From Methylomarinovum tepidoasis (GTDB lineage Bacteria > Pseudomonadota > Gammaproteobacteria > Methylococcales > Methylothermaceae), in contig NZ_AP024718.1 in the NCBI RefSeq assembly GCF_030294985.1, positions 1,131,001 to 1,195,000 of the forward strand: DNA of 64,000 bases, in the 5' to 3' direction. Positions within the stretch are counted from its first letter, which is position 1; each line of letters begins with the position of its first letter. Under the pieces are notes generated by a model, which searched no databases, was not told the DNA's origin, and was given only the letters and a program-made list of their open reading frames with translations. A program made the translations under genes and the position numbers. Shown piece by piece: positions 1 to 64,000 of this stretch.

Positions 1-996
1 CTGGAGGTCGAGAAAGCGTACCGCCCGGCGGATATCGAAGTGTTCCACCACGATCACCGTGCGCAGACACAGGGGGCAAAGGCCGTCGTAATAGACCTTC
101 AGCCGCGGCTTTGGCAGCCGGATCCATTCCCCCAGCCTGCGCCACCACGAGAACGGCACCATGAGGAAATAGTGCACCAGCATCCCCAGACCGAAGGGAT
201 AGATGTTGAAGGAGATCGTGATGCCGCCGTGGAACAGCACGCCCAGCACCAGCAGCGGCACCCGGAAACGGGGGTGCCAGAACAGGAACGGGAACACGAA
301 CTGGAAGCCGATGACGGTGTAGCCGATGGCCTTTTGCAGCCATTCGATGTTCAGCAGCCAGCTCAGGTCCAGGGGCGAGATGTAGTAGGGATGCGACGAC
401 GGCAGCCAGGGACCGAGGCCGTTGCGCCAGTGCTCGGAGAACAGCTTGTGGATGGCGGAATCGAAATACAGCGGCGCCAGGGTGATGAGCAGGGGGGCGT
501 AGTAGGCCCATACCGGCACCGTGCGCGGCAGCTCGTAGCGATGGCCGGGGACGGAATAGCGGAGCGCCAGCCGCAGCCGGTCCAGGGACAGGGCGCGCTC
601 CGAGGGCAGAAAGATCAGCAGCAGCCCGGAGGAAATCATCATCTGGTCGAAGCCGCCGTCGAAGTCCCGCCACAGGGGGGTGAAAGCAGTGAAAAGGACC
701 CAGAAGACGTAATTGACCGCCGCGCACAGCCGGGTGTGCCAGCCCAGGATCAGCCCCAGGGCGGCCAGGGCCCACAGGGGCAGGAAGAAGGCGATCATCG
801 GCGGTCCCTGATCCAGGTAGGGAATCTCGTCGAAGATCAGCGGGCGGAAATGGGTCAGGAACAGGATTTCCTGCAGCGCCACCAGCCCGTAGCCGATGCG
901 AAACGCCCCCAGCCCGGTGGCGGGGACCTGACGTTCGAGCACGGACCGGAGCAGATCGGTAAGACGGGAAAGCGGTGAAACTGCCACGAAAGTCAC
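1..996 (-). CDS. HTTM/DCC-family membrane protein (partial)
   Basis: The reading frame is open on the minus strand from a GTG at 996 to the window edge, so the C-terminus is missing. The N-terminal part has several hydrophobic helices and resembles the HTTM domain of vitamin-K-dependent gamma-carboxylase-like proteins. Near the edge is the motif YYDGLCPLC, the C-x2-C signature of the DCC (DUF393) thiol-disulfide family. HTTM-DCC fusions are known in bacteria but their substrate is not. An alternative GTG lies in frame at 987, and no clear ribosome site decides between them. A TATAAT-like -10 lies about 25 bp upstream, just after the Hsp20 terminator, so the gene may have its own promoter. Confidence 0.75.
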   Translation of the reverse strand, partial: MTFVAVSPLSRLTDLLRSVLERQVPATGLGAFRIGYGLVALQEILFLTHFRPLIFDEIPYLDQGPPMIAFFLPLWALAALGLILGWHTRLCAAVNYVFWVLFTAFTPLWRDFDGGFDQMMISSGLLLIFLPSERALSLDRLRLALRYSVPGHRYELPRTVPVWAYYAPLLITLAPLYFDSAIHKLFSEHWRNGLGPWLPSSHPYYISPLDLSWLLNIEWLQKAIGYTVIGFQFVFPFLFWHPRFRVPLLVLGVLFHGGITISFNIYPFGLGMLVHYFLMVPFSWWRRLGEWIRLPKPRLKVYYDGLCPLCLRTVIVVEHFDIRRAVRFLDLQ

Positions 997-1029
997 GCTT
1001 TTCGGTAGAAAAAACGGGGAAATTATAAC

Positions 1030-1066
1030 GAAAAAAGACCGGCACCGCTTGGCAGTGCCGGTCTTT
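1030..1066 (-). terminator. Rho-independent terminator after hsp20
   Basis: A perfect 12 bp stem (1034-1045 paired with 1055-1066) with a 9 nt loop lies 25 bp after the Hsp20 stop. On the minus strand it is followed by a run of T. The plus strand also shows a short T-rich tail, so it could act in both directions. Confidence 0.85.
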
Positions 1067-1090
1067 GTCTTTAAGCGAAAGGCGCTTAGA

Positions 1091-1549
1091 TCAGCCGCCG
1101 ACTTTCACCTCGATCTTCTTCGGCGCTTCTTCCGCTTTCTTCGGAATCACCAGGGTGAGGACGCCGTTGTCGTATTTGGCTTCGATCTTTTCCTCATCCA
1201 CGGTTTCCGGTAGCACGAAGCGGCGGAAGAAGCTGCCGTAGATGCGTTCGACCCGGCGGTAATTTTCCTTCTCTTCCTTGGCTTCGGTCATACGCTGACC
1301 CTTGATGGTCAGGACGCCGTTTTCCAGGGTGACCTCGATGTCCTCCGGCTTGACGCCCGGCAGGTCGGCCTGGACGATGTAGCGGTCCTGTTCCTCTTTG
1401 ATGTCGACGGCGGGGACCCATTCCACCTCGGCGGGAACCTCGCCTTCCGGCCGGGTCACGCCGCCCGGAAGCGTACCGAAGGTGCGCTCCAGTTCACGCT
1501 GGAGCTGGTTCAGCAGTTGAAACGGTTCGTAACGGGGTACCAATGCCAT
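1091..1549 (-). CDS. Small heat shock protein, Hsp20 family
   Basis: A 152-residue alpha-crystallin-type chaperone that would hold unfolding cytoplasmic proteins as an ATP-independent holdase. The alpha-crystallin domain spans about residues 45-140 and includes the conserved ADLPGVKPEDIEV and NGVLTLVIPK segments. A short I-x-V motif (IEV) near the C-terminus fits the tail that docks neighbouring subunits. The ATG is preceded by a strong AAGGAGG-like ribosome site. Upstream is a sigma32-like promoter and downstream a hairpin terminator, so it is a monocistronic heat-shock unit. The family assignment is firm; which IbpA/HspA subgroup it belongs to is not. Confidence 0.95.
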   Translation of the reverse strand: MALVPRYEPFQLLNQLQRELERTFGTLPGGVTRPEGEVPAEVEWVPAVDIKEEQDRYIVQADLPGVKPEDIEVTLENGVLTIKGQRMTEAKEEKENYRRVERIYGSFFRRFVLPETVDEEKIEAKYDNGVLTLVIPKKAEEAPKKIEVKVGG

Positions 1550-1593
1550 GGTTTGCCTCCTTGAGTTTCAGGTTGTTCGTGGTTCGTGAACCT

Positions 1594-1621
1594 ATATGGA
1601 GGCAGGCGGGATTTTTTCAAG
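1594..1621 (-). promoter_or_regulatory. Sigma32 (RpoH) heat-shock promoter of hsp20
   Basis: On the minus strand CTTGAAA (1621-1615) is followed after 13 bp by CTCCATAT (1601-1594). This matches the RpoH consensus CTTGAAA / CCCCATnT closely and lies 45 bp upstream of the Hsp20 ATG. Confidence 0.8.
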
Positions 1622-1662
1622 GGGGCGGAAGGACGATCTTGCCGCCTAACGATTGCTTTTCC

Positions 1663-1756
1663 GGGGGCTGGGAAGGGTCTGCCGGACCGAAATTCGTCCA
1701 TGAATTTAGGCCCGGAGCGGCCCTCCCTGGCCGCTGCCAGACCCTTCCCAGCCCCC
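1663..1756. repeat. Large intergenic palindrome A
   Basis: Perfect 19 bp arms (GGGGGCTGGGAAGGGTCTG at 1663-1681 and its complement at 1738-1756) enclose a second hairpin (GCGGCC / GGCCGC) and an AATTCGTCCATGAA core. Read on the minus strand the order is arm, hairpin, core, arm, the same as palindrome B on the plus strand. The hsp20-gloA gap (1550-1914) holds this element, palindrome B and the hsp20 promoter, and no convincing gene. Confidence 0.8.
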
Positions 1757-1801
1757 TCCCGCAGAAGTGACAGCGGATGATTGCGGCGCTTGTTAGGGTG
1801 G

Positions 1802-1895
1802 GCGGACGTGCTGCCAGCGGGTGTACTCGGCCTGGATGGCCGAGTATCGAGCGTTCACGGACGAATTCACAGCGTCCTGCTGGCAGCACGTCCGC
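1802..1895. repeat. Large intergenic palindrome B
   Basis: Perfect 17 bp arms (GCGGACGTGCTGCCAGC at 1802-1818, complement at 1879-1895) enclose a hairpin ACTCGGCC / GGCCGAGT and the core TTCACGGACGAATTCACAGC. The core is shared with palindromes A and C. It lies 20 bp past the gloA stop. Confidence 0.8.
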
Positions 1896-1914
1896 TTACC
1901 TCGAGGATGCAGGA

Positions 1915-2307
1915 TCAGTCCTGCCGTTGGGGGCTGAGCAACTCGATCTTGTAGCCGTCCGGGTCCTCGATGAAGGCCAGAATGGTATTGCCGTGTTTCA
2001 TCGGGCCTGGCTCGCGTACGATTCTGCCGCCCTTGGCGCGGATTTCCTCCACCGCCTGATACACGTCGTCCACCTCGATGGCGATGTGGCCGAAGCCGTT
2101 GCCCAGGTCGTATTCGTGGGTGTCCCAGTTGTAGGTCAGTTCCAGCACCGTGTCGTGGGCCTCGTCGCCGTAGCCGACGAAGGCGAGGGTGAAGCGGCCT
2201 TCCGGATAATCCTTCCGGCGCAGCAGCTTCATCTTGAGCACTTCGGTATAGAACCGCAGCGACCGCTCCAGGTCGCCGACCCGGATCATGGCATGCAGGA
2301 TACGCAT
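1915..2307 (-). CDS. gloA: Lactoylglutathione lyase (glyoxalase I)
   Basis: Converts the methylglyoxal-glutathione hemithioacetal to S-lactoylglutathione in the cytoplasm. All four metal ligands of the E. coli Ni2+ enzyme are present at the same positions: H5, E56, H74 and E122. The 130-residue length is close to the 135 residues of E. coli GloA. It starts only 10 bp downstream of the lipoprotein gene stop, so the two may be co-transcribed. No glyoxalase II gene lies in the window. Confidence 0.95.
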   Translation of the reverse strand: MRILHAMIRVGDLERSLRFYTEVLKMKLLRRKDYPEGRFTLAFVGYGDEAHDTVLELTYNWDTHEYDLGNGFGHIAIEVDDVYQAVEEIRAKGGRIVREPGPMKHGNTILAFIEDPDGYKIELLSPQRQD

Positions 2308-2317
2308 GGTCCCCTCC

Positions 2318-2728
2318 TTACGACTTGGGTTCTTCCGCCGGGTGGGCGGTCTCGATCAGCTTGCCCATGCAGAACATGATGTATTGGGTGATCTCCATGG
2401 CTGCGGCGCTGGCCTTCTGCTCCGAACCGAAGACATCGGCGTACTTTTTGACGGCCGCCAGGGCTTCGTCGCTGGTGCGGGCGCTCTCGAAGGCGGCATA
2501 GGCCTCCCAGTAGGGTTTGCGCGCCGCCGTGCCGCGGAAGCCCGGCAGGGTCTTGGCGATCTCGCTGGTGACGCATTCGGCCACCTCGTTGGGATCGAGG
2601 TTGTAGTCCTTGAGATCGGGATCGGTCGCCAAACGCGCGGCCAGTTGCTGCTCGAAGCGGTTGCGCTCCTCGCTGGCGCAGCCGACCAGGAGCAGGGCGG
2701 TGAGAAGCGGGATCAGCAGCTTTTTCAT
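2318..2728 (-). CDS. Small lipoprotein of unknown function
   Basis: From the ATG at 2728 the protein is 136 residues and begins with a lipoprotein signal, MKKLLIPLLTALLLVGC, whose lipobox is LVGC. The mature part is mostly predicted helical with two further cysteines and no domain I recognise. The frame stays open 15 codons further upstream, but that extension lacks signal-peptide character and would run toward ksgA, so the ATG at the lipoprotein signal is preferred. It sits between ksgA and gloA on the same strand. Confidence 0.75.
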   Translation of the reverse strand: MKKLLIPLLTALLLVGCASEERNRFEQQLAARLATDPDLKDYNLDPNEVAECVTSEIAKTLPGFRGTAARKPYWEAYAAFESARTSDEALAAVKKYADVFGSEQKASAAAMEITQYIMFCMGKLIETAHPAEEPKS

Positions 2729-2762
2729 CGTTGGAGCCTGAATCTGAATGATCGGATCTTCA

Positions 2763-3566
2763 TTATCCCCCACCCGGATGGCGGCTGTACAGGGTGCGAC
2801 TGAGGGCGGCGAAGGACTCCAGGGGCAGGGTTTCGGCCCGGGCCGTCGGATCGACGCCGCAGGCGGCGATGGCGTCCGCCTCGAGCAGCCCTCGCAGGGC
2901 GTTGCGCAGGGTCTTGCGGCGCTGGCCGAAGGCTTTGGCGACGACGGTTTCGAAGAGGCCGTAAGCGCCCACCTCGACCGGTGGCCGGGGATGGGGCGTC
3001 AGCCGCACCACGGCCGACATCACCTTGGGCGGTGGCTGGAAGCAAGCCGGTTTGACGTTGAAGCACTTTTCGATGCGGCAGTGGTACTGGGCCATGACGC
3101 TGAGGCGACCATAGGTCTTGCTGCCTGGGGTGGCGGCCAGGCGTTCGACCACTTCCTTCTGCAGCATGAACAACATCTGCGCGATCACCGCCTGCTGACC
3201 GAAGAGGTGAAACAGCAGTGGGGTGGAGATGTTATAAGGCAGATTGCCGACCACCTTGAGCTTTTCCCCTGGGGCGGTCAGGGCGTCGAAGTCGAAGGCG
3301 AGGGCGTCGGCCTCGTGAACGATCAGGTTGGCGGCAGTGGCGAATCTCTCCCGCAGCAGCACCGTCAAGTCGCGGTCGATCTCCACCACGTCGAGACGGC
3401 GGCAGCGGTCCAGCAGGTGGCGGGTGAGAGCGCCGCGGCCGGGGCCGATCTCCACCACGTGGTCGCCGGGACGGGGGGCGAGGGCGGTGACGATGCGCTG
3501 AATGACCCGGCCGTCCTGAAGGAAATTCTGGCCGAAGCGTTTGCGGGGCTTAGGCGGGGTGCGCAT
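2763..3566 (-). CDS. rsmA: 16S rRNA dimethyladenosine transferase KsgA/RsmA
   Basis: Dimethylates two adjacent adenines in helix 45 of 16S rRNA, using SAM, late in small-subunit assembly. Family signatures are the N-terminal KRFGQNFL, the SAM-binding VEIGPGRGALT and the catalytic NLPYNIS motif. Length is 267 residues, near the usual 270. It overlaps the 3' end of pdxA by 17 bp, the common surA-pdxA-ksgA gene order of Gammaproteobacteria, so it is probably translated from that operon. Confidence 0.96.
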   Translation of the reverse strand: MRTPPKPRKRFGQNFLQDGRVIQRIVTALAPRPGDHVVEIGPGRGALTRHLLDRCRRLDVVEIDRDLTVLLRERFATAANLIVHEADALAFDFDALTAPGEKLKVVGNLPYNISTPLLFHLFGQQAVIAQMLFMLQKEVVERLAATPGSKTYGRLSVMAQYHCRIEKCFNVKPACFQPPPKVMSAVVRLTPHPRPPVEVGAYGLFETVVAKAFGQRRKTLRNALRGLLEADAIAACGVDPTARAETLPLESFAALSRTLYSRHPGGG

Positions 3567-4578
3567 GGCGGGCCAGGTCGATGGCGCTGAGGACGGCCTG
3601 TTCCAGGCTGCCGCAGTCGATGTCGCTGCTGCCGGCCTTCTCCAGGGCGGTGCCGTGATCCACCGAGGTGCGAATGACCGGCAACCCCAGGGTGATGTTG
3701 ACGGCCCGGCCGAAGCCGGCGAACTTGAGCACCGGCAGCCCCTGGTCGTGGTACATGGCCAGAAAGGCGTCGCTGCGCGCCAGCCGTTCGGGGAGGAAGG
3801 CGGTATCGGCCGGGAGGGGACCGGTCAGGCTCAGACCCTGGCCGCGCAGCTCGGCAAGCAGCGGTCCGATGATCTCGGTTTCTTCCCTTCCCAGGTGTCC
3901 CCCTTCCCCGGCGTGCGGATTGAGGCCGAGGACGGTGATTTGCGGGGATTGGATGCCGAAGCGGGACCGCAGATCGTGGTGGAGCACGGTCAGCACCCGG
4001 CGCAGCCGTTCCGATGTGATCGCCTGAGGCACGTCCCGCAGCGGCAGATGGGTGGTGGCCAGAGCGACCCGCAGGGGACGGCCCGAATCCTTCAGGGTCG
4101 TGGCCAGCAACATCACCGGGTGGCCGCCGGTGAGGGCGGCGATGAATTCGGTGTGACCGCTGAAGGGGATGCCGGCCTCGTTGATGACGCCCTTGTGGAC
4201 CGGGGCGGTGACCAGGGCGTCGAAGCGGCCTTCCAGGCAGCCGCGGACGGCGGTTTCGATCAGGTCGAGGACGTGGCGGGCGTTGGCCGGATTCAGCCGT
4301 CCCGGCATCACCGGTGCGGCCGCGGCCCGCGGCAGCACCTGCAGCCGGCCGGGGTGGTGACCGCCGCCGGCTTCCCCTTCGTGGATCGCGAGCTTAAGCC
4401 CCCGTTGCCGGGCGCGCCGGCGCAGCACTTCGGGGTCGCCCAGCACCGTCAGGCGGCAGGGCAGCGGCTGGCGGGCGAGCAGCAGGCACAGATCCGGGCC
4501 GATGCCCGCCGGCTCGCCATAGGTCAGGGCCAGATGGGGTTCACTGGGCATCGGCATACCGTTCCGGGACTGCGTCAT
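3550..4578 (-). CDS. pdxA: 4-hydroxythreonine-4-phosphate dehydrogenase
   Basis: Oxidises 4-phosphohydroxy-L-threonine in the DXP-independent branch of pyridoxal phosphate synthesis. The sequence shows the N-terminal TYGEPAGIGPDL, the metal-binding APVHKGVIN segment and MYHDQGLPVLKF, all typical of PdxA. At 342 residues it is slightly long. ATG codons at 4578, 4557 and 4551 are all in frame; a purine-rich GGGGGTGA directly before 4578 supports the first. It overlaps ksgA. A palindromic repeat separates it from surA, so it may carry its own promoter. Confidence 0.95.
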   Translation of the reverse strand: MTQSRNGMPMPSEPHLALTYGEPAGIGPDLCLLLARQPLPCRLTVLGDPEVLRRRARQRGLKLAIHEGEAGGGHHPGRLQVLPRAAAAPVMPGRLNPANARHVLDLIETAVRGCLEGRFDALVTAPVHKGVINEAGIPFSGHTEFIAALTGGHPVMLLATTLKDSGRPLRVALATTHLPLRDVPQAITSERLRRVLTVLHHDLRSRFGIQSPQITVLGLNPHAGEGGHLGREETEIIGPLLAELRGQGLSLTGPLPADTAFLPERLARSDAFLAMYHDQGLPVLKFAGFGRAVNITLGLPVIRTSVDHGTALEKAGSSDIDCGSLEQAVLSAIDLARHAHPA

Positions 4579-4608
4579 TCACCCCCGTAGGAGATTGATC
4601 GAAGATAT

Positions 4609-4698
4609 GGGTGGTCTGATTCGAAAGCCTCGCCGGCAGGGAAGCCGGCGTGGAGCCTACAGGGATGTATTCACGGCGCCTTTCGAAGCAGACTACCC
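4609..4698. repeat. Large intergenic palindrome C
   Basis: Arms at 4609-4627 and 4680-4698 pair over 19 bp with two mismatches. Inside are a hairpin GCCGGC / GCCGGC and a core GGGATGTATTCACGGCGCC that resembles the cores of palindromes A, B and D. It fills the 185 bp gap between surA and pdxA, where I see no gene. Confidence 0.75.
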
Positions 4699-4763
4699 GC
4701 CTCGGCTCGAATGGATGACGGAAGCCTGTATGCTGGCCCCTCCCTAGAGTTGGACAAATGTCT

Positions 4764-6032
4764 TCAATCAAGGTGGATCTCCACATAGGACTCGTCACGC
4801 AGCTTGCGCAGCCACAGTTCGGTCTCCTCCTCGATCTTGCGCCGGGTGAGGATCTCGCGGGCGCGCTTTTTGCGGTATTCCGGCGTGTCGTCGCGCTGTT
4901 TGCGCTCGAGCACCTGGATGATGTGCCAGCCGAAAGGCGTCTGTACCGGTTCGGAGATCTCTCCCTTCTTGAGCCGGTTCATGGCTTCGGCGAAGGGCGG
5001 GACAACGGCGTCGGCGGTGATCCAGCCCAGGTCGCCGCCCTTGACGGCCGAGGCGGTGTCGTCGGAATAGGCCTGGGCCAGGGCGGCGAAATCCTCCCCG
5101 GCTTCGATGCGCTGGCGGATCAGGTTCAGGCGGCGTCTGGCCTCGGCGTCGTCGACGATTTCGTTGGGCTTGATGAGAATGTGGCGCACGTGGCTCTCGA
5201 TGATAAGATGCTTCTCGCCCCCTTTCAGATCCAGCAGCTTGATGACGTGAAAGCCGCTGGGGCTGCGGATCGGGCCGGCGATCTCACCCTTCTGCATTTT
5301 GGGCACCAGGTCGGCGAACAGAGTGGGGATCTGGTCCAGCTTGCGCCAGCCCAGGTCGCCGCCCTTGAGCGCCTGGGCGCCGTCGGACAAGGTGATGGCG
5401 GCTTGGTGGAAATCCAGGCCCTGGCGCAGTTCCGCCACCAGGCGCTCGGCTTTTTCCCGTGCTTTCTGGATCACCTCCGGCGAGGTGGCCTCGGGGGTGG
5501 CGATGAGGATGTGGCCGAGGCGGTATTCGGTGGCCTGCAACGGGTCGCTTTGGGCTTCGGTTTCCAGGAAGTGGGTGATTTCCCGCTCGCTCACCTGAAC
5601 GTTGGCATCGACCTGGCTGGCCCGCAGGCGCTTGAGCACCAGCTCCTCGCGCAGATGATCGACGAAGGCGGCATAGTCCATGCCTTCGCTCTCCACCGCC
5701 TGGCGAAAGGCGTCCAGATTCATGCCGTTGCGGTGGGCCAGATCCAGCAGGGCCTGACGCAGGGTTTCATCGTCCACCTCGATGCCGGCTTTCCTGGCCA
5801 GCTGCAACTGCAGGCTGCGGAGGATCATGCGTTCGAGCACCTGGCGCCGCAGGATCGAAGGCGGCGGCAATGGCGCCCCCTGGGTGCGCAGCTGGCGGGC
5901 GATGGCGCCGGTCTGGCGCTCCAGTTCGCTCTCGAGGATCACGTCGTCCTCGGCGACGGCGACGATGCGGTCGAGAGGCTCGGCGTGGACGGCGGTCCAC
6001 AACAGGAGGAGGAAAAGCGGTAGATAGCGCAT
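4764..6032 (-). CDS. surA: Periplasmic chaperone / peptidyl-prolyl isomerase SurA
   Basis: Escorts unfolded outer-membrane proteins across the periplasm to the BAM complex. A signal peptide ([17 protein letters not shown]) is followed by the N-terminal chaperone domain to about residue 165. Two parvulin-type PpiC domains follow at about 169-270 and 280-380, each with the RLGHILI / VRHILIK start, then a short C-terminal helix. The 422 residues match the family. It starts 7 bp after lptD, whose product is a major SurA client. Confidence 0.97.
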
Positions 6033-6039
6033 CGAGATT

Positions 6040-10724
<4,685 letters not shown>

Positions 10725-10947
10725 CAGGGGATCGTTTTTTCCTTGAGGAATCCGATCCGGGCCTCGGCGACTCCGGCACCAGCCCCCGCGCCATGGCGTA
10801 GATCGCCGTCACCAGCGAGGCGTCGGTGGGATTCTCGGTGCAGTCGCAGACGATAAAGCGGGAATACGCACGCATATCGGCCCGCTCGTCGGGGATCCCG
10901 TAGATTTGTCTATACTTTAGAGCGTCTTTGACTGGAGGGACGCTGCC

Positions 10948-11292
10948 ATGCAGGATCGTCGCAAGGAGCCGCGCATCGCCGTTTCCGTTCCGTTGCAGGT
11001 CCACGACCTGGCCCGGGAATGTTATCTGGGCAATCTTGCCAACATTTCCCACGGTGGGTTGATGCTGTTCTCGCCCACGGCGATCGCCTGTAACCGGATC
11101 TTTCAAATAAGAATCACCTTGCCGGAATCGCTTCTCACCCAGGAAAGAAACCGCCTGGATCTGGGCGTGGAGAGTTTGTGGCAGGAATCCTGTGACGAAG
11201 GTGAGAGATTCTGGGTCGGCTTTCAGATTATCGATCTGCAACCGCAGGACAAGGCGCTGCTGGGGCGGTTGATCGAGGCTTTGAGCCACTAG
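10948..11292 (+). CDS. PilZ-domain protein, likely c-di-GMP receptor
   Basis: A single PilZ domain of 114 residues. Both c-di-GMP-binding elements are present: the arginine-rich RRKEPR at the start and NISHGG (D/NxSxxG) about 30 residues later. Such stand-alone proteins transmit c-di-GMP levels to motility or envelope targets; the partner is not known here. A promoter-like TATACT lies about 35 bp before the ATG. The gene is convergent with the DUF1631 gene, and their last 4 bp overlap. Confidence 0.9.
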   Translation: MQDRRKEPRIAVSVPLQVHDLARECYLGNLANISHGGLMLFSPTAIACNRIFQIRITLPESLLTQERNRLDLGVESLWQESCDEGERFWVGFQIIDLQPQDKALLGRLIEALSH

Positions 11293-13568
11293 CTGTCCAA
11301 TATGCGGTAGATCCGCTGCAGTGCCCTTTCCACGAACGGCTTTTTCTCCAGCTCCAGGATTCGCGCCTGCCCTGCCAGCATTTCCCTGGCCAGTTTTTTC
11401 AGCGGTTTGACCGCCACCTGGATGCCGGCCTGATCGACGAAGATGTAGTAGCCAGTCTTCAGGCTGAACCACGACAGTTTTGCGCGCAAGGGAGGTTTGC
11501 CCGCGTGGTTGAATTCGAACCACGTTCCCAGCTTGATGCGCCGCAGGCGGGTGATGGTCTGTTCGAGTTCCGGGGAAGGTGGTTTCCGAGTGCTGCTCAG
11601 CTTGCCGGGATCCAATTCCTGCAACAGCGGATATTCCTCCGGGTCCGGTAGGGCGCTCACTTCAGGCAAGCGCTCCATTTCGTGACCGGCCAGGGCCACT
11701 TCGTGACAACCCTGTAGGGTGCTGAGGAATTTTTCCGCATTGCTTTCCGGATCACCCAGCAAGGCCAAGCCTTCCTGGATGTCCTTTTGGATCTGGGGCA
11801 GTTTTCGTTGCAGTTCGTTGCGCTCCTGGATGCTTTGCTTCGGCTGGACGCTCCAGACGATTTCCCTGGCGACGCCGAGATAATGGTGCCATTGCTCGCT
11901 TTCGGCGCCCTGACGCAGGAACAACAGGACGAGCAGGTTCGACCACGGGCCGAAGAGTAGTTTTTCTGCCCCCTTGGGCAAGGATTTTCCCTGGACGATT
12001 TCCACCAGCTCCTTGGCGACCCGTTGCCGGGCTTCCCGGAGCTTTTCCTGTCCCTTGGCCTTTTCTATCGCCCGTTTTTCCAATTGCCGGGCTTTTTGCT
12101 GGAATTTGTGCAGGAAACGCTCGAACTCTTCGTAGAGCGTGTCGAACAGTTCTATATTGTCGTCGAACTCCATCAAAACCCGGTTGACCGTCTGCCGCAT
12201 GGTCTCGAAGACCACCTTGTCGTTACGTGCCGTGGCGTTGCAGAGCGCACCGGCCTGAGTCAGAAGATTCAGCAGCCGGCGGGCGGGGTGGCGGCGCTTG
12301 AAGAAGAATTTGTGATCCAGCAGGGCGACTTTCAAATAAGGGGTATGCAGATGGCTGAGAAGCGCCTTGACCGAATCGGGAAGATTGGGGTCGTTCAACA
12401 CCAGCTCGAACAGCATGCCGACCATCTCGATGACATCGGCGTCGGTATGGTCGACATGCTGGGTTTTGATCAATTCGGCCAGTTGCTGCAGCTGGGTGGA
12501 AAATTCCTGACGGAGCCGGGTCAGCGACGTCTCGGCGATGTTTTCTGGAACCGTCGTCGCATGTTCGCCTTGGGCGAGGGTGGCGACCAGTTCTTCTGTG
12601 GCCATCGCAGAAGCGGCCTGCCGGGAAGGATCGGGGCGGCGCTGTTGCTGACGCCGGCGTTCCAGCAGTTGAGAGATCGTCTGGAATAATTCCTGTTCGA
12701 GGATTTCTTCCCGCGGGGCATGTGGAGGCGGGGGGGAGGCGGTAGCGTCCGATTCGGGGCGCTGGGTTTGCGGCGGCGGTTCATTCGCCGTCGAAGAATC
12801 CCCCTCCGCTTCTATATCATCGGTTTCCGGCTTGGGCGGTTCGGAAGGCGGGGGTTCCGGTGCCTGTTCCGGGATGTAAACGGGAGCGTCTTCCAGATTC
12901 GGCAGAATGCCGGCATCGATCAAAAGGCGGTTATAGTCCTGATAGATGCTGCCGGCCCGGTGCAGTACCTGTTGATCGAAAGCTTCGATGATGCTGACCT
13001 TGACTGCTGTTTCGATGGAAATCTGGACCGCACTCAGGGCCTGACGGAAGGCATTACAGACGTGGTGGGGGCTGCCGGGAAGGTTGGCGCTGCGCTCACC
13101 CGGTTTGATGCCGCCGTTGATGACCGCCAAGCGGTGGTTGAGCGGTGTCAGGCTATCGCTGTAGTTGACCCAGGCGCTGTTGGCGATGGTGTCGAAGGCC
13201 AGCTCGACTTCAAAGGTTTCCTTTTCCACCAGGGAAAGCCGCCGCCGGCCGCCTGGTTGATCCCGGAAGGGGGTATCGGTTTGCCCCAGAATGAAGCGCT
13301 CGAAGCCCTGCATCAGTTCCGTGTAGAACCTTTCCGTCATCGCCTCCCGGTTGTTGCCTATTTCCTGGTGTACATCCATGCAGTGGGTCTGGAAGACGTC
13401 GCTTTCCGCCTGTTCCGCTTGTTGGAGCAGAAAGTCGGGCAGCTGCTGCTGGAACTCGCGGAACAACGCCACAAAGTTCTCTGTGACCTGTTTCCGGCAC
13501 TGGTGGGCCAGATCGACATAGCGGGGTAGAACGCCCGGAGGCCGGGTGGAGACTTCTGAGACAGACAT
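11289..13568 (-). CDS. DUF1631 family protein
   Basis: A large soluble protein (759 residues from the ATG at 13568; 14 more codons are open upstream to 13610). It matches the DUF1631 family of Proteobacteria, whose function is not established. Features are long helical segments with a Lys/Glu-rich coiled-coil stretch, a Pro/Glu-rich linker around residues 235-300 and a compact C-terminal domain. That last domain (TWFEFNHAGKPPLRAKLSWF) resembles a PilZ/YcgR-like barrel, but the c-di-GMP motif is not clear. It faces a PilZ gene, which fits a shared c-di-GMP context by inference only. Confidence 0.8.
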   Translation of the reverse strand: MSVSEVSTRPPGVLPRYVDLAHQCRKQVTENFVALFREFQQQLPDFLLQQAEQAESDVFQTHCMDVHQEIGNNREAMTERFYTELMQGFERFILGQTDTPFRDQPGGRRRLSLVEKETFEVELAFDTIANSAWVNYSDSLTPLNHRLAVINGGIKPGERSANLPGSPHHVCNAFRQALSAVQISIETAVKVSIIEAFDQQVLHRAGSIYQDYNRLLIDAGILPNLEDAPVYIPEQAPEPPPSEPPKPETDDIEAEGDSSTANEPPPQTQRPESDATASPPPPHAPREEILEQELFQTISQLLERRRQQQRRPDPSRQAASAMATEELVATLAQGEHATTVPENIAETSLTRLRQEFSTQLQQLAELIKTQHVDHTDADVIEMVGMLFELVLNDPNLPDSVKALLSHLHTPYLKVALLDHKFFFKRRHPARRLLNLLTQAGALCNATARNDKVVFETMRQTVNRVLMEFDDNIELFDTLYEEFERFLHKFQQKARQLEKRAIEKAKGQEKLREARQRVAKELVEIVQGKSLPKGAEKLLFGPWSNLLVLLFLRQGAESEQWHHYLGVAREIVWSVQPKQSIQERNELQRKLPQIQKDIQEGLALLGDPESNAEKFLSTLQGCHEVALAGHEMERLPEVSALPDPEEYPLLQELDPGKLSSTRKPPSPELEQTITRLRRIKLGTWFEFNHAGKPPLRAKLSWFSLKTGYYIFVDQAGIQVAVKPLKKLAREMLAGQARILELEKKPFVERALQRIYRILDS

Positions 13569-13665
13569 ATATAACTGATGTTTAATGCGAATTAAGGACG
13601 AGGGTTGCATGCCTGCCCACCCTCTCTTTCACATCTTCCCTCCAAGCATAGCCCATCCCCTCCCC

Positions 13666-14304
13666 TCAGTCGATCCTGGCGCCCAGCTGGTAGATGTGCG
13701 GCAGCTGTTCCGGGCTGCTGATGCAGACGTTCAGATCCCGCAGCAGGCCGTCCTTGAGGTTGTAGATCCAGCCGTGGATGGATAGCTGCTGGCCGCGGCG
13801 CCAGGCATCCTGGACGATGCTGGTGTAGCAGACGTTGGCGGCCTGCTGGATGACGTTGAATTCGCACAGGCGGTCGGCCCGCTCCGCTTCCGGCAGGGCG
13901 TCGAGCAGGTCGGCGTTGTGCTGATAGATGTCCTTGATGTAGCGCAGCCAGTTGTCGATCAAGCCCAGTGGTTCGCCCTGCATCGCCGCCAGCACGCCGC
14001 CGCAGCCGTAGTGGCCGCAGACGATCACGTGCTTGATTTTGAGGGCGTCCACGGCGTACTGCAGCACCGACAGCAGGTTGATGTCGGAATGCACCACCAG
14101 GTTGGCGACGTTGCGGTGGACGAACAATTCCCCCGGCAGCAGCCCCACCACTTCGTTGGCGGGAATCCGGCTGTCGGAGCAGCCGATCCACAGATATTCC
14201 GGGGCCTGCCCCTTGGCCAGGCGTTCGAAGAAGCCGGGATTGGCCTGCTCGACTTCCTGGACCCAGCGGCGATTGTTGTCAAACAGATGCTTCAGCAGTT
14301 TCAT
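13666..14304 (-). CDS. can: Beta-class carbonic anhydrase
   Basis: Interconverts CO2 and bicarbonate. The zinc ligands and catalytic dyad are visible as CSDSR near residue 43 and HYGC near residue 99, the standard beta-class pattern. Length is 212 residues. An AGGAGG ribosome site precedes the ATG. The gene starts 10 bp after the SulP transporter stop, so the pair forms an operon that likely imports bicarbonate and equilibrates it in the cytoplasm. Confidence 0.95.
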   Translation of the reverse strand: MKLLKHLFDNNRRWVQEVEQANPGFFERLAKGQAPEYLWIGCSDSRIPANEVVGLLPGELFVHRNVANLVVHSDINLLSVLQYAVDALKIKHVIVCGHYGCGGVLAAMQGEPLGLIDNWLRYIKDIYQHNADLLDALPEAERADRLCEFNVIQQAANVCYTSIVQDAWRRGQQLSIHGWIYNLKDGLLRDLNVCISSPEQLPHIYQLGARID

Positions 14305-14314
14305 GGCGTTCCTC

Positions 14315-15895
14315 CTAAGATTGCGTTTCGTCGCCTGCGACAGACAGGCCGATGAGGGTCAGCTTGATGTGTTTGGCGGCCGCTTCGGCGCTGAAGTTTT
14401 CGATGATCTCCAGGGCGTCGTGATCGATGTAGCGGGTGGCCGAGGCGTCGATGATCACCTCGGAATAGGGCGGGATCCGGTCCAGGGTGCGCAGCAGGTT
14501 GGCCTTGTTGAGGAAGGTGACCTGCTCCGACAGTTTCAGGACGATGCGGTCGTCTTCGTGGGTCTCGTGCAGATAGACGCCGCACTTGTAGTGTTCCAGC
14601 AGGATGAAGAACAGCGCCGTGACCATGCCGATGCCGACGCCGGTGAGCAGATCGGTGAACACCAGCCCGACCACGGTGACCACGAAGGGCGCGAACTGGT
14701 ACCATCCCCGGCGGTAGAACTGCAGAAACAATTCCGGCTTGGCCAGCTTGTAACCCACCACCAGCAGGATCGCCGCCAGTGTCGCCAGGGGGATCTGGTT
14801 GAGCCAGTGGGGCAGCAGCAGCGCCGCCACCGCCAGACAGAGGCCGTGGACGAAGGCGGAGGCCCGGGTCCTGGCGCCGGCGATGATGTTGGTGGAACTG
14901 CGCACGATCACCTGGGTGATGGGCAGGCCGCCCACCAGGCCGGAGGCCATGTTGCCGACGCCCTGGGCGATCAGCTCCCGGTTGGTGGGGGTGACGCGTT
15001 TGAAGGGATCGAGCTTGTCGGTGGCTTCGACGCACAGCAGGGTTTCGATGCTGGCCACCACGGCGATGACGGCGGCGGTGGTGTAGATGGCCTTTTGATC
15101 GTAGGCACCGAAATCCGGAAAGGTGAAAAATTCCTTCAGGCCCTCCAGACCGTTGGCCAGCGGTAGCTGCACCAGATGTCTGGGATCCAGGGCCAGATCC
15201 GGTGCCCAGTGGCGGAAGGCGAGGTTGAGCAGGGCGCCGATGATCACCGCCACCAGGGGCCCTTGAATGAGCTGGAAGAGACGCCTGCGTTTCATGAATC
15301 CCTGCTCCCACAGAATCAAAACGCTTAAGGAAACCAGGGCGATGACGGTGGCGCCCAGGTGGAAGGCGCCGAACATGTCCACCAGAGCGTGCAGGGTGGT
15401 TTCACCGCCGGGCTCGTGATAGGCGATGTCCCCTTCCCAGTCGGCATCGTAACCGACGGCATGGGGGATCTGCTTGAGGATGATGATGAGGCCGATCCCC
15501 GCCAGCATCCCCGAGATCACCGCCGAGGGAAAGTAATAACCGATGATTCCTGCCCGCAGCAATCCCAATCCGATCTGCAGCGCGCCTGCCAGGATCACCG
15601 CCAGCAGGAAAGGCTGGAAGCCCAGGTTCTGGATCGCCTCGTACACGATCACGGTAAGACCCGCCGCCGGTCCCGACACGCCCAGGGCCGAGCGGCTGAT
15701 GAGCGGCACCACCAGGCCGCCGGCGATGCCGGCGATGATGCCGGAGGACAGGGGCGCGCCGGAGGCCATGGCGATCCCCAGGCAAAGCGGCACCGCCACC
15801 AGGAAGACGACGATGCCGGCGGGAATGTCGTGTTTCAGATTGCGCCAGATGCTGAAGTCGTCTTCGTTGTCAGAGGTCCAGGGAGCGGGTTTCAT
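14315..15895 (-). CDS. SulP-family anion (probable bicarbonate) transporter
   Basis: A 526-residue inner-membrane protein with about 12 hydrophobic segments and a C-terminal STAS domain (from about residue 430). The N-terminal half carries the SulP signature VSGPAAGLTVIVYEAIQ. SulP members carry sulfate, bicarbonate or other anions; bicarbonate is favoured here because of the downstream carbonic anhydrase. An AGGAGGAAG ribosome site precedes the ATG. A divergent LysR gene begins 100 bp away and probably controls it. Confidence 0.88.
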   Translation of the reverse strand: MKPAPWTSDNEDDFSIWRNLKHDIPAGIVVFLVAVPLCLGIAMASGAPLSSGIIAGIAGGLVVPLISRSALGVSGPAAGLTVIVYEAIQNLGFQPFLLAVILAGALQIGLGLLRAGIIGYYFPSAVISGMLAGIGLIIILKQIPHAVGYDADWEGDIAYHEPGGETTLHALVDMFGAFHLGATVIALVSLSVLILWEQGFMKRRRLFQLIQGPLVAVIIGALLNLAFRHWAPDLALDPRHLVQLPLANGLEGLKEFFTFPDFGAYDQKAIYTTAAVIAVVASIETLLCVEATDKLDPFKRVTPTNRELIAQGVGNMASGLVGGLPITQVIVRSSTNIIAGARTRASAFVHGLCLAVAALLLPHWLNQIPLATLAAILLVVGYKLAKPELFLQFYRRGWYQFAPFVVTVVGLVFTDLLTGVGIGMVTALFFILLEHYKCGVYLHETHEDDRIVLKLSEQVTFLNKANLLRTLDRIPPYSEVIIDASATRYIDHDALEIIENFSAEAAAKHIKLTLIGLSVAGDETQS

Positions 15896-15995
15896 TTCTT
15901 CCTCCTCTATGGAATCGTCCCATATTCAAGGCTAACAATAATGTTTCTCGGTTAAAATTCGAATTTACCTACCTGTATTTTCGGGGAAATTTAAA

Positions 15996-16898
15996 GTGCA
16001 ACTGAATTACAAGCACTTGCATTATTTCTGGGTCACCGCCCAGGAGTCCAGCCTGACCCGGGCCGCCGAGCGCCTTCACGTCACCCCGCAGACCATCTGC
16101 AGCCAAATCCAGGCGCTGGAGGAACGCCTCGGCGTCAAGCTACTGCAGCGCGAGGGCCGGGGATTGACCGTGACCGACACGGGGCGCACGGTGTTTCGTT
16201 ATGCGGACCGGATTTTCTCGCTCGGGGAGGAGATGGCCGAGGTGGTGCGGCGTCAGGTGACGGTCGAGCCCCGGCATTTTCACGTCGGCGTCACCGATTT
16301 CCTGCCCAAACTGATGGCCTACCGCCTGCTGCGTCCGCTCCTGACACTGGAGGATCCATTCCGCATCCACTGCCATGAAGGGGGGATGGCGCAGCTGGCG
16401 GCGGCCTTGGCCGCCCGTCGCCTCGATCTGGTGCTCAGCGACCGGCCACTGAGCTCGGAATCACCGGTACGCGCCGAAAGCCGCCGGCTGGGGAGTTGTG
16501 GTGTCAGCTTTCTCGCCTGCAGTGACCTGGCCAGCCGCCATCGCCGCGGTTTTCCCCAGTCCCTGGATGGTGCGCCGATGCTGATGGCGACCACCGATGC
16601 GGTGATCCGCGGACGCCTGTTGGGCTGGTTCGAGACGCTGGGAATCCATCCCCAGGTGGTGGCCGAATTCGACGACAGCGCGCTGATGAAGGTGTTCGGT
16701 CAGGCGGGCGTGGGGATCTTCTGTGCGCCGACCCTCATCGAGGCGGAGATCTGCCGCCAGTACCAGGTGGCGGTGGTCGGGCGTACCCGTGACGTGGAGG
16801 AGTGCTTTTACGCCATTTCCCTGGCGCGGCGTTCGCGCCACCCGGCGATCCAGGTCATTTCCCAGGCGGTTCTGGAAACCGGTGCGCCGACCGAATGA
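15996..16898 (+). CDS. LysR-type transcriptional regulator, NhaR-like
   Basis: A 300-residue regulator with an N-terminal winged helix-turn-helix (HYFWVTAQESSLTRAAERLH) and a periplasmic-binding-like effector domain from about residue 90. The N-terminus resembles the NhaR branch of the LysR family. It starts with GTG at 15996 and is divergent from the SulP-carbonic anhydrase operon, the usual arrangement of a LysR protein with its target. A bicarbonate- or ion-responsive role is inferred from this position. It is convergent with pycB, 5 bp away. Confidence 0.88.
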   Translation: MQLNYKHLHYFWVTAQESSLTRAAERLHVTPQTICSQIQALEERLGVKLLQREGRGLTVTDTGRTVFRYADRIFSLGEEMAEVVRRQVTVEPRHFHVGVTDFLPKLMAYRLLRPLLTLEDPFRIHCHEGGMAQLAAALAARRLDLVLSDRPLSSESPVRAESRRLGSCGVSFLACSDLASRHRRGFPQSLDGAPMLMATTDAVIRGRLLGWFETLGIHPQVVAEFDDSALMKVFGQAGVGIFCAPTLIEAEICRQYQVAVVGRTRDVEECFYAISLARRSRHPAIQVISQAVLETGAPTE

Positions 16899-16903
16899 CC
16901 GGA

Positions 16904-18721
16904 TCAGGGTTCGATGTGGAGCAGGGTTTCCTTGGGCGTCACCGCATCGCCTTTCTGCACGTACACGGCGGCGACCGTGCCGCCGATAGGGGCCTGCACC
17001 TCGGTTTCCATTTTCATGGTTTCGACGATCAAGACCGGATCGCCGGCTTGCACGGCGTCACCTTCCTTGACCAGGACCTCGACGATGTTTCCCGGCATCG
17101 ACAGGGTCACGTCGCCCTCGCCGGCGGCTTTGGGGCGCTTGCTGCTCAGGCGTCGCGGCACCGCGCCCTCGGTGCCGCCTCCGAGGACCACCTCGTCAAG
17201 GGTTTCGATCACCGCTTCTTCCGGCACCCCGTCCACCACCAGATAGAAGTGACGTTCCGCCTGCTGGCGGGGACCGGTGCCGGTGACGCGCACATGGTAG
17301 GTCTCGCCGTGGAGGTGGACGTTGAATTCGGTCGGGGCGGTCCGGGCGGCGGTTTCAGCGGGCGGTTCGATGGGTTCCGGCTCCAGGGCGCCTTCGGCGC
17401 GTTGGGTCAGGAACTGGCGTCCCACGTCCGGGAACAGGGCGTAGGTCAGCACGTCTTCCTCGCTGCGGGCCAGTTCGCCGATCTCCCGCCGCAGGGTTTC
17501 CAGTTCCGGGGGGATCAGATCCGCCGGTCGGCATTCGATGATTTCCTCGTTGCCCACGGCCCGGCGGCGCAGCTCCTCGTTCACCGGCCCCGGCGGTTTG
17601 CCGTAGCCGCCCTGCAGATAGCGTCGGACTTCGTTGGTGATGGTCTGGTAGCGTTCGCCCGCCAGGACGTTGATGACCGCCTGGGCGCCGACGATCTGGG
17701 AGGTGGGAGTGACCAGGGGCGGATAGCCCAGATCCTTGCGCACCCGCGGGATTTCCGCGAGCACATCCTTGAGGCGGTCGAGCGATCCCTGCTCCTTCAG
17801 CTGGTTGTAGAGGTTGGAGATCATGCCGCCGGGCACCTGATGGATGTGAACCCGGGGGTCGGGGCCGACGTATTCCGGCTCGAAACGGCGGTATTTCCGG
17901 CGTACGGTCCAGAAGTAGGCGGCGATTTCCTCCAGCAGCTCGAGGTCGTAGCCGGGGTCCCTGTCCAGGTCGCGCAGGGCGACGGCCAGGCTTTCGGTGG
18001 GCGGATGACTGGGGCCGCCGGCCAGGGAGGAAATGGCGGTGTCGATGTGGTCGATGCCGCTTTCGATGGCTTTGAGATGGCACATCTCCGCCAGGCCGGA
18101 GGTGGCGTGGGAGTGGAGGTGCAAGGGCAGGTTCACCGCGGCCTTGATGTCTTTGACCAGGTGGGCCGTGACCGCCGGGGTCAGCAATCCCGCCATGTCC
18201 TTGATGGCGATGCTGTCACAGCCCATGCGCGCCAGTTCTCGGGCCTGGGTCACGAAGCCTTCCACGCTGTGCACCGGACTGACGGTGTAGCACAGCGCCC
18301 CCTGGGCGTGTTTGCCGGCTCGCTTGACCGCGGCGACGGCGGTTTTCAGATTGCGCAGGTCGTTGAGGGCGTCGAACAGACGGAAGACATCCATGCCGTT
18401 CGCTGCCGCCCGCTCAACGAAGGCTTCCACCACGTCGTCGGCGTAATGGCGGTAGCCGAGCAGATTCTGGCCCCTTAGCAGCATCTGCAAGCGGGTGTTG
18501 GGCAGAGCTTGGCGCAACTGCCGCAATCGCTCCCAGGGATCCTCCTTGAGGTAGCGCAGGCAGGCGTCGAAGGTCGCCCCGCCCCAGCACTCCAGGGACC
18601 AGAAACCGACCCGGTCCAGCTGGGGACAGATGGGCAGCATGTCTTCTGTGCGGATTCGGGTGGCGAGCAGGCATTGGTGCGCGTCGCGCAGGGCCAGTTC
18701 GGTGATCTGAACGCGGTTCAT
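16904..18721 (-). CDS. pycB: Pyruvate carboxylase subunit B (carboxyltransferase-biotin)
   Basis: Transfers carboxyl from biotin to pyruvate, making oxaloacetate. The ATG at 18721 gives 605 residues: an HMGL-like TIM barrel (starts LALRDAHQ), a conserved PYC/OADA domain and a C-terminal biotinyl domain. The biotin lysine is K570 in ETMKMETEV. The protein alone could be oxaloacetate decarboxylase alpha, but no beta or gamma subunit is near and a biotin carboxylase is directly upstream, so a two-subunit pyruvate carboxylase is preferred. Such enzymes serve anaplerosis. Confidence 0.9.
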   Translation of the reverse strand: MNRVQITELALRDAHQCLLATRIRTEDMLPICPQLDRVGFWSLECWGGATFDACLRYLKEDPWERLRQLRQALPNTRLQMLLRGQNLLGYRHYADDVVEAFVERAAANGMDVFRLFDALNDLRNLKTAVAAVKRAGKHAQGALCYTVSPVHSVEGFVTQARELARMGCDSIAIKDMAGLLTPAVTAHLVKDIKAAVNLPLHLHSHATSGLAEMCHLKAIESGIDHIDTAISSLAGGPSHPPTESLAVALRDLDRDPGYDLELLEEIAAYFWTVRRKYRRFEPEYVGPDPRVHIHQVPGGMISNLYNQLKEQGSLDRLKDVLAEIPRVRKDLGYPPLVTPTSQIVGAQAVINVLAGERYQTITNEVRRYLQGGYGKPPGPVNEELRRRAVGNEEIIECRPADLIPPELETLRREIGELARSEEDVLTYALFPDVGRQFLTQRAEGALEPEPIEPPAETAARTAPTEFNVHLHGETYHVRVTGTGPRQQAERHFYLVVDGVPEEAVIETLDEVVLGGGTEGAVPRRLSSKRPKAAGEGDVTLSMPGNIVEVLVKEGDAVQAGDPVLIVETMKMETEVQAPIGGTVAAVYVQKGDAVTPKETLLHIEP

Positions 18722-18734
18722 GGGCGTTGCTCCT

Positions 18735-20153
18735 TCATAGTCCGGCATGGGCGGCGATGGCCGCAGCGATGGCGGTAGCCACGTGGGCCTTGTCGCGTTT
18801 TTCCGAATAACGCAGCAGTTCCGGGTGGCGTTCGACGAAACCGGTGTCGAAGCGGCCCTGCTGGAACGCTTCGCTGCGCAGAATCTGCTGGTAATAGGTG
18901 CGGGTGGTCTTGATGCCGCTGATTTCCATGTCGTCCAGGGCGCGGCGGCCGCGGGCGATGGCGTCATCCCAGCTCATGGCCCAGACGATGAGCTTGGCGA
19001 TCAAGGAGTCGTAGTAGGGCGGGACGTCGTAGCCGGTGTAGATGGCGGTGTCGGTGCGGACCCCGGGGCCGCCGGGGGCGTAATAGCGGGTGATGCGGCC
19101 GAAGCTGGGCAGGAAATCGTTGCGCGGGTCTTCCGCATTGATGCGGAACTGCATGGCATAGCCGCGGCGCTGGATCTCCTCTTGGCGGTAGCGCAGGGGC
19201 AGGCCGGAGGCGATGCGGATCTGCTCCTCGACGATGTCGACCCCGGTGATGGTCTCGGTGATGGTGTGCTCCACCTGCACCCGGGTGTTCATCTCCATGA
19301 AATAGCAGCGGCCGTCCCGGTCGAAGAGGAATTCTACCGTCCCCGCGTTTTCGTAACCCACCGCGCGCGCCGCTTCGACGGCCAGCTCGCAGACGGTGCG
19401 GCGCTGATCGTCGTCGAGCTGGGGGGATGGAGCGATCTCGATGAGCTTCTGGTTGCGGCGCTGGATGGAACAGTCGCGTTCGAACAGGTGGATCACGTTG
19501 CCGTGGCGGTCGGCCAGGATCTGCACTTCGATGTGGCGGGGATCGACGATGCATTTTTCCAGAAACACCTCGGCCCGTCCGAAGGCCTTGGTGGCCTCGG
19601 ACACCACCCGTTGGTAATTCTGGCGTAGCGCCTGGGCATCGTCGCAGCGGCGGATGCCCCGGCCGCCCCCGCCGGAGGTGGCCTTGAGCATCACTGGATA
19701 GCCGATCGTCTCGGCCAGGCGCAGGGCCTCGTCAAGACCGGCGAGGTTGCCTTCGCTGCCGGGAACCACGGGAATCCCGGCCCGCTGCATGGTGCGGCGG
19801 GCTTCCGTCTTGTCGCCCATGCGCCGGATCACCGCCGCCGGCGGGCCGATGAAGCGGATGCCGCGGCGGCTGCAGATTTCGGCGAATTCGGCATTCTCCG
19901 ACAGGAAGCCGTAGCCGGGATGAATGGCGTCGCAGCCAGTTTCCAGGGCCAGGTTGACCAGCCGGTGGGGGTTGAGATAGCCGGCCAGAGGATCGCTGCC
20001 GACGCTGTGGGCCTCGTCCGCCTTCTTGACGTGCAGGGCGTGGCGGTCGGCGTCCGTATGGACGGCCACCGACAGGATGCCCATTTCGGCGCAGGCGCGG
20101 ATGATGCGGACGGCGATTTCACCGCGGTTGGCGATGAGGACTTTCTGTAACAT
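18735..20153 (-). CDS. pycA: Pyruvate carboxylase subunit A (biotin carboxylase)
   Basis: ATP-dependent carboxylation of biotin with bicarbonate. The sequence begins MLQKVLIANRGEIAVRI, typical of the AccC/PycA family, and has the glycine-rich ATP-grasp loop TSGGGGRGIR and the metal-binding EMNTRVQVEH. Length of 472 residues is slightly longer than acetyl-CoA carboxylase AccC and fits PycA. It lies 13 bp upstream of pycB, in one operon. The 170 bp upstream region separates it from divergent bamD. Confidence 0.9.
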   Translation of the reverse strand: MLQKVLIANRGEIAVRIIRACAEMGILSVAVHTDADRHALHVKKADEAHSVGSDPLAGYLNPHRLVNLALETGCDAIHPGYGFLSENAEFAEICSRRGIRFIGPPAAVIRRMGDKTEARRTMQRAGIPVVPGSEGNLAGLDEALRLAETIGYPVMLKATSGGGGRGIRRCDDAQALRQNYQRVVSEATKAFGRAEVFLEKCIVDPRHIEVQILADRHGNVIHLFERDCSIQRRNQKLIEIAPSPQLDDDQRRTVCELAVEAARAVGYENAGTVEFLFDRDGRCYFMEMNTRVQVEHTITETITGVDIVEEQIRIASGLPLRYRQEEIQRRGYAMQFRINAEDPRNDFLPSFGRITRYYAPGGPGVRTDTAIYTGYDVPPYYDSLIAKLIVWAMSWDDAIARGRRALDDMEISGIKTTRTYYQQILRSEAFQQGRFDTGFVERHPELLRYSEKRDKAHVATAIAAAIAAHAGL

Positions 20154-20290
20154 AAGGCGTTCGAAGGAAGGCGATTCGGTGGGATTCTATCCCAAACCGA
20201 CATTCATGATCGTTCGATTTATTCGCCGCAGGATTCGAAAAAACGGAATCTTTTGCTGAGCGCAGGGCGCGCAACCCGGCGGTTTTCCCC

Positions 20291-20314
20291 TATACTTGCC
20301 GCTTTTGCGGCAAA
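20291..20314 (+). promoter_or_regulatory. bamD -10 element and adjoining stem-loop
   Basis: TATACT at 20291-20296 lies about 28 bp before the bamD ATG; no convincing -35 is seen. A perfect 7 bp stem TTGCCGC / GCGGCAA with a TTTT loop (20296-20313) abuts the AGGAG ribosome site. The expected transcript start falls inside the loop, so the stem may work as DNA, or an upstream promoter may be used. Confidence 0.4.
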
Positions 20315-20323
20315 GGAGTGAGC

Positions 20324-21142
20324 ATGCGTACGATAGCCGTGCTTCTGTCGCTGTCCCTACTTCTGGGCGGTTGCAGTACGGTGGACAACTGGTTCAAATC
20401 CGGGCCCAAGCCGGTGGAGGTGATGCCGGAGGAGGACCTTTACAAAAAGGCCAAGGAGAAGCTGGACCGGGGAGCCTACACCCGCGCCATCGAGCTGTAT
20501 CAGGCTCTGGAGACCCGTTTCCCCTTCGGGCGCTACGGCCCCCAGGTGCTGCTCGATCTGGCCTGGGCCTACTACAAGCAGGGCGACGCCGAGGCCGGTC
20601 TGGCGGTGCTGGAGCGTTTCTTCAAACGCTATCCCACCCACGCACGTCTCGATTACGCCTGGTATTTGCGCGGGTTGATCCATATGAGCCAGGGGTTGGG
20701 CTTCGTCGAACGCTACTTCCCCATCGATCTGACCAAGCGCGACGTGTCCCCGCTCGCGGAGGCCTATCAGGATTTTGTCACCGTGGTCGAGCGTTTCCCC
20801 GACAGTGACTATGCCGGCAAGGCCCGGCAGCGCCTCACGGGCATTCTGACCATGATCGCTATGCACGAGTACCATGTGGCCGACTATTATTTTCGCCGCG
20901 GCGCCTATCTGGCGGCCGCCAACCGCGCCGCCCACGTGGTGCGCAACTACCCCCGCACCCGGGTGGCGCCCTATGCCCTGCGGCTGATGGCCGCGGCCTA
21001 TCACCAGCTGGAGCTGGAAGATCTGGCGGCCCAGGCGGAAGAGACCTACGCGCTCAATTACGGCCAGAGCGAGCCGCCGCCGCTGCGCCACGGCCCCAAG
21101 ACCCTGCTGGGGTGGATGTTCTGGCTGTTTCGTTGGGATTGA
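20324..21142 (+). CDS. bamD: Outer-membrane assembly lipoprotein BamD
   Basis: Essential lipoprotein of the BAM complex that inserts beta-barrel proteins. It starts MRTIAVLLSLSLLLGGC with lipobox LGGC and lipidated Cys17. The mature part is a series of TPR-like helices (for example LYKKAKEKLDRGAYTRAIEL). Length of 272 residues is slightly above E. coli BamD (245). The ATG at 20324 has AGGAG at ideal spacing; a GTG at 20318 is in frame but less well placed. Confidence 0.95.
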   Translation: MRTIAVLLSLSLLLGGCSTVDNWFKSGPKPVEVMPEEDLYKKAKEKLDRGAYTRAIELYQALETRFPFGRYGPQVLLDLAWAYYKQGDAEAGLAVLERFFKRYPTHARLDYAWYLRGLIHMSQGLGFVERYFPIDLTKRDVSPLAEAYQDFVTVVERFPDSDYAGKARQRLTGILTMIAMHEYHVADYYFRRGAYLAAANRAAHVVRNYPRTRVAPYALRLMAAAYHQLELEDLAAQAEETYALNYGQSEPPPLRHGPKTLLGWMFWLFRWD

Positions 21143-21146
21143 GGGC

Positions 21147-22031
21147 GTGAAGATGGACGTGCTCTGCATCGGTCACGCTTCTTACGATCTGGTGTTCTCG
21201 GTGCCCCATCATCCGGGGGAGGACGAGAAATGCGTCGCCACCGACTTCGTCGGTTGCGGCGGGGGGCCTGCGGCCAACGCCGCGGTGACCGTCACCCGCC
21301 TGGGACGGCGGGGGGCGTTCGCCGGCTATCTCGGCCGCGATCTCCATGGCCAGGCCCATTGGCAGGAGCTCCGGGATGACGGGGTCGCCACCGACTGGAT
21401 CGTGCGCGGGGATTCCCCCACGCCGCTGTCGACGGTGCTGGTCAAGCCGGACGGCAGGCGGGCCCTGGTCAACTACCGCGGTGACACCCGCCCCTTGTCT
21501 CCCGGGGCGCTGGACCTGTCCCGGACTGCGCCGGCCTGCGTGCTCTACGACGGTCACGAGCCGGAGCTGTCGCTTCACTGGCATCCCCGTTTCAGGCAGC
21601 AGGGGATCGCCACGGTGCTCGATGCCGGCTCCCTGCACCGCGGCACCGAGGCGTTGATGTTCGCCGTCGACTACCTGCTCGCTTCCCGCAAGTTCGCCGC
21701 CCAGTGGCTGGGTCGGGACGACCCGGAAGCGGCGCTTTCGGCCCTGGCGCAGCGCTCACCTGCGGTGGTCATCACCCTGGGGGAGGCTGGGTTGATCTGG
21801 CAGCGGGGAAGCCGGCGCGGCCGGCTGCCGGCCTTCCCGGTCCGGGCAGTGGACACCACCGGCGCCGGCGACACCTTCCACGGGGCCTTCTGCGTCGCTC
21901 TGGTGGAGGGGCGGGACTGGGAGACGGCGCTGCGTTTCGCCAGCGCCGCCGCCGCCCTGTGCTGCACCCGGATGGGCGCCAGGCCGGGGATTCCCCGCCG
22001 CCGGGCCGTGGAGGCGCTGCTGGCCGGCGGC

Positions 22032-22040
<9 letters not shown>
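21147..22040 (+). CDS. PfkB-family carbohydrate kinase
   Basis: A 297-residue ribokinase-fold sugar kinase. The N-terminal GGGPAANAAVTVTRLG and the C-terminal DTTGAGDTFHGAF, with the catalytic aspartate in GAGD, are the two PfkB signatures. The sugar substrate cannot be read from the sequence; sulfofructose-kinase-like and ribokinase-like members look similar. It starts with GTG at 21147, 4 bp after bamD, with an in-frame ATG at 21153. It is convergent with priA and overlaps it by 9 bp. Confidence 0.85.
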
Positions 22041-24218
<2,178 letters not shown>

Positions 24219-24321
24219 TCGGGCTTCCAAAGCGTTGCGGATGTGAAGTATTATCGGTTACAGGAGACAGTCTTTATCTGTGCAGGAAACAATCCGCGCC
24301 CGGATTTTTATTCACAGAAAC

Positions 24322-24342
24322 TGTGGATAAGTTTGTGGAAAA
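24322..24342 (-). promoter_or_regulatory. DnaA-box pair upstream of priA
   Basis: On the minus strand a perfect DnaA box TTATCCACA (24330-24322) and a near-match TTTTCCACA (24342-24334) start 12 bp apart. They lie in a 342 bp AT-richer gap between priA and the HNH gene. The gap also holds two TTGACA hexamers (24473, 24516) without clear -10 partners, and no gene I can support. Confidence 0.55.
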
Positions 24343-24560
24343 GGTGCTGAAAGCGGGCCGTAAAGCGCATGGATTCTGGCCTGTCTTCAAATTGTAAAAA
24401 AACTGGTCAGTGGCGCGATTCTTGTTTTATATCAATCCGTTATGCGATTTTGACCGGTGAGGGGAGACGGGCTTGACAGCTCGGTTTCAAAACGAAGACG
24501 GAATGTGCATAAATCTTGACATGACGTGAAATTTTTCAATGCAACCGGGGTGGAGGCCAC

Positions 24561-25154
24561 ATGAACGCGCTGTCTTTGCAGGTGCTCAGGACCGATGCGG
24601 CGGGCATGCCGCTGGAATGGATCGATTATCAGGCGGCGGTCAAGCTGTATTATCTTGACCAGGTGGCCTACACCTGTGGGACGCCATTGTACCGGGTCCA
24701 CGGCGGGGTGTGCGCCCGCACCGGGCGGCGCAGCGTCATCGAAGTACATTCCATCATCGCCACCTACGGTCACAGCGGCAAGACCCTGGGACCGGACTAT
24801 ATTCCGCCGCTCAACAATCGCACCCTGTTCCGGCGCGACGATCACCTGTGCCTGTACTGCGGTCAGCGCTTCCTGCACCGGGATCTGTCGCGCGACCACG
24901 TGACCCCCCTGAGCCAGGGCGGGCAGGACACCTGGACCAACGTGGTGACCGCCTGCAAGCGTTGCAACAACCACAAGGCGGGGCGGACTCCGGAGCAGGC
25001 CGGCATGGAGCTACTGGCGATCCCTTTCGTGCCGACCCACGCCGAGTACATTTATCTGCAGGGACGGCGGATACTCAGCGACCAGATGGAATTCCTACGC
25101 GCCCATTTCCCGCGCAAGAGTCCGCTGCACGCCCGCTTGCGTCAGCCCGCCTGA
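24561..25154 (+). CDS. HNH endonuclease
   Basis: A 197-residue protein with a clear HNH nuclease fold: LCLYCGQRF (C-x2-C), then LSRDHVTPLSQGGQDTW with the catalytic His, then VTACKRCNNHKAGR (second C-x2-C and Asn-His). It belongs to a chromosomal HNH family common in Gammaproteobacteria and cyanobacteria whose role is unknown. The ATG follows GGTGGAGG. No methylase or phage gene is nearby, so a restriction role is not supported. It is convergent with dsbB and overlaps it by 13 bp. Confidence 0.88.
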   Translation: MNALSLQVLRTDAAGMPLEWIDYQAAVKLYYLDQVAYTCGTPLYRVHGGVCARTGRRSVIEVHSIIATYGHSGKTLGPDYIPPLNNRTLFRRDDHLCLYCGQRFLHRDLSRDHVTPLSQGGQDTWTNVVTACKRCNNHKAGRTPEQAGMELLAIPFVPTHAEYIYLQGRRILSDQMEFLRAHFPRKSPLHARLRQPA

Positions 25155-25624
25155 GGCCGCCATCCCAGCCACAGCGCCCAGCTGGCCAGTCCCAGGAAGG
25201 CCAGCAGGGTCCAGGCGGGAATGCTCAGCCCCAGGAAAGTCCACAGAACTTCGCTGCATTCACCGGTTCCGCTCAGCAGCAGGCGTAGGGTTTCGGTCAG
25301 GGGAAAATGCTCGAACACGTAACCCAGGCCGGGGCCGCAGGCCGGCACTTCGTCTTCCGGTAGATTCTGCAGCCAGACGTGGCGGGCCGAGATCGCCGCG
25401 CCCCCCAAGGCCAGCACCCCGGCCAGGGTGCCGTAAAGCCGGGGCGCGCGGTTGTGAAGTGCTGCGGCGAGGAAGACCAGTCCCACCAACAGCACCATGA
25501 CCCGCTGGCTGATACACAGCGGGCACGGCTGCAGTCCCTCGACGAACTGAAACCAGGCCGCCACCGCCAGCAGTGCGGCGCAAAACGAAAAGCCGATCAG
25601 TGCACCTAATCTGAACGTCATCAT
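25142..25624 (-). CDS. dsbB: Disulfide bond formation protein DsbB
   Basis: Inner-membrane quinone reductase that reoxidises DsbA. Four transmembrane helices and both redox pairs are seen: C34-P-L-C37 in the first periplasmic loop and C96/C123 in the second. The 160-residue length fits. Two ATG codons are adjacent at 25624 and 25621. It lies 9 bp after hemJ in a run of membrane redox genes (TlpA-like, hemJ, dsbB). No dsbA is in the window. Confidence 0.93.
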   Translation of the reverse strand: MMTFRLGALIGFSFCAALLAVAAWFQFVEGLQPCPLCISQRVMVLLVGLVFLAAALHNRAPRLYGTLAGVLALGGAAISARHVWLQNLPEDEVPACGPGLGYVFEHFPLTETLRLLLSGTGECSEVLWTFLGLSIPAWTLLAFLGLASWALWLGWRPQAG

Positions 25625-25633
25625 TGGCTTCCC

Positions 25634-26056
25634 TTAGAACGGTTTGATCGTCGCCAGAATGACGATGGCGAACAGAAACACCACCGGCACCTCGTTGATC
25701 CAGCGATAGAATGCGTGACTGTGGCGGTTGCGGTCGTGTTTGAAGTCCAGTAGCCACTTGCCGCAGGCCAGATGGTAGGTCACCAGCCCCGCCAGCAGCG
25801 CCAGCTTGACATGGAGCCAGCCCTGCCGGCCGTAGAGGGCCCAGGCGTAGTCGGCCAGCATCCAGATGCCGAACGCGAAGGTCAGGATCATGCCCGGCGT
25901 CATGATACCGAAGTAGAGCTTGCGTTCCATGATCTTGAAGCGCTCGCGGCCGATCTCGTCCTCGGCCATGGCGTGATACACGAACAGGCGCGGTAGGTAG
26001 AACAGGCCGGCGAACCAGGTGACCATGAAAATGATGTGAAAGGCTTTGAGCCACAT
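25634..26056 (-). CDS. hemJ: HemJ-type protoporphyrinogen IX oxidase
   Basis: Predicted to carry out the penultimate step of haem synthesis, oxidation of protoporphyrinogen IX. A 140-residue, four-helix membrane protein with the conserved N-terminal histidine (MWLKAFHIIFMVTWFAGLF) and the family stretch ERKLYFGIMTPGM. A GAGGA ribosome site precedes the ATG. It starts 9 bp after the TlpA-like gene, in the same transcript. Confidence 0.9.
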   Translation of the reverse strand: MWLKAFHIIFMVTWFAGLFYLPRLFVYHAMAEDEIGRERFKIMERKLYFGIMTPGMILTFAFGIWMLADYAWALYGRQGWLHVKLALLAGLVTYHLACGKWLLDFKHDRNRHSHAFYRWINEVPVVFLFAIVILATIKPF

Positions 26057-26065
26057 GCGCAGTCC

Positions 26066-26563
26066 TCACGATGAAAGACGGGTTTCGATCAGGCGGGCCA
26101 ATTCGGCCTCGTCCACGTAGCCGGTGTGGCGCCAGACGATCCTGCCGCGGGGTGCGACGAGTATCCAGGCAGGCGTGAAACGGACACCGAAAGCGTCCGC
26201 GGCGGCCCCGGCGGGATCGAGGGCGACGGTGTAGGGCAGGGGATAGTCGCGGGCGAAACGCACCACCCGGTCGGGGCGGTCGTAGGGCATCGCCACCCCC
26301 ACGATCTTAAGCCCTTTGGCGCCGAAGCGCCGGTGCAGGCGGACGAGCACGGGGATTTCCCGGAGGCAGGCCGGACAGGTGGTGGCCCAGAAGTTCACCA
26401 GCATCAGCCCCTGCCGGGGTGGGATGGAAACCGGGCGGCCGGAAAGATCGGTCAGCATCAAATGGGGCGGTTGCGCCAGCCGCCAGCCGAGCCAGGCGAG
26501 CAGGAGCGCCAGACCCAGTAGAATGCCCAGCCCTTTAAGCCTGCTGCGGAAGGTCGCGGACAT
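26066..26563 (-). CDS. Membrane-anchored TlpA/ResA-type thioredoxin
   Basis: A 165-residue protein with one N-terminal transmembrane anchor (about residues 12-28) and a periplasmic thioredoxin fold. The active site is C63-P-A-C66 in FWATTCPACLREI, and the cis-proline segment is RFTPAWILV. TlpA-type proteins reduce cytochrome c or other periplasmic disulfides. The start overlaps the CLC gene end by 29 bp, and dsbB lies two genes downstream, so a disulfide-handling role is plausible. Confidence 0.88.
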   Translation of the reverse strand: MSATFRSRLKGLGILLGLALLLAWLGWRLAQPPHLMLTDLSGRPVSIPPRQGLMLVNFWATTCPACLREIPVLVRLHRRFGAKGLKIVGVAMPYDRPDRVVRFARDYPLPYTVALDPAGAAADAFGVRFTPAWILVAPRGRIVWRHTGYVDEAELARLIETRLSS

Positions 26564-27830
26564 AGTTCTCGGTCAGGATCTCGCACAGGGGGCGAGGGTT
26601 GAGCAGACGCGCCGTGCCGGTGGCGACGAAGGCGGTCGCCATCAACGGCAGCAGCAGTTCGTGGGTGTCGGTCATCTCCATCACCAGCACGAAGGCGGTC
26701 ATCGGGTTCTGTAGCATGCCGGAGAAATAGGCGCACATGCTCAGCAGCACCATCGTCTGCAGCGGCGCCAGCGGCAGCCAGTGGTGCAGGTCGGCCCCGA
26801 GTCCGGCGCCCACCGCCAACGAGGGGACGAACAGCCCCGCGGGCACGCCGCTCAGGGCGGTGATCAGCGTCGCGAGCCCCTTCTCCAGGGGAAACCACAG
26901 GGAGGCGGCCTGGCTGGCGTTGACGATTTGTTTCAGCATCGGATAGCCGGTCCCTAGGGTCTGGCCTTCGCTCACCGTCGCCAGGGCCGCCAGCAGCAGG
27001 CCGGACAGGACGATCAGCGCCCAGCGGCTGCGCCGGCCCGCCTGGGACAGGCGTCGTCCGAGCCGCACCAGGAGGAAGGCGAAAATGCCTCCGGCCAGTC
27101 CGCCGGCGATCCCGCAGTACCCGATGCTGAGCCAGGCGCGGCCGTGGGGCTGCGCCACCTCGGTGGTTTCGAGGAAAATGTAGTGATTCAGGATCACGTA
27201 AGCGGTCATGCCGGCGAAGATGATGGCGGTCAGCACCAGACTGCTGATCTTTTCCTCCATCTCCCGCCCCAATTCCTCGATGGCGAAGATGATGCCCGCC
27301 AGCGGGGCGCTGAACAGGGCGGCGAAACCGGCGGCGCTGCCGGCCAGAATGAAACCTCGTTCCAGATAGTGGGGCGGAAAGCGGGCCGCTCTGCCCAGGG
27401 TGGTCATGATCGAAGCGCCGATCTGGATCGCCGGCCCCCCCAGTCCTGCGGACGCTCCCGCCAGTAGTCCCAGATTGGTGAGCGCCACCTTGCCGACGGC
27501 GATGGGAAAGGACACGAAGCGTTGGCGCAGCGTCAGATCCCCGTGTATCGCCAGTGCCGCCTTGACCTGGGGAACCCCGCTGCGTTCGGCTCCCGGGAAC
27601 CAGCGTTCGGTCAGCCATACGGTCAGCGTCAGTCCCAGAGGACCGATGAGCCAGATACTCATCGGCGCCCGGTCGAAAAATGCACGCAGATGGACCACCG
27701 CCTGCTCGCTCAGCAGCGTCAGGGCGCTGACGAACAGCCCCACCAGAATGGCGCCGCTCCAGAACACCAGCCGCTGTTTCCAGCCGGCGGCGGTGAGCAG
27801 GGAGGCAGTGGCGTCGGTCTGGGCGTCCAT
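26535..27830 (-). CDS. CLC-type chloride channel/transporter, ClcB-like
   Basis: A 431-residue membrane protein with the CLC family motifs: ERSGVP (residues 82-87), GLGGPAIQIGAS (129-140) and GLFVPSLAVGAGLG near residue 310. In the second motif the gating glutamate (E148 of E. coli ClcA, in GREGP) is replaced by Gly131. The internal glutamate pair is retained in IFAIEELGR. No C-terminal CBS domains are present. The ATG at 27830 is used; a TTG at 27851 is in frame. It shares a divergent promoter region with argC. Confidence 0.9.
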   Translation of the reverse strand: MDAQTDATASLLTAAGWKQRLVFWSGAILVGLFVSALTLLSEQAVVHLRAFFDRAPMSIWLIGPLGLTLTVWLTERWFPGAERSGVPQVKAALAIHGDLTLRQRFVSFPIAVGKVALTNLGLLAGASAGLGGPAIQIGASIMTTLGRAARFPPHYLERGFILAGSAAGFAALFSAPLAGIIFAIEELGREMEEKISSLVLTAIIFAGMTAYVILNHYIFLETTEVAQPHGRAWLSIGYCGIAGGLAGGIFAFLLVRLGRRLSQAGRRSRWALIVLSGLLLAALATVSEGQTLGTGYPMLKQIVNASQAASLWFPLEKGLATLITALSGVPAGLFVPSLAVGAGLGADLHHWLPLAPLQTMVLLSMCAYFSGMLQNPMTAFVLVMEMTDTHELLLPLMATAFVATGTARLLNPRPLCEILTENYVRDLPQQA

Positions 27831-27858
27831 CGGTGCGTGAAAAGCTTGCAAGGCTTCG

Positions 27859-27885
27859 AGTATAACAAATATACCTTGTTATAAT
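27859..27885. promoter_or_regulatory. Divergent argC/CLC promoters with palindromic operator
   Basis: TATAACAA (27861-27868) and TTGTTATA (27876-27883) form a perfect 8 bp inverted repeat with a 7 bp spacer. A plus-strand -10 TATAAT (27880-27885) overlaps the right arm, and a minus-strand TATACT (27864-27859) overlaps the left. A repressor bound here could block both genes. The -35 elements are weak. Confidence 0.5.
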
Positions 27886-27916
27886 GCTCGGTCTGTTTCG
27901 AGCCGGAGGTGAAGGA

Positions 27917-28945
27917 ATGATCAAAGCGGCAGTGGTCGGCGGCACCGGTTACACCGGTGTCGAGCTGATGCGGATTCTGGCCCGCCATCCCCAGGCGGAG
28001 CTGGCGCTGGTGACCTCCCGCGGGGATGCGGGCAAGGCGGTGGCCGAGGTCTATCCCAACCTGCGCGGCGTGGTGGATTTGGCCTTCCAGCCGCCGGAAC
28101 CGGAGCTTCTGGCCCAGGCCGACGTGATTTTCTTCGCCACCCCCAACGGCACCGCCATGCAGTACGCCCCGGCACTGCTGGACCGCGGCCGGGTGGTGAT
28201 CGACCTGGCGGCCGACTTCCGCCTGAAGGACCCGCAGGTCTGGGAACAGTGGTACGGTCAGCCCCACGCCTGTCCCGAGCTGCTGGCGTCTGCGGTGTAC
28301 GGCCTGCCGGAGGTCAACCGCAGCCAGATCAAGAAGGCCCGCCTGATCGCCTGTCCCGGCTGCTATCCCACCGCGGTGCAGCTGGGCTTTCTGCCGCTGC
28401 TGCACCACCAGCTGATCGAGCGCCAGGGGTTGGTCGCCGACTGCAAATCCGGGGTTTCCGGCGCCGGCCGCCAGGCCCAGGTGGCGACCCTGATGGCGGA
28501 AACCGGGGAAGGCTTCAAGGCGTATGCCGTGCCGGGCCACCGCCACCTGCCGGAGATCCGTCAGGGGCTGCAGGCCCTGGCCGGCAAGCCGGTGGCGCTG
28601 ACCTTCGTTCCCCACCTGGCGCCGATGATCCGCGGCATCCACGCCACTCTCTACGCCCGCCTGCGTGAGGAGGCCGATCTCCAGGCCCTCTACGAGCGCC
28701 ACTATGCCCGCGAGCCGTTCGTGGAAGTGTTGCCCGCAGGCAGCCATCCCGACACCGTCGACGTGCGCGGCGCCAACCGTTGCCAGATCGCCGTCCACCG
28801 TCCCGGCGGCGGCGACGTGGTGGTGGTGCTGGCGGTGATCGACAACCTGGTCAAGGGCGCGGCGGGCCAGGCGGTGCAGAACATGAACCTGGTGTTCGGC
28901 CTGCCGGAAACGGCGGGACTGGAGATGGCGGGGCTGTATCCTTAG
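27917..28945 (+). CDS. argC: N-acetyl-gamma-glutamyl-phosphate reductase
   Basis: NADPH-dependent third step of arginine synthesis. It begins [21 protein letters not shown] (NADP-binding G-x-x-G-x-x-G) and has the catalytic cysteine in [13 protein letters not shown]. Length is 342 residues. The ATG at 27917 follows GGAGGTGAAGGA, which decides the start over an earlier in-frame ATG at 27884 that overlaps the -10. Of the two known size classes it fits the longer type used by Proteobacteria. Confidence 0.96.
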
Positions 28946-29004
28946 CGGTTCCCAGGCCCCGGAGGACGGAAAAAATGGATCGGCGCCGGGCTTCCCCGGG
29001 CACT

Positions 29005-29029
29005 ATTGTTGACTAAAATGGTCGGGTAA
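29005..29029 (+). promoter_or_regulatory. IscR type 1-like site over the erpA promoter
   Basis: This 25 bp stretch agrees with 22 of 25 positions of the published IscR type 1 consensus (core GACT, AT-rich centre, GTC, GGGTA). It contains the -35 hexamer TTGACT (29009-29014); GATAAT 18 bp further is the likely -10. E. coli erpA is also under IscR control, which supports the reading. Confidence 0.6.
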
Positions 29030-29064
29030 AAGGATAATCGTCCGCAGTCACAGCGAGGGAAACC

Positions 29065-29406
29065 ATGTCAACCACCGAAACACCGATCGTGTTCACCGAC
29101 AGCGCCGCCGCCAAGGTGGCGGAACTTCTGGCCGAGGAGGAAAATCCGGACCTGAAGCTGCGGGTTTACATCACCGGTGGCGGTTGTTCCGGGTTCCAGT
29201 ATGGTTTCACCTTCGACGCCGACCAGGCCGAGGATGACACCGTGATCGAAAAGAACGGCGTCCAGGTGCTGATCGATTCCATGAGCATCCAGTATCTCAA
29301 GGGCGCCGAGATCGACTACAAGGACGATCTCTCCGGGGCCCGCTTCGTCATCCGCAATCCCAACGCCAGGACCACCTGCGGCTGCGGTTCGTCGTTCTCG
29401 GTCTAG
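29065..29406 (+). CDS. erpA: Iron-sulfur cluster insertion protein ErpA
   Basis: A-type carrier that delivers [4Fe-4S] clusters, for example to IspG. The three cluster cysteines are C41 in GGGCSGFQ, C105 and C107 in TTCGCGSSF. Length is 113 residues. An IscR-like operator covers its promoter. It is convergent with anmK and the genes overlap by 4 bp. The erpA-anmK-peptidase-tyrS order is the one known from Pseudomonas. Confidence 0.95.
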
Positions 29407-30512
29407 GCCGGATAGACCGCCCCCAGAATCACTTCCTCACGGGCGCCGGTCACCGACGGCAGGTTGCCCGGCTTTCCCGCCAGGGTCCGCCAGGCCAGCC
29501 AGGCGAAGGCCAGCGCTTCCACCTGGTCCGGGTCGATGCCGCAGGCGACGGTGGTCGTGACCGGGCAGGGGCTGTGCCAGGCCAGGGCCGCCATCAGGAC
29601 GGGATTGTGCACCCCGCCGCCGCACACCAGCAGCCGGGATGCCTCCGGCAGGGTCCGGCGCAGGGCGTCGATGGCGCTGACGGCGGTCAGCTCGATCAGG
29701 CTGGCCTGCACGTCCTCGGGAGGCAGGTCAGGAAAGTCGCGCAGATGCCCCGCCAGCCATTCCAGGGAGAAACGTTCCGGGCCGGTGCTTTTCGGCGGCC
29801 GGCGCTGGAAGTAGGGGTCGGTTAGCAGACGCCGCAACAGGGCCGGGTTGCAGGTTCCCAGTGCCGCCCAGCGGCCGGCCTCGTCCCACTGGCCCTGTGG
29901 ATGATGGCGGCGGAACCAGGCATCGAGCAGGGTGTTGCCGGGGCCGGTGTCGAAGCCGGTGACCGGCCGTCCGTCTCCCGGCAGCAGGGTGAGGTTGGCG
30001 ATGCCCCCCAGGTTGAGGACCGCGCGGTCCTCGCCCGGTTGAGAGAAAACGGCGCGATGGAACGCCGGCACCAGCGGGGCGCCCTGGCCGCCGACGGCGA
30101 TGTCGCGGCGGCGGAAGTCGGCCACGGTGGTGATGCCGGTGAGCGCGGCGATGCGGTTGGGGTCGCCGATCTGCAGCGTGTAGGGGTGGCGGGCGTCAGG
30201 GCCGTGATGCAGGGTCTGGCCGTGGCTGCCGATGGCGCGGATTTTGTGAGGAGGAATGCCGGCCTCGCGCAGCAGGGCCAGCGCCGCCCGGGCGAAGGTC
30301 TCCCCCAGCCAGGCATCGAGCTCCCCCAGCAGGGGAAGGGGGATTTGGTCGCCGAAGCAATGGCGCTGCAGCGTGGCGCGCAGTTCCGCCCCGAAGGGAT
30401 GGTAATGCCAGGCGAGGGTGCGGATGTCGCGGTCGCCGCGGATCTCGGCCAGCACCGCATCGACGCCGTCGAGGCTGGTGCCGGCCATCAGCCCGATGTA
30501 GCGGTCGCTCAC
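29403..30512 (-). CDS. anmK: Anhydro-N-acetylmuramic acid kinase
   Basis: Hydrolyses and phosphorylates 1,6-anhydroMurNAc to MurNAc-6-phosphate in peptidoglycan recycling. The N-terminal [17 protein letters not shown] is the ATP-binding signature of AnmK, and [13 protein letters not shown] and [12 protein letters not shown] are also family segments. 369 residues is normal. It starts with GTG at 30512 overlapping the peptidase stop (GTGA). Together with amgK-murU at 8.7-10.4 kb the cell has two entry routes for muramic acid salvage. Confidence 0.95.
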
Positions 30513-31810
30513 CGTTTGGTTTCGGTCCGGGCCAGGGACTGGGGGGGCGGTTTTTCCAGTTCCGCCAGCAGGGGGGCGGCCTGCTGCTCGAAAGCCGTCC
30601 GCAGGCCGGCGGGCAGCGGACGGCTGTCGGGCAGGGGGACGGTCAGGGGATCGCGGTGGACGCCCCTGATGCGGAATTCGTAGTGTAGGTGCGGCCCTGT
30701 GGCCAGCCCCGACTTGCCGATGTAACCGATGACGTCCCCCTGGCGGACCCGGCTGCCCTGCTTGAACTTGCCGAAGCGGTGCAGGTGGGCGTAAAGGGTG
30801 GTGTAACCGCGGCCGTGGTCGAGAATGACGACCCGCCCGTAACCGCCCTTCCAGCCGCGGAAGACGACCCTACCGTCGCCGGTGGCGTGCACCGGGGTGC
30901 CGATGGGGGCGGCGTAGTCCACGCCTTTGTGGGCGCGGATGCGGTGCAGCACCGGATGGCGGCGGTGGAGGTTGAAGCGGGAACTGATGCGGGCTGACTT
31001 GACGGGGGTGCGCAGGAACGCCTTGCGCAGAGGGCGGCCTTCCGGGGTGTAGTAATCGACGTGGCCGTCGGGGTGGACGAAGCGGACGGCGCGGTAAATC
31101 TTGCCCTGGTTGACGAACTCGGCGGCGATGATGGGGCCGTCGCCGATGACCTCCCCGTCCAGGCGGAGCTTCTCGTAGAGGATCTGGAAACGGTCGCCCG
31201 GACGGATGCTGCGGGCGAAGTCGATGTCCCAGCCGAAGATTCCGGTCAGCGCCATGATGAGCTTGTCGCTCAGACCGGCCTGGTGACCCGCTTCGTACAG
31301 GGTCGAGTCGATGGTGCCGCGGGCGTGGCGCAGCTCCCTTAAGGGGTGTTCGAGGATCTTTTCTATGGCGAAGCCGGTCGCCGTCGGCGTGGCCTCCAGC
31401 CGCTCCATGCGGCTGCGTTCATAGACCAGCTTCTCCAGGGTGCCGTCGGCCGTCACCAGGAATTTCAGCGTCCGCCCTGGATAGAGCTGAGTCAGGGTTT
31501 TGGCCAGGGGATCGTCGGCGGTCAGCAACCGCCGGAGGTGGCGCGCGTCGATGCCGTGACGGGCGAAGATGGCCGCCAGGGTGTCCCCCCGGGCGATACG
31601 GTGTTCCACCCAGCTCGCCTGTGGCTTCTCGATGGGTGTGGTCGGCGCCGGAGGGAGCAGGAGATCGGCCGCTGCCTGGCTGTCTTCCTTTGCCGCCGGA
31701 ACCGTTGGCGTTCGCAGGGTTTGCATCTCCCAGAAATCCAGGCCGGCGGCGGCGATCATGAGGGCGCCGAGCATGGCGAGCAGGTATTTGGGATTGAGAA
31801 TCGTGGCCAT
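30509..31810 (-). CDS. Murein M23 endopeptidase, MepM-like
   Basis: Periplasmic zinc peptidase that would cleave peptide cross-links during wall growth. One N-terminal transmembrane segment, then an OapA/LysM-like module (VEHRIARGDTLAAIFARHGI, about residue 70), then the M23 LytM domain with HKGVDYAAPIGTPV and HLHYEF zinc ligands. The ATG at 31810 lies 10 bp after GGGGAGG; a GTG at 31816 is equally possible. The TnpB element ends only about 12 bp upstream of the start, so its native promoter has been displaced or lies in the element. Confidence 0.92.
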   Translation of the reverse strand: MATILNPKYLLAMLGALMIAAAGLDFWEMQTLRTPTVPAAKEDSQAAADLLLPPAPTTPIEKPQASWVEHRIARGDTLAAIFARHGIDARHLRRLLTADDPLAKTLTQLYPGRTLKFLVTADGTLEKLVYERSRMERLEATPTATGFAIEKILEHPLRELRHARGTIDSTLYEAGHQAGLSDKLIMALTGIFGWDIDFARSIRPGDRFQILYEKLRLDGEVIGDGPIIAAEFVNQGKIYRAVRFVHPDGHVDYYTPEGRPLRKAFLRTPVKSARISSRFNLHRRHPVLHRIRAHKGVDYAAPIGTPVHATGDGRVVFRGWKGGYGRVVILDHGRGYTTLYAHLHRFGKFKQGSRVRQGDVIGYIGKSGLATGPHLHYEFRIRGVHRDPLTVPLPDSRPLPAGLRTAFEQQAAPLLAELEKPPPQSLARTETKR

Positions 31811-31823
31811 CGGCACTGAACCT

Positions 31824-31844
31824 CCCCATGCCTAAAGGCAGGGG
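31824..31844 (-). repeat. Right-end hairpin of the TnpB element
   Basis: An imperfect hairpin, on the minus strand CCCCTGCC, a TTTA loop and GGCATGGGG. The tnpB stop codon (31834-31832) lies in its loop. The same pattern recurs at the left end. In characterised TnpB systems the 3' end of the guide RNA runs through this structure. Confidence 0.7.
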
Positions 31845-33355
31845 GTTCTGGCGGGAACCACCGCCGCCTCTCTTCCATCCCTTCCGGGAATGGAAGCCTC
31901 GACTTTGGCTGTCCCACCTTCTTCGGACGACCCGCTCTGCCTCCGAAAAGCCCCGAAGGTGGCAGGAACCTTGCCCTTGCCATCGCAGGTTGCTCGCCTC
32001 CACGCCGCCCGAAGGAGCGGTTCCGCACCCGGCCAGCGCTCGCGCGCCAGCCCCACGTGGAGGGCCTCTCCTTCAACGCAGCGGGCCAGAAACGCGCTGT
32101 AGAGGTCGCGTTGCATGACAACACCACACCCGCAGGCGTGGATGCGTTGGGAGAGGGGCTTTTTCTCGACCGACCCGCAGTGGTGGCACACCTGGCTCAA
32201 CCGGGTGGTGCGGGTCGGAAAGGTTTCCAGCCTCCCGCCGGCGCTTTCAGCCTTGCGGTTCAGCCGGTTCAGAAACAGGGACGGCGCCCGGTCGCGGATA
32301 CTGCGCCCGAAGCGCTTTTGCCAGGCCCGGATGGAGACGGCTTCGGTCTTGAAGACCCGTCCCATAGCCATGAGCCTATTGGCCAGCCGGCCGTGTTCGG
32401 TCTTGCGGGCTTCTGCCATACGGCGCTGCAATTCCCGAAGCTCGGCCTGGAGCCTCAGATAGCCGTGGGAATGGACCCAGCGCTGGGGGCCTTTCTTGAC
32501 CGTCCCATCCGGGTGGTAGTTGTCGGGGTTGGTGGCCCGCCGGGAGCGGTCCATGGCCCGTTGAATCCGCCGGATCTTCCTGCCCAGATATTCGACCGAG
32601 GGGCAGAAGGGTTCCAGCAGGGCTTCTTCTTCCCCCACCGCGGCGATGGTGGAGGGGCCGATGTCCAGGCCCACGTCGCCTTCGCCGATGGGGTGCTTGT
32701 CCTTCCACTTGGGCCGGCCTTCCAGCACCAGCTGGACGTACCAGCGCCGCCGCCCCCGAAGCTGGCGCCACACCAGCCGGACGTACTTGACCCGGCATTG
32801 CAGGGCGAAGGTTTGCACACCATGCTTGTCCTTACGGTCGAACAGGGGGCGCAGCACCACTCCCTTCCATTCCACCCGGTCGCCGCGCCAGCGGATGCCT
32901 GCCGCGTTGCTCTTGCCTTCGACCGATTGCAGCGCCTTGATCCGGCCCTTGAACCGGGGCCGGCCCCGCTTGCCTAAGCGGTACTGCTCCACCGCGTTGA
33001 AGGCCCGGAGGGCTGTCTTCTGGGTGACGTGAGCGTCGAGATGATCGCCAATCCAGCAGGCATTCTTGCAGGCCGTGCCATACGCCTCGATGGCATGGGC
33101 GCTGAAACCGAAACGCTGTTGCAGCCCGTCGAACGCCGCCCGCCTTGCCTGCTTCTGCTCCCTGGGTATCTGCTGGGCCGCCTGCCAATCCCTGGAGGAC
33201 CGCATCCGGTCCAACCGCCGCAGGGCCTCCCCCAGGCAGGCGTTGTACAGCTGCCTTGCCGCCTCGAAGCGGGCCATCAAAACACGCTCTGCCGCCCTAT
33301 CGACCCGAAGGGGCAGTTCCAGAACGAACGAGGGCGATGGGCTGCGCTTGGACAT
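31832..33355 (-). CDS. tnpB: RNA-guided nuclease TnpB, IS605 OrfB family
   Basis: From the ATG at 33355 it is 507 residues. RuvC-like residues are visible: Asp in VGLDIGPSTIAAVG, a probable Glu in VFKTEAVSIRAW, and Asp in VMQRDLYSAFLA. Between the last two is the zinc ribbon CHHCG...CGCG. The N-terminal part (RFEAARQLYNACLGEALRRL) is the usual OrfB helix-turn-helix region. About 70 residues follow the last RuvC motif, longer than compact TnpBs. A 23 bp tandem repeat spans the start; an in-frame ATG in the most distal copy (33424) would add 23 residues. The gene looks intact. Confidence 0.88.
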   Translation of the reverse strand: MSKRSPSPSFVLELPLRVDRAAERVLMARFEAARQLYNACLGEALRRLDRMRSSRDWQAAQQIPREQKQARRAAFDGLQQRFGFSAHAIEAYGTACKNACWIGDHLDAHVTQKTALRAFNAVEQYRLGKRGRPRFKGRIKALQSVEGKSNAAGIRWRGDRVEWKGVVLRPLFDRKDKHGVQTFALQCRVKYVRLVWRQLRGRRRWYVQLVLEGRPKWKDKHPIGEGDVGLDIGPSTIAAVGEEEALLEPFCPSVEYLGRKIRRIQRAMDRSRRATNPDNYHPDGTVKKGPQRWVHSHGYLRLQAELRELQRRMAEARKTEHGRLANRLMAMGRVFKTEAVSIRAWQKRFGRSIRDRAPSLFLNRLNRKAESAGGRLETFPTRTTRLSQVCHHCGSVEKKPLSQRIHACGCGVVMQRDLYSAFLARCVEGEALHVGLARERWPGAEPLLRAAWRRATCDGKGKVPATFGAFRRQSGSSEEGGTAKVEASIPGRDGREAAVVPARTPCL

Positions 33356-33430
33356 GGCGATGGGCTGCGCTTGGACATGGCGATGGGCTGCGCTTGGACA
33401 TGGCGATGGGCTGCGCTTGGACATGGCGAT
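33334..33430. repeat. Four 23-bp tandem repeats at the tnpB start
   Basis: Four identical copies of a 23 bp unit (33334-33356, 33357-33379, 33380-33402, 33403-33425) plus a 5 bp partial copy. On the minus strand each copy contains ATG followed by SKRSP codons. Because 23 is not a multiple of 3, only the first and fourth ATG are in the tnpB frame. Confidence 0.95.
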
Positions 33431-33435
33431 AGTAT
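33430..33435 (-). promoter_or_regulatory. Probable tnpB -10 element
   Basis: TATACT on the minus strand lies just upstream of the repeat array and about 75 bp before the preferred tnpB ATG. No clear -35 is visible, so this is tentative. Confidence 0.35.
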
Positions 33436-33450
33436 ACAACCAGCTACAGG

Positions 33451-33493
33451 GCGCCGCTTATCCCTAGCCTTCCGGCAGGGGCTTGCGCGGCGC
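33451..33493 (-). repeat. Left-end hairpin of the TnpB element
   Basis: Inner hairpin on the minus strand: CCCCTGCC, GGAA loop, GGCTAGGG (33481-33462), closely like the right-end hairpin. An outer perfect 7 bp stem GCGCCGC / GCGGCGC (33451-33457 and 33487-33493) surrounds it. Confidence 0.65.
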
Positions 33494-33531
33494 TATTCGG
33501 TCAAGCAGTACGACACGAGCGCCCTAGTCTA

Positions 33532-33537
33532 TATAAT
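33532..33537 (+). promoter_or_regulatory. tyrS -10 element
   Basis: A perfect TATAAT lies 41 bp upstream of the tyrS ATG. The -35 region is poor, and part of it may lie close to the TnpB element's left end. Confidence 0.5.
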
Positions 33538-33578
33538 GTCGGGCAAGCTTGCCAATTCTGAACACTCAAGGAGATTCC

Positions 33579-34784
33579 ATGACGGATGTGGAACAGGCGC
33601 TGGCGCTGATCAAGCGTGGAACCGAGGAAATCCTGCCGCAGCAGGAGCTGGTCGAGCGGCTTCGCAGCGGCCGGCCGCTCAGGGTCAAGGCCGGCTTCGA
33701 CCCCACCGCCCCGGATCTGCATCTGGGCCACACGGTGCTGCTCAACAAGCTCAAGCAGTTCCAGGATCTGGGCCACGAAACCATCTTCCTCATCGGCGAC
33801 TTCACCGCCATGATCGGCGATCCCACCGGCAAGAGCCAGACCCGCCCGCCCCTGACCCGCGACGAGGTGATCGAGAACGCCCGCACCTACGAAGAACAGA
33901 TCTTCAAGATCCTCGACCCGGAGAAAACCCTGGTGATGTTCAACTCCAGCTGGATGAACGCCATGAGCGCTGCCGACCTGATCCAGCTGGCGGGCAAATA
34001 CACCGTGGCGCGGATGCTCGAGCGCGACGATTTCAGCAAGCGTTACCAAAGCGGCCAGGCCATCGCCATCCACGAATTCCTCTACCCCCTGATCCAGGGC
34101 TACGATTCGGTCGCCCTCAGGGCCGACGTGGAGCTGGGCGGCACCGATCAGAAGTTCAACCTGCTGGTGGGCCGCCACCTGCAGGAGAGCTACGGCCAAA
34201 AGCCCCAGGTGGTCATCACCCTGCCGCTCCTGGAGGGGCTCGACGGGGTGCAGAAGATGTCCAAGTCCCTGGGCAACTACGTCGGCATCACCGAACCGCC
34301 GGAAGAACAGTTCGGCAAGCTGATGTCGATTTCCGACGAACTGATGTGGCGCTACTTCGAGCTCCTCAGCTTCCGTCCCATGGAAGAAATCGAAGACTGG
34401 AAGCGGGCCTGCGCCGAGGGGGCCAACCCCCGCGACTTCAAGGTCAGGCTGGCGCTGGAGATCGTCGCCCGTTTCCACGGTGAGGAAGCCGCACGCAAGG
34501 CGCTGGAGCAGTTCGAGGCCCGCTTCAAGCGCGGCGCGCTGCCGGAGGATCTGGAAACCGTGACCGTGACGGCTCCGGAACCGGAAGGCATCGGCATCGC
34601 CCACCTGCTGCGGGAGGTCGGACTGGTGAAAAGCACCTCCGAGGCGCTGCGGATGATCCGGCAGGGGGCGGTCAAGATCGACGGCGAGCGGGTGGAGGAT
34701 CCCAAAAGGGTGATTCCGCCGGGCCGGATCCATATCTTTCAGGTGGGTAAACGGCGTTTTGCCAAAGTGGAGGTGGTGCGATGA
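33579..34784 (+). CDS. tyrS: Tyrosyl-tRNA synthetase
   Basis: Charges tRNA-Tyr. A class I synthetase with the HIGH-type motif in [13 protein letters not shown] and the KMSKS loop intact in [12 protein letters not shown], followed by a C-terminal S4 RNA-binding domain (about residues 340-400). From the ATG at 33579, preceded by AAGGAG, it is 401 residues; an upstream in-frame TTG at 33549 lies beyond the ribosome site and is rejected. Its stop overlaps the next gene by ATGA. Confidence 0.96.
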
Positions 34785-36487
34785 GCCAGGAACCGACGTT
34801 ACGGGACATTCTCGATCATGCGCCCAAGCGGCTGCGTTTCGGCACCAGCGGGGTGCGCGGCAAGGTGGAGGAACTGACGGATGTGGAGGTCTATTGCCTC
34901 ACCCGCGGCATCCTGGAGTATTTCCAGACCCGTGGCCGGCTGACCTGTCCCGGTCACGAAGGCGAGGTGGCGATCCCTCTGGCCGGGGACCTGCGTCCTT
35001 CCACCGAGCGGATCCTACAGGCGGTGGCCAAGGGCATCGCCGACGCCGGCCTGGCGGTGGACCATTGCGGCCGCATCCCCACGCCCGCCCTGACCTATTA
35101 CGCCCTGCAGCGCCGCGAGGCCAGCTTCGTGGTCACCGGCAGCCACATCCCCGCCGACCGCAACGGCATCAAGCCCAACCGCTGTGACGGCGAGGTGCTC
35201 AAAAGCGACGAGCCGGGCATCGTCGAGGCGGTACAGCGCTTCCGGGAACAGGAATACGGCCGCCCCGCCGCCGAATCCCCCTTCGGCCCCGACGGTATGC
35301 TCAAGCCCGAAACACGCCCGCAGCTGCCGCCGGTCGATGAGGCGGCCGCCGAGGTTTACCGTCGGCGCTACCGCGAGGTCTTCGCTGTCGATGCCCTTTC
35401 CGGCTGGCGGGCGCTGTTCTTCGAATACAGTGCCGTGGGCCGAGACCTGATCCCCCAGATCCTGCGCGCTGCCGGCGCCGAAGTCGTCTGCGCCGGGCGC
35501 AGCGACCACTTCGTCCCCCTCGACACCGAGGCCATCTCCGACGCCCATTTGCAGATGCTCGGTGACCTGGCCGGACGGCAGGATCGCCACATCGACGTAA
35601 TCCTCTCCACCGACGGCGACAGCGACCGGCCCCTGGTGGTGGCGGTGGACGGGGACGAACTTCATTTCATCCCCGGCGACCTGCTGGGCGCCATCGTCGC
35701 CGAATTTCTCGGGGCCGACGCGGTGGCGGTGCCCATCAGCGCCAATCCGGTGCTGGAGGAATGGCTCGGCGCCCACGGCATCCGTGTGCGACGCACCCGC
35801 ATCGGCTCCCCCTATGTGATCGAAGCCATGCAGGAACTGCTGGCCGACGGCTGCCGCCGGGTCATGGCCTGGGAGGCCAACGGCGGTTTCCTGCTGGGGT
35901 GCGACGTCGAATTCGGCGGCGGAGTGCTCAAGGCCCTGCCGACCCGGGACGCGACCCTGCCGCTGCTGTGCGTGCTGGCCGCCGCCAAACGGCACGAAGG
36001 GGGGCTGCTGGGTCTGCTGGAAGCCTTTCCGCCCTGCTACGGCAAGTCGGATCTGATCGACGATTTCCCCCAGGCCGAAAGCCGGCGCATCGTCGAATAC
36101 TTCACCCCGGAGGACGCGCGGATCAAGGAACTGCGTTTCGAGGAGAACGGCATCGCGCTGTTCGACGCCGAGGGCAACCGCATCGGCTTCTGGCCCCAGG
36201 GCAGCCCCGAGGCCCGGTCCTGGGCGGCGAAGAAACGGCTGCTGGAAAGCGTGTTCCGCCCTGAAGACGGCTTTGCGCCAGTGGTGAAGCTCAACGTCCT
36301 CGACGGGGTGCGCTGCTATTTCGCCAACGGCGAGATCGCCCACGTGCGCCCCTCCGGCAACGCCCCGCAGCTGCGCATCTACGCCTTTGCCGATATGCGC
36401 GACCGGGCACGGGAGATCGCCGCCCTGGCGGTTGCCGAGCCGGACGGACTGCTGCGGCGGCTGGCACGCCGGGTGGCGGCCGCCTAG
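34781..36487 (+). CDS. Alpha-D-phosphohexomutase family protein
   Basis: Interconverts hexose 1- and 6-phosphates or a related pair; the exact substrate is not clear. Four family loops are present: the phosphoserine loop [14 protein letters not shown], the metal loop DGDSDRP, a sugar-binding loop WEANGGF and the phosphate-binding loop [12 protein letters not shown]. At 568 residues it is longer than AlgC/PMM (about 460), with the extra residues mostly around positions 130-200. The unusual TGSHIP and RPSGNAP variants suggest a subfamily apart from standard phosphomannomutases. Translationally coupled to tyrS by ATGA. Confidence 0.85.
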
Positions 36488-37347
36488 CGGGTCCGGACCC
36501 GGGTCAGGCGCAAGCGGGCCTGGGGCAGGGCTTCCACATAACCGTGGAGCTGCAGCGGCAGGTGGGTGGCCGGATCGCGCAGCACCTCGATGACGCCTTC
36601 CATCCCTAGGAACTCGAAGGCTTCGGGGTTGCGCTCCGGTTCCAGGGGGGTCGGCAGGATGCGCCAGCGCTCGGCTTCGATTCTGCCCTGGATGCGCTCG
36701 CCGTCACGCTGGAAGTCCGCAGCGAAGCTTTGCACCCCCTCCCGCTGCAGGCGGATCTCATAGACGCTGTGTTTGTTGAACAGGCACAGCGGTGTGCCGG
36801 GGATCTGCTTCCGGCTCAGCTGGATCAGCAGCGCGTAAGGATCGCTGATCATCCCGCAGCGCCGGACGACTTTGGGGGAATAGGGGTGGAACTGTTCGCT
36901 TGTGAGCGGCCATTGGGACGGCGGGGCGTCTGTCCCGTCCCGGGGGCGGTAGCGCAGGCGGTAAACGCCGTGTTCGGCGTAGCGGTAGATTTTCAGGTTG
37001 CGCGAACGGCCGGATTTCAGGCGGTTGCGTTGCAGGGCGCGCCAGTCCGGTTGCAGCCACAGGTCCCCCAGCCAGGTTTTGGTGCTCAGAAACCATTGCA
37101 GCCGGGTGGCGACCTTGAGATGGATCAGGCGGGGCATCCGCGGCGCCAGCGCCCGCGGGCGTTGGATCAGGGGGGCGGCACCGGCGTCGATGTCCTCGAT
37201 CTCCGCGGTGACCGTGAACGCGGGCGGCAGTTCGAAAGTGAGACTGCGCCACGTCGGCCTGAGCGGATTTTCGGCCGCCGGGACGATGGCCGGGAACCAC
37301 AGCAGCACCGCGGGCAGCAGCAGGAATGACACGACTGTCGCTTTCAT
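36484..37347 (-). CDS. Exported protein of unknown function
   Basis: The ATG at 37347 gives 287 residues beginning with a signal peptide (MKATVVSFLLLPAVLLWFPA, cleaved near VPAAEN). No lipobox, no transmembrane segment after the signal. The mature part alternates charged and hydrophobic residues in a beta-rich pattern and has two cysteines (RRCGM, PLCLF). It is loosely like periplasmic DUF3108 proteins, but I cannot assign it. The frame remains open 85 codons upstream without a signal sequence. It is convergent with the phosphomutase gene, overlapping 4 bp. Confidence 0.7.
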   Translation of the reverse strand: MKATVVSFLLLPAVLLWFPAIVPAAENPLRPTWRSLTFELPPAFTVTAEIEDIDAGAAPLIQRPRALAPRMPRLIHLKVATRLQWFLSTKTWLGDLWLQPDWRALQRNRLKSGRSRNLKIYRYAEHGVYRLRYRPRDGTDAPPSQWPLTSEQFHPYSPKVVRRCGMISDPYALLIQLSRKQIPGTPLCLFNKHSVYEIRLQREGVQSFAADFQRDGERIQGRIEAERWRILPTPLEPERNPEAFEFLGMEGVIEVLRDPATHLPLQLHGYVEALPQARLRLTRVRTR

Positions 37348-37498
37348 GCAAACGATTGTCGCATAATTCTGACATTTTGTCGTCGATACCGCGGCGGTTG
37401 AACCGGCTGTCGGCATTTCAGTCCAAGACTGCGGTTGCCGCACCGGCCGGCAGGCCGCTACCATAACCGTTTTTTTTCGAATCTCGGAGTCCGAATCG

Positions 37499-38374
37499 AT
37501 GCGATTGACGCCGCGGGAATTTCTCGCCTGGGATGCCAAACGGATCACCCTTCTGGGGATGTCCGGGGTTGGCAAGACCACCCTCGCCAACAAGCTGCCC
37601 AAGGAGCAGTGGTTCCACTATTCCGGTGATTACCGCATCGGCACCAAGTACCTGAACGAGCCGATTCTCGACAACATCAAGCGCCAGGCGATGCAAGTGC
37701 CGTTTCTGCGCGACCTGCTGCGTTCCGACTCCATCTACATCTGCAACAACATCACCGTGGACAATCTGACGCCGATTTCCACCTTTCTCGGCAAGGTCGG
37801 CGATCCGGCCCGGGGCGGCCTGCCCCTGGCGGAGTTCAAGCGCCGCCAGACCCTGCACCGGGAGGCGGAGATCGCCGCCATGCTCGATGTGCCCGCCTTC
37901 ATCGACAAGGCACGCGACATCTACGATTACCGCCATTTCATCAACGACGCCGGCGGCAGCGTGTGCGAGCTGGACGCGCCGGAAGTGCTGGAAACCCTGG
38001 CCCGGCATACGGTGATGGTTTACATCCGCACCACGCCGGATCTGGAGCAGACCCTGATCGAGCGTGCCCGCCGCGCTCCCAAGCCGCTGTACTACCGCGA
38101 GGATTTCCTGGACCGGCAGCTGCACGAATTCATGCGGGAGAAGGGTTACCGGGCGGTGGAGGAAATGCCGCCGGACGAGTTCGTGATCTGGGTGTTTCCG
38201 CGTCTGTTGAAATCTCGTTTGCCGCGCTATCAGCAGATCGCCGACCGCTATGGCTATGTCATCGACGCCGGCGAGGCGGCGAAGGTCCGGGACGAGCAGG
38301 ATTTCCTCCAGCTGGTGGCCGACGCCATCGCCGCCCGCGAAGGCCGGAAGCAATGCCAGGGAGGGGCGGGCTGA
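37499..38374 (+). CDS. P-loop ATPase/kinase-like protein linked to metA
   Basis: A 291-residue soluble protein with a clear Walker A GMSGVGKTT at residues 20-28, and no other domain I can name. The overall size, with a lid-like basic stretch (ERARRAPKPLYYREDF), suggests a nucleoside- or metabolite-kinase fold. The stop overlaps the metA start (TGATG), so the two are translationally coupled. Homologues next to metA are known in other Gammaproteobacteria and are usually called ATPase; the function is not established. Confidence 0.75.
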   Translation: MRLTPREFLAWDAKRITLLGMSGVGKTTLANKLPKEQWFHYSGDYRIGTKYLNEPILDNIKRQAMQVPFLRDLLRSDSIYICNNITVDNLTPISTFLGKVGDPARGGLPLAEFKRRQTLHREAEIAAMLDVPAFIDKARDIYDYRHFINDAGGSVCELDAPEVLETLARHTVMVYIRTTPDLEQTLIERARRAPKPLYYREDFLDRQLHEFMREKGYRAVEEMPPDEFVIWVFPRLLKSRLPRYQQIADRYGYVIDAGEAAKVRDEQDFLQLVADAIAAREGRKQCQGGAG

Positions 38375-39444
38375 TGCCGCTGGTCGCCCATACATCGCTG
38401 CCCACCTTCGCGCGCCTGCGGGCCGAGGGCCAGAAGGTGCTGACCCCGGAATACGCCCGCCATCAGGACATCCGCGAACTCCACATCGGCCTCCTCAACA
38501 TGATGCCGGACAAGGCCCTGGAGGCCACCGAGCGCCAGTTCTTCCGGTTGCTGGGCGCCTGCAACCAGATCGTCCAGTTCTACGTCCATCCCTTCACCAT
38601 CGACGGCCTGCCGCGGGGACCGGAGGCCCAGGCCCACATCGACCGCTATTACGAGCCCTTCGAGCGGATCAGGGCGGAGGGGCTCGACGCCCTCATCGTC
38701 AGCGGCGCCAACGTTACCCATCCGGACCTGCCCCAGGAAGCCTTCTGGGAACCGCTGACGGCCGTGTTCGACTGGGCCAAGCGCAACGTCACCTCGATCC
38801 TGTGTTCCTGTCTGGCGACCCACGCCCTGGTGCAGTACTGCTACGGCATCCGCCGCACCCGCCTGCCGGCCAAGCGCTGGGGGGTGTATTCCCACCGGGT
38901 GGTGGAGCCGCGCCATCCGCTGGTGGCCGACATCAACACCCGCTTCGATGTTCCCCATTCCCGCTTCAACGAACTGCTCCGTGCCGACCTGGAACGGGTC
39001 GGGGTGCGGGTGCTGGTGGAGAGCGCCGAGGCGGGCGTCCACCTGGCCACCAGCCCCGACGGGTTCCGGGTAGTGTTCTTCCAGGGCCATCCCGAGTACG
39101 ACACCATCAGTCTGCTGAAGGAATACAAGCGGGAGGTGATGCGTTACTGGGCCGGCGAGCGCGACGACTATCCGCCGTATCCGGAGAATTATCTGCCGAC
39201 GGCGGCCATCGCCCGCCTCGACGCCTATCGCGAGGATGTGGATGCGGCCCGACGCCGGGGGCTCTCGCTGCCGGAATTCCCCGAGGCCGAGTTGGTCCCA
39301 GCGCTCGACAACACCTGGCGTGACACCGCCAAAGCGGTGTTCAACAACTGGCTGGGATTGGTGTACCAGGTCACCGATCAGGACCGGCGGGTGCCGTTCA
39401 TGCCCGGCGTCGATCCGGACAATCCGCTGGGATTGGATTTCTGA
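38374..39444 (+). CDS. metA: Homoserine O-succinyltransferase
   Basis: Acylates homoserine in the first specific step of methionine synthesis. The MetA-type fold is shown by LHIGLLNMMPDKALEATERQF near the start (residues 37 onward), the catalytic cysteine C146 in ILCSCLATHALVQY, and the His/Glu pair in VFFQGHPEYDT. The 356 residues exceed E. coli MetA (309), mainly by a longer C-terminus. Whether succinyl- or acetyl-CoA is used cannot be read with certainty. Coupled to the upstream P-loop protein. Confidence 0.92.
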   Translation: MPLVAHTSLPTFARLRAEGQKVLTPEYARHQDIRELHIGLLNMMPDKALEATERQFFRLLGACNQIVQFYVHPFTIDGLPRGPEAQAHIDRYYEPFERIRAEGLDALIVSGANVTHPDLPQEAFWEPLTAVFDWAKRNVTSILCSCLATHALVQYCYGIRRTRLPAKRWGVYSHRVVEPRHPLVADINTRFDVPHSRFNELLRADLERVGVRVLVESAEAGVHLATSPDGFRVVFFQGHPEYDTISLLKEYKREVMRYWAGERDDYPPYPENYLPTAAIARLDAYREDVDAARRRGLSLPEFPEAELVPALDNTWRDTAKAVFNNWLGLVYQVTDQDRRVPFMPGVDPDNPLGLDF

Positions 39445-39476
39445 AATCTGAAACGCTGAAGAATGTCGGTGATTCG

Positions 39477-39860
39477 CTACCGGACCAGACGCAGCAGGTC
39501 GAAGGCGGTGATGATGCCGCGCACGTGCTGGCGGTCGCCCACCAGGACCCGGTGGATTCCTTGGTCGATCATCAGCTCCGCCACTTCCGGGGGCGAAAGG
39601 TCGGGGGGGACGAACACCACGTTGTCGGTCATGATGTCGGCCACGGTGACCTTCTCCGGGGAGATGCCGCGGGACTGAAAGCGCAGGGCGCGGATGACGT
39701 CGGTCTTGGAGGCGATGCCGACGATTTCGCCGGTGGCGTTCTGGACCGGCGCCCCGTCGATATTCTGGACGGTGAGGAATTCCTCGAACTGTTCCAGGGT
39801 CATTTCCGGCGGGACGGAAACCACCCGCGGTTCCATGATGTCTTTGGCTTGCAGGGTCAT
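39477..39860 (-). CDS. Two-CBS-domain protein
   Basis: A 127-residue protein made of two CBS domains (about residues 5-60 and 70-125), with signatures DIMEPRVVSVPPEMTLEQF and DIMTDNVVFVPPDLSPPEVA. Such stand-alone pairs bind adenosine nucleotides and regulate partners that are usually unknown. The ATG at 39860 is used because the frame open further upstream runs antisense through the XoxJ-like gene. It is convergent with metA. Confidence 0.88.
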   Translation of the reverse strand: MTLQAKDIMEPRVVSVPPEMTLEQFEEFLTVQNIDGAPVQNATGEIVGIASKTDVIRALRFQSRGISPEKVTVADIMTDNVVFVPPDLSPPEVAELMIDQGIHRVLVGDRQHVRGIITAFDLLRLVR

Positions 39861-39980
39861 GATGATTCCTGGCTGAAAGGATTTTTCCAAATTACCCCAA
39901 AACGCCTGGGTGAACAAGGACCGGCCCGACTTTTCGGTATACTTTCCCGTTAGCCATTTTTTACGATGGAGCTTTGCATA

Positions 39981-40817
39981 ATGAAACGTTATCCCAAATT
40001 GGTTCTGCTGGCGGCGCTGTTGGGATTGGGCGTGTCGGCCCCCCGGGCACAGGAGGAAGCCTTCCGTGTCTGTGCCGATCCGGCCAACCCGCCCTTGTCC
40101 ACCCGCAACCAGGACGGTTTCGAGAACCGGATCGCCGCGCTGCTGGCCCAGGAACTGGGGCAGCGGGTGGAATATACCTGGTTTCCCCAGCGCATCGGGT
40201 TTCTGCGCAACACCCTGAAGAAGAAGGATCCCGACACCGGCCGCTACCGCTGCGACGTGGTCATGGGCGTGCCGGCCGGCTACGAGCTGGCGGCGACCAC
40301 CAAGCCCTACTACCGTTCCACCTACGTGCTGGCGGTGGCCAGGGGCAAGGGCTTCGACGACATCCAACGGCCCGAACAGCTCTTCGAACTGCCGACGGAA
40401 CGCAAGCGCCAGCTCAAGATCGCCATGTTCGACCGCACCCCCGGGGTGACCTGGCTGCTGCGCCACGGCTTGCTCAAGCAGGGGCGGACCTATCAGTCCA
40501 TGACCGGCGATCCCGAAGTCAACACCGCCATGCGTCTGGAGCGTGAATTCGACGCCGGCAACGTCAACATGGCCATCGTCTGGGGCCCCATCGGCGCCTA
40601 TCTGGCCTGGAGGCACCCGGACGACTACACCCTGATTCCGCTCAAATCCGAGAAAGGGGCGCGTTTCCACTACGCCATCTCCATGGCGGTGCGCCGCGGG
40701 GACAAGGCGCGCCGCGACCAGCTGCAGCGGCTGCTCGACGCCAAGCGCGACGATATCCTCGCTATCCTCAAGGAATATCACGTGCCTTTGGTGGACAAGG
40801 AGGGCAATCCGCTCTGA
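39981..40817 (+). CDS. MoxJ/XoxJ-type periplasmic solute-binding protein
   Basis: A periplasmic binding-fold protein of 278 residues with a signal peptide ending APRAQEE. The mature start FRVCADPANPPLSTRNQDGFE is the family hallmark of the quinoprotein-dehydrogenase-associated binding proteins (MoxJ/XoxJ). These proteins help methanol dehydrogenase in methylotrophs, perhaps in maturation or activation. No mxaF, xoxF or cytochrome gene is in the window. The ATG at 39981 is preferred over an in-frame ATG at 39966. A hairpin terminator follows. Confidence 0.85.
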   Translation: MKRYPKLVLLAALLGLGVSAPRAQEEAFRVCADPANPPLSTRNQDGFENRIAALLAQELGQRVEYTWFPQRIGFLRNTLKKKDPDTGRYRCDVVMGVPAGYELAATTKPYYRSTYVLAVARGKGFDDIQRPEQLFELPTERKRQLKIAMFDRTPGVTWLLRHGLLKQGRTYQSMTGDPEVNTAMRLEREFDAGNVNMAIVWGPIGAYLAWRHPDDYTLIPLKSEKGARFHYAISMAVRRGDKARRDQLQRLLDAKRDDILAILKEYHVPLVDKEGNPL

Positions 40818-40845
40818 AGACTGACCTCGGCGGCTTGGGGATACT

Positions 40846-40885
40846 GGCCCGGCGGGATTGCCCGTCGGGCTGGTTTCGTTTGCGA
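40846..40885 (+). terminator. Terminator-like hairpin after the XoxJ-like gene
   Basis: Stem GCCCGGCGGG / CCCGTCGGGC (40847-40856 and 40861-40870, one G-T pair) with an ATTG loop, followed by a T-rich but broken tail. It lies 29 bp after the stop. Confidence 0.6.
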
Positions 40886-40903
40886 AGGGCTGCGCCGGAG
40901 TGA

Positions 40904-41347
40904 TTACGGACGGGCTTTGAGGATGAAGGTTACCGGCCCATCGTTGACCAGGGCCACCTGCATGTCGGCTCCGAAACGGCCGGTCGCCACCGGGCGGTGA
41001 CGCCGGCGGCAGGTCTGGACCAGACGCTCGAACAGCCGCCGCCCGGTTTGCGGGTCGGCCGCGGGGGTGAAGCTGGGGCGAGTGCCCTTGCGGGTGTCGG
41101 CGGCGAGGGTGAACTGGGGCACCAGCAACAGGCCGCCGCCGGTGTCGGTGAGGCTGAGGTTCATCTTGCCCTCGGCGTCGGCGAACACCCGGTAGCCGAG
41201 CAGGCGTTCGGCCATCCGCTCGGCCTGGGCTTCGGCGTCGCCTTTCTCCACCGCCACCAGCACCAGCAGGCCGGGGCCGATCTTTCCCACGGTTTCGCCG
41301 GCGACGGTGACGCGGGCTTCAGTGACCCGCTGCAGTACCGCGATCAT
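40904..41347 (-). CDS. dtd: D-aminoacyl-tRNA deacylase
   Basis: Hydrolyses D-amino acids from mischarged tRNA. The starting [15 protein letters not shown], the [20 protein letters not shown] segment (SQFTL-like, catalytic Thr) and the [10 protein letters not shown] (NxGPVT motif) near the end define DTD. Length 147 residues is standard. The start overlaps the slipin gene end by 29 bp, so it is co-transcribed with slipin and NfeD. Confidence 0.95.
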
Positions 41348-42092
41348 CTTTGTCGCCAGTCCCTTTGACCAGGTTGAGGAATTCCAGCGGCAGCGGGAAG
41401 ACGATGGTGTTGGACTTGTCGCCGGCGATCTCGATCAGGGTCTGCAGATAGCGCAGCAGGATGGCCTGGCGCTCCTTGGACAGGGTGCGGGCGGCCTCCA
41501 GCAGCTTTTCCGCCGCCTGCATCTCCCCCTCGGCATGGATGATCTTGGCGCGCCGTTCGCGCTCGGCCTCGGCCTGGCGGGCGATGGCGCGCACCATGCT
41601 TTCGTCGAGATCGACGCGCTTGATCTCCACGTTGATGACCTTGATACCCCAGGCGTCGGTCTGGACGTCGAGGATGGCCTGGATGTCGGTGTTGAGTTTC
41701 TCCCGCTCGGCGAGCATTTCGTCCAGATCGTGCTGCCCCAGGACCGAGCGCAGCGTGGTCTGGGCCAGCTGGCTGGTGGCCTCGTAGTAGTTTTCCACCT
41801 GGATGATGGCCTTGGCCGGGTCCACCACGCGGAAATAGACCACCGCGTCCACCCGTACCGAGACGTTGTCGCGGGAGATGACGTCCTGGCGCGGCACGTC
41901 CATCACCACGGTGCGCATGTCCACCCGCACCATGCGCTGGATGAAGGGGATGACCAGGATCAGCCCCGGTCCCTTGACCTTGTAGAAACGCCCCAGCAGG
42001 AAGATGACCCCGCGTTCATATTCCCACAGGATGCGGATGGCGCTGAGCAGAAAGATCAGCAGCAGGACGATGACGACGATCAAGGCGTTCAT
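41319..42092 (-). CDS. Slipin / SPFH-domain membrane protein
   Basis: A 257-residue band-7 protein. One N-terminal hydrophobic helix anchors it, then the SPFH domain begins [21 protein letters not shown], followed by a coiled-coil ([24 protein letters not shown]). It belongs to the bacterial slipin/stomatin group that pairs with NfeD proteases. The ATG overlaps the NfeD stop (ATGA), the usual arrangement of the two partners. Confidence 0.92.
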
Positions 42093-43411
42093 GGGCGTTC
42101 CTCCCCGATGGGTGTGACGTGTAGCGTGAGACCTTCGACGGCGACGACCTTGAGGCGCTGGCCCTTGCGCACCGGCCGGTCGCTGACCGCGCGCCAGCGT
42201 TCCCCCAGCACCAGGACCCAGCCTTCCCGCTCGAAGTCCTCCAGGGCGACGGCCGGATGCTGCAGCACCTCCTCGGCGCCGGTCAGGGCGGGGCGCCTGC
42301 GTGCCTTCAGGATCAGCCCCAGACCGAAGATCAGCAGCAGTCCCGAGGCGATGGCGAAACCGAGGATCAGCTCCCGCTGGATCTCGAAGCCCGGCACGCC
42401 GGTGTCCAGCAGCAGGATCGAGCCCAGGGTGAAGGCGACGATGCCGCCGATGCCGAGGATGCCGAAGCTGGGCACGAAGGCCTCGGCCACCATCAGCGCC
42501 AGTCCCAGCAGAATCAGCCCCAGGCCGGCGTAATTGACCGGCAGCACCTGGAAGGCGAACAGGGCCAGCAGCAGGCAGATGCCCCCCAGCACCCCCGGCA
42601 CCACGGCGCCGGGATTGGAGAATTCGAACAGCAGGCCGTAGATGCCGATAAGCATCAGGATGTAGGCGACGTTGGGGTCGGTGAGCACCGCCAGCAGGCG
42701 GGTGCGCCAGTCCGGCCGCCAGCGTTCCAGCGTCAGGCCGTCGGTGTCCAGGGTGAGCGTGCGTCCCAGCACCTGGACCCTGCGGCCGTCGAGCTGGCGC
42801 AGCAGGTCGCCGATGTCAGTGGCGATCAGATCGATGACCTTTTGCCGCAGCGCCTCCTCGGCGGTGAGGGTGGCCGCCTCCCGCACCGCCTTCTCGGCCC
42901 ACTCGGCGTTGCGGCCACGCATCTGCGCCAGTCCCTTGATGAAGGCCACCGCGTCGTTGACCAGCTTGCGTTCCATGGCCGATGCGGGCGGTTTTTCCTT
43001 TTTCTCGTCTCCCCTGCGGGGCGGGGAAAGGCCGCCCAGTTGCACCGGGGTGGCGGCGCCGATGCTGGTGGCCGGGGCCATGGCGGCGACGTGGGCGGCA
43101 TAGACGATGTAGGTGCCGGCGCTGGCGGCCCGCGCCCCGCTGGGGGCGACGTAGGCGACCACCGGGACCGGGGAGGCGATGATCTGTTTGATGATGGCGC
43201 GCATGGAAGCGTCGAGGCCGCCGGGCGTGTCAAGGCGCAGGACGACCAGCACCGCGCCTTCCTCGGCGGCGTGGGTCAGGCCGCTTTCGACGTAGTCGGC
43301 CGCCGCCGGGCCGATGGGCCCTTCCAAATCCAGTTGCAGCGCCACCCCGCCGGCGCGCACCAGCAGAGGCAGACATGCCAGAAACAGCAGGAGCCACCGG
43401 CGTATGGCCAT
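42089..43411 (-). CDS. NfeD-family membrane serine protease (ClpP-like domain)
   Basis: Begins with a signal peptide ([20 protein letters not shown]) at the ATG 43411, after GGGAGAAG. Next is a ClpP-like protease domain: catalytic serine in [16 protein letters not shown], probable catalytic lysine in the region after [12 protein letters not shown]. Four transmembrane helices (about residues 235-360) and a C-terminal NfeD OB-fold domain follow. Archaeal relatives cleave stomatin; the adjacent slipin is the likely substrate or partner. The frame open further upstream lacks a signal sequence. Confidence 0.92.
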
Positions 43412-43575
43412 TTGCTTCTCCCTTGCCGTCGATAGCGCCAGCCTACCCTGCCTGCCGCCTGCAGGCAAGCGACTCAGGCGGCGGTATTTTGCTTTTCAAT
43501 TCACTTGCCTCTAAAATTCCAAGCTTGAATGCTGTATCAGAGCAAGGCTATACCTGAAGCGAAGGAGTACCTTAG

Positions 43576-43944
43576 ATGAGCGAAAGTTTGTATGAAAAGC
43601 TGGGTGGCGAGGCGGCTGTCAACACTGCGGTGGACATCTTTTACCGCAAAGTGTTGGCGGACGAGCGGATTGCCCATTTTTTCGATGGGGTAGACATGGA
43701 AAAGCAGGCCGCCAAGCAGAAGGCCTTTCTCACCATGGTCTTTGGCGGCCCTGCCAATTATACCGGCAAAGACATGCGTGAGGGTCACAAGCACTTGGTC
43801 GAGCGAGGGCTGAACGATTCCCATGTCGATGCGGTGCTGGAAAACCTGCGGGAAACGTTGGAAGAGTTGAATGTAGCGCCCGACCTCATCCAACAAGTGA
43901 TCGACATCGCCGAGTCCACCCGCGACGACGTGCTCAATCGCTGA
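43576..43944 (+). CDS. Group 1 truncated haemoglobin
   Basis: A 122-residue 2/2 globin. The proximal haem ligand is His71 in GKDMREGHKHLVERG, and the distal B10 tyrosine is Tyr23 in DIFYRKVLAD. The start LYEKLGGEAAVNTAVD is typical of the N-type. Such globins bind O2 or NO and can act as NO dioxygenases. A reductase gene begins 1 bp after its stop and would supply electrons. The ATG follows a GAAGGAG site. Confidence 0.93.
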   Translation: MSESLYEKLGGEAAVNTAVDIFYRKVLADERIAHFFDGVDMEKQAAKQKAFLTMVFGGPANYTGKDMREGHKHLVERGLNDSHVDAVLENLRETLEELNVAPDLIQQVIDIAESTRDDVLNR

Positions 43945-43945
43945 T

Positions 43946-44929
43946 ATGGCGCGCCTGATCCTGGGAGACCGTGTTTATCATCTTGATCCGGGGGAGACAG
44001 TGCTCGACTGTCTCCTTCGCCATCAGGAAGAAGTCGATTACGGTTGCCGGGCCGGTGTATGCCAGAGCTGTTTGCTGCAGGCCGAAGAACCTGTGCCGGC
44101 GTCGGCCCAAACAGGATTGAAAGATACGCTCAAGCGCCAGCGTTATTTTCTCGCTTGCAGTTATCGCCCGGAAACGGACCTGCACATTCGGATACCGGCG
44201 CGGGAGCGGTTCTCCACAGAGGTCATCGCGCATCACCGGTTGACGCCGGAAATCGTTCGCCTGAGATTGGCTGTGCCGGCGGCGTTTTCCTATCGGCCGG
44301 GGCAATATGTCAACCTGTTTCACCAGGGGCAGGTGCGCAGTTACTCGCTGGCGAGCTTGCCGGGCGAGCCGTTTCTGGAATTTCACATCCGCCGGGTTCC
44401 CGGCGGCCTGTTCAGTACCTGGATTTTTGAGGCATTGCATCCTGGAGATACGGTGCAGATCGGGCCGGCTTTGGGGGAATGTTTCTATACCCCGGAAGCG
44501 GCAGAGCAACCCCTGCTGCTTATAGGTACCGGCAGCGGTCTGGCGCCGCTCTACGGCATTCTGCGCGATGCCTTGGAACAAGGTCACCGGGAAGCCATTT
44601 ATCTGTATCATGGCAGCTCGACGCTGTCCGGCCTGTATTTGCAGGAAGCACTCCAGGCGCTGGCCTGCGATTATTCCCAGTTCCATTATGTTCCCTGCCT
44701 GTCACGGACACCGGTTCCGGACGGTATACGCCATGGTCGGGCTTCGGCGCTGGCGTTGGCCGATCATCCGCAATTGGAAAATTGGCGCATTTATTTGTGC
44801 GGCAATCCGGAGATGGTTCGATCCGCCCAGCGTCGTTGTTTCCTGGCGGGCGCGTCGATGCAGGCAATTCACGCTGACCCCTTCCTGTCTGCCAACGATT
44901 CCCAGGCACCCGGTCCCAGTTCACGGTAA
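43946..44929 (+). CDS. [2Fe-2S]/FAD ferredoxin reductase-type oxidoreductase
   Basis: A 327-residue three-domain flavoprotein. Residues 1-85 form a plant-type [2Fe-2S] ferredoxin with ligands C34, C39, C42 and C71. An FAD domain follows (RSYSLAS motif), then an NAD(P)H domain (GTGSGLAPLYGIL). It has the layout of phenol hydroxylase or CDP-6-deoxy-glucose reductase-like enzymes. Because it is directly next to a truncated haemoglobin it is most likely the globin's reductase, together a split version of flavohaemoglobin. That pairing is inferred. Confidence 0.88.
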   Translation: MARLILGDRVYHLDPGETVLDCLLRHQEEVDYGCRAGVCQSCLLQAEEPVPASAQTGLKDTLKRQRYFLACSYRPETDLHIRIPARERFSTEVIAHHRLTPEIVRLRLAVPAAFSYRPGQYVNLFHQGQVRSYSLASLPGEPFLEFHIRRVPGGLFSTWIFEALHPGDTVQIGPALGECFYTPEAAEQPLLLIGTGSGLAPLYGILRDALEQGHREAIYLYHGSSTLSGLYLQEALQALACDYSQFHYVPCLSRTPVPDGIRHGRASALALADHPQLENWRIYLCGNPEMVRSAQRRCFLAGASMQAIHADPFLSANDSQAPGPSSR

Positions 44930-45036
44930 AAACCGGACCTGTTTTGCGCCGGTTGCAACCGGTCCGGATTTCCCTTCCATTCGATCGCATCGCCCAGAGT
45001 ACCGGGAGGCGCGACCTCATTTGTATTTCAGTCGTG

Positions 45037-46188
45037 ATGAAAGTCGGTTTTCTCTTCAATCATTATGCGCCCCACCAGGTGCCCCATGCGGCGCCGTACG
45101 CCTTTGAACTTTCGCGGCGGCATCCCGCATTCGAGGTCATCATCGCCTATTCCGCCCCGCACGAAAAACGGATGCTCGATGCCATCGCCGCCTTGTATCC
45201 CGGGCATCGTTGCCAGTTCCGCCATCTGCGCCCATCGTGGCATTACGCGTTGATCGATCCCATCGTTTCCCTAAAAAAGCTGCGGCGCAAGCGTGAAGTT
45301 TTGCGGAACAATCTGGATTTTTTCCGTTCTCTCGACGTACTGGTGGCGCCGGAACGCAATTGCCTGCAGCTCCGCACCCGTTACGGTTTCACCGATCTCA
45401 TCATGATTCATGCCCGTCACGGGGCTGGGGACCGGGAAGGCGGATTCGACGAGAAATCCGGCGCCTTCGATTTCACCCTGCTGCCAGGGCGCAAATACGT
45501 GGACCGCCTGACCGAGCTGGGCCGGTTACGTCCGGGGAGCTATGCGGTGGTGGGATGGCCCAAATTCGAGGTGGTGCGCGGCCTGGGAAAAGGCCGGCAA
45601 CGGTTCTTCGCCAACGACAATCCGGTGGTGGTGTACAATCCGCATTTCGATCAGGCGGTATCCTCCTGGCGTCCCATGGGGCTGGAGGTCCTGGAATTCT
45701 TCGCTCAGAACCGTGATTTCAATCTGATCTTCGCTCCCCACGTGGTGCTGTTCAAACGCCGCCTGCGTCACGGTGCCCATTTGCCGCGTCGGTACCGCAA
45801 GCTTCCCAACATCCATATCGATACCGGCAGCATGGCCTCGACCGACATGACCTACATGCTGGCAGCGGACATTTATCTGGGGGATGTCAGCAGTCAGGTA
45901 TACGAATTTCTGCTGGAACCGCGGCCCTGTGTCTTCCTGAACGGACACCGGGTCGACTGGCGGGGGAACCCGTTCTACTACCACTGGAATCTGGGGCAGG
46001 TGGTCGATGATGTCGCCACCCAGTTGCGTCCGGCGCTGGAGCGGGCCGAGGCGTTGCAGGAAACCTATCTGCCCCGGCAGCGGGAGGCGTTCGCCTACAC
46101 TTTCCTGAGCTGCGACGACAGCACCGCCGCCGAACGGGGCGCCGATGCCATTGCGGAATTCCTGCAGCGGAAGCGGGACGGTCAGTAG
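45037..46188 (+). CDS. CDP-glycerol glycerophosphotransferase-like protein
   Basis: A 383-residue GT-B-type transferase. The C-terminal half (YNPHFDQAVSSW, then HIDTGSMASTDMTYMLAADIYLGD with VSSQVYEFLL) follows the pattern of the Glyphos_transf family (TagB/TagF), whose members polymerise glycerol-phosphate from CDP-glycerol. No signal peptide or transmembrane helix. The acceptor and donor are unknown. The ATG at 45037 is preferred over an in-frame ATG at 44944. Downstream genes for a nucleotidyltransferase and a CDP-alcohol transferase suggest a CDP-activated polyol as donor. Confidence 0.75.
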   Translation: MKVGFLFNHYAPHQVPHAAPYAFELSRRHPAFEVIIAYSAPHEKRMLDAIAALYPGHRCQFRHLRPSWHYALIDPIVSLKKLRRKREVLRNNLDFFRSLDVLVAPERNCLQLRTRYGFTDLIMIHARHGAGDREGGFDEKSGAFDFTLLPGRKYVDRLTELGRLRPGSYAVVGWPKFEVVRGLGKGRQRFFANDNPVVVYNPHFDQAVSSWRPMGLEVLEFFAQNRDFNLIFAPHVVLFKRRLRHGAHLPRRYRKLPNIHIDTGSMASTDMTYMLAADIYLGDVSSQVYEFLLEPRPCVFLNGHRVDWRGNPFYYHWNLGQVVDDVATQLRPALERAEALQETYLPRQREAFAYTFLSCDDSTAAERGADAIAEFLQRKRDGQ

Positions 46189-46961
46189 GTGGTGGAAAGG
46201 TGGATTTCCGGGGCCTCCTCGGCGGAGGCGGCGCTCCAGTCCCATTGCCGGACCATGGCCTCGGCATGTTTGAAATCGAGCGGATAGTCGATCTCCATCC
46301 AGTCGAGCCCGTGGATGTTGTGGGTCCAGACCGGCTGGCCCGACTGGGAGATTTCGTCGATGACCGACAGATACCAGCGCTGCAGCGCGGCCGGTTCCCG
46401 CATGCACTCCTCGATGGTCTGGCGGAACAGGTCCGCACCTTCGGGATGGAACCGGATCATGCCGATAGATTCGCCGTTGACCCGTTCCAGGGGCAGCTTC
46501 TTGCCGATGGAGAGAAGCCGGTCGCCCTGGAGGATCAGCTTCATGTCGTCATCGTCGTAATGGGGCTTCTCGTCCCGGGCCAGGGTGATCGGCGGCTTCT
46601 GGGCGATCATCCGGCTCGCCAGAACCGGTTCGAACAGGGTGTCGCCGTTGATGAGAAGAAAGTCGCCGGTCATTTCCCCGCGCACCATCCAGCAGCTGGC
46701 CAGGTTGTCGGCCACTTCATAGAAGGGGTTGAAGACGATTTTGACCGCTCCCCTGCCATAGCGCCGGTCAAGGAGGCGCTGGACCTTTTCCATTTTGTAT
46801 CCGGCGACCACGACGATATCATGCACGCCGGCCGCTATCAGGGCGTCGATCTGCCATTCGATGATCGCCCTGCCTTCCAGTTTCAGGGTGCATTTGGGTT
46901 TGTCTGAAGTCAGGGGGAGCAAGCGGGTTCCCTGGCCGGCGCTGAGAATGATGGCTTTCAT
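46182..46961 (-). CDS. Sugar-/phosphocholine-cytidylyltransferase-like protein
   Basis: A 259-residue single-domain nucleotidyltransferase. N-terminal MKAIILSAGQGTRLLPLTSDKPKC is the NTP-binding signature and LLINGDTLFEP the metal-binding site. The sequence is closest in feel to LicC-type phosphocholine and inositol-phosphate cytidylyltransferases. The substrate is unknown. The ATG at 46961 begins at the signature. It is convergent with the transferase gene (7 bp overlap) and divergent from the CDP-alcohol phosphotransferase, which would use its product. Confidence 0.82.
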   Translation of the reverse strand: MKAIILSAGQGTRLLPLTSDKPKCTLKLEGRAIIEWQIDALIAAGVHDIVVVAGYKMEKVQRLLDRRYGRGAVKIVFNPFYEVADNLASCWMVRGEMTGDFLLINGDTLFEPVLASRMIAQKPPITLARDEKPHYDDDDMKLILQGDRLLSIGKKLPLERVNGESIGMIRFHPEGADLFRQTIEECMREPAALQRWYLSVIDEISQSGQPVWTHNIHGLDWMEIDYPLDFKHAEAMVRQWDWSAASAEEAPEIHLSTTY

Positions 46962-47130
46962 GCGTAAAATTCTTCCTGATCGAAAGCGGCTTGTAGCGAA
47001 GCGGCAACAAGCTGAAAAAATCAAAATGATCGTAGTATTTTCGGCCTCAGAGTATCCAAAACACCTGATTAACTCAAGCTGAATTTCTTTTGTTGCGCTT
47101 TGCCAAAAGACAATCGTATAGGAGCATTCG

Positions 47131-48318
47131 ATGACCGTTTATTATCATCTGGCAGGCCAGTCCGCGCCTGAACTGTGGGGATTGTCCGCGGACGAACGCA
47201 TCGCCCGTGTCCTGCGGCAGAAGTGCCGGGAGGATAGCGTGGCGCTCTGGCCGGAGTCTTCGGGGAAAGACGATGCAGCAGGCCGGGTACTGGTGCTGCG
47301 GCGGGATTTTCTCTACGATGAGCGTCTGATCGCGGCATTGCTTCGGCGTGAGGAGGATCTGGCCCTGGAGCGGGCGGGGCAGGTCGTCGCGGTCTGGACC
47401 GATGCCGGGCGGTTCCCGGCGGCACTCGCGCTGTTGCGGGGAGAAGGCGACCGTAGCCGATTCATACGGGTGACGCCGGACCAGTTGGCCTCCGGCGTGA
47501 CCCAGAAGCTGCGCAAGGTTTCTCCTCCCTTCGTGTTGCCGGTGACGGCGGAGAATGCATCCCGACTGGAACGCCACCTGTTTGACGAGTCTTACAAGGG
47601 CGTGACCGATCTGGTGACCAAATGGGTCTGGCCGCGGCTGGCGGAGCGGACGGTACGTTTCTGCGTGCGCTGCGGGATCCGTCCCAATCACGTCACCGCT
47701 GCCAGTTGGGTGCTGGCGATCCTGGTCGGGATTCTGTTCCTGCAAGGGTATCTGGGGCTGGGACTGGTGCTGGGATGGCTCATGACCTTCCTCGACACCG
47801 TTGACGGCAAGCTGGCGCGGGTGACGGTGGATTCCAGCCGCTTCGGGCATTTCTTCGACCATGTCCTCGACGTGGTCCATCCACCTTTGTGGTATCTGGC
47901 ATGGGGGTTGGGGCTGGAGAATTACCAGCCGCTGCTGGTGAAGCTGCCCCTGATGGAAACCTTCTGGCTGCTGCTGGCCGGCTACGTGGGGGGGCGTTTT
48001 GCCGAGGCGCTGTTCAAACGCTTCATCGGCTTCAGTATCTTTACCTGGGAGGTGACCGATTCGGTCAACCGGCTGCTCACCGCCCGGCGCAATCCGTGCC
48101 TGATCCTGCTGAGCGCCGGTTATTTGCTGGGTCGTCCGGATCTGGGTTTCGAGGCGGTGACGCTCTGGACGCTGGCGTCCACGCTGTTCCTGTGGGGGCG
48201 GTTGGGGTTGGCCCTGTGGCGCAAGCGTCGGGGCGAGCGGCTGGCTTCCTGGCTCGATCAGGTCGATCCGGACGCCGTTACGGGAGCGGCGGCCTGGTTC
48301 GTTCAGCGCGGCCACTGA
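47131..48318 (+). CDS. CDP-alcohol phosphotransferase with N-terminal extension
   Basis: A 395-residue protein. The C-terminal membrane domain carries the complete family motif D-x2-D-G-x2-A-R-x8-G-x3-D-x3-D (FLDTVDGKLARVTVDSSRFG then HFFDHVLD), with about six helices. The first 150 residues are soluble and resemble a worn nucleotidyltransferase domain without its signature. Fused proteins of this layout include the inositol-phosphate cytidylyltransferase/DIPP synthase of thermophiles, where the two activities are joined. Here the active cytidylyltransferase may be the neighbouring divergent gene. Confidence 0.82.
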   Translation: MTVYYHLAGQSAPELWGLSADERIARVLRQKCREDSVALWPESSGKDDAAGRVLVLRRDFLYDERLIAALLRREEDLALERAGQVVAVWTDAGRFPAALALLRGEGDRSRFIRVTPDQLASGVTQKLRKVSPPFVLPVTAENASRLERHLFDESYKGVTDLVTKWVWPRLAERTVRFCVRCGIRPNHVTAASWVLAILVGILFLQGYLGLGLVLGWLMTFLDTVDGKLARVTVDSSRFGHFFDHVLDVVHPPLWYLAWGLGLENYQPLLVKLPLMETFWLLLAGYVGGRFAEALFKRFIGFSIFTWEVTDSVNRLLTARRNPCLILLSAGYLLGRPDLGFEAVTLWTLASTLFLWGRLGLALWRKRRGERLASWLDQVDPDAVTGAAAWFVQRGH

Positions 48319-49438
48319 CCGTCCGCAGAATCTGCAAATATTCCGTCACGGCCCGTGCTGGCGTGTAGCGCCAAGCTTTTTGGCGCAGCGCGGCGATGTC
48401 TGCGGGTGTCTGCAGCGCCTGTTGCATCGCCCCAGCCAGGGCCTGATCGTCTCCGACCGGCACCAGGGGGGCGAGGCGGCCGTTCTCGAGAAGCTCCCGC
48501 GGCCCGCTGGGGCAGTCGGTGCTGACCACCGGACAGCCGCAGGCCATGGCCTCCACCAGGACGCCGGGGAAACCTTCCCAGCGGGAGGAGAGGACGAACA
48601 GATCGGCCCGGGCCATCCAGGCATAGGGATTGGAAGTAAAACCCGGCAGGGCCACCCGGTCCGTCAGGGCCAACGTCCGGATGAGCCGTTCCAGCTGCGG
48701 GCGTTGTCTGCCTTCGCCGAGAACGACCAGACGGGCAGGTTGCCGCAAGCGCGCCAGGGCCCGTATCAGGGTGGGAAAATCCTTCTGGGGCGACAGCCGG
48801 CCGGCAGCGACGATCAACGGGCGGCTTTCGTCGTCGGCCCAGGGGTGGTCGACAGGTTGGTGGGCGAGGGTTTCGATTTCCGGCGTCAGGGTGGGATTGG
48901 TGGCCACGAACACCCGCTCCCGGAGGGCGGGGACGTGGCGGCGCAGATCGGCCGCGATGTCGTGACAGACGGCAATGGCCGCGTCCGCCTCGCCATACAG
49001 GGCCCGCGCCGTTTGCAGGCGTGCCAGTTGCCCCGTCTGTTGGTGGGAGGCAGTGAGGTGGTTGCTGACCCGCAGGACCAGGGGAATCCCGGTGGCGCTC
49101 AGGCGGCGGCCCCGTACAGCGCTCATATGCGCATGGTTGGCGGCGGACAGCAGCAGGTCGGGGCGGTGGCGACGCAGGTACTCGGCCAGTGCCGGGGCGG
49201 CCGCCTCCATGAGTCGGCGGCGTCGGGGGCGAAGGCGGCGCCGGAATCGCAGCGCCCAGGAATCCAGGGCGATCAGGTTGAGCGCGGGGGGGAGTCGTTC
49301 GGCCAGGGGGCCTGTGGGATCGATCACGACCAGATCGGTGCGAAGGCCGTGATCGCTGAATCCTTCGGCCAGGGCCAGGGTGCGCCGGGTGGCCCCGCCT
49401 CCGGTCAGACCGTAGAGGAACAGGGCGACGTGGCGCAC
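48278..49438 (-). CDS. GT4-family glycosyltransferase
   Basis: A 386-residue GT-B glycosyltransferase. The N-terminal LFLYGLTGGGATRRTLALAE is the acceptor-side glycine-rich loop, and the C-terminal EGFPGVLVEAMACGCPVVST carries the E-x7-E donor-binding motif. It starts with GTG at 49438, 2 bp after the stop of the small membrane protein, in the same transcript. It is convergent with the CDP-alcohol transferase and overlaps it by 41 bp. Sugar donor and acceptor are unknown. Confidence 0.88.
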   Translation of the reverse strand: MRHVALFLYGLTGGGATRRTLALAEGFSDHGLRTDLVVIDPTGPLAERLPPALNLIALDSWALRFRRRLRPRRRRLMEAAAPALAEYLRRHRPDLLLSAANHAHMSAVRGRRLSATGIPLVLRVSNHLTASHQQTGQLARLQTARALYGEADAAIAVCHDIAADLRRHVPALRERVFVATNPTLTPEIETLAHQPVDHPWADDESRPLIVAAGRLSPQKDFPTLIRALARLRQPARLVVLGEGRQRPQLERLIRTLALTDRVALPGFTSNPYAWMARADLFVLSSRWEGFPGVLVEAMACGCPVVSTDCPSGPRELLENGRLAPLVPVGDDQALAGAMQQALQTPADIAALRQKAWRYTPARAVTEYLQILRTVSGRAERTRPPLP

Positions 49439-49440
49439 GC

Positions 49441-49710
49441 TCAGGCCTTGAGCCAGCGCCGTTTCACCAGCCAGGCGGCCAGAACCCCCAGGGCGACGCC
49501 CAGGTAGTGCATGAAGGCGCCGATGGCGACGCTGCGGTGGTGGAAATCGGCCAGGAATCCCAGGTCGCTGACCACCGACCACAGGGCGACGGTCAGGTAA
49601 TAGACCACCACGCCGACGGCGCCCCATTGGATCGGATCTCTGCCGGGAAGCTTCTGGGCGTTGGTGAAGAACCAGACAGCGATGGCGATGGCGACCAGAC
49701 CTCCGATCAT
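49441..49710 (-). CDS. Small membrane protein of unknown function
   Basis: An 89-residue protein with three hydrophobic helices (about residues 1-16, 29-50 and 64-83), ending in a basic tail KRRWLKA. The ATG overlaps the stop of the upstream LeuA/CimA-type gene by ATGA and follows GGAGAACATC. I do not recognise a family. It links the synthase gene to the glycosyltransferase in one operon. Confidence 0.7.
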   Translation of the reverse strand: MIGGLVAIAIAVWFFTNAQKLPGRDPIQWGAVGVVVYYLTVALWSVVSDLGFLADFHHRSVAIGAFMHYLGVALGVLAAWLVKRRWLKA

Positions 49711-51239
49711 GATGTTCTCCGTCTTTCCTCGAGCAACAGGTTGATGAGCTTCAGGGTCGCTTCCACCGAGGCGAACACCTGATTGACGTGAACCCCGCGG
49801 GTGACCCGGGTGCGGCCGTCGTCCTCCCAGGTGATGATGCACTCGGTTAGCGCCGAGGTGTGGCCGCCCTTGGGGATGCGCACTTCGTAATCGGCCAGCC
49901 GGGGCAGGGCCACGTCGTAGCGGGCCAGGACCTGGTCGATGGCGTCGATGAAAGCGTCGAAGCCGCCGTTGCCGGCCCCGGAAGCGGTGTGGATCTCCCC
50001 GTCCACCTCGACCCGGATGCTGGCGGTGGAAGGCAGTTCCAGGCCGCTGGTGACGGCGCAGCCCAGCAGGCGGATGTGCTGATAGCTTTCCGCCTCCAGC
50101 ACGTCGGCGATGATGAAGGGCAGGTCGTCGGTGGTGATGAGCTGTTTGGCGTCCCCCAGCTCGACGATCCGCGCCAGCACCTTGCGTTGCTGGTCCTCGT
50201 CCAGTTCGATGCCGAGGCGCTCCAGGTTCTTGCGCAGGGAGGCCTTGCCGCTCATCTTGCCGAGGGCGTAGCTGTGGCTGCGGCCGAAGCGCTCCGGCCG
50301 CAGCGGGCTTTGGTACAGGCCGCCCTTCTGATCGCCGTCGGCGTGGATGCCGGCGGTCTGGGTGAAGACGTCGCTGCCGACGATGGGGGCGTTGGCCGCC
50401 ACCCGCTTGCCGGAGAAGCGTTCCACCATGTCGCTGATGCGCACCAGCTGGGATTCGTCGATGCGCAGCTCGATCCCCAGCTTGTCGCGCAGCACTACCG
50501 CCACTTCCGCCAGGGAGGCGTTGCCGGCTCGTTCTCCGAGGCAGTTGACGGTGCAGTGGACCCCTCTGGCGCCGCCGCGGACCGCATAGAGGCAGTTGGC
50601 GGTGCCGAGGCCGTAGTCGTTGTGAGGATGGAAATCGAAGTGCAGCCCCGGATAGCGGCGGCACATGTCGCCCACCGCCGCTTCCACCTCGTCCGGCGCC
50701 ATCACGCCCAGGGTGTCGGGGAGCATGAAGCGGGCTACTCCTAAGTCCTTGAGGCGATCCATCAGGGCGAAGACGTAGTCGGGGCTGTCGCGGTAGCCGT
50801 TGGACCAGTCCTCCAGATAGACGTTGACCGTCAGCCCCCGCTCCTTGGCGTAGTCCACCGTGCGGCAGATGCCGGCCAGATGTTCCTCCAGGGTTTTTCT
50901 GAGCTGCAGGCGACAGTGCTTTTCGCTGCCCTTGGTGAGCAGATTGACGACGCGGCCGCCGGTGTCGCAGATCCAGTCCACGCTCAGGGTGTGATCGACG
51001 AAACCCAGCACCTCGACCCGCTCGGCCAGGCCGTTTTCCGCAGCCCACTGATTGATCCGGGTGACCGCTTCCTTCTCCTTGGCCGAAACCCGGGCCGAGG
51101 CCACCTCGATGCGGTCCACCCGGACCCGCTCCAGCAGCGCCTTGGCCAGGTTGATCTTCTCGTCCGGTGAAAACGACACGCCCTGGGTCTGCTCCCCGTC
51201 CCGCAGGGTGGTGTCCATGATTTCCACGTGTCTGATCAT
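49707..51239 (-). CDS. 2-isopropylmalate / citramalate synthase family enzyme
   Basis: Condenses acetyl-CoA with a 2-oxoacid. The TIM barrel starts EIMDTTLRDGEQTQG and contains the metal ligands in FDFHPHNDYG. A C-terminal LeuA-type regulatory domain spans about residues 385-505 (SGLELPSTASIRVEVDGEIHTASG). At 510 residues it differs from long-form LeuA. It could be (R)-citramalate synthase, a second LeuA, or homocitrate-like; sequence alone does not decide. It is preceded by palindrome D. Confidence 0.85.
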   Translation of the reverse strand: MIRHVEIMDTTLRDGEQTQGVSFSPDEKINLAKALLERVRVDRIEVASARVSAKEKEAVTRINQWAAENGLAERVEVLGFVDHTLSVDWICDTGGRVVNLLTKGSEKHCRLQLRKTLEEHLAGICRTVDYAKERGLTVNVYLEDWSNGYRDSPDYVFALMDRLKDLGVARFMLPDTLGVMAPDEVEAAVGDMCRRYPGLHFDFHPHNDYGLGTANCLYAVRGGARGVHCTVNCLGERAGNASLAEVAVVLRDKLGIELRIDESQLVRISDMVERFSGKRVAANAPIVGSDVFTQTAGIHADGDQKGGLYQSPLRPERFGRSHSYALGKMSGKASLRKNLERLGIELDEDQQRKVLARIVELGDAKQLITTDDLPFIIADVLEAESYQHIRLLGCAVTSGLELPSTASIRVEVDGEIHTASGAGNGGFDAFIDAIDQVLARYDVALPRLADYEVRIPKGGHTSALTECIITWEDDGRTRVTRGVHVNQVFASVEATLKLINLLLEERRRTS

Positions 51240-51269
51240 GGGGTGATGTCCTGAAAATCGTTCACGGGA

Positions 51270-51317
51270 GGCGTCGGGATGGGTTCACCGCGTCCCCGCT
51301 GCGCCCATCCCGACGCC
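51270..51317. repeat. Intergenic palindrome D
   Basis: Perfect 14 bp arms GGCGTCGGGATGGG (51270-51283) and complement (51304-51317) with a 20 bp loop. The stretch GATGGGTTCACCGCGTCC matches the core of palindromes B and C, but here it straddles the left arm and the inner hairpin is lost. It lies between the SDR gene and the LeuA/CimA-type gene; no T-tract follows. Confidence 0.65.
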
Positions 51318-51339
51318 GGATCAGAGGATGAAGGTGCCA

Positions 51340-52176
51340 TCATACCTTGCGCTCGATCCAGTCCAGCAGCCGGAAAGGCAGCACCCGCCGCAGGAAGGCG
51401 AACAGATAGGTGGGGAAGGTGACGTAGTAGCGGATCTTGGGCCGCGGCGCTTCCAGGGCGTGGATCACTTTCTGGGCCACCGCCTCCGGCGGCAGGGTGA
51501 AGGGGGCCACCGGGCCTTTCTTTTGCAGTTTGGCTTCCATGCGTTCATAGACGGCCCGATGGGGACTGTGTTCGACGTCGATGTTCTCCTTGAACTTGCG
51601 GTAGGCGTTGTCGCGGAATTTGGTCAGAATCGGCCCCGGTTCCACCAACACCACGTGGATCCCGGTGCCGTACAGTTCCAGGCGCAGGCAGTCGGCCAGC
51701 CCTTCCAGAGCGAACTTGCTGGCCACGTAGGCGCCGCGGTAGGGCAGGGCGATGAAGCCCAGCACCGAGCTGTTGTAGATGATCCGGCCGCGCCCCTGCC
51801 GCCGCATCACCGGCAGAATCCGGTTGGTCAGTTCCTGGGTGCCGAACAGATTGGTCTCGAACTGGGCCCGGAGCACGTCGCGGCTGAGATCCTCCACCGC
51901 TCCCACCTGCCCCCAGGCGCCGTTGTTGAACAGAGCGTCCAGGGTGCCGCCGCTCCATGCCAGCACCTGTTCGACGGCGGCCTGAATGCTGGCCGGATCG
52001 TCCAGGTCCAGCCGCACCGCCTCGAAGCCCTCGTCCTGCAGCCGTTCGACATCCTCCGGTTTGCGCGCCGAGGCGAACACCCGGTAGCCGCGTTCCTTCA
52101 GGGCCTTGGCGGTGACGTAACCGATGCCGCTGGAGCAGCCGGTGATGAGAACGGTATCGACAGGTCGTTTGCTCAC
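51340..52176 (-). CDS. Short-chain dehydrogenase/reductase
   Basis: A 278-residue classical SDR. The NAD(P)-binding TGCSSGIGYVTA lies near residue 12, NNGAWGQ is the NNAG-type segment, and the catalytic Ser, Tyr and Lys appear in IYNSSVLGF and YRGAYVASK. The hydrophobic C-terminus (PTYLFAFLRRVLPFRLLDW) may touch the membrane. Substrate unknown. It starts with GTG at 52176 after GAGGAAACC; the frame upstream is open but has no better start. It lies 19 bp after dcd. Confidence 0.88.
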   Translation of the reverse strand: MSKRPVDTVLITGCSSGIGYVTAKALKERGYRVFASARKPEDVERLQDEGFEAVRLDLDDPASIQAAVEQVLAWSGGTLDALFNNGAWGQVGAVEDLSRDVLRAQFETNLFGTQELTNRILPVMRRQGRGRIIYNSSVLGFIALPYRGAYVASKFALEGLADCLRLELYGTGIHVVLVEPGPILTKFRDNAYRKFKENIDVEHSPHRAVYERMEAKLQKKGPVAPFTLPPEAVAQKVIHALEAPRPKIRYYVTFPTYLFAFLRRVLPFRLLDWIERKV

Positions 52177-52195
52177 GGAGGTTTCCTCGTAGTGT

Positions 52196-52762
52196 TCAGG
52201 CTTTGGGCAGGGTGACCCCGGTCTGGCCCTGATACTTGCCGCCGCGGTCGGCATAGGAGGTTTCGCATTCCTCGTCGGACTCCAGAAAGATCATCTGGGC
52301 CACCCCCTCATGGGCGTAGATCTTGGCCGGCAGCGGGGTGGTGTTGGAAAATTCCAGGGTGACGTGACCTTCCCATTCCGGTTCCAGAGGCGTGATATTT
52401 ACGATCACGCCGCATCTGGCGTAAGTGGACTTTCCCATACAAATTGTAAGTATATTGCGCGGAATTCGAAAATACTCCACCGTCCGCGCCAGGGCGAAGG
52501 AGTTGGGCGGGATGATGCAGACGTCGGATTTGACGTCCACGAAACTGGCCGGGTCAAAGTCCTTGGGATCGACGATGGTGGAGTTGATGTTGGTGAACAC
52601 CTTGAATTCGTCGGCGCAGCGCACGTCGTAGCCGTAGCTGGAGGTGCCGAAGGAGATGACCCGCCGGCCTTCGAGCGCAGAAATCAGGTTGGGCTCGAAA
52701 GGCTCGATCATGCCGTGTTCCTCGGCCATGCGGCGGATCCAGCGGTCGGATTTGATCGTCAT
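52196..52762 (-). CDS. dcd: dCTP deaminase
   Basis: Converts dCTP to dUTP on the way to dTTP. The 188-residue protein begins [19 protein letters not shown] and has the trimeric dUTPase-like core with [20 protein letters not shown], which contains the catalytic Glu region, and the C-terminal [13 protein letters not shown] nucleotide-capping tail. Length and motifs match the Gammaproteobacterial monofunctional enzyme. The ATG overlaps the mrp stop (ATGA). Confidence 0.96.
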
Positions 52763-53853
52763 CGGGCCGCCTCCACCACGATGTCGCCGAACTTGCCGGC
52801 CATGTCTTTGGGGCGCAGGGACAGCTGCGCCGCAGCCCGGCGGGCGATCTCCCGGTAACGGGCGGCGAGGGGGCCGCCGGCGTCCGCCACCACCGTGGGC
52901 CGGCCGCTGTCGGTCTGCTCGCGGATGCCGGCGTCCAGCGGCAGCTGCCCCAGTAGCGGCACGCCGTATTTCCGCGCCATCTTCTCGCCGCCGCCCTCGC
53001 CGAAAACCGGCTCCGTGTGGCCGCACTGACTGCACACGTGCAGGCTCATGTTCTCGACGATGCCCAGCACCGGCACCTTGACCTTTTCGAACATCTTCAG
53101 CCCCTTCATGGCGTCGAGCAGGGCGATGTCCTGGGGGGTGGTGACGATGACCGCGCCGGCGACCGGGATCTGCTGGGTGAGGGTCAGATGAATGTCGCCG
53201 GTGCCGGGGGGCAGATCGACGATCAGATAATCCAGTTCGCCCCAGTGGGTCTGCCCCAAAAGCTGCTGCAGGGCGCCGGTGGCCATGGGGCCGCGCCAGA
53301 TCATCGGCGTGTCCTCCTCCACCAGCAGGCCGATGGACATGACCTTGAGCCCGTAGGTTTCCTTGGGCTCGATGGTCTTGCCGTCTTTGGTTTCCGGCTG
53401 ACCGGCCACGCCCAGCATCCGCGGTACGCTGGGGCCGTAGATGTCGGCATCCAGGATGCCCACCGCCGCGCCTTCCTGAGCCAGCGCCAGGGCCAGATTT
53501 ACCGCCACGGTGGATTTGCCCACCCCCCCCTTGCCGGAGGCGACGGCGATGACGTTCTTCACCCCGGCCAGGGGCTTCTTGCCCGCCTGCACCCGGTGGG
53601 GGACGATCTTCCAGTCCACCTGCACGTCGATGGCCTGCACGCCTTCCAGGGCGCGCAGGACCTCGGACAGCGCTAGGGTTAGCTGGGGCGCATAGGATTT
53701 GGCCGGAAAGCCCAGCTCGATACGGGCCGCCACCCGGCCGCCGTCGATCTCGATGGATTTGACCGCGCCGGCGCTGACCAGATCGGTTTGCAGATGCGGG
53801 TCGGTGTAGGTTTTGAGGGCGGCTTCGATGCGGTTGTGGGACGGTTCGGTCAT
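52759..53853 (-). CDS. mrp: Iron-sulfur carrier P-loop NTPase Mrp/ApbC
   Basis: Carries and transfers [4Fe-4S] clusters. An N-terminal MIP18/DUF59 domain (residues 1-80) is followed by the deviant Walker [13 protein letters not shown] and the bridging-cluster cysteines in VCSQCGHTE. 364 residues is typical. Linked to dcd by overlap, an order common in Gammaproteobacteria. Confidence 0.95.
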
Positions 53854-53875
53854 AACGGGGCCAAATGATAGTGGA

Positions 53876-54094
53876 TTACTCGAATGCGGATCGTGCTACG
53901 CCTGACTGGCGAATGATGGACATCAGTGTACCGGTACGCAGCGTTCTGTGATTTGGAACTGGTACGGTGATCGTCGTATCCCCCGTAGTTTTCTGCATAA
54001 CGATGTGGTTGCCACGACGGCGGACTTCGGCGAAACCATGCTCGGCTAGGATGCGGCAGACATCGGCTCCGGATAGAACACGCAACTTAGCCAA
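53876..54094 (-). CDS. hicA: HicA-type mRNA interferase toxin
   Basis: A small dsRBD-like toxin of 72 residues. The family pattern KLRVLSGADVCRILAEHGF and the catalytic histidine in RRRGNHIVM are clear, followed by VPVPNHRTLRTGTL. The TTG at 54094, preceded by GAGG at 6 bp spacing, gives MAKLRVLSG and overlaps the hicB stop by 8 bp; a TTG at 54106 is an alternative. Encoded downstream of its antitoxin. Confidence 0.88.
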   Translation of the reverse strand: MAKLRVLSGADVCRILAEHGFAEVRRRGNHIVMQKTTGDTTITVPVPNHRTLRTGTLMSIIRQSGVARSAFE

Positions 54095-54308
54095 CGGCCA
54101 CCTCAATGTCGGTCACGTAGACCTCATTGTGTAACCGATGCTCGATTTCACGCGCTGATGCCGTCTCGAAGAAGAGCTCTAGCGCCTCTTTGAGGTTGGC
54201 GCGGGCCTCGTCCACTGTTTCTCCCTGGCTTGCTACGTCCACTTCCGGACAAAGCGCCACATAGCCGTCCCCCTCGCGCTCGATGATTGCCGTCAGTCGT
54301 CTGGTCAT
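54087..54308 (-). CDS. hicB: HicB-type antitoxin
   Basis: A 73-residue partial RNase H-fold antitoxin: TRRLTAIIEREGDGYVALCP, followed by the signature EVDVASQGETVDEARANLKEALELF. It is a short HicB with no visible C-terminal DNA-binding domain, so autoregulation would need another element. The ATG at 54308 is preferred because the frame upstream overlaps the divergent channel gene. Antitoxin-first order is one of the two known hic layouts. Confidence 0.9.
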   Translation of the reverse strand: MTRRLTAIIEREGDGYVALCPEVDVASQGETVDEARANLKEALELFFETASAREIEHRLHNEVYVTDIEVAVG

Positions 54309-54384
54309 GATTTTCCGGAAAGCGCTTGACAGGACTATTATTCTACACGAGCCCCCCTTTCGACTCATACCAGGACCCTGCATC

Positions 54385-55359
54385 ATGACCCTCCGTCACC
54401 GTCTCTATCAGTGGCTCGACCACCGCCATCCCAGCCTGGCCAGCCGGCTGGTGGACCTGAGCATCATGGCGCTCATCGGTCTCAATGTGATCGAGGTGAT
54501 TCTCGAGTCGGTGCCCGAATACGAGCAGGCTTACCGGTTCTGGTTCGCTTCCTTCGAGTTCGTTTCAGTGTTTCTGTTCGCGCTCGAATACTGCCTGCGG
54601 GTGTGGTGTTGTGTCGAGAACCCGGCGTTCTCCCATCCCCTGTGGGGACGCCTGCGCTATATGCGGACGCCGATGGCGCTGGTGGACCTGTTGGCTTTCC
54701 TGCCCTCGATGCTGGTCTGGTTCGGTTTGAGTCTCGACACCCGCTTCCTGCGGGTGCTGCGGTTGATCCGCATTTTCAAGCTGACCCGCTATTCCGATGC
54801 TCTCGATCTGCTGCTGACGGTGATTCGCCGCGAGGCCTCGGCGTTCATCTCTGCGGTGTTCATCATGCTGATCATCATCATTTTCGCCGCCAGCGGTATC
54901 TATCTGGTGGAGCACGACGCCCAGCCCGAGGCCTTTGGCAGCATCCCCAAGGCGATTTGGTGGGCCACGGTGACCCTGACCACCGTCGGCTACGGCGACG
55001 TGGTGCCGGTGACGGTGTGGGGCAAGGCCTTCGGGGTGCTCATCACCATCGCCGGGGTGGGCATGGCGGCGATGCCGGCCGGGATTCTTGCCTCCGGGTT
55101 TTCCACCGAGCTACAGAATCGGCGGGAAAAATACCGCCTGAAGCTGCGGCAAGCCCTGGCCGACGGGGTCATCTCCCGGGCCGAATACGAGGCGCTGAAG
55201 GCGGCCCGGGAGGAGCTGGGCCTGGAGGAAGAGGATGCCGAGCTGCTGCTGGACGAGGAAAAAAGCTTGGTACAGCGGGGGAAGGTGCTTACCTGTCCTC
55301 ACTGCGGCCAGCCACTTTCCCCTTCTCAGTTACAGGATGCCCCTTCCGGCCTGGAGTAG
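54385..55359 (+). CDS. Voltage-gated potassium channel (Kv-like)
   Basis: A 324-residue six-helix channel. The voltage sensor S4 is RFLRVLRLIRIFKLTRYSD with regularly spaced arginines, and the selectivity filter is TLTTVGYGDVVP. The cytoplasmic C-terminus is a charged helix (from residue 260) ending in a zinc-ribbon-like C-x2-C (LTCPHCGQPL) with only one pair. The ATG at 54385 is chosen since an in-frame upstream extension overlaps hicB. Divergent from hicBA. Confidence 0.9.
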   Translation: MTLRHRLYQWLDHRHPSLASRLVDLSIMALIGLNVIEVILESVPEYEQAYRFWFASFEFVSVFLFALEYCLRVWCCVENPAFSHPLWGRLRYMRTPMALVDLLAFLPSMLVWFGLSLDTRFLRVLRLIRIFKLTRYSDALDLLLTVIRREASAFISAVFIMLIIIIFAASGIYLVEHDAQPEAFGSIPKAIWWATVTLTTVGYGDVVPVTVWGKAFGVLITIAGVGMAAMPAGILASGFSTELQNRREKYRLKLRQALADGVISRAEYEALKAAREELGLEEEDAELLLDEEKSLVQRGKVLTCPHCGQPLSPSQLQDAPSGLE

Positions 55360-55384
55360 CTGGTCAAGACCCGCGAGATTATTA

Positions 55385-56150
55385 CTTTTTTGAAAAGTTC
55401 CGGCCGCTTTTTCTGCCAGTCTTTGAGGTCCTGCGCCGGTGAGATGTGTCCCAGGGCCTCCTGGGGGATCTGATGGTTGTAGACGTTAGCATACTGCATC
55501 GAGGTCCGTTCCAGATCCTGGTTGCTTTGGAAGCGGGTGGTTTTGAGGAGCCCGGCGATCCGACCGTCGAAGCGGCAGGCCTGTCTGTTGGTCTGCGGGC
55601 GTTTGGGTGGGATGGGGCGGTGTTCGATGCCATGGCGTTGGCAGGTCTGGTCGAAAAGGCACCGGCCGGTCGGTTCGCACTCCCCGGTGGCGCAGAAGCG
55701 GTCGGTGAATTGCTCACCCCATCTCTGGGGTTCACCCCTTCGGGGCCTGGTGCACGCTCCAAATCCGCTCCCGGCGGATTTGTCCTTGCCGCTGTCGGGA
55801 GCTTGGTGATTTTGAAGGGAGCTTTGTCGATCAGGCGGTCGAGGAAGTCGGCGGCGACCCTGGTTTCCTTGGCGGGATGGATTTCCAGGTAGACCCAGCG
55901 GGCGGCCCGGTCGATGGCGACGAAGAGATAACGGCCCCGAGCCTCATCGGGCATCTTGGGCAGGTATTTGATGTCGATGTGGACAAACCCGGGCTCGTAG
56001 TCCTTAGAAGTCCTTCTTTTTGGCCTTGGAGGGGGTATTTTCTCCCTCCTTTGGCAGCGCAACAGCAGATCCAGGCCCGAGCGGGACATCTTAGGATGGA
56101 TGAAGCGGTGAATGACCGCTACGCCCAGGGCAGGGGTGGGCGTATACTGC
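55385..56150 (-). pseudogene. Decayed IS481-type DDE transposase
   Basis: Fragments of one transposase are read in successive frames. The part from about 56150 to 55815 gives IHRFIHPKMSRSGLDLLLR, then YEPGFVHIDIKYLPKMP with the first catalytic Asp, up to KAPFKITKL. The C-terminal part (RHGIEHRPIPPKRPQTN to KKRPELFKK) is in other frames. Lesions: missing N-terminus, loss of the LTDNG segment with the second Asp, a 72 bp insertion, a further 1-base shift near 55695, and Cys in place of the catalytic Glu region (QACRFDGRI). No terminal repeats or target duplication were found. Confidence 0.8.
55712..55783. repeat. 72-bp hairpin-rich insertion inside the transposase
   Basis: Three hairpins lie in a row: ACCCC/GGGGT (55716-55720, 55727-55731), CCCC/GGGG with TTC loop (55735-55745) and AAATCCGC/GCGGATTT (55761-55768, 55774-55781). 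A GTGCAC palindrome lies between the last two. It interrupts the transposase where the second catalytic Asp is expected. Confidence 0.6.
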
Positions 56151-56185
56151 GGCCTGGAAGATCAACGATTCCAGACCTTGCTGAC

Positions 56186-57019
56186 ATGATCAAACTCCCT
56201 TACTTCGATGCCCTGCTAGCGTCGCTGGAGCGTGGCGATCCGGTCGTGGCACGCGCCTTCGGCCGCCATGTCCACTGGGGCTACTGGCCCGATCCGGGAA
56301 GTGCCGAACTGACGCCGCAGGACTTCGCCGCGGCGGCTGAAGCCCTGACGCGGGAGGTCTGCCAGGCGGCGGCGGTCACAGACGGGCAGCGGGTGCTCGA
56401 TGCCGGCTGCGGCTTCGGCGGCACCGTGGCTAGCATCAATGAAAATCACACCGAGATGGAGGTCTATGGGCTCAACATCGATCAGCGCCAATTAGCGCGC
56501 GCCCGAAAGCAGGTGACATCGCAACCTGGTAACCGCATCTGCTTTGTGGCCGGGGACGCCTGCGCCCTGCCGTTCGCGGACGCCAGCTTCGACGCGGTGG
56601 TCGCGGTCGAGTGCATCTTCCACTTCCCCGACCGGCGCTGCTTCTTCGCGGAGGCCCGGCGGGTCCTGAAACCCGGCGGGCGGCTGGCGCTGTCGGATTT
56701 CGTTGCCACCGCACCGCTGCTGCCCGTCACCCTGTGGTCCCGGCTGGGGATCGGCGGCGGTTTCTACGGCCGCTGCGATCTCAGCTACACCCGCGGCGGC
56801 TACTGGAGGCTGGCGGAGGCGACCGGGTTCGCCGTCGAGACGGAACGCGACATCACCGCAAACACCCTGCCCACCTATTCGTTCCTGCGCCGTTTCGGCG
56901 GCGCGCTGCAGGTGGGGGCGGCGGCGGTCGCCGAAACCGGTTTCGCCGAGATCGTCAGTCGCTTGCGGCTGCTGCGCTACATGATCTACGGCTTTCGGGC
57001 GCCGGACGCAAACGGCTGA
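56186..57019 (+). CDS. SAM-dependent class I methyltransferase
   Basis: A 277-residue methyltransferase. SAM-binding motif I is [15 protein letters not shown] at about residue 75; motif II and III follow in [20 protein letters not shown] and [13 protein letters not shown]. It looks like the UbiE/small-molecule branch (sterol, sarcosine or tocopherol methyltransferases). The C-terminal part is hydrophobic and may contact lipid. Substrate unknown. The ATG at 56186 follows the transposase remnant; the longer open frame upstream runs antisense to that remnant. Confidence 0.85.
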
Positions 57020-57087
57020 GGGCGTGGCCCCGGCTGCGGGGATCCATGTTATCCTTCCGCTCGGTTCTTCCACCGGATGCAGACGTC

Positions 57088-57507
57088 ATGTGGGTGCAGA
57101 AACGACTCGTTCTTTCCCCCAGGCCGCGTGGGTTCCATCTGGTCACCCGCGAACTGCTGGAACAGCTGCCGGAGATCCGGGATTTCCGGGTCGGGCTGGC
57201 CCATTTCTTCATCCAGCACACCTCCGCCTCCCTGACCATCAACGAGAATGCCGATCCCACCGTGCGGGCCGACATGGAGGCGCATTTTCGCCATGTCGTC
57301 CCTGAGGATGCCCCCTACTACCGCCATACCCTGGAGGGTCCGGACGACATGCCGGCCCACATCAAGGCATCGCTGCTGGGATCGTCGGTGACCGTCCCCA
57401 TCGGCGGGGGGCGGTTGCTGCTGGGCACCTGGCAGGGCATCTATCTGGGCGAACACCGCAACCACGGCGGGCGGCGCACCGTGATCGCCACCCTGCAGGG
57501 CGAATGA
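57088..57507 (+). CDS. yjbQ: YjbQ family protein
   Basis: A 139-residue protein collinear with E. coli YjbQ, including [30 protein letters not shown] and [16 protein letters not shown]. Family members show weak thiamine-phosphate synthase activity, but the natural role is unsettled. A conserved His/Cys-less metal pocket formed by HTSASL and GEHR is seen. The ATG at 57088 gives the family's usual length; ATG at 57046 is in frame. The stop overlaps glk. Confidence 0.92.
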
Positions 57508-58541
57508 TGCGGCTGCTGGCGGGGGACATCGGCGGTACCAAGACCTGGCTGTGTCTGGCCGAGGTGGCTGGCGGCCGGGTACGGGTGATCGCCCGTGAGC
57601 GTTTTCCCAGCGGGGATTTCGAGCGTTTCGAGGCGGTGCTGGCGCGCTTCCGTGCCCGCTGGCCGGTGCCTGTGGATGCCGCCTGTTTCGGAGTCGCCGG
57701 GCCGGTGAAGGATGGCGTCTGCCGCACCACCAATCTGCCTTGGGTGCTGGATGCCGCCGTCCTGTCGCGGCAGTTGGACGGCGCTCTGGTGGCGCTGCTC
57801 AACGATCTGGAGGCGGCCGCCCATGGCATCCTGGAGTTGCCGCCGGCTCAGTTTACGGCCTTGAATCCCCGGGCCCGGGAACGGGCCGATGCCCACCGGG
57901 CGGTGATCGCCGCCGGCACCGGTTTGGGGGAGGCGCTGCTGATCCGCAGCGGCGACGGCGTCACCGTGGTGGCGACCGAAGGCGGCCACTGCGATTTCGC
58001 CCCCCGCGATGCGCGCGAGGATGCCCTGCTGGCTTGGCTGCGGCGCAGCTATCCGGACCACGTCAGTTACGAGCGGGTGGTGTCTGGGCCGGGGTTGGCG
58101 GCGTTGTACCGCTTCCTGCGTGAGCAGGAACCGGCGCGGGAGAGCGCGCAGGTGGCGGCGGCGATGACGACGGCCGATCCGGCTGCCGTGGTCAGCCGCG
58201 GGGCGCTGGAATGGGGCGATCCCCTGTGCCTCGAGGCGTTGCGCTGGTTCGCCACGCTTTACGGTGCCGAGGCGGGCAATCTGGCCTTGAAAAGCCTGGC
58301 CTTCGGCGGCATTTATATCGCAGGCGGGATCGCGCCGAAGATCCTGCCGGTATTGCGACAGGGGCATTTTGTCGCCGGCTTCACCGCCAAGGGGCGCTAC
58401 CGGGAACTGTTGGCGGAGGTGCCGCTGCAGGTGGTGCTGTTCGCCGAGGTGGTGCTGCTCGGTGCGCTGGCTTGGGGTTGCCACCGTCTTCTCGGTGTGG
58501 GGAAGGTGGCGGTGTACAATGCTCTGCGGGAATCTGAATAA
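57504..58541 (+). CDS. glk: Glucokinase
   Basis: Phosphorylates glucose to glucose-6-phosphate. A ROK-independent Glk fold with the ATP-binding [23 protein letters not shown], and NDLEAAAHG with the catalytic Asp. 345 residues, a little longer than E. coli Glk. The start has two adjacent ATGs (57504 and 57507) that overlap the yjbQ stop. In methanotrophs such an enzyme is thought to serve glycogen or sucrose turnover; that is inference. Confidence 0.93.
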
Positions 58542-58563
58542 CCGACACAAGGAGAAGCCGATC

Positions 58564-59001
58564 ATGAAGAAAACGTGGGTCGTCGTCGCTGAAAGCAGCC
58601 GGGCGCGGATTTTCGAGGCCAACAGCCGCCTCAAGCCGATGACGGAACTGGAAGATCTGTCCCATCCCCAATCTCGCGCCAAGGTGCTCGACATCAACGC
58701 CGACAATGCCGGCAAAGTGTACGATCGCATGGGCCAGGGCATCCATCACATGGAAAGCGAGGTCGATCCCAAGACCCACGAGGCTGACGTATTCGCCAAG
58801 GAAGTCGCCGAACACATCGAAAAGGCCCGGGCCACCAATCGGTTCGAGGAGCTGGTGCTGGTCGGCGAGCCCAAGTTCATCGGCCTGGTGCGCAAGCACC
58901 TGCACGCGCCGACCCTGAAGACGCTGGTCAAGACCGTGAGCAAGAACCTGATCCGGGCGGACGAGGAAACCATCCGCGAAGCGGCCGTCGGGCTGGAGTG
59001 A
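58564..59001 (+). CDS. Host-attachment-type protein (baeRF-like)
   Basis: A 145-residue protein of the family annotated as host attachment protein. Typical segments are TWVVVAESSRARIFEA at the start and VLVGEPKFIGLVRKHL near the end. The fold is related to the eRF1-like baeRF domain; no GGQ motif is seen. The function is not known despite the name. The ATG follows AAGGAGAAG. Its stop overlaps ald by 1 bp, TGATG. Confidence 0.88.
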   Translation: MKKTWVVVAESSRARIFEANSRLKPMTELEDLSHPQSRAKVLDINADNAGKVYDRMGQGIHHMESEVDPKTHEADVFAKEVAEHIEKARATNRFEELVLVGEPKFIGLVRKHLHAPTLKTLVKTVSKNLIRADEETIREAAVGLE

Positions 59002-60122
59002 TGCGGGTCGGGGTTCCGAAAGAAATTAAGACCGAGGAGTACCGGGTCGGCCTCACGCCTGCCGGTGTGCGCGCCTTGGTCCAGGCCGGTCATGCGGTCA
59101 CGGTGGAGCGCGGAGCCGGCGAGGGTTCCGGCTTCGAGGACGCCGCCTACCGGTACGCCGGCGCCGAGCTGGGCGATGCCGCCGCGGCCTGGAGCACCGA
59201 TCTGGTGGTCAAGGTCAAGGAACCGCAACCCGACGAATACGCCTATTTGCGCGGCCAGATCGTGTTCACCTATTTTCATCTGGCCGCCGCCCCGTGCGAA
59301 TTGCTCGACGCCCTGCTCGAGAGCGGCACCACCGCCGTCGCCTACGAAACCCTGGAGGACGAACAGGGGCATCTGCCCCTGCTGGCGCCCATGAGCGGCG
59401 TGGCGGGCAACATGGCGACTCTGATGGGCGCCTACTATCTGGCCCGTTTCAACGGTGGCCGCGGCACCCTGCCGGCCAACGTGCTCGGCGTCGGTTACGG
59501 CCGGGTGCTCATCATCGGCGACGGCGTGGTGGCCCGTCATGCCGCCCAGCGCGCCTGCGCCATGGGCACCGAGGTGGTGATGGCCGGGCTCGATCCGTCC
59601 CGGGCGGCGGATCTGCAGGCGCAGTACCCCGATTGCTTCCGTTTCGTCCATTCCAGCCCGCAGACCATCGCCGCGGAGATCACCGCAGCCGATCTGGTCG
59701 TCGGGGCCGTGCTGATCCGTGGCGCCCGGGCACCCCATGTGGTCACCGAAGACATGGTCAGGCGCATGGCGGCCGGTGCCGTGATCGTCGATGTCAGCAT
59801 CGATCAGGGTGGCTGCGTCGCCACCTCCCGTCCCACCACCCACGCCGATCCTGTCTACACCGTCCACGGCGTCATCCATTACTGCGTCACTAACATGCCC
59901 GGCGCCTATCCGCGCACCTCCACCCTGGCGCTGACGCGGGCCACCCTGCCTTACGTGCTGCGCCTGGCGGACCGTGGCATCGAGGCGGTGCGGGGCGATC
60001 CGGGTTTCGCCAAGGCGGTCAATACCTACCGGGGCTGGATCACCTGCCGCCCGGTGGCCGAATCCTGGGGGCTGCCGGAACGCTACCGGCCCCTGGAGGC
60101 ACTGTTGGAGGAAAGTTCATGA
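59001..60122 (+). CDS. ald: Alanine dehydrogenase
   Basis: NAD-dependent interconversion of alanine and pyruvate plus ammonia. The sequence MRVGVPKEIKTEEYRVGLTP, the pyruvate-binding lysine in VKVKEPQ, His in FTYFHLAA and the dinucleotide site in VLIIGDGVVARHAAQRA define the family. 373 residues from the ATG at 59001; a GTG directly before it at 58998 is also in frame. In methanotrophs Ald is a route for ammonium assimilation. Confidence 0.95.
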   Translation: MRVGVPKEIKTEEYRVGLTPAGVRALVQAGHAVTVERGAGEGSGFEDAAYRYAGAELGDAAAAWSTDLVVKVKEPQPDEYAYLRGQIVFTYFHLAAAPCELLDALLESGTTAVAYETLEDEQGHLPLLAPMSGVAGNMATLMGAYYLARFNGGRGTLPANVLGVGYGRVLIIGDGVVARHAAQRACAMGTEVVMAGLDPSRAADLQAQYPDCFRFVHSSPQTIAAEITAADLVVGAVLIRGARAPHVVTEDMVRRMAAGAVIVDVSIDQGGCVATSRPTTHADPVYTVHGVIHYCVTNMPGAYPRTSTLALTRATLPYVLRLADRGIEAVRGDPGFAKAVNTYRGWITCRPVAESWGLPERYRPLEALLEESS

Positions 60123-60880
60123 CTGTGACCATCGATTCCCGCAAGTGGTGTCAGGGCCGGGTGGTGGAGCTTTACCGCTGGGCCGAGCGCCTCTATTCCT
60201 TGCGGGTGGAGGCCGACATCGAGCCGTTCGTCGCCGGCCAGTTCGGCCGTCTGGGGCTGGAAATCGAGGGGGAATTCGTCTCGCGGCCTTATTCCTTCGT
60301 CAACGCCCCTGACGAGCGTCCCCTGGACTTCTACTTCATCGTCATTCCCGAGGGCAGGCTGACGCCGAAGCTGGCCACCCTGCAGCCGGGGGATTCGGTC
60401 TGGGTGGCGCGCAAGGCCGCCGGCTTCTTCACCCTGAACCAAGTGCCCGAAGGCCGACACCTTTGGATGCTGGCCACCGGCACCGCCTTGGGTCCCTTCC
60501 TTTCCATCCTCAAGACCGGGGAACCCTGGCGGCGCTTCGAACGGATCGTCCTGGTCCATGGGGTGCGCACCGGTGCCGAACTGGCCTACCAGGACACCAT
60601 CGAGGGCTTCCGCCAGACCCATCCGGAGCAGTTCCGGTTTTTCGCCAGCGTCACCCGCGAAGCCGTGCCGGGGGCGCTGCCGATGCGGATCACCCAGGCC
60701 ATCGAATCCGGCGAGCTGGAAGAACGCGCCGGCCTGAAGATCGACCCGGCCGACAGCCAGGTGATGATCTGCGGCAATCCGGCGATGGTGAAGGATACCG
60801 TCGAATTGCTCAAGCGCCGGGGCCTGAAGGAGAACCTGCGCAAGGAGCCGGGGCAGATCACCACCGAGCGTTACTGGTGA
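60119..60880 (+). CDS. fpr: Ferredoxin/flavodoxin-NADP+ reductase
   Basis: A 253-residue FNR of the bacterial type. FAD-binding RPYSFVNAP, NADP-binding ATGTALGPFLSILK, and the C-terminal TTERYW whose aromatic end stacks on FAD. It would pass electrons between NADPH and ferredoxin or flavodoxin. Start overlaps ald by ATGA; convergent with rtcA, overlapping 10 bp. Confidence 0.94.
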   Translation: MTVTIDSRKWCQGRVVELYRWAERLYSLRVEADIEPFVAGQFGRLGLEIEGEFVSRPYSFVNAPDERPLDFYFIVIPEGRLTPKLATLQPGDSVWVARKAAGFFTLNQVPEGRHLWMLATGTALGPFLSILKTGEPWRRFERIVLVHGVRTGAELAYQDTIEGFRQTHPEQFRFFASVTREAVPGALPMRITQAIESGELEERAGLKIDPADSQVMICGNPAMVKDTVELLKRRGLKENLRKEPGQITTERYW

Positions 60881-61893
60881 GTCAGGCGGATCCGGCAGCG
60901 TCCGTCTTCGCCCTCCATCTGGAAACGCAGCGGCAGAAACCTTTCGATCACCGCGATATTGGTAGTGGTGTGGCGCGTGGGGGGCAGAGTCAGAAATTCC
61001 CCGCCGCCGGCCAGGGCCAGCGGCACCAGTAGCTGGTCGGCCAGATACGGGCCCACCGGCACGTCGGCCGCCAGATAGCCTTCCACCTCGTCCGCCAGCC
61101 GGCTGGCGACGGTTTCCGCAGGAACGCCCTTCTCGCCGAAGCCGGTGAACAGCTCGGTGATGTGGTCGCTTTGGATTCTCACGGTGACCACGTTACCGAT
61201 GCCGCAGCCGCGCAGTTCCTCGATGGTCAGGGCCGGGTTGGCCAGTTCCAGGCGCTGGGCCAGCACGCCCAGTTCACGGGCGGCGATGTGGCGGGGCAGA
61301 CCGGCGACTACCGCCCTGGCGGCGATTTCCAGCACTTCTCCCCGCCGGGAAATGGTGATAGGGGCGAGTCGTTCCACCGGCTCGATATGGGCTTCCAGGA
61401 CACCGCCGCCGCGGGGGTAGAAGCCGGGGCGGTGCAGCTGCAGCGCGACCTTCGCCCCCATCCGGTGCAGCTGTGGCAGCAGAACCTGATCGAGAAAGTC
61501 GAAAGGCGGGGCGTGGGGGTTGTGGGTGCCGCCCTTGAGCGTCAGTCGGCTGGGACCGTCGGCGAGCAGCAGCGGAGGCAGGATGGCCTGAAGCAGTAGG
61601 GTGGTGCTGCCGGCGGTGCCGATGTCGAAGGTGTAGTCCCCGGGCCGCAACGGCCCCGGCCGGAAGCGGATCGCCCGTGACCCCACCTCGGCGCCTTCCA
61701 CCTGGCCGCCGCTGATTGCGGCGGCAGCCAGGACGCAGGCTAGATGCTGGCGCCGCAGTCCCGGCGGGCGCCGTCTGGCGCGGATGTTGACCAGGCGCAC
61801 CGGCTGTCGCAGATGCACCGCAAGCGCCAGGGTCGTACGCAGGATCTGACCGCCGCCCTCGCCGAAGCTGCCGTCGATTTCCAGCTCGTTCAC
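60871..61893 (-). CDS. rtcA: RNA 3'-terminal phosphate cyclase
   Basis: Makes 2',3'-cyclic phosphate ends on RNA with ATP. The N-terminal EIDGSFGEGGGQILRTTLAL and the C-terminal nucleotide-accepting histidine in PTRHTTTNIAVIERF are both intact, and 340 residues is the normal size. No rtcB ligase or rtcR regulator is in the window. The GTG start at 61893 overlaps the JAMM gene stop (GTGA), so it is translated in the prfA-prmC-JAMM-rtcA series. Confidence 0.95.
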   Translation of the reverse strand: MNELEIDGSFGEGGGQILRTTLALAVHLRQPVRLVNIRARRRPPGLRRQHLACVLAAAAISGGQVEGAEVGSRAIRFRPGPLRPGDYTFDIGTAGSTTLLLQAILPPLLLADGPSRLTLKGGTHNPHAPPFDFLDQVLLPQLHRMGAKVALQLHRPGFYPRGGGVLEAHIEPVERLAPITISRRGEVLEIAARAVVAGLPRHIAARELGVLAQRLELANPALTIEELRGCGIGNVVTVRIQSDHITELFTGFGEKGVPAETVASRLADEVEGYLAADVPVGPYLADQLLVPLALAGGGEFLTLPPTRHTTTNIAVIERFLPLRFQMEGEDGRCRIRLTHQ

Positions 61894-62306
61894 GCCTCTT
61901 CCATCACCAGTTCCACTTCCTCCGGCCGCCGGCCCTCGAGGCGGAAGCCGCGGATTTCCAGCACCCCTTTGGTGTTCAGGGAGATGATCAGGCTCAGGGC
62001 TTCGGGATAGCTGACTGACTGGATGTCCTCGCGGGAGGGGAAGGGTGGGGCGTGGGGGTGGGAGTGGTAGATGGCGAACAGGGTCTCGCCCCGCTGGCGC
62101 ATGGTTTTCATCGCCTGGATCTGGCCGGCGGGGTCCATTTCGAAGTGGCGCTCGGGATCGGTGGCGACATTGGCTACCGGATAGACGCTCACCGGTTTGC
62201 CGTCGCGGGCGCCGATGAGGCCGCAGACCTCGTAATCGGGGCGGCTCTGGGCCTGATGCAGCAGGCGGGTGACCAGGGAACGGGGGAGAACGATGGTGTC
62301 GGGCAT
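61890..62306 (-). CDS. JAMM/MPN-domain metalloprotease
   Basis: A 138-residue single JAMM domain. The zinc motif is complete: Glu26 in DYEVCGLIG, His81 and His83 in IYHSHPHAPPFP, Ser91, and Asp94. Bacterial JAMM proteases remove ubiquitin-like or sulfur-carrier proteins (ThiS/MoaD type) from targets or process cysteine precursors. No sulfur carrier or E1-like gene is adjacent. Coupled by GTGA to rtcA and directly (0-1 bp) downstream of prmC. Confidence 0.92.
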   Translation of the reverse strand: MPDTIVLPRSLVTRLLHQAQSRPDYEVCGLIGARDGKPVSVYPVANVATDPERHFEMDPAGQIQAMKTMRQRGETLFAIYHSHPHAPPFPSREDIQSVSYPEALSLIISLNTKGVLEIRGFRLEGRRPEEVELVMEEA

Positions 62307-63143
62307 TCAGGGGCTCCTTTGTGCCTCGGTGACTCGGATGTGGCCTTGCAGGTCGGGGTGTCCGCTGATGTTACGGAAACCGGCCTGTTTCAGCAATTCC
62401 GCCACCGGCTCGTGCTGGTCGTGGCCGTGTTCCAGCAGCAGCCAGCCGCTGGCGCGCAACACCCGCCGGGCCTGGGGGATCAGGGTGCGGTAGGCGGCGA
62501 GGCCGTCGATCCCGGCGACCAGGGCCTGGCGGGGCTCGAAGCGGATTTCCCCCCGCAGATGGGGATCGCCGGCGGGAATGTAGGGCGGATTGCTGACGAT
62601 CAGGTCCAGGCTGGCGGTGGCGACCGGAGCGAGCCAGTCGGCCTGGATCAGGGCGATCCGGGCGCCGAGGCGGCGGGCGTTGCGCCGCGCCAGCTGCAGG
62701 GCGGTGAAGGAGCGGTCGGTGGCGAGGACGAAGCAGCGGGGGCGTTCCCGCTGCAAAGTGACCGCCAGGGCGCCCGACCCGGTGCCGGCATCGGCCAGCC
62801 GCCACTCGGCCTCCGGATGGATGCGATGCAGGGCCCGTTCCACCAGCGACTCGGTTTCCGGACGCGGGATCAGCACCCCGGGACCGACCTCGAAGGTATG
62901 GGACCAGAATTCCCGCTGGCCGGTGAGATAGGCTACCGGTTCCCGGTGACGGCGGCGTTCCAGCAGTTCCAGGTAGCGTCGGATCTGTGCTGGTTCCGGT
63001 TCCTGTTCGGGCCAGGCCCGCAGATGGCTGCGCGGCTTCCCCAGGACGTGGGCCAGCAGCACCTCGGCGTCCAGTTCCGGGGTGGGCGAGGCACCCTGCA
63101 GGCGCTGGCGGCCCTGGCGTAGCAGTTCGGCGATGGTGGGCAT
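62307..63143 (-). CDS. prmC: Release factor glutamine methyltransferase PrmC
   Basis: Methylates the glutamine of the GGQ motif of release factors. It has an N-terminal helical substrate domain, a SAM-binding ADAGTGSGALAVTL and the catalytic IVSNPPYIPAGD (NPPY). 278 residues fit the family. Start overlaps the prfA stop by 1 bp (TGATG), the classical prfA-prmC operon. Confidence 0.96.
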   Translation of the reverse strand: MPTIAELLRQGRQRLQGASPTPELDAEVLLAHVLGKPRSHLRAWPEQEPEPAQIRRYLELLERRRHREPVAYLTGQREFWSHTFEVGPGVLIPRPETESLVERALHRIHPEAEWRLADAGTGSGALAVTLQRERPRCFVLATDRSFTALQLARRNARRLGARIALIQADWLAPVATASLDLIVSNPPYIPAGDPHLRGEIRFEPRQALVAGIDGLAAYRTLIPQARRVLRASGWLLLEHGHDQHEPVAELLKQAGFRNISGHPDLQGHIRVTEAQRSP

Positions 63144-64000
63144 CAGGCAAAGGTTTCCGCCAGCAGTTCGGCCTGGTGGTGCTGAAGCAAGGGTTCGATC
63201 AGTTCGTCGAGGTTGCCTTCGAGAATCTCGTCGAGCTTGTACAGCGTCAGGTTGATGCGGTGATCGGTGACCCGGCCCTGGGGGAAATTGTAGGTGCGGA
63301 TGCGTTCGGAACGGTCGCCTGAGCCTACCTGGAGCCGGCGAGAGCGGGCCTGTTCGGCCTGCTGCCTAGCCTGTTCCGCCGCCAGCAGGCGGGCCTGGAG
63401 CAAAGCCATGGCCTTGGCCTTGTTCTTGTGCTGGGAGCGCTCGTCCTGACATTCGACCACGATGCCGGTGGGCAGATGGGTGATGCGCACCGCCGAGTCG
63501 GTGGTGTTGACGTGCTGGCCGCCGGCGCCGGAGGAACGGAAGGTGTCGATGCGCAGCTCTGCCGGGTTGATTTCCACTTCGTCCACCGCCTCCACTTCCG
63601 GCAGCACGGCCACGGTGCAGGCGGAGGTGTGGATGCGTCCCTGGGATTCGGTTTCCGGGACCCGCTGGACCCGGTGGGTCCCGGCCTCGAACTTGAGGCG
63701 GCCGTAGACGTCCGGTCCGGAAATTTTGAGGATGACTTCCTTGTAGCCCCCCAGTTCCCCGGGGCTTTCGCCGATGATTTCCACCTTCCAGCCGCGCTTT
63801 TCCGCGTAGCGGCTGTACATACGCAGAAGATCGCCGGCGAACAGGGCCGCCTCGGCGCCGCCGGTGCCGGCGCGGATCTCCAGAAACACGCTGCGCCGGT
63901 CGTGGGGATCCTTGGGCAGCAGCAGAATCCGCAGTTCCTGCTCCAGGGTGGCCAGGCGGGCTTTGGCGGTGGCGATTTCCTCCCGCGCCAGTTCCTTCAG
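63143..64000 (-). CDS. prfA: Peptide chain release factor 1 (partial, 5' cut)
   Basis: Reads UAA and UAG stop codons and releases the peptide. The frame runs through the end of the window, so the start lies outside. Seen in order: the end of the N-terminal coiled coil ([18 protein letters not shown]), [16 protein letters not shown], and the peptidyl-hydrolysis motif [20 protein letters not shown] with GGQ. The codon-recognition region with the PAT-type tripeptide (PET in [10 protein letters not shown]) is also present, which separates RF1 from RF2 (SPF). Confidence 0.95.

Follow-up and report, generated by a model that had tools for sequence, protein, structure and literature searches.

Related systems

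The closest described system is the phosphosphingolipid (ceramide phosphoglycerate) pathway of Caulobacter crescentus, i.e., the CPG/CPG2 pathway encoded by CC_1152–CC_1168 (PMC11324152, PMC12275187), in which CpgB is required for CPG. The likeness in Methylomarinovum tepidoasis covers the ceramide genes, the CpgD- and CpgA-type enzymes, CpgC, the CC_1153- and CC_1158-type enzymes and the LptF2/LptG2-type permeases. We note several differences: no CpgB was found in M. tepidoasis, the genes are spread over three loci, one of which is the divergent CpgD/CpgA pair, the series includes a sulfotransferase and an OlsC-like 2-hydroxylase, TagF-like and GT4 genes adjoin the pair, and lipid A genes are missing where they are expected.

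Other known systems are similar in part. Both AF2299 (4o6m) and the fused IPCT-DIPPS (4mnd) carry a CDP-alcohol phosphotransferase (CDP-OH-P) membrane domain with an N-terminal cytidylyltransferase-like domain, and their overall fold resembles that of the M. tepidoasis enzyme. However, the presumably active cytidylyltransferase of M. tepidoasis is a separate gene, unlike in IPCT-DIPPS. The TagF/TarF teichoic acid polymerases share the GT-B fold of the adjoining TagF-like protein. Sphingomonas makes sphingolipids but not lipid A, as stated in PMC10964400, which resembles the replacement of lipid A by a sphingolipid proposed below; however, it is alphaproteobacterial and makes glycosphingolipids, whereas here a phosphosphingolipid is proposed for a gammaproteobacterium.

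The locus and its conservation

The features below lie in the window, i.e., the whole 64,000-nucleotide stretch of the M. tepidoasis chromosome that was analysed.

45037–46188, + strand: TagF/CDP-glycerol-transferase-like GT-B phosphotransferase/glycosyltransferase (PF04464 below cut-off; AF2 model)
46182–46961, − strand: predicted CpgD-type CTP:phosphoglycerate cytidylyltransferase (NTP_transferase family; residue mapping)
46962–47130, no strand: intergenic region of 169 bp from which the cpgD-like and cpgA-like genes diverge
47131–48318, + strand: probable CpgA-type CDP-alcohol phosphotransferase with a degenerate cytidylyltransferase-like N-domain (PF01066, motif, model, synteny)
48281–49438, − strand: GT4 glycosyltransferase (Pfam GT4 domains)
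6040–8778, − strand: LptD outer-membrane translocon (tblastn and NCBIfam; the true start may lie further in)

The four genes are real, and their open frames agree exactly with the span 45037–49438 given in an earlier sequence-only reading, which described them as packed together. They are indeed adjacent; however, they alternate in strand and thus do not form one transcription unit. That reading had also named a lack of joint conservation as evidence against itself, and this was found for the TagF-like and GT4 genes but not for the cytidylyltransferase/CDP-OH-P pair. Five other genomes of the genus have enough sequence on either side to judge: the divergent pair is kept in all five, but the two neighbours are present in only one of them and absent from four. 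Of the ten listed genomes of the genus, G391 (98% complete) and G399 (96% complete) showed no CpgA. The intergenic region has a GC content of 41%, compared with 65% for the window, and we infer that it may be a promoter region shared by the cpgD-like and cpgA-like genes.

The CpgD- and CpgA-type enzymes

The product of 46182–46961 matches Pfam NTP_transferase at 45.9 bits, above the cut-off. Thirteen CpgD residues are named in PMC13228409 and PMC12275187, and 11 of them are identical in this product, according to a mapping made by hand, with varying offsets, from the named residues rather than from the CpgD sequence itself. These 11 are invariant across all 14 aligned relatives; of the other two, Thr93 is replaced by Ser, and Thr88, a backbone contact, by Ala. 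None of CpgD Asn110, Met147, Ser170 and Trp201 is kept in the alignment with 4jd0, the inositol-1-phosphate cytidylyltransferase of T. maritima.

The product of 47131–48318 matches Pfam CDP-OH_P_transf (PF01066) at 39.7 bits, above the cut-off, and the aspartates of its D-x2-D-G-x2-A-R-x8-G-x3-D-x3-D signature are all invariant among 37 sequences. The greater part of its AlphaFold model (mean pLDDT 92.5) aligns to AF2299, the best PDB match, and to 4mnd; the alignment to the stand-alone IPCT 2xme is weak (E 0.06–0.2). The model bears out the proposal of the sequence-only reading that this transferase has a worn nucleotidyltransferase-like N-terminus. The split which that reading suggested, with a separate and presumably active cytidylyltransferase, is also supported. 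Judged from domains and synteny rather than from direct comparison with the Caulobacter sequences, the cytidylyltransferase is most likely the CpgD, and the phosphotransferase the CpgA, of a ceramide phosphoglycerate (phosphosphingolipid) pathway like that of Caulobacter.

The remaining pathway genes

The CDP-OH-P family was found at 62 related loci, and its relatives sit inside phosphosphingolipid clusters. Recurring beside the CDP-OH-P gene (67 sequences clustered) are CpgB/CpgC types (55), the CC_1153 type (42), LptF/G (37), the CerS type (33), the CpgD type (28) and a phosphoesterase (24), matching the domains described for C. crescentus CC_1152–CC_1161 in PMC11324152. The phospholipid head group, one option of the sequence-only reading, and its CDP-alcohol pathway are supported; neither the likely phosphosphingolipid identity nor the lipid A context was recognised in that reading. 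In M. tepidoasis, the pathway genes occupy two loci besides the CpgD/CpgA pair:

C1:1.507–1.513 Mb: ceramide genes AasR, AcpR, Spt, CerS and CerR
C1:1.328–1.334 Mb: LptF/LptG, phosphoesterase, CpgC, sulfotransferase and OlsC-like hydroxylase (probable 2-hydroxylase)

In two related loci (L010 and L012), the same gene series is unbroken, and CpgA occupies the slot that is vacant in M. tepidoasis. Spt scores 620 bits against an NCBIfam equivalog cut-off of 500, CerS was found at E 2.7e-167, and AcpR, a phosphopantetheine carrier protein of 81 aa with a score of 47.7 bits, is encoded between CerR and Spt. AasR, CerR, a CC_1153-type enzyme and the phosphoesterase, sulfotransferase and OlsC-like genes were also found in the genome, as was CpgC (C1:1330918–1331850; E 6.6e-109, with Pfam Tam41 at 22.3 bits, just under the cut-off of 24). 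An SDR at 51340–52254 resembles 3-ketosphinganine reductase (172 bits; cut-off 400) but was rejected as such, since PRK05993 fits better (399 versus 387), and the frame 11922–12929 of L102 was rejected as a sulfotransferase, having no Pfam match at E ≤ 0.001.

A ceramide kinase of the CpgB type was not found in the genome with a profile of four CpgB-type proteins (best E 0.03). A miss through this narrow profile was considered and rejected, as PF00781 (DAGK_cat) reached at best 18.9 bits against a cut-off of 23.6, over only about 32 positions. We note that CpgC is kept, although it would have no obvious substrate if ceramide-1-phosphate is not made, which counts against the explanation given below.

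Lipid A genes and the Lpt bridge

Lipid A is the normal outer-membrane anchor lipid of the relatives of M. tepidoasis and is usually essential. At the conserved sites, lpxC is absent after ftsZ, lpxD, lpxA and lpxB are absent between bamA and dnaE, and lpxK is absent before ycaR-kdsB, in each case without room for a gene; lptC is also missing between kdsC and lptA. A search of the plasmid and of 54.1% of the chromosome, which used E. coli proteins as the sole queries and had no lpx positive control in a related genome, gave no match to lpxA/B/C/D/K or waaA. Twenty stretches of sister-genome sequence (400 kb), taken around the positions predicted for bamA and ftsZ, contained neither gene.

Retained are the Kdo genes kdsB, kdsC and kdsD as well as LptA, LptB and LptD, the last matching E. 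coli LptD by tblastn at 25.6% over 746 aa and two NCBIfam LptD models at E 5e-144 and 4e-105, both under curated cut-offs. The best matches of LptF and LptG are those of sphingolipid clusters (279 and 255 bits) rather than those of E. coli (99 and 154 bits), and this pair, being the only one in the genome, is not a "second" pair. A third PF03739 match (18.5 bits) was rejected, as it sits in a CtaA protein (PF02628, 188.5 bits). The view that LptF/LptG is the ordinary LPS pair, which in E. coli stands beside pepA, holC and valS, was likewise rejected, as the 20-kb locus gave no match to any of these three.

No 3-OH acids are listed among the published fatty acids of the family, and the words "lipopolysaccharide" and "sphingo" are absent from the species description (PMC10950024). 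The sister species contains 16:0 2-OH (4.8%), with unknown phospholipids as major lipids. However, the published table has no 16:0 2-OH for strain IN45 itself, whose principal polar lipid is phosphatidylserine; this counts against the explanation proposed here.

Proposed pathway and alternatives

The locus most likely serves to build a charged head group for a sphingolipid of the outer membrane. CpgD would convert 2-phosphoglycerate and CTP to CDP-glycerate, from which the membrane enzyme CpgA would transfer the phosphoglycerate unit to a ceramide acceptor supplied by the AasR, AcpR, Spt, CerS and CerR genes, releasing CMP. Because no CpgB-type ceramide kinase was found, CpgA may put the first phospho-unit straight onto ceramide, much as choline/ethanolamine phosphotransferases act on diacylglycerol. 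Once complete, the anionic lipid probably leaves via LptB-LptF-LptG, LptA and LptD, and, given that lipid A genes are absent where they normally stand, it probably then fills the outer leaflet, i.e., an anionic sphingolipid would stand in place of lipopolysaccharide and use its transport bridge. We hold with good confidence that the CpgD/CpgA pair belongs to such a pathway, with probable export of the lipid over Lpt to the outer leaflet. With somewhat less assurance, but still on balance, we infer that Methylomarinovum has lost lipid A, that its whole Lpt bridge serves the anionic phosphosphingolipid, and that CpgD and CpgA make the head group without a ceramide kinase.

The same pathway could operate while LPS is still made from lipid A genes relocated to the other 46% of the chromosome, the sphingolipid being an addition, as in Caulobacter. 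The retained Kdo genes, LptA, LptB and LptD would fit this; however, the absence of five lpx genes from conserved neighbourhoods and of lptC from its place, the lack of matches in the part searched and the single LptF/LptG pair make it unlikely. A teichoic-type or other surface phosphopolymer without ceramide, in which the cytidylyltransferase would make a CDP-polyol, the TagF-like and GT4 enzymes would build the polymer and the CDP-OH-P enzyme would start it on a lipid, draws on the position of the TagF-like gene, which abuts the pair in both M. tepidoasis and the sister species. The model of its product (pLDDT 85.1) matches TagF 3l7l at rank 2, among UDP-GlcNAc 2-epimerases with a similar score; however, its Glyphos_transf (PF04464) score of 19.7 bits lies under the cut-off of 22.1, and no TagF chain among PDB sequences matched the family at E ≤ 1. 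The TagD-fed route envisaged earlier fell away with the tagD check, in which TIGR01518 scored no higher than 13.6 bits (cut-off 165.4), the pair mostly occurs without these neighbours in the genus, and TagF-like genes near CpgA (48% in L102, 63% in L038, 42% in L050) lie in or near a sphingolipid cluster, so that we consider this polymer very improbable.

Hardly credible, in our judgement, is a glycerophospholipid or inositol-type head group, made by a phosphatidylinositol-phosphate synthase-like enzyme, or the route by which thermophiles make di-inositol-phosphate as a solute. Among solved structures, the CDP-OH-P protein does match AF2299, PIP synthases and IPCT-DIPPS best, and the NCBIfam archaetidylinositol phosphate synthase model scores 53.4 bits, although far under its cut-off of 180. 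However, inositol-1-phosphate synthase gave no match in the genome at E ≤ 1 (PF01658; the control search was positive in 9 of 14 genomes), so the solute route suggested by the sequence-only reading was rejected. The CDP-OH-P family occurs in ceramide clusters, three other CDP-OH-P genes may serve ordinary phospholipids, and 4jd0 lacks the four CpgD residues named above. Within the preferred phosphosphingolipid pathway, the TagF-like enzyme is a candidate accessory head-group extender and the GT4 enzyme, whose Pfam GT4 domains score above cut-offs, a candidate accessory head-group glycosyltransferase; GT4 relatives lie next to a TagF-like gene in L038 (47%) and next to a CpgD-like gene in L061 (45%). 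That the two extend the sphingolipid by a phosphoglycerate chain carrying sugars, which on ceramide would replace O-antigen in a teichoic-like manner, is a speculative and rather doubtful extension.

Significance

Methylomarinovum is a heat-loving, methane-eating, free-living gammaproteobacterium. According to PMC11324152, the way in which sphingolipids get from the inner membrane to the outer one is not known; with one LptF/LptG pair beside sphingolipid genes and lipid A genes missing from their usual sites, M. tepidoasis would allow a direct test of the Lpt hypothesis. No earlier report of such a bacterium was found in the open-licence PMC literature. M. tepidoasis may also offer a kinase-less route to a phosphosphingolipid, and it provides a natural example with which to study why most relatives depend on lipid A.

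The four-gene span

The sequence-only reading placed four packed genes here, and four open frames were found with the same outer borders as it claimed:

45037–46188 (+), TagF-like gene (similarity to TagF under the Pfam cut-off)
46182–46961 (−), nucleotidyltransferase (CpgD-like) gene (Pfam)
47131–48318 (+), CDP-alcohol phosphotransferase (CpgA-like) gene (Pfam)
48281–49438 (−), GT4 enzyme gene (Pfam)

The frames overlap at convergent ends only, by 7 and 38 bp, and the divergent gap between the CpgD-like and CpgA-like genes is 169 bp (41% GC). A ferredoxin-reductase-like frame, read by eye, lies at 43946–44929 (+); its GC (59%) and third-position GC (64%) are both below those of the six other genes measured.

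The central pair most likely represents CpgD and CpgA of a phosphosphingolipid pathway of the kind known from Caulobacter crescentus. The CDP-alcohol signature of the CpgA-like protein does not vary across 37 sequences. Because its AlphaFold model (pLDDT 92.5) aligns along most of its length with AF2299 and with the IPCT-DIPPS fusion, the N-domain is, as modelled, a degenerate cytidylyltransferase, which bears out the worn nucleotidyltransferase-like N-terminus noticed earlier.

As described in PMC12275187, CC_1152 is CpgD, which forms CDP-glycerate from CTP and phosphoglycerate. The residues named for CpgD in PMC13228409 (a 2026 preprint) and PMC12275187 are Gly12, Arg16, Lys26, Thr88, Asn90, Thr93, Asn110, Gly111, Asp112, Met147, Lys161, Ser170 and Trp201, with Lys26 and Asp112 taken from the latter and assumed to be in CpgD numbering. 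Mapped by hand without the CpgD sequence (offsets of 3, 4, 5, 7, then 5 again), they correspond to Gly9, Arg13, Lys23, Ala84, Asn86, Ser89, Asn105, Gly106, Asp107, Met140, Lys154, Ser165 and Trp196 in the window protein. By this hand mapping 11 of 13 are the same residue, and none of the eleven varies among 14 aligned relatives. Asn110, Met147, Ser170 and Trp201 are not conserved in the Thermotoga maritima inositol-1-phosphate cytidylyltransferase 4jd0 in the alignment as read. Since eleven residues are kept, four of which are lost in 4jd0, the sequence supports phosphoglycerate as the predicted substrate.

Relatives of the CDP-alcohol enzyme

A scan for relatives returned 62 loci, whose best segments are 37–60% identical. 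They come from Nitrosomonas, gammaproteobacteria, Desulfobacterales and other 'deltaproteobacteria', Myxococcota, Nitrospirae and others. The nearest named contigs carry the label Methylothermaceae, and two of them coincide with same-genus loci (L005 with L117, L006 with L119). Clustering covered 67 sequences, namely the 62 loci, many of which end at contig ends, four own-genome loci and part of the window, with domains assigned on cluster representatives. The companions of the CDP-alcohol gene were CpgB/CpgC types (55/67), a MobA/CofC-like nucleotidyltransferase (42), LptF/LptG (37), a GNAT-like protein (33), the window's cytidylyltransferase type (28, two of them in the own genome) and a metallophosphoesterase (24). 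The gene set that recurs is that of the phosphosphingolipid cluster in C. crescentus, for which PMC11324152 lists CC_1161 (CDP-DAG-synthase-like), CC_1160 (ceramide kinase), CC_1159 (CDP-alcohol enzyme), CC_1158 (phosphoesterase), CC_1156/1155 (LptF2/LptG2), CC_1154 (a dihydroceramide gene, CerS), CC_1153 (CofC-like) and CC_1152 (nucleotidyltransferase).

CpgA is found in 12 of 369 genomes of the class at E ≤ 1e-20 and, at E ≤ 1e-10, in nine of 201 genomes of the order, eight of them this genus, own included. Two genomes of one genus (G150 and G262) each have one in-frame TGA in the CpgA match, for which recoding, damage common to both or another translation table are candidate causes. Two loci (L047 and L056) each carry two CpgA-type genes, possibly for two successive phospho-unit transfers.

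Gene order and the ceramide kinase

The genome comprises a chromosome of 2,421,873 bases and a plasmid of 20,514 bases; the closest genome compared, its sister G383, has 2,694,844 bases. Two further loci carry the other pathway genes:

1.507–1.515 Mb, ceramide locus (L074): CC_1153 type, CerS, AasR, CerR, carrier protein, Spt, ABC exporter
1.328–1.334 Mb (L075): LptF, LptG, phosphoesterase (−), CpgC, sulfotransferase (−), OlsC-like hydroxylase (−)

The carrier protein has 81 residues (PF00550, 47.7 bits), and Spt scores 620 bits against the 500-bit cut-off of the NCBIfam serine palmitoyltransferase model. In two related loci (L010 and L012) the order is uninterrupted: CerS, CC_1153 type, CpgD(−), LptF, LptG, phosphoesterase(−), CpgA, CpgC, sulfotransferase(−), OlsC(+). 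This single series is split into three here, with no CpgA in the phosphoesterase–CpgC slot, with OlsC reversed, and with CpgD and CpgA, which lie apart in L010 and L012, as a divergent pair. The pair is present in all five genomes of the genus in which the sequence extends far enough on either side (G383, G377, G372, G407 and G387); in G395 and G403 the sequence ends at the gene, and no CpgA was found in G391 and G399 (98% and 96% complete), which are among the ten genomes listed for the genus. The sulfotransferase (L075 9853–10971, −; PF13469, 58.7 bits) is flanked by CpgC and the OlsC-like gene and has 55–60% relatives at the equivalent position in L010 and L012; the sphingolipid may be sulfated.

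No CpgB-type protein was found in the own genome with a profile of four such proteins (best E 0.03), and nothing scored above the PF00781 cut-off. The pathway here probably works like that of Caulobacter, as a variant without the known kinase; it is not counted a full member because CpgB was looked for and not found. An unrelated kinase could stand in place of CpgB, while direct transfer by CpgA onto ceramide would be the simplest chemistry. For the CpgB/CpgC count 61 of 62 related loci were readable (L060 fell outside the CpgA cluster), and among the 47 whose sequence runs on for 4 kb or more downstream of CpgA, clustering within locus reach gave 33 with CpgB and CpgC, nine with CpgC only and five with neither; CpgB-less clusters therefore recur.

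The TagF-like and GT4 genes are possible accessories. The TagF-like product has a GT-B fold, with TagF and UDP-GlcNAc 2-epimerases as matches of similar quality. One relative (48%) lies within the sphingolipid cluster of genome G202 (L102). In L038 a relative (63%) precedes an ABC gene and CpgA by two genes, and in L050 CpgA is three genes away from a relative (42%). In the class, 19 of 369 genomes match at E ≤ 0.001, and only five under 1e-50 (own, G202, G120, G145 and G212), three of which also have CpgA (own, G202 and G120). Without the own genome, this gives two shared against 0.12 expected (P 0.005), with kinship ignored and the 1e-50 line set after the list was seen. No sphingolipid-cluster gene was seen beside the TagF-like gene in G120, G145 or G212.

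Lipid A and Lpt genes

The only LptF/LptG pair (PF03739) adjoins CpgC; a third match, under the cut-off, was rejected as a CtaA protein. Its best scores with sphingolipid-cluster LptF/LptG are 279 and 255 bits (45% and 36%); with E. coli LptF and LptG the pair reaches 99 and 154 bits (28% and 29%), in a comparison confined to these two sets.

LPS genes were sought with E. coli proteins as queries, and lpxA, lpxB, lpxC, lpxD, lpxK and waaA gave no match (E ≤ 1e-5) in 54.1% of the chromosome plus the plasmid. E. coli has bamA-skp-lpxD-fabZ-lpxA-lpxB-rnhB-dnaE and ftsZ-lpxC. Here the order is bamA-skp-fabZ-rnhB-dnaE (L176, C1:230001–250000), with 23 bp between the skp and fabZ frames and an overlap of fabZ with rnhB. 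The next gene after ftsZ, about 50 bp away, encodes a mannose-6-phosphate isomerase (L137). In many gammaproteobacteria lpxK lies upstream of ycaR-kdsB, with the order msbA-lpxK-ycaQ-ycaR-kdsB in E. coli; here exbB and exbD lead directly into ycaR, with no lpxK before ycaR-kdsB (L214), as in the sister by eye. Nor was lptC found between kdsC and lptA in either genome (L142 here).

That five lpx genes are missing from conserved sites, with no space left for them there, argues strongly for loss of the lipid A genes. Relocation to the other 46% of the chromosome is a conceivable alternative, and the kept Kdo genes (kdsB, kdsC and kdsD) call for caution; lptA, lptB and lptD are retained as well. 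Against relocation stand the five absences, as judged with E. coli proteins as the only queries. The order kdsD-kdsC-lptA-lptB occupies L142 6614–9351 (C1:906614–909351). In the window, lptD (6040–8778, −) and SurA (4764–6032, −) adjoin, though lipid A genes are missing from their usual sites elsewhere.

Amide-linked acids may escape extraction methods, which weakens any argument from missing 3-hydroxy acids. Table 2 of PMC10950024 gives no 3-hydroxy acid in any of its five Methylothermaceae entries, consistent with no lipid A, the genes examined here being those of IN45 and the sister only. The same source gives 16:0 2-OH as 4.8% in the sister species, 8.4% in 'Methylothermus thermalis' and none in IN45; 2-hydroxy acids fit the OlsC-like enzyme. 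It also gives unknown phospholipids as major in the sister species, and for IN45 major phosphatidylserine plus several unknown phospholipids.

On balance, we lean towards the view that M. tepidoasis is a gammaproteobacterium that exports a phosphosphingolipid via Lpt instead of LPS.
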